A stretch of 32,305 bases of DNA. Origin: Mycobacterium sp. Lineage in GTDB: Bacteria; Actinomycetota; Actinomycetes; Mycobacteriales; Mycobacteriaceae. The position numbers and the translations under genes were made by a program. The DNA is taken from assembly GCA_025965975.1 (NCBI GenBank), contig JAOPVX010000042.1, positions 1-32,305 of the forward strand. Direction: 5' to 3'. Each line of letters starts with the position of its first letter. Position 1 is the first letter of the stretch. Below the pieces are notes generated by a model that was given only the letters and a program-made list of their open reading frames with translations, searched no databases and was not told where the DNA came from. This document shows, one piece after another, positions 1 to 32,305 of the stretch.

Positions 1-918
1 AGCGACCGCGGCATCCCCCGCTCCTTCCGGCACATGCACGGCTACGGCTCACACGCCTACAGCCTGATCAACGCCGAAGGCCAGCGGCACTGGGTCAAAT
101 TCCACTTCCGCACCCAGCAGGGCATCGAGTGTCTCACCGACGCCGAAGCAGGAGAACTGATCGGCCGCGACCGCGAGTCGCACGGCCGCGACCTCTTCGA
201 GGCCATCGAACGCGGCGACTACCCGAAGTGGACCGTCTACATCCAGGTGATGCCCGAAGCAGACGCCGCCACCTACCGGTTTCACCCCTTCGACCTGACG
301 AAAGTGTGGAGCCAGAAGGACTACCCGTTGATCGAGGTCGGCGAATACGAACTGAACCGCAACCCGGACAACTACTTCGCCGACGTCGAGCAGGCCGCGT
401 TCACCCCGTCCAACCTGGTCCCAGGAATCTCGTTCAGCCCGGACAAGATGTTGCAGGGCAGGCTGTTCTCCTACGGCGACGCCGCCCGCTACCGGGTGGG
501 CGTCAACCACCACCAGATCCCAGTCAACTACCCACGCGGAGCGACGCTGGTGAACACCTACCACCGCGACGGAGCCATGCGCGTCGACGGCAACCAGGGC
601 GGAGTCGCCGGTGTCGAGCCCAACAACTTCGGACGCTGGGCCGAACAGCCCGCCTACGCCGATCCCGTCCAGTCGATCGGGTCCACCGCCGATCACTTCG
701 ACTTCCGCGAAGACGACGACAACTACTTCGAACAACCCGGTGACCTGTTCCGGCTCATGACCGGAGACCAGCAGCAGCGGCTCTTCGACAACACCGCACG
801 CGCCATCAAAGGCGCCCGGCATGAGACCGTCGAGACACACATCGCCAACTGCACCCAGGCCGACCCCGCCTACGGCGAAGGCGTGCGCAAGGCCTGTGAG
901 GCCCTGGGCGCGCTGTAA
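1..918 (+). CDS. katA: Catalase, heme-dependent (5' end outside window)
   Basis: Monofunctional heme catalase, which dismutates H2O2 to water and oxygen. The reading frame is open from base 1, so the N-terminal part with the distal His is missing from the window; 305 residues are visible. The proximal heme-ligand motif [12 protein letters not shown] is present, with the ligand Tyr at codon 472-474, followed by the typical stretch [14 protein letters not shown]. The C-terminus, with LFRLM and an acidic and polar tail, looks like a small-subunit (clade 3 type) catalase. A strong hairpin follows the stop, and an ankyrin-repeat gene lies 96 nt downstream. Identification is firm; the exact clade is inferred. 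Confidence 0.95.
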
Positions 919-946
919 CACCCAACCGCGACCGGGTCGCGGGAAC

Positions 947-976
947 CCTTGCCGCCCCCCGTTGGGGGCGGCAAGG
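947..976 (+). terminator. Strong hairpin between catalase and ankyrin gene
   Basis: A 13-bp perfect GC-rich stem (947-959 with 964-976) closes a 4-nt loop 28 nt after the catalase stop. There is no U-tract, so it fits the tail-less hairpins often proposed as mycobacterial terminators. It could stop katA transcription, or lower read-through into the ankyrin gene. A TTG within it could open a longer ankyrin frame, but that start is not credible inside a stem. Confidence 0.6.
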
Positions 977-1014
977 TCCGACGCTCGCTCACAGCTGACC
1001 AGTTTGGAGTTGAT

Positions 1015-1458
1015 ATGACAGATCACGTCATTGACAGACCAGGTGGCCCCCTCGACGCCGAGATCCTGGACCTGGCAGCACGCATATTCGATATGGCGCG
1101 CAGCGCAGACGCCCCAACCTTGGCCGCCTACCTCGACGCGGGCGTACCGGTGAACCTCACCAACACCAACGGCGACACCCTGGTGATGCTGGCCAGTTAT
1201 TACGGACACGCGTCGACCGTCGCCGCACTGATCGCGCGCGGCGCCGACGTCAATCGACACAACAATCGAGGACAGACCCCGTTAGCAGGCGCCGTCTTCA
1301 ACAACGACACCACGATCATCGAACTACTCCTGGGCGCGGATGCCGATCCGCTGGCAGGCTCGCCGTCCGCGCTTGAGACCGCACGGTTCTTCGGCAAGGA
1401 GCAACTCTCGCGGCAGCTGCTGCAACACGTGCAGCGCCGGCGCAGCGTGCACGTCTAG
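1015..1458 (+). CDS. Ankyrin-repeat protein, catalase-associated
   Basis: 147-residue protein consisting mostly of ankyrin repeats. Recognisable units are PTLAAYLDAGVPVNLTNTNG, DTLVMLASYYGHASTVAALI, RGADVNRHNNRGQTPLAGAV and FNNDTTIIELLLGADADP. No signal peptide or membrane segment is visible. The ATG at 1015 was chosen because GGAG sits 5 nt upstream and the longer TTG start lies inside the hairpin. Small ankyrin proteins encoded next to catalases are known; AnkB of Pseudomonas aeruginosa supports activity of the neighbouring catalase KatB. A role as a catalase partner is therefore likely, but it is inferred from family and position. Confidence 0.85.
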   Translation: MTDHVIDRPGGPLDAEILDLAARIFDMARSADAPTLAAYLDAGVPVNLTNTNGDTLVMLASYYGHASTVAALIARGADVNRHNNRGQTPLAGAVFNNDTTIIELLLGADADPLAGSPSALETARFFGKEQLSRQLLQHVQRRRSVHV

Positions 1459-1635
1459 CCGCAACGCGCACACGTGGCATCGGGCAGACCATTACGCGCA
1501 GTGCAGGGAGTCTAGTGCAGTCTCGCGAGGCGCGCGAAATGCGCCACTCCCCTTGAGGTTCAACTAACGTACGGGCGCGCGCTGGGAACCCCGCAGACAT
1601 TCTGACGATGTTTCACCGAAATCGGTTGACACTAA

Positions 1636-1807
1636 ATGAGTTCGAGAACAAACTATTGCGACGAGCTCGACCTGCCCGAGGGTTTTCGACCTGCACTCAC
1701 TACGGCGTACCTACGCCACCCACCTGATCGAAGACGGCCGGGACCCGATGTTCGTGCAGCACCAGACGGGCCACGAACGGGAAAGGTTTTCGTCGTGGCG
1801 ATTTTGA
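1636..1807 (+). pseudogene. Tyrosine recombinase (integrase) C-terminal remnant
   Basis: The frame beginning at 1636 gives YCDELDLPEG. After a one-base shift in the T run at 1683-1686, the next frame gives DLHSLRRTYATHLIEDG, then PMFVQHQTGHE up to 1777. This is the box II region of phage-type integrases: the HxLR active-site Arg, then the conserved GH that carries the third catalytic residue. The frame ends in a stop at 1805-1807 before the catalytic Tyr, and no N-terminal or core-binding part is found upstream. It is a decayed fragment, evidence of past integration near here. No att site or tRNA was recognised. Confidence 0.7.
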
Positions 1808-1977
1808 GGACTACTCGATTCCCCGGTGGCGACGGCGACATCACCTGCGTTTGCTGATTTCCAGGTGCTGCAATGGAGTTCGCCTGGGTAAGCTTCCGCG
1901 GACGCTCGCGGCTGGCGGTTCCCAACTGCCTGTGGGTCGCCGAACCGCTGCGTTGCCGTGGCTGCCTGATCGCGTTG

Positions 1978-2731
1978 CCGGCGGCGCAAGTTGACCGTGG
2001 CGACACGGACGATGACGGCGGGGCATAGCAGGCGAGTGGGCGGGTCGATGAGGGTGACGACTTTCGCCAACTGTTCGGCCACAACGATGTCGGACTCGGC
2101 GGCGGCCAGTACTCGGTCCACATACTTGTTGGTGACGCGTACCGGCACCGGTCGGGTTCCCTCGACCTCGGGCAGACTGAGATCCCCGCCGGCCGCCAAC
2201 TGCCCGGCCACGCCGATCACTTTCGCGGTGGCACGGAAGTGCGTCGCGCCAAGCCGTCCTCGCCGCTGCGTAAACAACGTTGAACCGCCACCGCTTCGAG
2301 TGCGGCCACCGTCATTCCCTGGCCGTAAATGGGATTGAAGCTGCAGATTGCGTCGCCGAAGACCAGCAGACCGGCTGGAAACCGCCGCATCTTGTCGTAG
2401 CGTCGCCATTGACTCGACGGCATCCGATAGCGGGCCACTTCAGCGAGTGGCCCGCCGGCAGCTGTCGCCGCCACCACGTGCGCGGGGGTGAATCCCCCAG
2501 CGAATGCCAGCATCTCAGCGAGCTCGTCGGGCGGTTGCGGCCCACCATCCCGACAACTGTGAACATCCACGTGTTGTTCTCGTTGCGGAATAACGCCATC
2601 CCGGTGGGTCGACCCGGGACGGGACTGATGATCACCGCCATCTCGTCCAGGATGCCGGGCGGAAGCCGCAGCAACTGGCTGGAGTACAGCAGACGCACGC
2701 CGACATGGTCTTCAGCCCGCGTTCGATCTGG
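1978..2731 (-). pseudogene. FAD-dependent monooxygenase remnant (two frameshifts)
   Basis: Reading the minus strand from about 2731, three consecutive pieces in different frames reconstruct the C-terminal half of a group A-like FAD monooxygenase. Piece one (about 2731-2535) contains [15 protein letters not shown] and [14 protein letters not shown]. Piece two (about 2535-2243) contains [18 protein letters not shown] and the FAD-binding motif [20 protein letters not shown]. Piece three (about 2243-1978) contains [20 protein letters not shown] and AKVVTLIDPPTRLL. The N-terminal Rossmann part with GxGxxG is missing: the homology stops near 2731, where a TetR remnant on the other strand begins. 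The gene cannot make a full-length product. The family is recognised by motif; the substrate is unknown. Confidence 0.75.
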
Positions 2732-2842
2732 TGTTTCGGGCCGCTGCTATACCGGCTCCTCATCGGCCACGCGCCGCTGGACGAAGCGGGGGGTGACGCG
2801 ATCGTCGACGCGGCGATGCGCGGACTCGCCCCCGGTGACTGA
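2722..2842 (+). pseudogene. TetR-family regulator, C-terminal remnant
   Basis: The + strand reads FDLV (2722-2733), then, after one extra T at 2734, FGPLLYRLLIGHAPLDEA and GDAIVDAAMRGLAPGD, ending in TGA at 2840-2842. This is the typical end of mycobacterial TetR ligand-binding domains (FGPLYYRLLxGHAPLD). No DNA-binding domain is found upstream, where the sequence changes into the antisense FAD-monooxygenase remnant. It is therefore a truncated, frameshifted fragment. The two fragments abut at about 2722-2731, which suggests a deletion joined them. Confidence 0.7.
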
Positions 2843-2852
2843 GATCACCGGG
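2831..2852 (+). terminator. Hairpin over the TetR-remnant stop codon
   Basis: CCCGGTGA (2831-2838) pairs perfectly with TCACCGGG (2845-2852) around a 6-nt loop that contains most of the stop codon. It is a plausible relic terminator of the TetR gene; there is no T tract. Confidence 0.35.
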
Positions 2853-2895
2853 ATCTTCGGGACGCTGCATGCCTAGCTTGCTGTTGCAAAAGATG

Positions 2896-2915
2896 GAAAC
2901 TGAACGTTCAGTTTC
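2896..2915. promoter_or_regulatory. 20-bp perfect palindrome, TetR-type operator candidate
   Basis: GAAACTGAACGTTCAGTTTC is a perfect 20-bp inverted repeat. The core ACTGAACGTTCAGT resembles operators bound by TetR regulators. It lies 53 bp after the TetR remnant and 60 bp before the small secreted-protein gene. With the local TetR broken, it may be an orphan site or may serve the downstream gene through another regulator. Confidence 0.5.
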
Positions 2916-2975
2916 GAATTGCGGTGATGATCCCCCCGGGTCTTCACCGCGTGAGCAAGGAGCAAGGAGCAAGTA

Positions 2976-3200
<225 letters not shown>

Positions 3201-3222
3201 CCACTAACCATCGACGTAGACC

Positions 3223-3264
3223 GTGCATTCAGGGCGGGAGCTTTGCCTTCCGCCCTGAATGCAC
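3223..3264 (+). terminator. Long hairpin after the secreted-protein gene
   Basis: Positions 3223-3240 pair with 3247-3264: 15 consecutive Watson-Crick pairs, one G-U, then two more pairs, around a 6-nt CTTTGC loop. It begins 22 nt after the stop at 3200. This is the most stable hairpin in the region, though it lacks a clear T tract. Confidence 0.7.
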
Positions 3265-3311
3265 GCTGTACGGCTAAACACATCAGTTACGGGTACGCCG
3301 TTGCTCAGGAT

Positions 3312-3323
3312 AACCGTACGGTT
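3312..3323. promoter_or_regulatory. 12-bp palindrome AACCGTACGGTT
   Basis: A perfect palindrome in a gene-free stretch (3265-3578). It may be a regulator site; no partner gene can be assigned because no intact gene follows it. Confidence 0.3.
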
Positions 3324-3403
3324 GTGCACAAATCGAGTTTCAAGAAGAAACCGCGATACCCGCTATCAAAAATATCTAGAACGACTAACGAGCGTCTCAT
3401 CTT

Positions 3404-3421
3404 GATGGCGGATCCGCCATC
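3404..3421. promoter_or_regulatory. 18-bp perfect palindrome
   Basis: GATGGCGGATCCGCCATC is perfectly self-complementary. It lies 19 bp upstream of the first copy of the 39-bp direct repeat. It could be an operator, or a mobile-element or recombination relic. Nothing else is recognised in 3265-3578 apart from this, the palindrome at 3312 and the repeat at 3441. Confidence 0.35.
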
Positions 3422-3440
3422 TTCGGCTTGTGGTGGTGAA

Positions 3441-3479
3441 CGAATACGGCGGAATCGAATACGGCGGGTTACCGGTATG
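3441..3479 (+). repeat. 39-bp direct repeat, copy A
   Basis: 34 of 39 positions match copy B at 5320-5358. It contains CGAATACG twice, 15 nt apart, and ends in GGTTACCGGTATG. The final ATG opens a short frame starting MSVEKIRDIFNAP that cannot be assigned to a family. Confidence 0.75.
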
Positions 3480-3578
3480 AGTGTCGAGAAGATCCGCGAC
3501 ATCTTCAACGCGCCCCAAAGCTGGACATCGAGCACCCGGTGCTGTTCGAATGTGTGCTGCCGAACAACTCGGGATTGG

Positions 3579-5105
3579 TTACGCCCTGCGCAGCTTCGGC
3601 GCCCGTCGGCCGTTAAGTGTGGCTAGGACGCAGGCGCCGGCGAGGATCGAAAACGCCAACACCAGGGCCCAGTCCCCGAGCCGTTGGTACGCCGTGATGC
3701 GCGATCCGAGCGGAACACTTACCACGATCACGCCCCGAAAGGTCGACGGGCACCAGGCAAGTTGCCTGCCCCGAGCATCGAAAGCCGAGCTGTCGCCAGA
3801 CAACCCGGCATGCACCGCCGCGCGGCCCACCTCAACGGCATGCACCGCGGCCTGGCTGGCCAACTGCGGCTGCGCCCAACTCCCCTGAAACGTCGAGGTG
3901 GAACTCTGGTACGCCAGTAGCTGGGCGCCGAGTTGCACCTCGCGACGGGGAAGGTCGGAAAAGGTTGCCTCATAACTGATCAACGGTCCGACGATGAGCG
4001 AGCCGGCGTGCAGTACCGTCGGGCCGCTCCCGCGCCGCCGGTCCTGGGCTGCGGCCTTGGTGTGGCGGGTAATCCAGCCGAGCAGTGGGCGAAGCGGCAC
4101 GTACTCGCCGAACGGCACCAGCCGACCCTTCTGGTATGCGCCCAGCGATCCGTTCGGTCCGATAAGAACCGACGACTTGGAGATGCCGCCTGTCGTAGCG
4201 GGCGCGTCGACGTTGACGAGCAGATCCGCCCCGACCCGCCGGGACAGGCCCGCCAGGTCGGCCATGACGTCGGGATGGCTGATGAGGTCGACTCCGATGC
4301 TGCTTTCTCCCCAGACGACTAGGTCCGGCCGCTGGCCTGCCAGCGTCGCGGTGAGCGCTTCTCCGGCCGCTTGACGGGCCGCGGAGTCGGCGATGTCTCC
4401 CGGCTGAACCAGTGCGACCCGTGCCGTCGTACCGACCGCAGGTGCGGGTCCGAGCACGAACCAGGCCGGGCCGACAGCCACGGACGCCAGCGCCATCGCC
4501 AGCGCGATGACTCGACCGGACACATCACGGTGCAGGATCGCGCCGACGATCGCGGTGTTGGCCGCGACGAGCAGGAAACTCGTCAGCCACACCCCGCCGA
4601 GCGAGGCCGAAGCCATTGTCGCGGGCTGGTTCCACTGGGACGCGCCCAGCAATGCCCACGGGCCGCCCAGACTCTGCCAGGACCGCACTGCCTCGGCCAT
4701 CACCCACGCGCTGGGCAACACGATCACCGCGGCAAGTGTGCGGCGGGGTGTGACCGGGGCCGACAGCAGCCGGTGCGCGGCCCACCCCCACGGCAGCCAC
4801 AACGCGCCCAGTCCGGCAGCCAGCACCATCAGCAGCGGACCAATGCTCGGCAGCAGCCAGTACTGGGTGGTCAACACATACCCGCCCAGACCCCACCACG
4901 CCCGCACTGCACTCTCGCGCGCTGTCGGCGCGGCGCGCACCACCAGCAGCAGCGGGACCACGGCCACCCAGGCCAACCACCACCACGACGGCGCGGGAAA
5001 AGAAAGCGCGGGCAGCGCGCCGAGGACCAGTGCTGCCGCGTGGACGACGACACGCCCTCGGCGCGGTAACCAATCGGATCGCCGCCACATAAGCCCGAGC
5101 ATCAC
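3579..5105 (-). CDS. lnt: Apolipoprotein N-acyltransferase-like protein, catalytic Cys replaced by Ser
   Basis: 508-residue membrane protein of the Lnt family, which N-acylates the lipid-modified Cys of lipoproteins. Several hydrophobic segments fill residues 20-220, and a nitrilase-type domain spans about 227-470, with one more membrane segment near 480. The catalytic Glu is present (VVWGESSIG, E267), as are the Lys (AYQKGRLVPFGEY, K326) and nearby Glu (E334). The nucleophile position reads LISYEATF, with Ser377 where active Lnt has Cys. From memory, a second mycobacterial Lnt homologue is also altered at this residue. Activity is therefore doubtful, and a regulatory or alternative role is possible. 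The start is GTG 5105 or ATG 5102; neither has a clear RBS. Direct repeats lie on both sides. Confidence 0.85.
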   Translation of the reverse strand: MMLGLMWRRSDWLPRRGRVVVHAAALVLGALPALSFPAPSWWWLAWVAVVPLLLVVRAAPTARESAVRAWWGLGGYVLTTQYWLLPSIGPLLMVLAAGLGALWLPWGWAAHRLLSAPVTPRRTLAAVIVLPSAWVMAEAVRSWQSLGGPWALLGASQWNQPATMASASLGGVWLTSFLLVAANTAIVGAILHRDVSGRVIALAMALASVAVGPAWFVLGPAPAVGTTARVALVQPGDIADSAARQAAGEALTATLAGQRPDLVVWGESSIGVDLISHPDVMADLAGLSRRVGADLLVNVDAPATTGGISKSSVLIGPNGSLGAYQKGRLVPFGEYVPLRPLLGWITRHTKAAAQDRRRGSGPTVLHAGSLIVGPLISYEATFSDLPRREVQLGAQLLAYQSSTSTFQGSWAQPQLASQAAVHAVEVGRAAVHAGLSGDSSAFDARGRQLAWCPSTFRGVIVVSVPLGSRITAYQRLGDWALVLAFSILAGACVLATLNGRRAPKLRRA

Positions 5106-5260
5106 CCCCGATCAGGACGCAGCCGAACGCGGCGTCAACAATCGTTTCGCGGGACAGGGCGGCCCATGACGGGCATTCGACGGGATCGGCGACGGCGTGG
5201 GCGCCTGTGGCGCCCCCGACCGCACGTCGACGCCATTCCGGGCCGGCTTTTGGAGGGTAG

Positions 5261-5277
5261 CCTTACCTCGAGTAAGG
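5261..5277. promoter_or_regulatory. Inverted repeat CCTTAC-N5-GTAAGG
   Basis: Two perfect 6-bp arms around CTCGA, 156 bp upstream of the Lnt-like start. It could be an operator for that gene or a relic of a lost one. Confidence 0.3.
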
Positions 5278-5319
5278 GCGCCACCGCATTCCCCTGCCCG
5301 TTCGATAGCAGGTCCCAAG

Positions 5320-5358
5320 CGAATACGACGCAAACGAATACGCCCGGTTACCGGTATG
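5320..5358 (+). repeat. 39-bp direct repeat, copy B
   Basis: Second copy of the repeat at 3441-3479, in the same orientation and with five mismatches. If both are read as RIRRxRIRxVTGM, four of the five differences fall on third codon positions. The two copies bracket the Lnt-like gene. Confidence 0.75.
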
Positions 5359-5418
5359 GGTCGTACTATTCACTTTCCCAACATGTTTCGGTACGCACAA
5401 CTGCGGCGATGTCTGTAG

Positions 5419-5437
5419 TGATTCATCAGATGAATCA
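5419..5437. promoter_or_regulatory. 19-bp palindrome, operator candidate
   Basis: TGATTCATCAGATGAATCA has perfect 9-bp arms around a central A. It is AT-rich against a GC-rich background, as expected for a winged-helix regulator site. No intact gene is adjacent. The 5359-5670 stretch otherwise shows only short Cys-containing frames, for example FCDVCGSPVSPRSATG on the minus strand near 5510. That resembles a zinc-ribbon fragment. Confidence 0.4.
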
Positions 5438-5669
5438 GCTGGCGCCTTTCTTGCGGATCTCGTCTCGGTTCGCCTGTCGCTGATCTTGGAGAGACCGGGG
5501 AGCCGCACACATCGCAGAAGCGCCTTGGCACACAGGTCGTTACCGCACGACCGACACCGATCGGTGGCCTCAATGACTGGACTAACCATCCGCCGATATC
5601 TCCTGCGTCGTTGACCTTCCTCATGATCGCGCACGCCGCCGTGGAGCGGCCCTTTTCTGGGGAACCTGC

Positions 5670-5923
5670 CTCGATAGCGCTGGTCGAGCCCGATGAAGCG
5701 GACTCCGCGCGCCAACAGCTTGTCGGAGTGCAGACCCTGAACCCGCATGCACGTCCAAGACGGTCCTTGCGGCCACTTCACCGAGCAGCGCCAGGCAGGC
5801 CGGCCAGTCGTAGTGACCGTTGTAAAAGCCATCGCGCCAATCGTCTACGAATTCGTCGGGGGCGAACACTTCGCACTGCCGATGACCCAGTACGTCTGGC
5901 GCCACGCCGCCGTGGTGATCCAA
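5670..5923 (-). pseudogene. SAM-dependent methyltransferase N-terminal remnant
   Basis: The minus strand reads DEFVDDWRDGFYNGHYDWP, then LALLGEVAARTVLDVHAGSG. This is the usual approach to, and motif I of, a class I methyltransferase (VLDxGxGxG). A one-base shift near 5735 is needed to continue with LHSDKLLARGVRFIGLDQ, the beta-2 region. Nothing recognisable follows toward 5640. It is a frameshifted and truncated relic with no intact product. The adjoining 5940-6205 stretch shows no recognisable gene. Confidence 0.55.
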
Positions 5924-6205
5924 CCGCTCGCTGGCACCTGGCCTCGGCGGCTAAGAGCCCGCGAGCGGCGACAACCTGCTGTCGGCCCCGGTGCAAGGAC
6001 GTGGCTGACGTCGTCGGGTCAGCAGGTACATCGGCGCTCGGGCCCGCCCGGAATCCGTCGGGCAGTCACAGCACACGCACGACTCCCCGGCATCAGCCGT
6101 ACAGCTAACATACTGGCCCAGCCGATAGCGTGGCCTTCGGCCGAGCGGTCATCACCGCGAGGAGCGTGGAGTCGCGGTCAGGTCGGTGGCGACTTTGCCC
6201 ACGGT

Positions 6206-6224
6206 GCAGGGCATTTCACCCTGC
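6206..6224 (-). terminator. Small hairpin after sdaA
   Basis: GCAGGG (6206-6211) pairs with CCCTGC (6219-6224) around a 7-nt loop, about 36 nt past the sdaA stop in the direction of transcription. It is short and has no T run, so this is only a candidate. Confidence 0.3.
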
Positions 6225-6259
6225 TGGAGTGTCCTGATCGGTCCGAAGGCGACCCTGGT

Positions 6260-7645
6260 TCAGCAGCCGACGTAGTTAACTGACACGTTGACCGCGAGCC
6301 CGCCGGCCGAAGTTTCCTTGTATTTCGAACTCATGTCGCGTCCCGTGGCGCGCATGGTTGCGATGACCTCGTCGAGGCTGACGCGATGTGTGCCGTCGCC
6401 ACGTAGCGCCATACGCGCCGCGTTGATGGCTTTTCCGGCCGATATCGCGTTGCGTTCGATGCACGGGATCTGAACCAGCCCTGCGATGGGATCGCATGTC
6501 AGTCCAAGGCTGTGCTCCATCGCAATCTCGGCCGCGTTCTCGACCTGCTCGGGTGTGCCGCCGAGGATTTCGGCCAGTCCGCCCGCGGCCATCGATGACG
6601 CGGAGCCGACCTCGCCTTGGCAGCCCACCTCTGCCCCGGAGATGGATGCCCGCTCCTTATAGAGCGATCCGATCGCACCGGCGGTGAGCAGAAAGCGTAC
6701 CGCCACATCGTCCGTGTTGGATCTACCCGTATCGGTGTAGTGCACGGCGTAGTGCAACACCGCGGGGATGATGCCCGCCGCCCCGTTGGTTGGCGCGGTC
6801 ACGATGCGCCCGCCCGAGGCGTTCTCCTCGTTGACCGCGAGCGCCACCAGATTCACCCAATCCTGCGCGAATCGCGGATCCCGTTGTGGATCCTCTTGAT
6901 TGAGGCGCGTATGCCACTGTGCGGCCCGTCGGCGGACCTGCAGCGCACCGGGCAACAGCCCCGCGCGGCTGATGCCGCGCAGCTCGCATTCCACCATGAC
7001 GTCACGCAATTGAAGGAGCTTGGCACGCACCTCCTCGGCGCTGTGCGTGCGGCACTCGTGCGCGAGCATCACCTCGCTGATCGACCTGCCCGTGCGGGAT
7101 GCGAGCGCGAGCAACTCCACGGCGGAGGAGAACGCCGTGGCATCCTCGTTCCCGACTGCGGCTTCCGTGGCCGCTTCGCACTCGGTCACGACGAATCCGC
7201 CCCCGACGGAGAAGTAGGTCTGCCGATGCAGAGTGCTGTCGTCGGTGGCGTATGCCGTGAGCGTCATGCCGTTGGGGTGGAAGTCCAGCACCGTTCGGGT
7301 GTACAGCGCGATGTCGTCCTCAGACAGAGCGATGGGGACTCGCCCGCCGAGCATGATCTTGCCGGTGCTGCGCAGCCGCTCGCGCCCGGATTCCATCTCC
7401 TCCGACTCGATGGTTTCCGGTCGGTACCCCTCGAGCCCGAGCAGGACCGCGGGCAGCGTTCCGTGGCCGCGGCCGGTCGCCGCGAGCGACCCGTACAACT
7501 CGACACGGACATCGACAACACGGGCGAGCATCCCCGCCGTCTCGAGTTCGTCGACAAAGTTCGCGGCCGCCCGCATCGGGCCGACCGTATGTGAACTCGA
7601 CGGACCGATACCGACCTGGAAGAGCTCGAACACACTGATGGTCAC
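6260..7645 (-). CDS. sdaA: L-serine dehydratase (iron-sulfur type)
   Basis: 461-residue single-chain L-serine ammonia-lyase that deaminates serine to pyruvate with an oxygen-sensitive 4Fe-4S cluster. The N-terminal beta domain contains [16 protein letters not shown] (about residues 12-27), and the C-terminal alpha domain begins near residue 190. Cluster Cys candidates are in [10 protein letters not shown] and [12 protein letters not shown]. The chain ends in the conserved C-terminal Cys (VNYVGC) of this enzyme class. The start is GTG 7645, with GGAGGG 7 nt upstream; longer frames run into glyA. It lies 16 nt after glyA in one operon, making it the final step from glycine via serine to pyruvate. 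Confidence 0.95.
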
Positions 7646-7661
7646 GAATAGTCCCTCCGGG

Positions 7662-8930
7662 CTACAGCTGCTGGTAGAGCGGATAGCGCTCGGCGAGGTC
7701 GCTGACCGCACGGGCCAGTTTCGCGGCGTCCGCGTCCGGCGCGGCGATCAGGCACTGCGCGATCAGATCGGCGACCGCGGTGAAGTCCTCGGCTTGAAAG
7801 CCCCGCGCCGCGAGCGCCGACGTGCCGATGCGCAGACCAGACGTCACCATCGGCGGGCGAGGATCGAATGGAACCGCGTTGCGGTTCACCGTGATTCCGA
7901 TCGCCGCCAACCGGTCCTCGGCCTGTTGTCCGTCGATCTCCGCGTTGCGGAGGTCGACCAGCACGAGGTGTACGTCGGTACCTCCGGTGAGTACGGTAAT
8001 GCCCGCGTCGCGGACATCGGGCTCACCGAGCCGCGCGGCGAGCGCCCTGGCGCCCTCGATGCAGCGCCGCTGACGCTCAACGAAATCGGGCTGGGCCGCC
8101 ATCTTGAAGGCCACCGCCTTACCGGCGATGACATGTTCCAGTGGTCCGCCTTGCTGACCCGGGAAGACCGCCGAGTTGAGCTTCTTGGCGAAGTCCGCCT
8201 CGTTGGTCAGAATGATTCCGCCGCGCGGTCCGCCGAGGGTCTTGTGCGTAGTCGAGGTGACCACATGGGCGTGCGGCACCGGTGAGGGGTGCAGACCCGC
8301 GGCGACCAGGCCTGCGAAGTGCGCCATATCGACCATGAGATAGGCGCCCACTTCGTCGGCGATCTCTCGGAAGCGGGCGAAGTCCAGGTGGCGCGGGTAG
8401 GCCGACCAGCCCGCGATGATCATCTGGGGTCGATGTTCTCGGGCAGCCTCGGCCACCTGGTCCATGTCGATCAAGTAGTCCTCGGGGGAAACTCCGTAGG
8501 CGGCGACCTGATAGAGCTTGCCCGAGAAGTTCAGTCGCATTCCATGCGTGAGGTGGCCGCCGCAGTCGAGCGAAAGGCCGAAGATGGTGTCGCCTGGCTT
8601 GATCAATGCATGCATGACCGCGGCGTTGGCCTGCGCGCCGGAATGCGGTTGCACATTGGCGAATTTCGCGGCGAACAGGGCCTTGACACGGTCGATCGCG
8701 AGCTGCTCGATGACATCGACGTGCTCGCAGCCCCCGTAATAGCGCCGGCCCGGATAGCCCTCCGCGTACTTGTTCGTGAGCACCGAACCCTGAGCCTGCA
8801 TGACCGCAAGCGGCGCGTGGTTCTCCGATGCGATCATCTCGAGGCCGCTGCGCTGGCGCTCGAGTTCCTTACCGATCAGCTCGGCGATCTCGGGATCGAA
8901 ATCGCTGAGACGTTCGTCGAGGACGCTCAT
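7662..8930 (-). CDS. glyA: Serine hydroxymethyltransferase
   Basis: 422-residue PLP enzyme interconverting glycine plus 5,10-methylene-THF with serine plus THF. The PLP-lysine motif [13 protein letters not shown] is intact, as are [15 protein letters not shown] and [23 protein letters not shown] 8930 has GGAG about 7 nt upstream. Encoded with sdaA behind a promoter carrying the GntR palindrome, this copy is probably dedicated to catabolism: it would use glycine and the methylene-THF formed by sarcosine oxidase to make serine. A separate housekeeping glyA probably exists elsewhere in the genome. Confidence 0.95.
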
Positions 8931-8982
8931 GCCGATGCTCCGTTCGTCGGGTTCGAAGTCCTGAATACCAGATTGAAGATGA

Positions 8983-9036
8983 CTGATATATCAGAGTGTG
9001 ACCCGCATCGTAGCCGGACCCGGCATTGACGGTCAA
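8983..9036 (-). promoter_or_regulatory. glyA-sdaA promoter with GntR-type operator
   Basis: On the minus strand, -35 TTGACC (9036-9031) and -10 TACGAT (9012-9007) are 18 nt apart, predicting a start of transcription near 9000. The perfect 12-bp palindrome CTGATATATCAG (8983-8994) lies just downstream, a typical place for repression. The same palindrome in the same arrangement precedes soxB next to the FCD-GntR gene. Confidence 0.65.
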
Positions 9037-9117
9037 GGGGCCGGTCTGATGCCGTGTTACCAGCGCGTTTCGTTTCGCTCTTCCCCTTGACAGTGATATG
9101 CGGCACAATCCAATCTG

Positions 9118-9151
9118 TTGCATGTAGAGGGTTCTATTGCGCAATACGCAA
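9118..9151 (+). promoter_or_regulatory. betB-proVWX promoter with IclR-type element
   Basis: TTGCAT (9118-9123) is spaced 18 nt from CAATAC (9142-9147). The -10 sits inside TTGCGCAATACGCAA (9137-9151), whose TTGCG/CGCAA arms are perfect. The geometry is identical to the promoters at 14912 and 18478. The predicted transcript starts near 9154, which excludes longer betB starts. A TTGACA at 9087-9092 may mark a second promoter but has no convincing -10. Confidence 0.6.
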
Positions 9152-9182
9152 CGTTAGCGTTGCCAGGCGAGAGGCCGAGCCT

Positions 9183-10661
9183 TTGGCAGAACACCCGAAT
9201 CTGTACATCGCGGGTGAATGGCGCCCGGCGCTCGATCGCGCTCGCCGCGAAATCCGATGTCCCGCCGACGGTCAGCTGGTTGCCACAGCCGCCGAGGCCT
9301 CCACCGAGGACACGCATGCCGCGATCGCCGCAGCGCGCGAAGCCTTCGACGCGGGCCCGTGGCCGAATACGCCGGAACGCGAGCGGGCGGACGTGTTGCG
9401 GCGCACCGCCGAGCTGATGGACCGCGACCGCAAGGATTTCGTCCGCGCCGAGGCGCTCGACACCGGCAAGCGGATCGTCGAAGCCGAGTACGACATGGAC
9501 GATGTCGCGGCGTGCCTGCGCTACTACGCAGGCGTCGGCGGCACCGAGGCCGGACGCGTTGTGGACACCGGCAGGACGGATGCGATCAGTCGCCTCGTCT
9601 ACGAGCCGATCGGCGTCTGCGGACTGATCACTCCCTGGAATTACCCCCTGCTGCAAGCAATCTGGAAAGTAGCGCCGGCCCTGTTGGCGGGAAACACCTT
9701 CGTGCTCAAGCCGAGCGAGCTGACACCGTCGACCGCAGTTCTTCTGATGCGGGCGTTGGAGGAAGCGGGCCTGCCTGCCGGCGTCGCCAATCTCGTTCTG
9801 GGTGCCGGGCCGGCCGCCGGCGCACCGTTGTCGGAACACCCGGATGTGGACATGGTCTCTTTCACCGGCGGCGTCGCATCGGGTATCCGGGTGATGGCGG
9901 CGGCCGCGACGACCGTCAAACGGGTCGCGCTGGAACTCGGAGGGAAGAATCCCAACGTCGTTTTCGCCGACGCCGACTTCGAGGCCGCAGTGGATTTCGC
10001 GCTCACCGCAGTGTTCCTGCATTCGGGCCAAGTGTGTTCGGCGGGCGCCCGCCTGATCGTCGAGCAGTCGATCCACGATGGGTTCGTCGACGAGGTCGTC
10101 CGTCGTGCCGAGCGGATCACCCTCGGTGGACCGTTCGACCCGGACGCCGAGACGGGCCCGCTGATCTCCGCCGCACACCGCGACAAGATAGAGGCGTATG
10201 TGGCCGCCGGACTGGCCGAGGGCGCGGTGCTGCGTTGCGGCGGCCGCCGGCCGGACGACCCGCGCCTTCACGATGGCTTCTTCTATCTCCCAACAGTTCT
10301 CGATGGCTGTCACTCAGGCATGTCGGTGACGAAAGACGAATCGTTCGGCCCGGTGCTCACCGTCGAGACATTCACCGATGAAGACGACGCAGTACGCATC
10401 GCCAACGACACCGACTACGGGTTGGCGGGCGCGGTTTGGACTCAGGACGCGGGCAAGGCGCAGCGCGTCGCGCACCGACTGCGGCACGGGACCATCTGGA
10501 TCAACGACTACCACCCCTACGTGCCGCAGGCCGAATGGGGCGGAATGAAGCGCTCCGGCATCGGCCGCGAACTCGGCCGGGCCGGCCTCGACGAATACCG
10601 CGAGATCAAACACATCTGGCAGAACACCAACCCACGGCCCGAGCGGTGGTTCCGGGGATAA
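9183..10661 (+). CDS. betB: Betaine aldehyde dehydrogenase
   Basis: 492-residue NAD(P)-dependent aldehyde dehydrogenase, oxidising betaine aldehyde to glycine betaine. The family order is intact: the Rossmann contact region with PWNYPLLQAIWKVAPALLAG, the FTGGVASG turn, catalytic Glu in ELGGKNPNVVF and catalytic Cys in SGQVCSAGARL. The C-terminal oligomerisation part holds EWGGMKRSGIGRELG. TTG 9183 was chosen: GAGAGG lies 8 nt upstream, and the protein then starts MAEHPNLYIAGEW. Upstream in-frame starts precede the predicted promoter. Its substrate is inferred from the neighbouring choline dehydrogenase and betaine genes. It leads a probable operon with proVWX. Confidence 0.85.
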   Translation: MAEHPNLYIAGEWRPALDRARREIRCPADGQLVATAAEASTEDTHAAIAAAREAFDAGPWPNTPERERADVLRRTAELMDRDRKDFVRAEALDTGKRIVEAEYDMDDVAACLRYYAGVGGTEAGRVVDTGRTDAISRLVYEPIGVCGLITPWNYPLLQAIWKVAPALLAGNTFVLKPSELTPSTAVLLMRALEEAGLPAGVANLVLGAGPAAGAPLSEHPDVDMVSFTGGVASGIRVMAAAATTVKRVALELGGKNPNVVFADADFEAAVDFALTAVFLHSGQVCSAGARLIVEQSIHDGFVDEVVRRAERITLGGPFDPDAETGPLISAAHRDKIEAYVAAGLAEGAVLRCGGRRPDDPRLHDGFFYLPTVLDGCHSGMSVTKDESFGPVLTVETFTDEDDAVRIANDTDYGLAGAVWTQDAGKAQRVAHRLRHGTIWINDYHPYVPQAEWGGMKRSGIGRELGRAGLDEYREIKHIWQNTNPRPERWFRG

Positions 10662-10718
10662 CCCTTCGGGCCCGCCGCACCCCGATTGACCGACAGCCCA
10701 ATTAGTTAGGAGATTCCG

Positions 10719-11813
10719 GTGGCCATCCACACAGAGAGTGCACCCACGACGGTGGTCGCTCCGCCCAGCCCTGGCCGCGACGACGCGGAACTCAGTGTCG
10801 AAGGACTGTGGAAGGTCTTCGGCAACAAGGCTTCCGACGTCGCATGCGACGAGAGCATGGAAAGGCTCAGCGTCCAGGACATCAAGAAGAAGACGGGGTG
10901 CGCGGTCGCCGTGCGCGACGTCAGCTTCGACGTCGGCTGCGGCGAGGTGTTCGTCGTGATGGGCCTGTCCGGTTCCGGCAAGTCCACGCTGGTGCGATGT
11001 CTGACGCGGCTCATCGAGCCGACAAAGGGCCATGTGGTGTTCCAGGGCACCGACATCACGGCCGCGGGCGAGAAAGAGCTGCGAGACCTGCGCCGCCGCA
11101 AGGTCTCGATGGTCTTCCAACATTTCGGCCTGCTGCCCCACCGGCGGGTGCTCGACAACGTCTCATACGGCCTCGAGGTCCGTGGCACCGACAAGAAGGA
11201 CAGGATGAAGCGTGCCGCCGAGGTCACCGAGCTGGTCGGGCTGGCGGGGTACGAGAACTCCTACCCGGATCAGCTGTCCGGTGGCATGAAGCAGCGGGTC
11301 GGGCTGGCACGCGCACTGGCCAGCGATCCGGACATGCTGCTGTTCGACGAGCCGTTTTCGGCGCTGGATCCGCTGATCCGGCGCGACATGCAGAACGAGG
11401 TGATCCGGCTGCACCACGAGATGGGCAAGACGATGGTGTTCATCACGCACGACCTGTCCGAGGCGCTCAAGCTCGGCGACCGGATCCTGATCATGCGCGA
11501 CGGAGCGATGGTCCAGGTCGGCACCGGTGACGAGCTCGTCGGCGCCCCGGCCGACGACTATGTTCGCGAATTCGTCAGCGACATACCACGTTCGCGGGTG
11601 CTGACACTGAAATGGATCATGCGCGAGAAGCGCCCCGACGATCCGGTCGACGGCCCCGAGATGGCCCCGGACACCGTGATTCGCGATGCCGTCGACCCGG
11701 TGCTCGCCGCCGAGAAGCCGATCAAGGTGGTCTCGGACGGTAAGTTACTTGGCATCGTCGGCCGGAGTGAGATCCTCGCGGTGATCGGCAAGGTCGACGA
11801 GGGCGGTGCGTGA
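10719..11813 (+). CDS. proV: Glycine betaine/choline ABC transporter, ATP-binding protein
   Basis: 364-residue ATPase of the ProV/OpuAA quaternary-amine type. Walker A is GLSGSGKST (about residues 86-94), the Q-loop lies near [12 protein letters not shown], the signature is LSGGMKQR, Walker B is MLLFDEP, and the switch His is in ITHDLSEA. After the nucleotide-binding domain comes a short CBS-like C-terminal stretch ([19 protein letters not shown]), the region that senses osmolarity in OpuA-type ATPases; here only about half is present. GTG 10719 follows AGGAG by 6 nt. It lies 57 nt after betB and overlaps the permease gene by one base. It powers uptake; substrate choice among betaine, choline and carnitine is inferred. 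Confidence 0.9.
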
Positions 11814-13864
11814 TGGCCACCATCGCGGTAGGAGCACCACCGGCACCACCGGCGCCGGCGGCACAGCCGCGGACGTCGTGGTTCTCCGAACGTGGGCCTG
11901 CACAGTTCATTGCGGCCATCGGCGCAGTGTTGGGTGTCTGGATTGTGCTGTTCACTCTGCTGCGCGGCCGCAACACGCTTGCCCTCGCACCGGCCGACAC
12001 CAAGCCGCTGCATGTCTGGCTCTCGGACCTGCAGACCTCCGTCGGCGAGGGAAGAAACACCAACCCACTCTTCACGTATCTCTTCAATCCGATCCGGTCG
12101 GTGATCGACGCGTTCGCGACCGCGATTCAGGACCTGATCGCGCACCCCGTCGACGGGCGGCCCGTCCCCTACATCGGTTGGCTCGGCGTCGTGGTGCTGT
12201 TCACGGTTCTGGCCTGGCTTCTCGGCAACTGGAAGGTCGCGCTGCTCACCCTGTGCGGGTTGTTGTTCATGGGTTTGCAGGGCCTGTGGCAAGAGAGCAT
12301 GGACACCTTGGCGCTGACCATCGCCGCCGTCGTGATAGCGCTGCTCATCGGAATTCCGTTGGGCATCTGGGCCGGGATATCGGACGGGTTCAATCGCTTC
12401 ATCACCCCGGTGCTGGATTTCATGCAGATCCTGCCGTCTTTCGTCTACCTCGCACCGCTGACGCTGGCCTTCCTGATCGGCCCGGCCGCGGCAGTGATCG
12501 CCACGGTGATCTACGCGGCTCCCCCCGTCATCCGGCTCACCGCACACGGCATTCGGTCCGTGCCGCAAGAATCGCGTGAGGCGGTCGAGTCGCTGGGTGC
12601 CACCAGACAGCAGGAGTTGTTCGGGGCGCTGCTGCCAATGGCCAAGCGCACCATCGTGCTCGGCATCAACCAGACCATCATGGCCGCGCTGGCGATGGTC
12701 ACCATCGCCGCGCTGATCGCCGCTCCTGGCCTCGGTCAGGTGGTGATCCAGGCGTTGTCGACCCAGGACGTCGGCACCGCATTCAACGCCGGTCTTGCCA
12801 TCGTGCTGTTGGCCATCATCCTGGACCGGACCACCACGGCCGCGAGCGAGCGCGTGGAAACCCAACGGCGAAAGTCGGCCGAGCCCAGCCAGTTTCGGCG
12901 TCCCGCGATCGCGATCGGCGCCGTCGTGACGGCGATCGCGATCTGGCTGTCCTACACCTACCAGCTGGTGGCGATCTTCCCGTCGTCGTTACAGATCGGG
13001 ACGGCTCGCATCGGGCTCGATGTCGGCACACACATCATCAACGTCGCGAACTCCGTGACCAACTGGGCGCAAACCAGCTTCTCCGGGGTAACCAACGGCA
13101 TCAAGGACGTGGTCACCGCGTGGGCACTCGACCCGCTGCAGACGCTGCTGGACAGCTCGCCGTGGTGGCTCACCTTCATGGCGATCACCGCGATCGCGGC
13201 GATCGTCGGGGGTCGCATCGCCGCGCTCATCACGGCCGTGTGCCTCGGCCTGATCGCGTGGCCGCTGTGGCTGTGGCAGGACACCATGGACACCCTCGCC
13301 GCGGTGCTGGTCGCCACCGTGGTGGTCGTCGCGCTCGGGGTGGTGGTCGGCGTCTGGATGGGCCGCAGCCCCACTGCGGACAAGATCGTGCGACCGTTCC
13401 TGGACGCCGCCCAGACCATGCCGTCGTTCGTGTATCTGGTGCCGTTCCTCGCGTTGTTCTCGGCATCGCGATTCACCGGCATCGTGGCGGCGATCGTCTA
13501 CGCGGCCCCGGTGTCGATCAAGATCATGGCCGACGGGATCCGCGGTGTGTCGCCCGAGACCGTCGAGGCGGCCCGCTCGGTGGGGTCGAACTCCTGGCAA
13601 GTAATCACCAAGGTGCAGCTGCCGATGGCCGCGCGTTCGCTGACGCTGGCGACCAATCAGGGCCTTATATATGTGCTCTCCATGGTGGTGGTCGCCGGTC
13701 TGGTCGGCGGCGGCGCGCTGGGCTACCTCGTAGTGGCCGGCTTCTCGCAGACCAGCCTGTTCGGCAAGGGCCTGGCGGCGGGTCTGGCCATTGTGCTGCT
13801 CGGCACCATTCTCGACCGCACCACCGCGGCCGCGGCGCGACGGATAGGACGGACGGGCGAATGA
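11813..13864 (+). CDS. proW: ABC transporter permease, two fused ProW-like domains
   Basis: 683-residue membrane protein holding two binding-protein-dependent permease domains in one chain. The first EAA-like loop is SREAVESLGATRQQELFGAL (about residue 255); the second is SPETVEAARSVGSNSWQVIT (about residue 580). Each half has its own set of transmembrane helices and repeated landmarks (MQILPSFVYLAPLTLAF and AQTMPSFVYLVPFLALF). Most ProW/OpuAB proteins are single-domain and dimerise; here the dimer is covalent. ATG 11813 overlaps the proV stop (TGATG), and the substrate-binding gene overlaps its end by 4 nt. Translational coupling of all three transporter genes is likely. Confidence 0.9.
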   Translation: MATIAVGAPPAPPAPAAQPRTSWFSERGPAQFIAAIGAVLGVWIVLFTLLRGRNTLALAPADTKPLHVWLSDLQTSVGEGRNTNPLFTYLFNPIRSVIDAFATAIQDLIAHPVDGRPVPYIGWLGVVVLFTVLAWLLGNWKVALLTLCGLLFMGLQGLWQESMDTLALTIAAVVIALLIGIPLGIWAGISDGFNRFITPVLDFMQILPSFVYLAPLTLAFLIGPAAAVIATVIYAAPPVIRLTAHGIRSVPQESREAVESLGATRQQELFGALLPMAKRTIVLGINQTIMAALAMVTIAALIAAPGLGQVVIQALSTQDVGTAFNAGLAIVLLAIILDRTTTAASERVETQRRKSAEPSQFRRPAIAIGAVVTAIAIWLSYTYQLVAIFPSSLQIGTARIGLDVGTHIINVANSVTNWAQTSFSGVTNGIKDVVTAWALDPLQTLLDSSPWWLTFMAITAIAAIVGGRIAALITAVCLGLIAWPLWLWQDTMDTLAAVLVATVVVVALGVVVGVWMGRSPTADKIVRPFLDAAQTMPSFVYLVPFLALFSASRFTGIVAAIVYAAPVSIKIMADGIRGVSPETVEAARSVGSNSWQVITKVQLPMAARSLTLATNQGLIYVLSMVVVAGLVGGGALGYLVVAGFSQTSLFGKGLAAGLAIVLLGTILDRTTAAAARRIGRTGE

Positions 13865-14847
13865 GACGCATTGCTATCGCGGCGGCGGCCGCGGCGCTGG
13901 TGTTGTTGATCTCGGGTTGCAACGCCACCAAGGTGTCGGACCTGCAGAGCCGAGGGCAGTTGAAGCCCGGCAGCAAGCCGTGCGGCACCTTCAACGTGGC
14001 CATCAACGCGTGGGTGGGTTACCAGGCGGATGCGGCCGTGCTTACCTATCTCGCGGAAAACAAGTTGGGCTGCGTGGTCAAGCAGAAACATGTCGCCGAG
14101 CAGGTCGCCTGGCAGGGCCTGTCCACCGGCCAAATCGACGCCATCCTCGAGAACTGGGGTCACGACGACCTACGCAAGCAGTACATCGACATCATGGGCG
14201 TCGCGCAGAGCGGCGGCTCCACCGGCAACGTGGGTGAGATCGGCTGGTATGTGCCGCCGTGGATGGTCGAGAAGTACCCGGACATCACCGACTGGCGCAA
14301 CCTAGACAAGTATGCCGAGGTGTTCCGGACCTCCGAATCCGGCGACAAGGGGCAACTGCTCGACGGGGATCCGTCCTACGTCACCAACGACGCCGCGCTG
14401 GTGGCCAACCTGGGCCTTAACTACAAGGTGGTACAGGGCGGCAGCGAAACGGCGTTGATCGCCAGCCTCCGCCAGGCACAGGAGCGCAAGATCCCGATGC
14501 TGGCGTACTTCTATTCGCCGCAGTGGTTCCTCGGTGAGGTGCCGCTGGTGAAGGTCAACCTGCCGCCCTACACCTCGGGATGCGACGCCGATCCGGCCAA
14601 GATCGCCTGCGACTATCCGAAGTACGACTTGGACAAGATCGTCTCGACCAAGTTCGCCGCGTCCGGCAGCCCGGCCTACGCGCTGCTGAAGAACTTCCAA
14701 TGGACCAACGAGGATCAGAACTCCGTCGCCCGCTCGATCGCGGTGGACGGGATGAGTGACGACGAGGCCGCCAAGAAGTTCATCGATGCGCACCCGCAGC
14801 TCGTCGCCAAGTGGTTGGCCGGCACCGGAGCAGAGACTACGGCCTGA
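13861..14847 (+). CDS. proX: Glycine betaine-type substrate-binding lipoprotein
   Basis: 328-residue ProX/OpuAC-family solute receptor. A lipoprotein signal peptide ends in LISGC (lipid-modified Cys20), so the protein is anchored outside the membrane. The binding domain begins with FNVAINAWVGYQADAAVLTYL and contains Trp-rich segments (AWQGLSTGQIDAILENWGHD and GEIGWYVPPWMVEKYPDITD) of the kind that form aromatic cages around quaternary amines. The start ATG 13861 overlaps the permease stop (ATGA), which rules out the much longer upstream frame. The actual ligand (betaine or choline) cannot be settled from sequence. Confidence 0.9.
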   Translation: MRRIAIAAAAAALVLLISGCNATKVSDLQSRGQLKPGSKPCGTFNVAINAWVGYQADAAVLTYLAENKLGCVVKQKHVAEQVAWQGLSTGQIDAILENWGHDDLRKQYIDIMGVAQSGGSTGNVGEIGWYVPPWMVEKYPDITDWRNLDKYAEVFRTSESGDKGQLLDGDPSYVTNDAALVANLGLNYKVVQGGSETALIASLRQAQERKIPMLAYFYSPQWFLGEVPLVKVNLPPYTSGCDADPAKIACDYPKYDLDKIVSTKFAASGSPAYALLKNFQWTNEDQNSVARSIAVDGMSDDEAAKKFIDAHPQLVAKWLAGTGAETTA

Positions 14848-14911
14848 CCGAAGCCGTCAGAAAGTAGTGCGCCAACGCTCTTGACAGCGCTAGGCAACGT
14901 CCACCACGCTG

Positions 14912-14945
14912 TTGCATATCGCGCGTCATGTTTCGTAATACGATA
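14912..14945 (+). promoter_or_regulatory. Rieske operon promoter with IclR-type element
   Basis: TTGCAT (14912-14917) is 18 nt from TAATAC (14936-14941). The 15-bp element TTTCGTAATACGATA (14931-14945) covers the -10 and contains the inverted repeat TCGTA-A-TACGA. The spacing is identical to the betB promoter. The predicted start of transcription near 14948 precedes the GGGAAGG ribosome site at 14961-14967. Confidence 0.6.
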
Positions 14946-14975
14946 CAAAATCGCCACAATGGGAAGGCCACGGTA

Positions 14976-15338
14976 TTGCTCGAAATCTGTCCAGTCGCGG
15001 CCCTGCCCCGCGGTGAGGCGCGGCGGGTCGAAGCGGATCCACCGATCGCGGTTTTTCACACCGACGACGGCGAGGTGTTCGCGGTCGACGACACCTGCAC
15101 GCATCAGGACGCGTCGCTCGCCGACGGCTGGCTGGAGGGCTGTGAAATCGAATGCCCGCTGCACGCATCGCGTTTCGACCTTCGTACGGGTGCCGTCGAC
15201 GCGCCACCGGCGAAGCTACCCGTGCGCACCCACGAAGTGGTCATCCTCGACGGCGTGATCAACGTCGTCCTCGACGATGCCCCGCCCAACCTTCCCCCCG
15301 GCGTCACCACCCGCGCGGTCGGCGAGGGGGCACAGTGA
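14976..15338 (+). CDS. Rieske-type ferredoxin
   Basis: 120-residue soluble Rieske 2Fe-2S ferredoxin, an electron carrier to a ring-hydroxylating-type oxygenase. The cluster motifs are CTHQDASL (C41, H43) and CPLHASRF (C60, H63). TTG 14976 was chosen because GGGAAGG lies 8 nt upstream and the product then begins MLEICPVAALPRGE, as in related ferredoxins. A longer frame from ATG 14928 would start before the predicted transcript and run through the operator. It overlaps the reductase gene by 4 nt (GTGA). With the next two genes it forms a three-component oxygenase system. Confidence 0.9.
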   Translation: MLEICPVAALPRGEARRVEADPPIAVFHTDDGEVFAVDDTCTHQDASLADGWLEGCEIECPLHASRFDLRTGAVDAPPAKLPVRTHEVVILDGVINVVLDDAPPNLPPGVTTRAVGEGAQ

Positions 15339-16504
15339 AAAGCGTCGCGGTGATAGGTGCGTCGCTGGCGGGACTGTCGGCGGCCCGCGCGTTGCGCGCA
15401 CAGGGTTTCGACGGCGAGCTGACGGTCGTCGGCGGCGAGGCGCGGCGGCCCTACGACCGTCCCCCGCTGTCGAAGGAGTTCCTGGCCGGTGATGTCGGCG
15501 AGGACGTGCTGGCTCTGGAAGCCGAGGACGACGACCTCGACGCCCAGTGGCTGCTGGGGGTGCACGCAACCCGGCTCGACGCGGCCGCAGGCGCCGTACA
15601 GCTCGACAACGGAACCACGGTCCGCACCGACGGCATCGTCGTGGCCACTGGTGCGCGGGCACGGTCATGGCCCGCCTCAGCGCGCCTCGCCGGAGTGCAC
15701 GTGCTGCGCACAGTTGACGACGCACTGGCCCTGCGCCACGACCTGCGCCCTGGCGCGCGGCTTGTAGTGATCGGCGCCGGATTCATCGGAGGCGAAGTCG
15801 CCTCGACCGCAGCGAAATTGGGATTGCACGTCACGGTGGTCGAGGCCGCGCTGGCACCGCTGGCCGGCCCGCTCGGCGTGCAACTCGGGGCCGCGGTGGC
15901 ACGGCTGCACACCGAACACGGCACCCGGCTGCTGTGTGGGGCTCCGGTTGCGGGTCTGCTCGGTACCGATCGAGTCACCGGCGTGGAATTGGCCGACGGT
16001 CGCCGGATCGCCGCCGATGTCGTCGTCGTCGGCATCGGCGCCGTCCCCAACGTCGAGTGGCTGCGCGACAGCGCCATCGAATTGGCCAACGGCGTCGTAT
16101 GCGACGCAGGCGGCGCAACCTCCGTGCCGAATGTGGTCGCGGTGGGCGACTGCGCGGCCTGGCATGAGCCGTCCGTCGGCTGGCCGCACCGCGTCGAGCA
16201 TTGGACCGGCGCGATGGAGCGCCCGGCCATCGCGGTCGCCACGTTGCTCGCGGGCGGACGGCACGACGGCATTCCGGCCAAACCCCCGTACTTCTGGTCC
16301 GATCAGTACGGCCGCCGGATCCAGTTCGCGGGCATCGCCCATCCCGGCGATGAGACCACATTCGAGGTGGGCAGTCTGCGCGACGCCAGCTTCCTGGCCG
16401 TGTACCGGCGCGGGGGTGAACCGGTCGCCGTACTGGGCGTGGATCAACCGCGGCTGTTCACGCGCTGGCGACGACAACTGGCCGTCGTGCCGGTTCCGGC
16501 CTGA
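15335..16504 (+). CDS. NAD(P)H:ferredoxin reductase, FAD-dependent
   Basis: 389-residue reductase of the putidaredoxin/rubredoxin reductase type, passing electrons from NAD(P)H to the Rieske ferredoxin. The FAD site is VAVIGASLAGLSAARALRAQ (residues 4-23), the NAD site is LVVIGAGFIGGEVAS (near 141), and the second FAD contact is VPNVVAVGDCAAW (about 263). The C-terminal third is the reductase-specific beta-rich domain. GTG 15335 overlaps the ferredoxin stop by 4 nt, with GAGGGGG just upstream. It is followed 35 nt later by the oxygenase. The electron partner is inferred from gene order. Confidence 0.9.
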   Translation: MKSVAVIGASLAGLSAARALRAQGFDGELTVVGGEARRPYDRPPLSKEFLAGDVGEDVLALEAEDDDLDAQWLLGVHATRLDAAAGAVQLDNGTTVRTDGIVVATGARARSWPASARLAGVHVLRTVDDALALRHDLRPGARLVVIGAGFIGGEVASTAAKLGLHVTVVEAALAPLAGPLGVQLGAAVARLHTEHGTRLLCGAPVAGLLGTDRVTGVELADGRRIAADVVVVGIGAVPNVEWLRDSAIELANGVVCDAGGATSVPNVVAVGDCAAWHEPSVGWPHRVEHWTGAMERPAIAVATLLAGGRHDGIPAKPPYFWSDQYGRRIQFAGIAHPGDETTFEVGSLRDASFLAVYRRGGEPVAVLGVDQPRLFTRWRRQLAVVPVPA

Positions 16505-16539
16505 CTCCCTATCCCCGCGCCACAGCAGAGGAGATCGCG

Positions 16540-17661
16540 ATGACCATCGTCAGCCCGCCGCAAAGCCTCATCTCGACGCTGCCCGGCAGTTATTACACCG
16601 ACGCCACTATCTTCGCGATGGAACAGGCGGAGATCTTCGAGTCGATGTGGTTCTGCGCCGTGCGGTCCGACCATCTCGACAAGCCAGGGGCATTCAAGAC
16701 CGTCCAGGTCGGACGCGAGAGCGTGCTGATCACGCGGTCCCGCAGCGGCGAGGTGCGCGCGTTTTTCAACGTCTGCCGGCATCGCGGCGCACAGCTGTGC
16801 ACCGAGGAGAGTGGCGAAGTCAAGCGCGCATTCCAATGCGGTTACCACGCTTGGACTTACGACCTCGACGGAAAGCTGGTGGCCGCACCGAACCTGACCA
16901 GGATGCCGGACATCGACCGGGTCGAGTACAGCCTGCACCGGATCGCGGTGCAGGAGTGGCTGGGCTATGTGTGGGTGTGTCTGGCCGATACCCCACCGTC
17001 GTTCGACGACACCGTGCGCAAGGACGTCAGCGATCGGCTGGGCGGCGTCGAACTCATCGACCAATACGACGCCGCGCACCTGCGCGTCGGTCGCCGGATC
17101 CGCTATGACGTCGAGGCGAACTGGAAGCTCATCATCGAGAACTTCATGGAGTGCTACCACTGCGCCACCATCCATCCGGAACTCACCGAGGTGCTGCCCG
17201 AGTTCGCCGACGGGCTGGCGGTGCAGTACCACGTCGGACACGGCGCCGAATTCGGCGAGCACGTCGAAGGATTCACCATCGACGGCTCGGCCGGTCTCGA
17301 CCAGATCCCCAGCGTCGGGCAGGACCAGGACCGGCGCTACTACGCGATCACGATCAAGCCGCAGGTGTTCGTCAACCTCGTTCCCGACCATGTGATCGTG
17401 CACCGGCTGTTTCCGCTCGCCGCGGACCGCACGGTCGTCGAATGCGACTGGCTGTACCTGCCCGAAGTGGTGGACTCGGGCAAGGACGTCAGCCACTCGG
17501 TGGAGTTGTTCCACCGAGTCAATGAGCAGGACTTCGCCGCATGCGAGCGCTGCCAGCCGGCGATGAGCTCACGGCACTACCGCGACGGCGGGGTGTTGGT
17601 GCCCAGCGAGCATCACATCGGCGACTTCCACAACTGGCTGCAGGCGAAGCTGACGAAATGA
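16540..17661 (+). CDS. Rieske oxygenase, probable glycine betaine demethylase
   Basis: 373-residue oxygenase alpha subunit. The Rieske cluster ligands are C79, H81, C100 and H103 (CRHRG and CGYHAW). The mononuclear iron site is in ENFMECYHCATIHPEL, with H207 and H212 as ligands and E204 as the likely bridging carboxylate; EQDFAACER near the C-terminus may supply the third ligand. The fold and length match quaternary-amine demethylating oxygenases (GbcA, stachydrine demethylase). Setting between betB, betA, a DgcA-like gene and sarcosine oxidase points to glycine betaine to dimethylglycine plus formaldehyde. The family is certain; the substrate is inferred. AGAGGAGA precedes ATG 16540. It converges on the IclR gene with a 14-nt gap. 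Confidence 0.8.
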   Translation: MTIVSPPQSLISTLPGSYYTDATIFAMEQAEIFESMWFCAVRSDHLDKPGAFKTVQVGRESVLITRSRSGEVRAFFNVCRHRGAQLCTEESGEVKRAFQCGYHAWTYDLDGKLVAAPNLTRMPDIDRVEYSLHRIAVQEWLGYVWVCLADTPPSFDDTVRKDVSDRLGGVELIDQYDAAHLRVGRRIRYDVEANWKLIIENFMECYHCATIHPELTEVLPEFADGLAVQYHVGHGAEFGEHVEGFTIDGSAGLDQIPSVGQDQDRRYYAITIKPQVFVNLVPDHVIVHRLFPLAADRTVVECDWLYLPEVVDSGKDVSHSVELFHRVNEQDFAACERCQPAMSSRHYRDGGVLVPSEHHIGDFHNWLQAKLTK

Positions 17662-17675
17662 CCGCGTCGGTCCCG

Positions 17676-18455
17676 TCAGTCGAGATGGCCCATCCGGTGG
17701 CTGATCGTCGCCGCGGCGGCGACGACATCGGGGGTCACCTCGCGCATGCGTCCTTCGGTGAATCGGTAGACCGGACCCGATACGGACAGCGCCGCGATCA
17801 CACCGCCGGTGTGGTCGCGGACCGGGGCGGCGACGGCGTTCAGCCCCTCCTCCAGTTCCTCGACCGAGAACGCGTATCCATCGCGCGCTGCCGCCTCGAC
17901 CTGCGCCTCGAGTTCGCGTTGCGATGTGATCGTATGGGTGGTGAGTTTGGCAAGCCCCGACGAGGCCAACAACTTTCGGCGGTCTTCGGGTGTCATGTAC
18001 GCGAGCAGGATCTTGCCGCTCGAGGTGGCGTGCAACGGCGTCAGCTCACCGACCCAGTTGTGCGTGGCGACCGCACTCGGCCCGCGCGCCTGGTCGATGT
18101 TGACAACGAAATGCGACCGCCGCACGGCGATGTTGACGGTTTCGCCGAGCTGCGCGGCGAGCTGTTCGCAGCCCGCACGGGCCTGTTGGGTGACGTCCAG
18201 TTGGCCGGGCACGGCGCTGGCCAGCCGCAGGATGCCGAAGCCGAGGCGGTACTTTCCGCGGTCCTGGGTCTGCTCGACGAGTTCGCGTTCCTCGAGCGCC
18301 GCGAGCAACCGGAACGCCGTCGACTTGTGCACGCCGATGTCGGCGGCGACCTCGCTGACGCCGGCTTCACCACGTTGGGCCAGGATCTCCAGCACGCTGA
18401 CGGCGCGGTCGACCGACTGCACGCCCACGGCGCCGTCACCTCGCGCGTTGCTCAT
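17676..18455 (-). CDS. IclR-family transcriptional regulator
   Basis: 259-residue regulator. The N-terminal winged helix spans about residues 12-70, including VSEVAADIGVHKSTAFRLLA. A flexible linker follows, and the C-terminal effector domain contains HATSSGKILLAYM and GYAFSVEELEEGLNAVAAPV. ATG 18455 was chosen because TATAGT at 18467-18462 ends 6 nt before it, the arrangement of a leaderless mycobacterial mRNA; neither this ATG nor the one at 18485 has a ribosome site. It is divergent from betA. It probably controls betA, betB-proVWX and the Rieske operon through the shared promoter element. The effector is unknown; choline, betaine aldehyde or betaine are likely. Confidence 0.9.
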   Translation of the reverse strand: MSNARGDGAVGVQSVDRAVSVLEILAQRGEAGVSEVAADIGVHKSTAFRLLAALEERELVEQTQDRGKYRLGFGILRLASAVPGQLDVTQQARAGCEQLAAQLGETVNIAVRRSHFVVNIDQARGPSAVATHNWVGELTPLHATSSGKILLAYMTPEDRRKLLASSGLAKLTTHTITSQRELEAQVEAAARDGYAFSVEELEEGLNAVAAPVRDHTGGVIAALSVSGPVYRFTEGRMREVTPDVVAAAATISHRMGHLD

Positions 18456-18461
18456 AACGCA

Positions 18462-18467
18462 ACTATA
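18462..18467 (-). promoter_or_regulatory. Leaderless -10 box of the IclR gene
   Basis: On the minus strand TATAGT ends 6 nt before ATG 18455, so transcription should begin at or next to the start codon. It lies 11 bp from the betA -35, so the two divergent promoters are closely packed. Confidence 0.5.
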
Positions 18468-18477
18468 CGAGCCGGAG

Positions 18478-18511
18478 TTGCACATTGAGAAACTTGATTC
18501 GTATCACGCTT
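18478..18511 (+). promoter_or_regulatory. betA promoter with IclR-type element
   Basis: TTGCAC (18478-18483) is 18 nt from TATCAC (18502-18507), overlapped by ATTCGTATCACGCTT (18497-18511). The 19-nt offset between -35 and element is the same as at the betB and Rieske promoters. It is the most diverged copy, matching the Rieske element at 10 of 15 positions. Confidence 0.5.
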
Positions 18512-18552
18512 CGGAGCGATAGCCTTTTCCCAGGATCCGCAGGAGGACAACG

Positions 18553-20250
18553 ATGACATCGACGCGGTACGACTTCGTAATCGTCGGCGGCGGATCGGCA
18601 GGGTGCGCGCTCGCCAACCGCCTTTCGGCCGACCCGGCCAACAAGGTTCTGGTCCTGGAAGCGGGCCGCAACGATTCGTTGTGGGACGTGTTCGTGCACA
18701 TGCCTGCGGCGCTGCCGTTTCCCATCGGAAGTCGTTTCTACGACTGGAAATACGAGTCCGAACCCGAGCCGCACATGGACGGCCGACGCGTCTACCACGC
18801 CCGCGGCAAGCTACTCGGGGGCTCGAGCAGCATCAACGGGATGATCTTCCAGCGCGGCAATCCGATGGACTACGAGCGCTGGGCCGCCGACGCCGGCATG
18901 GCCGACTGGGACTTCGCGCGCTGCCTGCCGTACTTCAACCGCATGGAGAATTGCCTGGCCGCCGCACCCGACGACCCGTTCCGCGGGCACGACGGACCTC
19001 TCGCGCTGGAACGCGGACCGGCAACGAACCCGTTGTTCGAGGCGTTCTTCACCGCGGCCGAGCAGGCCGGTTATCCCCGCACCGATGACGTAAACGGTTA
19101 CCGGCAAGAGGGTTTCGCGAAGTTCGACCGCAATATCCGCAATGGCCGGCGGCTCTCGGCCGCCCGCGCCTACCTGCATCCCGTAATGCACAGGCCGAAT
19201 CTGGACGTCATCACGAGGGCGTTCGTCGAGCGGGTGATCTTCGACGGCAAGCGCGCGGTCGGCGTCGAGTACCGGCATCTGTTCGGCGGCACCAAGCGGG
19301 TCAGCGCCGGCCAGGTCGTGCTGTGTGGCGGGGCGATCAACAGCCCGCAGCTGCTGCAGCTGTCCGGCGTCGGCAACGCGGCGGATCTGCAGGCGCTCGG
19401 CATCGAGGTGGTGCACGACCTGCCCGGTGTCGGCGAGAACCTCCAGGACCCCCTCGAGGTGTACATCCAATACGCCTGCAAGCAACCGATTTCCATGCAG
19501 AAGTACCTGAAATGGCGGTACCGGCCGTGGATCGGCGCCAACTGGTTGTTCCTGCGCCGTGGCCCCGGCGCGACGAACCACTTCGAGGGCGGGGGCTTCG
19601 CCCGGAGCAATGACGACGTCGCCTACCCGAATCTGATGTTCCACTTCCTGCCGATCGCGGTCCGCTACGACGGCTCCTCGCCCGAAGGCGGCGACGGCTA
19701 TCAGGTGCACGTCGGCCCGATGTACTCCGATGCGCGAGGCAGCGTGAAGATCACCAGCCGTGATCCGAAGGTGCATCCGGCACTGAGGTTTAACTACCTG
19801 TCCACCGATCAGGACCGCCGAGAATGGGTCGAGTCCATCAGGGTGGCCCGCGGGATCCTCAACCAGCCCGCGATGGCACCGTTCAACGGCGGGGAGATCT
19901 CGCCCGGGCCGAGCGTGGACACCGACGAGCAGATCCTCGACTGGGTCGCGCGCGACGCCGAAACCGCACTGCACCCCTCCTGCACGGCCAAGATGGGTAC
20001 CGATGCGATGTCGGTCACCGACCCGCAGACGATGGGTGTGCATGGCGTCGAGGGCCTGTCGGTCGTCGACGCATCGGTCATGCCGTACGTGACGAACGGC
20101 AACATCTACGCGCCGGTGATGATGGTCGCGGAAAAGGCGGCGGACCTGATTCTTGGCAACCAACCGCTGCCGCCCGCGACGGTGTCGTTCTACCGGCACC
20201 AGCTCAAGCAGCAGCAGGCCAGCGACCAGGAAGCGGCCCGCCAGGGCTGA
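18553..20250 (+). CDS. betA: Choline dehydrogenase (GMC flavoprotein)
   Basis: 565-residue GMC oxidoreductase. The FAD-binding motif [20 protein letters not shown] is at the N-terminus, and the GMC signatures are [17 protein letters not shown] (about 90) and [16 protein letters not shown] (about 260). The catalytic pair is His in [11 protein letters not shown] and Asn in [11 protein letters not shown]. Length and motifs match BetA, which oxidises choline to betaine aldehyde and passes electrons to the respiratory chain. AGGAGG is spaced 6 nt from ATG 18553. It is divergent from the IclR gene and convergent with the MBL gene. Choline is the likely substrate from context; other alcohols are possible in this large family. 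Confidence 0.85.
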
Positions 20251-20259
20251 GTTTCGCGT

Positions 20260-20320
20260 CAGCTGCCTGAGCTTATTTGGCAGCTCAGCTGCCTGAGCTT
20301 ATTTGGCAGCTCAGCTGCCG
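20260..20320. repeat. Tandem 26-bp hairpin repeat, bidirectional terminator
   Basis: A 26-bp unit occurs twice perfectly (20260-20285, 20286-20311), plus a third partial start CAGCTGCCG. Each unit carries AGCTGCC and GGCAGCT arms around an 11-nt loop that includes TTATTT. It sits between the convergent betA and MBL stops and ends at the MBL stop codon, so a duplicated terminator serving both directions is the simplest reading. Confidence 0.65.
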
Positions 20321-20937
20321 TGGGCGATCCACTCCGCGAGGTGCGGCGCCTCGGCGCCGATGGTGGTGTCGTCGCCGTGTCCTGTGTGCACGACGGTCTC
20401 CGCGGGCAACGTGAGCAGCCGCGTGCGGATCGAGTCGATGATCGTCGGGAAGTCCGAATACGACCTGCCCGTCGCGCCCGGGCCGCCCTTGAACAAGGTG
20501 TCGCCGGAACACACCGCGCCCAAGGCCGTTGCGTACAGGCACACCGAGCCGGGTGAGTGCCCCGGCGTGTGAATCACCCGAATCTCGGTACCCGCGACGG
20601 TAATTCGCTGACCGTCGGCGAGCGGAGAATAGCCCACCGAGGGGTGCGTCTGCTTCCACAGCACCTCGTCGTCCGGGTGCAGGAGAACCGGCGCATCGAA
20701 GTGCTCCCCGAGTTCCGGCGCGACGGTGACGTGGTCGTTGTGCGCGTGCGTGCAGAGGACCGCGACGACGTTGCGATCGCCGACGGCGTCGATGATCGGC
20801 TGTGCGTTGTGCGCCGCGTCGACGACGAGCACTTCGGTGTCGTCGCCGATGAGCCAGATGTTGTTGTCGACGTCCCAGCAGCCGCCGTCGAGACAGAACT
20901 GGCCCGACGTGAGGACGCGGTCGATGCGCGGGCTCAC
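20311..20937 (-). CDS. Metallo-beta-lactamase-fold hydrolase, partner of MscR
   Basis: 208-residue MBL-fold protein with the zinc motif THAHNDH, a second His in HTPGHSPGS, Asp in [10 protein letters not shown] and a final His in HTGHGDDT. This is the glyoxalase II-like subgroup. Its GTG start overlaps the mscR stop by 4 nt (GTGA). The same pairing occurs in other mycobacteria (Rv2259-Rv2260 in M. tuberculosis). A plausible job is hydrolysis of the S-formylmycothiol made by MscR to formate and mycothiol. That activity is inferred from fold and coupling. It is the last gene of the operon that starts with soxB. Confidence 0.85.
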
Positions 20938-22019
20938 AGCACGACCACCGAACGCAGTACGTCGCCGCGATGCATGGTTTCGAACGCCTCCTCGATCTGG
21001 TCCAGCTTGATGCGCTCGCTGACGAACTTCTCCAGCGGCAGGCGACCCTGCTGGTACAGGTCCACCAGGGCGGGGAAATCACGCTCCGGCAGGCAGTCGC
21101 CGTACCACGACGACTTCAATGCGCCGCCGCGGGAGAAGAAGTCGATCAGCGGCATCTCCAGCGTCATGTCCGGAGTCGGCACACCCACCAGGACGACGGT
21201 GCCGGCAAGGTCGCGCGCATAGAACGCCTGCTTCCAGGTTTCCTGGCGGCCGACCGCGTCGACGACGACGTCGGCGCCGAAGCCGCCGGTCAGTTCCTGG
21301 ACCGCTTCGACGGCGTCCGTCTTCGACGCGTCGATCGTGTGGGTCGCGCCCAATTCCGTTGCCCCCTGCAGCTTTTTGGGGTCGCGGTCGATCGCGATGA
21401 TCGGCGACGCGCCGGCCAGCCGGGCTCCTGCGATCGCGGCGTCGCCGACGCCGCCGCATCCGATCACCGCGACCGAATCGCCGCGCGAGACGTTGCCGGT
21501 GTTCATCGCGGCGCCGAGACCGGCCATCACCCCGCAGCCGAGGAGGCCGACTACCGCGGGGTCGGCGTTCGGGTCGACGCGGGTGCATTGGCCCTCGTGC
21601 ACAAGGGTTTTGTCGGCGAATGCGCCGATGCCGAGCGCCGGTGTCAGCGCTGTGCCGTCGGCCAGCGTCATCGGCCGGCTGGCGTTGAAGGTATCAAAGC
21701 AGTACCACGGCCTGCCGCGTCGGCACGCGCGGCAGCGGCCGCAGACCGCTCGCCAGTTCAGCACGACGAAGTCGCCGACCTCGACGTGGGTGACTGCGCT
21801 TCCTGCGGACTCGACGATGCCTGCCGCCTCATGACCGAGCAGGAATGGGAATTCGTCGTTGATACCGCCGTCGCGATAGGTGAGATCCGTGTGGCACACT
21901 CCGCACGCCTGGATGCGCACGACGACGTCGTTGGGGCCGGGATCCGGAACGGTGACGTCGACGAGTTCGACGGGCGCGCCCTTGCTGCGGGCAATGACGC
22001 CGTGAACCTGTTGTGGCAT
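20934..22019 (-). CDS. mscR: S-(hydroxymethyl)mycothiol dehydrogenase
   Basis: 361-residue zinc alcohol dehydrogenase oxidising the formaldehyde-mycothiol adduct with NAD. Catalytic zinc ligands lie in GVCHTDLTY and LGHEAAG. The structural zinc motif is [15 protein letters not shown]. The nucleotide site is [20 protein letters not shown]. The length equals that of characterised mycothiol-dependent formaldehyde dehydrogenases. ATG 22019 has GAGAGG 7 nt upstream; the longer frame to 22310 lies inside the preceding gene. Placement behind the demethylases explains its role: detoxifying formaldehyde released from betaine, dimethylglycine and sarcosine. It also points to a mycothiol-producing actinobacterium. 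Confidence 0.92.
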
Positions 22020-22110
22020 GGGAAGACCTCTCTGAGCCGTAGTGAAAATGGGACGAGTGTTGCAGGAAAGTCGCGCGACCACTGACGCATCGCGCCCGTT
22101 GTCTAGAGCC

Positions 22111-24156
22111 TCACAGCACCAGGCACAACCGGTACGCGTCGAAGACAGCCGCGTGAATGTTTCGGCTTGCCACCGCGTCTCCGATGCGGAACAACTGATA
22201 GCGGCCGTCCGGATTGCGCCGCACCTGCTGCGGGCGTAGATCAAGCAGCGCCTGTTGGTCCACCTCGCCGAGATTCGATGAGCCCGGCACCAACGAGAAG
22301 TACAGCTCATCCTGTGGGAGCGTGCCGTGTTCGACGATCACTTGATCGACCACGCGTTGCCGTGTCGCGTGTGCGTATTCGTTGTACAGGTCGACCTCGA
22401 GGCGGCCATCCTTGCGTCGAACGGCGGTCAGCCGTTCGTTGAGCGTAACGGCCACGTTGTGCTCGGCGAACACCTTGAAGTACCCGGGATAGTTGACGCC
22501 ACCTACGTCGGGCGCCAAAGTCCTTTCCGGAGTGACGAATTCGATGTCCACACCGGCTCGGGCCAGCACCTCGGCGGCGTCAAGGCCGGGGTGTCCGCCG
22601 TTGTCGTCGAAGAGCAAGACCTTACCCTTCGCCTTGAACGAACCACTGAGCACATCCCAGCCGTCCGAGACCAGATGCGCTCCCTCGCGCAGGAATTCGG
22701 TGTTCGGGATGCCGCCGGTCGCGACCACCACGACGTCGGGATCTTCAGCGAGCACGTCGTCGGCTTCGGCGTAGGTGTTATACCGGACGTCGACATCGAG
22801 GTGCTTGCACTCAGCCAGCCGCCAGTCGATGATCCCAATCAAGTCACGCCGCCGCGGCGACGAGGAGGCGAGCCGGATCTGGCCGCCTGCGGCGTCACCG
22901 GCCTCACACACGACCACTCGATGCCCTCGCGCACCGAGGACCCGCGCCGCCTCGAGCCCGGCCGGCCCGGCTCCGATGACGACGGCCTTGCGCGGTGTCC
23001 CTGTGGCCGCAGGCACGTGGTGCGGCAACCGGTGTTCACGACCGGTCGCGGGGTTGTGGATGCACTTGGCGTCGCGCGCCTGGTAGATCTCATCCAGGCA
23101 ATAGCTGGCGCCCACGCAGGGCCGGATCCGGTCCTCTTCTCCCGCTTGGATTTTCGCGACAATATACGGATCGGCGATGTGGGCACGGGTCATCCCGACC
23201 AGGTCGAGCAGCCCGTCCCGGATGGCGTGCCGGGCCGTGGCCACATCGTTGATCCGGGAGGCGTGCATCACCGGCACCCCGACCTCACGTTTGATTTCGC
23301 CTGCGAACTCAAGATGCGGCGCGACGGGTGTGCCCATTGGCGGGATAACCCGGGACAGCGCCTCGTCGCTGGCCATGTATCCCCGTATGACGCTGATGAA
23401 GTCGATGCCCTCGGGGACGACGCGCTGCGCGATCGCCAGCGCCTCCTCGCGGCCCAGTCCTCCCGGCATCTGCTCGTCGAAGGACATCCGGATGCCGACG
23501 ATGAAGTCGGGGCCTGCGGCCTCACGCACCGCACGAATCACTCGAAGCGGGAAGCGCAACCGGTCCTCGAGGCTGCCGCCGAACTCGTCGTCGCGGTGGT
23601 TGGTCAGCGGGGACCAGAACGCATCGAGCAGGTGGGTGTAGGCCTCGATCTCGATCCCGTCCAGGCCTGCCTCGCGGCATCGGGAAGTGGCGTCGGCGTA
23701 GGCCCGCACGATGCGGTCCATGTCCCATTCCTCGGCCACCTTCGGGAAGGCTCGGTGCGCGGGCTCGCGTAACGGGGAGGGATAGACCACCGGCAGCCAG
23801 TCGCCGTCGTAGTTGCTTGTCCGGCGGCCCAGATGAGTGATCTGGCACATCACTGCCGCGCCGTGCTCGTGAACGCCGTAGGCCAGTTCACGCAGCCATG
23901 GCACGATCTCGTCCTTGTAGATGTGGAGGTTGCCGAACGCGGCCGGGCTGTCCGGCGCGACGACCGCGGACCCGCCCATCATCGTCAGACCGATGCCGCC
24001 CTTCGCCTTCTCCTCGTGGTAGAGGCGGTATCGCTCCTTCGGCATCCCGTCTTCGGTGTAGGACGGCTCGTGCGATGTACTGACCACCCGATTTCGCAGC
24101 GTGAGGTTCTTCAGCTCGAAGGGCTGCAGCAACGGGTCGATGAGCTGGCGATTCAT
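22111..24156 (-). CDS. dgcA: DgcA-like NADH:flavin oxidoreductase, probable dimethylglycine demethylase
   Basis: 681-residue flavoprotein of the trimethylamine dehydrogenase/2,4-dienoyl-CoA reductase family. An FMN-binding TIM barrel fills about residues 1-340 ([16 protein letters not shown] at the start). An iron-sulfur segment follows near 345-370 ([10 protein letters not shown] and [12 protein letters not shown]), then an FAD/NAD domain starting [20 protein letters not shown]. DgcA of Pseudomonas (about 686 residues) demethylates dimethylglycine to sarcosine. The Fe-S segment shows three Cys, against four in FadH-type enzymes. No DgcB-like partner or ETF gene is adjacent. ATG 24156 follows CAGAGG by 8 nt; an upstream in-frame extension is unsupported. 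It lies 55 nt after soxG. The substrate is inferred from position between betaine demethylase and sarcosine oxidase. Confidence 0.75.
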
Positions 24157-24211
24157 GGGCAATGCCTCTGTCACATCATCTTGGTGGAAACTGGACAAAT
24201 TTGCGAGCACA

Positions 24212-24811
24212 TCAGGGCGTCACCTGCTCCGGTGTGTACTCCCCTGCCGCGTCGAGTAGCCAGTCGGCCAGATACCGGGCGAACGAGGAGCGTATGAGGA
24301 TTCGGTAGTCGGAACCGCTGCCGTCGACGGCCAGCAGAGTGACAGCCGCTTGGCCGAGGATCGTCTGCGCGGCCGCTCCCTCGCCGAAGGCCCGTGGATG
24401 CAGATCGAGCGCACAGCCCTTGCCAAGCACCTCGCGACTGGCCGATCCGCGCAACCTCAGCGTGGTGCGCTGACCCGACACGTCTACCGCGACACCGCCG
24501 TGCGGCGCGACGGCCTCGCGTAGCCGCGCTTCCAGCTTCGGGCCGGCCAGCGAAGTGCCGGTCACCAGCCACTCGTCCGGACCCAGCCAGATCACCGTGG
24601 TGTCAGCGTTTTTCGCGTAGGTGGACGCGGCCGTTGGCAGCTCGACGCCGAGCACTTCTGCCGCGGTCGCCGCGCCGGGCCTCAACGGATTCACGCGCAG
24701 ATCCACCATCGTAACGAACGGTTCCTCAACGATCGCAACCGAATTCGGCAGCTGCGCGAACCGTGCGGCCCACGGCTGCAGCGGGCTGGTGCGTTCCAAG
24801 GTGTCAGCCAT
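24212..24811 (-). CDS. soxG: Sarcosine oxidase, gamma subunit
   Basis: 199-residue SoxG-family subunit of heterotetrameric sarcosine oxidase. Typical stretches are TTVIWLGPDEWLVTG, VDVSGQRTTLRLRG and RSSFARYLADWLLDAAGEY. It is related in fold to the GcvT/YgfZ group and contributes to the enzyme core rather than to catalysis. ATG 24811 overlaps the soxA stop by 8 nt and has GGAAGGAG 9 nt upstream. Confidence 0.88.
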   Translation of the reverse strand: MADTLERTSPLQPWAARFAQLPNSVAIVEEPFVTMVDLRVNPLRPGAATAAEVLGVELPTAASTYAKNADTTVIWLGPDEWLVTGTSLAGPKLEARLREAVAPHGGVAVDVSGQRTTLRLRGSASREVLGKGCALDLHPRAFGEGAAAQTILGQAAVTLLAVDGSGSDYRILIRSSFARYLADWLLDAAGEYTPEQVTP

Positions 24812-27656
24812 CGCGGCGCGCTCCTTCCGGGTCGACGAGCACAGAACCGGTGACCTCCACCCGAACGAGGCTCCCGTCGACGGGCACATGCAGTGTCTCA
24901 CCGATCCGCGACTGGCCCGCCCTGACCAGCGCCAACGCGAAGGTGCGTCCAAGCTCGGCGCTGCGGTAGCTCGACGTGACATGGCCCAGCATGGGAACCG
25001 GTGGCGGGGGAAGCGCATCGTCCGGGCAGAACTCGACGATCTGTGCGCCCTCCGGCAGTCGGGTGACCTCGTCGACCGGCAACAGCCCGACGAGCTGCTT
25101 GCGCAACGGATTCTGGTTCTCGACGCGACTGAACGAGCGCTTGCCGATGAAGTCGGGCTTCTTCTTCGACACCGCCCACGCCATGCCGAGATCGTGGGGG
25201 GTAACGGTGCCGTCGGTGTCCTGCCCGATGATCGGGTAACCCTTCTCGGCGCGCAGCACGTGCATGGTCTCGGTGCCGTAGGCGGTGATGCCATAGGGCC
25301 GGCCGGCGGCCAGCAGCCGCTCCCACACCGCGGGCGCGTGCCAGGCGTTCACGTTCACCTCGAAGGCGAGTTCACCGGAGAAGCTGACCCGCGCGACCCG
25401 GACCGGTACACCGTCGAGGCTGCTGTCGCGCCAGGTCATGAATGGGAAGGCCGTGTTGGACGCGTCCAGATCACCGAACACCGCCCCGATTACGTCGCGA
25501 GAATGCGGGCCGACGACCGGGAAGGTCGCCCAGTGGTCGGTCACCGAGGTGAGTGCCACCTGCAACTGTGGCCACTCGGTCTGCAGCCACTCCTCCATCC
25601 AGTCGAGGATCGTCGCCGCCCCGCCGGTGGTGGTGTACACCAGGAACCGGTCCTCGGCCAGCCGCAGCACCGTGCCGTCGTCGATCACCATTCCGTCAAC
25701 GCCGCACATCACGCCGTACCGGATCGAGCCGACCTTCAGGCTGCTCATGAGGTTGGTGTAGATGCGGTCAAGCAGTTCGGCGGCGTCGCGACCGGACACG
25801 TCGATCTTGCCGAGCGTGGACCCGTCGAGGATGCCGACACCGCCACGCACCGCCGCGCATTCGCGCAGCACCGCAGCGTCCATGTCCTCGCCGGCGCGAG
25901 GGTAGTGACGCGGACGCTTCCACTGCCCGACGTCCTCGAACACCGCGCCCTGCGCGACATGCCAGTCGTGCAGCGCCGTCGTGCGCTCCGGGTCGAACAA
26001 CGCGCCACGGTCGCGCCCGGCCAGCGCCGCGAACGCGACGGGAGTGTAAGGCGGCCGAAATGTGGTGGTGCCCAACGCTTCTATGGGCAGGCCAAGCAGT
26101 TCAGCGGTGATGCCCGAGGCGATGACCCCTGACGTCTTGCCCTGGTCGTGCGCGGTCCCGATGGTGGTGTACCGCTTGATGTGTTCGACCGACCGCATGC
26201 CCGCGCCTACGGCCCGCGCCACGTCGGCGACGGTGGCGTCGCGCTGCACATCGACGAACTGGTCCTGCTCGCGGCCGGGCACGCGCCACAGCACCAGACC
26301 CGGGCTTGCGTCATCGCGTGAGGTCTCGGGCAGCGGGGTCGATCGATCGACCGGCAGACCCAGCTCGGCCAGCGCCGCCTCTGCACAGTCCCGCCCCTCA
26401 CGGAGGCAACCGGCCAGATCCATGACGCCGTCGGCCGCGCCCGCGACGCTCACCCCGGCGAGCTGCTCGCCAGGAACGAAGCCGCCAAGCGCCGCGTCGT
26501 AGCGCAGCACGCCACGGGCCTGACTGAACAGGTGCACCGCCGGATTCCAGCCACCGCTGACGAGCAGCGCGTCACACGAAACAGCTTCGTCTGCACCGAC
26601 ATTCTTGCCGTCGAAGTCGGCCACGTAGGCGAGCGTGATGCGTTCGTCACCCCGGGTTCCGGTCACCACTGCGCCGGCACGCAACGGGATGCCTAGTCGC
26701 TGGCACTCGCGCCGCAGGCCATCGGATACCTGCTCGCGGGCGTCGACGACCGCCTCGATCCGCACCCCCGCGTCGGCGAGGTCGAAGGCCGCCGCGTATG
26801 CGCTGTCGTTGGTGGTGAACACCACGGCCGCGCGTCCGACCAACACCCCGTATCGGTGCAGGAACGTCCTTGCGCTGTGCGCCAACATGATTCCGGGCCG
26901 GTCGTTGTCGGCGAACACGATCGGGCGCTCGTGCGCGCCGGTGGCCACCAGCACATGCCTGGCGCGGATCCGCCACACCCGCTGACGCGACAGCCTGGCC
27001 GGGGCAGCGTTGCCGAGGTGATCGGTGCGCCGCTCGAGGGCCAGCACGAAGCCGTCGTCGTAATGACCGAATGCGGTGGTGCGCTGCAGGTGTCGTACCT
27101 CGGGGAAGGTCGCCAGCTCGGTGACCGCGTCCTGTACCCAATCGGAGGCGGTGTCGCCGATGCGTTCGGTGCCGCCGAGCAGGGAGCCGCCGGCCTCTGA
27201 CTGCTCATCGACCAACACCACCCGTGCGCCTGCACGCGCGGCGGTCAGCGCCGCCGTCAACCCAGCGGGCCCGGCACCGACCACGAGCACGTCGGCGTGC
27301 GCATGCATGGCGTCGTAGCGGGCGGAGTCGGCGATATCGGCAAGGCGGCCCTGGCCGGGGATGCCGCGGGCGGCGAGCCCGTCGTGCAGCTCCACCGTCG
27401 AGGCCAGCAGCATCGGCTCAGGGAAAGGCGCCTCGATCTGCACCAGCCCGCCGGTGTCCTCGGCCCATGCCGCCGAAATCCCTCGCGGACGGCCGAGGTT
27501 GACGCTGGTCGCGATCTTGTGCACACCGTGGGACAGCAGCGCCGAGGCGAGCGTGTCCCCGGGGTGGCCGGTGTATGTGCGCCCGTCGAAGGTGAATTCG
27601 TAGCGGGTGCCGCGGTCGATGCGGCCGTCCGCGGGGGTGCGGTACGGCGCGGTCAC
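24804..27656 (-). CDS. soxA: Sarcosine oxidase, alpha subunit
   Basis: 950-residue large subunit. The N-terminal ferredoxin-like segment (FTFDGRTYTGHPGDTLASAL) lacks cluster cysteines, as is usual. The NAD-binding domain begins VLVVGAGPAGLTAALTAARA (about residue 125). A GcvT-like folate domain fills the C-terminal part, about 560-950, with GILDGSTLGKIDVSGRDAAE and GYPIIGQDTDGTVTPHDLG. This domain transfers the methyl carbon to THF, giving 5,10-methylene-THF. GTG 27656 overlaps the soxD stop by 4 nt (GTGA). The order soxBDAG is the standard one. Confidence 0.95.
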   Translation of the reverse strand: MTAPYRTPADGRIDRGTRYEFTFDGRTYTGHPGDTLASALLSHGVHKIATSVNLGRPRGISAAWAEDTGGLVQIEAPFPEPMLLASTVELHDGLAARGIPGQGRLADIADSARYDAMHAHADVLVVGAGPAGLTAALTAARAGARVVLVDEQSEAGGSLLGGTERIGDTASDWVQDAVTELATFPEVRHLQRTTAFGHYDDGFVLALERRTDHLGNAAPARLSRQRVWRIRARHVLVATGAHERPIVFADNDRPGIMLAHSARTFLHRYGVLVGRAAVVFTTNDSAYAAAFDLADAGVRIEAVVDAREQVSDGLRRECQRLGIPLRAGAVVTGTRGDERITLAYVADFDGKNVGADEAVSCDALLVSGGWNPAVHLFSQARGVLRYDAALGGFVPGEQLAGVSVAGAADGVMDLAGCLREGRDCAEAALAELGLPVDRSTPLPETSRDDASPGLVLWRVPGREQDQFVDVQRDATVADVARAVGAGMRSVEHIKRYTTIGTAHDQGKTSGVIASGITAELLGLPIEALGTTTFRPPYTPVAFAALAGRDRGALFDPERTTALHDWHVAQGAVFEDVGQWKRPRHYPRAGEDMDAAVLRECAAVRGGVGILDGSTLGKIDVSGRDAAELLDRIYTNLMSSLKVGSIRYGVMCGVDGMVIDDGTVLRLAEDRFLVYTTTGGAATILDWMEEWLQTEWPQLQVALTSVTDHWATFPVVGPHSRDVIGAVFGDLDASNTAFPFMTWRDSSLDGVPVRVARVSFSGELAFEVNVNAWHAPAVWERLLAAGRPYGITAYGTETMHVLRAEKGYPIIGQDTDGTVTPHDLGMAWAVSKKKPDFIGKRSFSRVENQNPLRKQLVGLLPVDEVTRLPEGAQIVEFCPDDALPPPPVPMLGHVTSSYRSAELGRTFALALVRAGQSRIGETLHVPVDGSLVRVEVTGSVLVDPEGARRDG

Positions 27657-27931
27657 GAGATCACCGGCTTCGGTTGGTCCATGCGGTACACGGTGTGGAA
27701 TCGATACGTGGCGGTGTCGCGGACGGCGTTGAACCAGCGACGGCACCCCCCGCTGTGGCACCACCGCTCGGCGAATGTGCCCCTGGGATTGGCGCGGAAG
27801 AACACGTAGTGCGCCCACTCCTCGTCGGTCAATGCGGCCGGGTCGTCCGGATAGGCGACGTGTGCCTGCCCGCCGTAGTGGAATTCGGTCTCTTCCCGAG
27901 GCCCGCAGCACGGGCATTCGATGAGTTGCAT
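27653..27931 (-). CDS. soxD: Sarcosine oxidase, delta subunit
   Basis: 92-residue zinc-binding subunit. The expected ligands are present: C6 and C9 in CPCCG, then H59 and C63 in WCHSGGCRRWFN, matching the ligand set of structurally known SoxD. It stabilises the alpha-beta complex. ATG 27931 is preceded by GGAG about 6 nt upstream. It lies 30 nt after soxB. Confidence 0.95.
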   Translation of the reverse strand: MQLIECPCCGPREETEFHYGGQAHVAYPDDPAALTDEEWAHYVFFRANPRGTFAERWCHSGGCRRWFNAVRDTATYRFHTVYRMDQPKPVIS

Positions 27932-27961
27932 TGTTGCTCCAGCCTTTTCGTGATTGCCGGT

Positions 27962-29194
27962 CTAGTGCGCGACCGCGGCCGCGCCGTGTTCGTCGACGAG
28001 CGACCCTGTGATGAAGCGGTCCAGGCTGAACGGCTCGACGTACGGATGCGGTTCGTCGCGGGCGACGGTGTCGGCCAGGCACCAGCCGATGCCTGGTGTC
28101 GCCTTGAATCCGCCTGTGCCCCAGCCACAGTTGAGGTAGAGGTTGCGGTACGGGGTGCGGCCGATGATCGGCGAGGCGTCGGGGGTGACGTCGACGATTC
28201 CGCCCCAGGTCCGCAGGAGATGCGCGCGGGCGAAGATGGGAAAGAGCTCGACGGCCGCGGCCATCTGGCGCTCGACGATGTGGAAGGCCCCGCGCTGCCC
28301 GTAACCGTTGTACGAGTCGATGCCCGCGCCCATCACCAGCTCACCCTTGTGCGCCTGCGAGACGTAGACGTGCACGGCGTTTGACATCACGATCGTCGGG
28401 TGCACGGGTTCGAGCAGTTCTGAGACCAGCGCCTGCAGCGGATGGCTCTGCAACGGCAGTCGGAATCCGAGCATGTCGGTGAGCACCGACGTGTGTCCTG
28501 CCGCGCACATCGCGACCTGGCCGGCTGCGATATCGCCGAGGGTGGTGCGCACATGGGTGATCCGATCGCCGTCGGTGCCGAACCCGGTGACCTCGCAACC
28601 CTGCACGAGATCCACTCCTGCCGCATCGGCGCGGCGCGCGAAACCCCAAGCGACGTAGTCGTGTTTGGCGATACCCGCGCGCGGTTGGTAGGTGGCCCCG
28701 AGGACGGGATAGCGCGTGTCGGACGAGACGTTCACGATCGGGCAGAGCTTCTTGACCTCGTCCGGCTCCAACCACTGGGCGTCAATCCCGTTGAGCACGT
28801 TGGCCTCAACTCGACGGACGCTGTCGCGGACGTCCTGCAAGCTGTGCGCGAGGTTCAGCACGCCGCGCTGGCTGAAAAGGATCGGGTAGCCGAGGTCGTC
28901 CTCGAGGCCCTCCCACAGCTTCAGCGAGTGTTCGTAGATCTGCGCACTCTCGTCCCACAGGTAGTTCGACCGGATCAGGGTCGTGTTGCGGGCCGTGTTG
29001 CCGCCGGCGAGCCAACCCTTCTCGAGCACCGCCACGTTGGTGATGCCGTGGTTCTTCACGAGATAGTGGGCGGTCGCCAGGCCGTGCCCGCCACCGCCGA
29101 TGATGACGACGTCGTAGGACCGTTTTGGCTCCGGGTTGCGCCAGAGGAAGTCGGGATGATCGGGCAGGTGCGCGCCCGGGGCCTGTGGACTCAC
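27962..29194 (-). CDS. soxB: Sarcosine oxidase, beta subunit
   Basis: 410-residue catalytic flavoprotein oxidising sarcosine to glycine with H2O2 production. The dinucleotide motif [18 protein letters not shown] starts near residue 28. The covalent FMN ligand is H178 in [13 protein letters not shown], and the C-terminal [12 protein letters not shown] is typical of DAO-family oxidases. GTG 29194 follows GGAGAG by 5 nt. It is the first gene of a seven-gene operon soxB-soxD-soxA-soxG-dgcA-mscR-MBL, behind a promoter with the GntR palindrome. The H2O2 it makes could be met by the catalase at the start of the window, though nothing ties the two together. Confidence 0.95.
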
Positions 29195-29223
29195 GCTGAC
29201 TCTCCATCGAACAGTCGTCGGAT

Positions 29224-29276
29224 AACTGATATATCAGTTGTGGAGCAGAGTATGGTACGTTGATGCACGCGGTCAA
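29224..29276 (-). promoter_or_regulatory. soxB operon promoter with GntR-type operator
   Basis: On the minus strand -35 TTGACC (29276-29271) is 18 nt from TACTCT (29252-29247). The perfect 16-bp palindrome AACTGATATATCAGTT (29224-29239) lies just downstream, 30 bp before the soxB start. Its 12-bp core is identical to the one at glyA. It also lies 63 bp upstream of the divergent GntR gene, so autoregulation is possible. Confidence 0.7.
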
Positions 29277-29302
29277 GGGTCAACTCTGACAGGAGACGAA
29301 CG

Positions 29303-29968
29303 ATGAGCGTGGAGCTGGCCGACACCGGCGAGGGACCCACCCCGTCCAACGCCGATCTTGCGTACGAGATCATTCGCGAGCGGCTCATCATGCTCGATAT
29401 CCGCCCTAGAGAACCGATCAACGACGAGGGCCTTGCGCGTCAGCTCGGGTTCGGGCGGACACCGGTACGCGAGGCACTCAAGCGGCTCGAGCGCGACCGG
29501 CTCGTCGTCGCCTATCCCCGCCGCGGAACCTTCGCCACGACCGTGGACATCACCGATCTGGCGCACATCCAGGAGATTCGACGCCAACTCGAACCGGTAG
29601 TCGCGGCGCGCGCCGCCCACAGCGCGCCGCTGGAAACCCGGATGAAGCTGTCCGCGCTCGCCGAAGAGATTGCCCGGCTCGACCCTGCAGACGACCCGCG
29701 ATCCTTGCTACGGCTCGACGTACGGGTCCATACCGCGATCTACAAGGCCTCCGGCAACCCGTATCTGGAGGACGTGCTGGTCTGCCAGGACGCCCACGCG
29801 ACCCGCATCTGGTGCCTGTTCCTTGACCGACTGGCGAACGTCGCCGAACACATCACCGAACACGTCGGGCTGCTGAGAGCGATCGTCGACGGCGACGGCG
29901 ACCTGGCGGCCAAGTTGGCCTCCGAACACGTCGTCGGTTTCGAACAGGCCGTGCGCGCCGTCCTCTAA
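29303..29968 (+). CDS. GntR-family regulator, FCD subfamily
   Basis: 221-residue regulator. The winged helix spans about residues 17-80, with GRTPVREALKRLERDRLVVA as recognition helix and turn. The all-helical FCD effector domain follows, with metal-site candidates in LDVRVHTAIYKASGN, ITEHVGLLRAI and ASEHVVGFEQ. ATG 29303 has AGGAG 7 nt upstream. It is divergent from soxB. The shared palindrome between them and upstream of glyA makes it the likely controller of sarcosine and glycine breakdown. The effector may be sarcosine, dimethylglycine or glycine (inferred). Confidence 0.9.
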   Translation: MSVELADTGEGPTPSNADLAYEIIRERLIMLDIRPREPINDEGLARQLGFGRTPVREALKRLERDRLVVAYPRRGTFATTVDITDLAHIQEIRRQLEPVVAARAAHSAPLETRMKLSALAEEIARLDPADDPRSLLRLDVRVHTAIYKASGNPYLEDVLVCQDAHATRIWCLFLDRLANVAEHITEHVGLLRAIVDGDGDLAAKLASEHVVGFEQAVRAVL

Positions 29969-30149
29969 TAGTCGGCCCGCCGCCGTCCAGCACGAATCCG
30001 ACTTGGCGACGCCACACCGCGTCGCCACTGGCCGATATCGCGATCACTTTCGACACCGCACCGATCATGGTGGCGAGATCGTTTGCGCCGAAGTCCGGCC
30101 GCAGCACGCCGGCTTCCCTGGCCGGGTTCTCACAACCGATTCCAACACC

Positions 30150-30334
30150 GCCCCGTACTGGGCCACCGGATCACCGTCTTCGTCCGGCGACCCGACGAAA
30201 TCCTGCTCCTCCAATTGATGATTCGCCATCATCAGGGCGGGATCGACATGGCCGCCAGCGTTCCGCGAGAGACCCGAAACGACGCCGTGCGTGTCACGGC
30301 ACTCGCCCATCATTCGCATTTTTCGGTGACTTAG
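30150..30334 (+). pseudogene. DUF305-like remnant
   Basis: The + strand frame contains PDEILLLQLMIRHHQGGIDM (30194-30250), the hallmark HHQGG segment of DUF305 proteins. Neither a signal peptide and N-terminal part nor the usual second helix with conserved His/Met follows; the frame ends at 30334. It is best read as a decayed fragment. The surrounding 29969-30149 stretch shows no recognisable gene. Confidence 0.45.
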
Positions 30335-30779
30335 ATGTTCTCTTCGACACCGGGATTCGTTGTGGCCAGCGCGTCTAGCACAGGCAGGAGCGAAACGCGG
30401 ATCCCGGTCGCGAACCGCCCACCCGCGGTGGCGCGCTGCGTGATGGGCACTGGGCACGTTTGGGAGCCGGCTTCGCGTCGGTGTCATCGGGGTCGCGCGG
30501 CGACGGTGGCCGCGTCCGCCACCACGGGCACAACCGTGTTGACGGGCGGGCGCTATCGCGCCCGGTGGCGGGGCAGTCGTCGCGCCGGTCCATCGGCCGA
30601 TGTTCAGGCCGGCAACGATGGGAACGAGGGTCCCGGGGTCCTCGGTCCGGTGGTGACGGCGGATCGGGAGGTATCGGTGACGACAAGACGCCGTCCACCA
30701 TGCACGGACCGGCGGCAGCGGCGGGCGCGGCGGGTTCGGTCAGCCTGGCGGTTCGGGACGCGCACAGGTCGACTTCGCG
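30335..30779. other. Gene-free stretch with Gly-rich frames
   Basis: No intact gene is recognised. Frames around 30640-30780 give Gly-rich strings such as GGDGGSGGIGDD and, after a shift, TGGSGGRGGFGQPGGSG. These vaguely recall PGRS-type repeats but are interrupted. They could be relic coding sequence or simply GC-rich noise. Confidence 0.3.
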
Positions 30780-31532
30780 TCAAATCCGCGGAACCATCAA
30801 ACCGCCATCGAGTACCAGATTCGTCCCGCTCATGAACGACGATTCGTCACTGGCCAAAAACACCGCCCCGATCGCGATCTCGTCGAGGCTCCCCAGCCGG
30901 CCGAGCGGTGTCGACGCAGTCGCGTTCGCGATTTCGACCGCTGGGTCATCACTGGCGTCTATCGCGACCTGAGACATGCCCCCTTCGCCAATGACGCCCG
31001 GGCACAACGCATTCACTCGAATCTTGCGGTCGGCGAGTTCGACGGCCAACGCCCGGACGAGCTGGATCACGGCGGCTTTGGTCATGCAGTAGACACTCTC
31101 GCCGGGGAACACCATGAATGAGCTGACCGAACCCAGCGCAATGATGGTGGCCCCGTCGGCCAACAGATCATTCAGCACGCGTACGCACATCCAGGGCGCA
31201 CGCACATTGACCGCCATCATCTCGTCGAAGTCCTGCGGGCGGATCTCCACGGCCGGAGCATAGGCGATCACCCCGGCGTTGAGGACAAGCGAATCGATCC
31301 GCCCGTAGGACGATCGCACCGTCTGCGCCAGCTCGTCCAGGAGCTCGTCTGAACTTTGCCGCCGTTCTCCCCCATCGCCACCGATTGTTCGCTTTACGAC
31401 AGATACGTTGACCAAACCCCGACGAGGAATCGTCAAGACTGTGGATCGAGGGCGTTCGGGCGCGACCGTCATGGGATGCCTCGCTGGTAGCGTCCCGCTG
31501 TAGATTTCTGTAGCCAAGGTTTCCCGGAGCAC
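30780..31532 (-). pseudogene. Short-chain dehydrogenase lacking its N-terminal cofactor motif
   Basis: From about 31352 downward the minus strand encodes a normal SDR C-terminal two thirds: SLVLNAGV (NAG motif), catalytic Ser region ALGSVSSF, active-site YCMTK (YxxxK), VNALCPGV, and the end FMSGTNLVLDGGLMVPRI. The first 60 or so residues of the open frame (up to 31532) show no TGxxxGIG motif and no beta-1/alpha-1 region in any frame. The NAD(P)-binding start of the fold therefore seems lost or replaced. Probably a 5'-truncated pseudogene, although the frame is open and could still be translated. Confidence 0.6.
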
Positions 31533-31537
31533 AAGCC

Positions 31538-32305
31538 ATGACCGACGATCTATTTGCGCAGTTCAAGGCCGTGCAGCGGGAGGCCTGGGCGTCGTTTTCA
31601 CCGTTTGCAGCTTTTACCACGCCGCCAGCCGCGTCCCTCGTCAACTACGCGGGAGTGAGTCACGGGCAGGAGGTTCTCGATGTGGCTTGCGGCAGCGGCG
31701 TCGTTGCGGTGACTGCCGCGCGCCGCGGTGCGCGGGTGCGAGGGCTGGACCTTTCACCCGTGCTGATCGAGCAGGCGCGGCGCAACGCAGACTTTATCGG
31801 CGCGCAGATCGAATTCATCGAGGGCGACGCCGAGGCACTTTCGTACGCCGATGCGACCTTCGACGTCGTCCTGAGCCAGTTCGGCCATATGTTTGCGCCG
31901 CGACCGCAGGTCGCCATCCGCGAGATGCTGCGCGTGCTCAAGCCCGGAGGCAGGATCGCGTTCTCTACCTGGCCGCCGGAATTGTTTATGGGCCAGCTCT
32001 TCGCCCTCACCGAGAGATACTCGCGGCCGGCTGCGGGTGGCGCACCGCCGCCGCAGGCCTGGGGCGATCCGAAGCTGGTCGGCGAGCTGCTGGGCGATGC
32101 GGTCACCGATCTGGAGTTCGATCGCGACGAGATTTACACCCCTGCGCTCAGCCCGCAGCACTACCGCGCCAGTGTGGAACAGACGATCGCGCCGGTCGCA
32201 ACGGTCGTCGCGACATCGGCCGAGGATCCGCAACGCCTGGCGGCGTTCCGAACAGAACTCGATGCGCTGATAGAGAAATGGTTCCACAACAACCGCGTCC
32301 GCCAG
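31538..32305 (+). CDS. Class I SAM-dependent methyltransferase (3' end outside window)
   Basis: 256 residues are visible and the frame is open to the last base. SAM motif I is EVLDVACGSGVVAVTAARRG (about residues 46-65), then the acidic motif RGLDLSP, EGDAEALSYADATFDVVLS (motif II/III) and MLRVLKPGGRIAFSTW. This is the UbiE/COQ5-like group of small-molecule methyltransferases. GGAG lies about 8 nt before ATG 31538. It is divergent from the SDR remnant with a short intergenic gap. The substrate is unknown. Confidence 0.85.
   Translation, partial: MTDDLFAQFKAVQREAWASFSPFAAFTTPPAASLVNYAGVSHGQEVLDVACGSGVVAVTAARRGARVRGLDLSPVLIEQARRNADFIGAQIEFIEGDAEALSYADATFDVVLSQFGHMFAPRPQVAIREMLRVLKPGGRIAFSTWPPELFMGQLFALTERYSRPAAGGAPPPQAWGDPKLVGELLGDAVTDLEFDRDEIYTPALSPQHYRASVEQTIAPVATVVATSAEDPQRLAAFRTELDALIEKWFHNNRVRQ

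Follow-up and report, generated by a model that had tools for sequence, protein, structure and literature searches.

Three promoter regions in a choline and glycine betaine gene cluster of a Mycobacterium sp. share a 34-bp element that is very probably the binding site of an IclR-type regulator. The window, that is, the whole stretch of DNA analysed, comprises 32,305 nucleotides (contig JAOPVX010000042.1, assembly GCA_025965975.1). We consider it highly likely, from sequence comparison, that all three elements serve as operators for the IclR-family protein encoded at 17676–18485 on the minus strand, which would repress by promoter occlusion. The elements and their genes would then make up a regulon that is new but of a known kind, the IclR tandem-operator type.

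The cluster and its shared element

The betB-proVWX group opens with a gene for a betB-like aldehyde dehydrogenase (9183–10661, plus strand), which scored 598 bits with TIGR01804, below the cut-off of 668.6. It is followed by proV, proW and proX for a betaine/choline ABC transporter (10719–14847, plus), with proV above the TIGR01186 cut-off and the permease recognized by Pfam. A second group (14976–17661, plus) encodes a Rieske ferredoxin, likely to start at the TTG at 14976, a ferredoxin reductase and a GbcA-like Rieske oxygenase that reached 223 bits with the GbcA model NF058607, below its cut-off of 670. The choline dehydrogenase gene betA (18553–20250, plus) exceeded its TIGR01810 cut-off (817.5 versus 732.1 bits). 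The gene for the proposed regulator, iclR, is given above as its longest frame, with a likely start at 18455. Its product scored above cut-off for both IclR domains (PF01614, 146 bits, cut-off 24; PF09339, 54.7 bits, cut-off 22) and has TtgV and IclR proteins among its PDB relatives. It belongs to no named NCBIfam equivalog among BhcR, PcaR/U, KdgR, AllR and IclR, the best being BhcR with 186 bits against 350.

The first-pass annotation had described a TTGCAY hexamer followed at a fixed distance by a 15-bp element. Direct inspection located the hexamers at 9118 (TTGCAT), 14912 (TTGCAT) and 18478 (TTGCAC), each followed after exactly 13 nt by TTGCGCAATACGCAA, TTTCGTAATACGATA and ATTCGTATCACGCTT, respectively. 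The element is therefore shared as claimed, but its description as a hexamer plus one element overlooked a larger unit of two 15-bp palindromes in tandem, with a 4-bp gap and a centre-to-centre distance of 19 bp. The whole is more aptly described as a tandem operator with a consensus of about TTGCRTAATACGMAA-N4-TTKCGTAATACGCAA, TTGCAY being the left arm of its first palindrome. On the plus strand, the betB operator consists of box 1 at 9118–9132 (TTGCATGTAGAGGGT, right arm degenerate) and box 2 at 9137–9151; the Rieske-operon operator of boxes at 14912–14926 (TTGCATATCGCGCGT) and 14931–14945; and the betA/iclR operator of boxes at 18478–18492 (TTGCACATTGAGAAA) and 18497–18511. Because 19 bp is about two helical turns, two dimers, or one tetramer, would bind on the same face of the DNA.

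The sites stand out from chance: the window holds eight TTGCAY on the plus strand and four on the minus strand, and when a matrix was trained on two of the sites, the third ranked first (9118), first (14912) or third (18478) in competition with 64,541 further positions across the two strands. A pattern fitted to all three matched only those three in the 7,437,493-base assembly, with no match for the reversed control, a result that is circular as a significance test. Another pattern, derived from the middle site with up to three mismatches allowed, found two of the three sites and nothing else.

Conservation and co-occurrence with iclR

The elements are kept as blocks in relatives, as seen in alignments of four betB, four Rieske and five betA loci, the window included. 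A box matrix built from 12 sites in five loci of the closest relatives only was applied to 22 other loci, where it found 31 box pairs with a spacing of exactly 19 bp compared with 0.55 expected, in a sharp peak at 19 nt; these related loci are not independent of each other. The same scan gave extra peaks at distances of 7, 9 and 12, which perhaps reflect overlapping registers. With the same matrix, the 59,506 positions of 16 loci with distant iclR paralogues gave no box pair. A site adjoins iclR itself, strongly, in the window and in four other loci (L004, L005, L006 and L068), and also, in some cases weakly, in L007, L009, L073, L075, L076, L078 and L087. Two of the 27 loci (L083 and L084) had no pair at the threshold, though their iclR is at about 60%. 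The same predicted operator is also seen next to related genes of streptomycetes and of other mycobacteria.

The scan listed 50 box pairs in the 27 loci, 34 of which entered the promoter analysis below. The other 16 were weak, overlapping or beside iclR without a clear target gene (L005 2182; L007 9894; L008 5828, 5835 and 9990; L009 9927; L069 24; L073 10472; L075 9651 and 12215; L076 9642; L078 9622; L085 11791; L087 9583, 10501 and 10520). The L073 pair was included in one of the two analyses of these sites and left out of the upstream promoter count. Rieske sites in the promoter analysis exclude two clade-B genomes, G404 (low score) and G031 (site outside the fetched stretch).

Across 396 genomes of the genus, the operator pattern was present in 39 and its reversed control in none. 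Thirty-eight of the 39 fall among the 91 genomes with a strong iclR homologue (E ≤ 1e-60; hypergeometric 1.3e-26); in the remaining one, the iclR homologue is split over reading frames, its pieces 11 kb from the operator. GbcA was found in all 39. The pattern, modelled on nearer relatives, misses 52 of 73 genomes with a 45–52% iclR as well as the window's own genome. Thirty operator loci were kept from this genus scan: 15 distant loci with a FAD-oxidoreductase gene, 12 Rieske loci and three of undetermined direction (L091, L103 and L109). In the recognition region of the IclR protein, VHKST occurs in all 46 orthologue rows (with two genomes represented twice) versus none of 16 paralogues. Tandem palindromes at 19 bp, their conservation beside the same genes, frequent adjacency to iclR and this co-occurrence give the IclR regulon suggested at first pass good comparative support.

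Promoter geometry and mode of action

Directly upstream of the operator, the betB and Rieske sites share a conserved TTGACA-N18-CANNCT. The predicted betB promoter (9087–9116, plus) combines TTGACA at 9087–9092 with CAATCT at 9111–9116 across an 18-nt spacer; that of the Rieske operon (14881–14910, plus) combines TTGACA at 14881–14886 with CACGCT at 14905–14910, again 18 nt apart. TTGACA (at most one mismatch)-N17/18-NANNNT lies just upstream at 27/27 sites of the betB, Rieske, FAD-oxidoreductase and mscR groups, against a null rate of 127/116,000. These 27 non-betA sites all have the layout of a sigma-70-type promoter (-35 near TTGACA, spacer 16–19, -10 with A2 and T6). The proposed betB and Rieske -10s agree with TATAAT at A2 and T6 only, and stricter scans for a TATAAT consensus gave no match at either gene, supporting neither this layout nor the one first proposed. 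TTGACA as a further IclR half-site was considered less likely than a -35, since its distance to NANNNT is fixed at 17–18 while that to box 1 varies from 30 to 33 nt. TTGACA was found at none of seven betA sites, and the promoter geometry is thus not common to all three operons. At betA, a conserved predicted -10, TAGCCT (18520–18525, plus), follows box 2 by 8 bp. On the opposite strand (18453–18467), a predicted iclR -10, TATAGT (18467–18462), stands 6 nt from the ATG at 18455, which we take to be a leaderless start by the leaderless rule.

This arrangement suggests how the regulator may act. At betB-proVWX and Rieske-gbcA the operator starts 1 nt past the conserved -10; with promoter-like hexamers directly upstream, it would cover the predicted start of transcription, as expected of a repressor site. 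At betA it would cover the region upstream of TAGCCT, over the betA -35 region, and, on the opposite strand, the iclR -35 region. In the simplest mechanism, IclR would repress the import and oxidation of choline and glycine betaine by promoter occlusion and its own gene through the betA/iclR operator, with repression relieved by a pathway compound as putative inducer.

The IclR family also includes activators, such as PcaU and PobR, and the betA operator lies upstream of its conserved -10, as expected if IclR bound as an activator and RNA polymerase used another promoter downstream of the operator. We regard this as unlikely: at betB and Rieske in the window the ribosome-binding region comes 14–18 nt after the operator, leaving scant space for such a promoter, and the conserved hexamers are upstream. 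Less probable still, and unsupported at betB and Rieske, is the layout of the first-pass annotation, in which TTGCAY is the -35, the -10 falls under the 15-bp element and transcription starts near 9154, 14948 and 18514. TTGCAY does look like a -35, and at the Rieske site TAATAC lies 18 nt from it. Against this, the hexamer is a palindrome arm, and at betB and Rieske the conserved TTGACA pair stands upstream of it. In the distant clade, the upstream pair takes the form TTGMGN-N17-NANNNT and precedes 15/15 sites of known gene direction, at the FAD-oxidoreductase gene. Nor could a -10 within the 15-bp element be confirmed, CANNCT being upstream of the operator at betB and Rieske and TAGCCT downstream of the element at betA. 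With TTGACA and CANNCT upstream, the expected starts move to about 9123 and 14917, and that of betA would be near 18532.

Binding of the tandem element by the GntR/FCD regulator encoded in the same cluster (29303–29968) was rejected as very improbable. The FadR-type consensus is TNGTNNNACNA, and Rieske site 2, TCGTAATACGA, agrees with it. However, of the 39 operator genomes, 26 were tested, and 18 of these have no GntR homologue at E ≤ 1e-20; the three site-bearing Streptomyces genomes lack one too. A better candidate for GntR is the palindrome CTGATATATCAG, with exactly two copies, at glyA and soxB/gntR, which recurs at glyA or gntR in 12/14 clade-B loci. RNA hairpins in the leader, into which an upstream start would indeed transcribe the palindromes, were rejected as least plausible, given no Rfam match above the gathering score in the window, poor arm pairing in 20 sites (positions 1–5 pair in 4, 20, 2, 20 and 9 for box 1, and in 11, 14, 12, 20 and 14 for box 2) and a betA element upstream of its predicted -10.

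Known operators and implications for the pathway

A comparative study describes tandem sites with centres 18–22 nt apart as a computed hallmark of the IclR family, predicted for 94 IclR groups, and gives for group 1 the palindrome WTTYCRYW3RYGRAAW, with sites 20–80 nt before the gene (Suvorova and Gelfand, 2021; PMC8222616). The IclR operators proposed here resemble those sites in tandem spacing and in position, with box centres at -39/-58, -38/-57 and -49/-68 from the starts at 9183, 14976 and 18553; their palindromes may be of the group-1 type, but differ from that consensus in arms that prefer TTGCG/CGCAA. Scored out of 17 against the published 17-bp consensus, the three sites gave 14, 14 and 10 for box 2 and 11, 10 and 13 for box 1, and single boxes are not above chance (four words of at least 14/17 in the window versus 2.1 expected). 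Scored as pairs spaced by 19 nt, the three sites take ranks 2, 3 and 5 of 32,270. The word betaine is absent from the main text of PMC8222616, and the matching passages of PMC7434839 and PMC3141670 concern unrelated subjects. The operators of PcaU, PobR and PcaR, as listed in PMC8222616, are likewise built of palindromic boxes, here of the form GTNCG-N5-CGNAC. Those of PcaU and PobR comprise three boxes at aromatic-acid genes, whereas two full palindromes are found in the window's operators, at choline/betaine genes. In Proteobacteria, choline/betaine genes are controlled by BetI (TetR) and GbdR (AraC); the same pathway would here be served by another regulator family, with an IclR protein within the cluster.

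Choline and glycine betaine commonly serve as nutrients and as osmoprotectants. Among the matches listed from open-licence literature, none named an IclR protein as regulator of their degradation by actinobacteria. On balance we favour a model in which IclR represses the breakdown of choline and glycine betaine in mycobacteria and streptomycetes alike, by way of an operator just past the -10, while GntR, acting at CTGATATATCAG, governs the lower, one-carbon part (glyA, soxB) in some of them; such a split of the pathway between two regulators, if true, had no described counterpart in the literature searched. The case also illustrates that one half of a palindrome may pass for a -35 box. If right, our reading would provide a regulator, an operator and a promoter geometry open to testing, for a pathway that 92 of the 396 genomes in the genus possess, as judged by its GbcA-like gene.

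A tandem palindrome at three promoters

The first-pass annotation had described a TTGCAY hexamer, read as a -35, followed after a constant 13 nt by a 15-bp element over the -10, at 9118 (betB-proVWX), 14912 (Rieske operon) and 18478 (betA and the divergent iclR). All three elements and the constant gap were borne out at these positions, with the same letters. TTGCAY itself occurs eight times on the forward strand of the window and four times on the reverse. With a matrix trained on the other two sites, the left-out site ranked 1, 1 and 3 against 64,541 other positions. Across the 7.44-Mb assembly, only these three matched a pattern built from the whole set, and a looser pattern modelled on the middle site matched two of the elements and nothing elsewhere in that assembly.

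The elements are also conserved at related loci: alignment with close relatives (four loci for betB, four for Rieske and five for betA) revealed one conserved block per promoter, spanning both parts and the gap. Among relatives the left part is a palindrome in its own right, e.g. TTGCGTAATACGAAT, and TTGCAY forms its left arm; the element consists of two 15-bp boxes with centres 19 bp apart. A box matrix built from 12 sites in five close loci was applied to 22 other loci (three Streptomyces, 14 genomes with iclR at 66-71% and five more distant). Exact 19-bp box pairs numbered 31 at the lower threshold (0.55 expected) and 26 at the higher (0.2 expected), counts that are not independent events because the loci are related. 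Smaller peaks appeared at 7, 9 and 12 bp, and some matches resemble background (e.g. L005 2182, L069 24 and L075 12215, in three of the loci compared). At least one pair above threshold was present in 25 of 27 loci, with none in L083 and L084. Genes downstream of the pairs encode the Rieske ferredoxin, betB, betA, iclR, an FAD-oxidoreductase and mscR. Around distant iclR paralogues no pairs were found (16 loci, 59,506 positions).

Candidate regulators

Across 396 genomes of the genus, a degenerate operator pattern derived from nearer relatives (up to three mismatches) matched in 39 and its reversed control in none. An iclR homologue (E <= 1e-60) occurs in 91 of the 396, including 38 of the 39 operator genomes (hypergeometric 1.3e-26). 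In the exception, genome G123, the homologue lies in pieces across different reading frames, approximately 11 kb from the operator. This split iclR (L120; contig C1, 3908523-3909276) is found despite the presence of both operator and GbcA gene. A GbcA-like gene is present in all 39 operator genomes and in 92 of 396 overall. Two results weigh against the association: the pattern was found in just 21 of 73 genomes with a 45-52% iclR, and it missed the window's own genome, with matches in 17 of 18 nearer genomes. The recognition region VHKST occurs in all 46 orthologue rows, which include two genomes twice, and in none of the 16 paralogues.

Tandem palindromes 18-22 nt apart were predicted in 94 IclR groups (PMC8222616), a kind that the element fits. 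The word "betaine" is absent from the main text of that paper, and its supplement may list the element's IclR group. No IclR regulator of choline/betaine breakdown was among the literature matches listed.

The other regulator encoded in the window, GntR (29303-29968), is an unlikely binder of the element, as 18 of 26 tested operator genomes, and likewise three Streptomyces genomes, have no homologue at E <= 1e-20. A separate palindrome, CTGATATATCAG, lies before glyA (8983-8994) and between soxB and gntR (29226-29237); these are its only two occurrences, compared with 0.25 expected when up to two mismatches are allowed. Further copies stand at glyA in three related loci (L004, L006, L068); in clade B, a group of relatives, 12 of 14 loci have one at glyA or gntR. 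We consider it a probable GntR operator, which would make the lower pathway a second regulon. Clade-B loci (L069, L070, L072-L082) mostly carry two adjacent gntR-like genes, with 55-60% and 63-67% identity to the window's single gntR.

Genes and promoters around the operator

The window encodes a betB-like aldehyde dehydrogenase with proVWX; Rieske ferredoxin, reductase and GbcA-like oxygenase; iclR and betA; S-(hydroxymethyl)mycothiol dehydrogenase and an OYE-like oxidoreductase; and a soxB-like FAD oxidoreductase, GntR and serine hydroxymethyltransferase (SHMT). BetA, ProV, mycothiol dehydrogenase and SHMT passed curated cut-offs; betB and GbcA are named by likeness because their model scores fell below theirs. 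Together the genes suggest a pathway from choline through glycine betaine to glycine. Between convergent betA and a metallo-beta-lactamase-fold gene, a 26-bp unit that contains GCTGCC and GGCAGC forms a mismatch-free repeat of 2.3 copies (20259-20319), perhaps a doubled terminator; a perfect hexanucleotide repeat, GGTATG x 5.3, lies at 3148-3179.

Upstream of 25 betB and Rieske sites we found TTGACA (24 exact, one TTGACG), then, after 17-18 nt, a hexamer carrying A2 and T6. When a single site each for the FAD-oxidoreductase and mscR genes is included, this arrangement occurs in 27/27 (up to one mismatch), compared with 127 of 116,000 random points. Most of these hexamers (23 of 27) end 1 nt short of box 1, the rest 3-4 nt short of it. 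All 15 distant sites of known direction carry TTGCGC, TTGCGT or TTGACG, then 17 nt and GATGAT (14) or AACAAT (1), in a search designed post hoc on sequences already inspected. A strict sigma-70 scan returned no promoter at betB or Rieske, and by that measure the proposed -10s are weak. At betA, TTGACA was found in 0/7 sites; TAGCCT lies 8-9 nt past box 2 in five close loci and TAGCAT 6 nt past it in two Streptomyces loci. Because TATAGT-N6-ATG (18453-18467) is conserved on the opposite strand in five aligned loci, iclR probably starts at ATG 18455 on a leaderless message, versus 18485 by the longest frame (17676-18485, reverse strand).

Two IclR dimers would sit on one DNA face. At the betB and Rieske promoters they would mask the putative transcription start, and at betA/iclR the -35 regions of both genes. 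If IclR, presumably answering to an inducer, does bind there, repression together with autorepression is the likeliest outcome, and one we hold with reasonable confidence.
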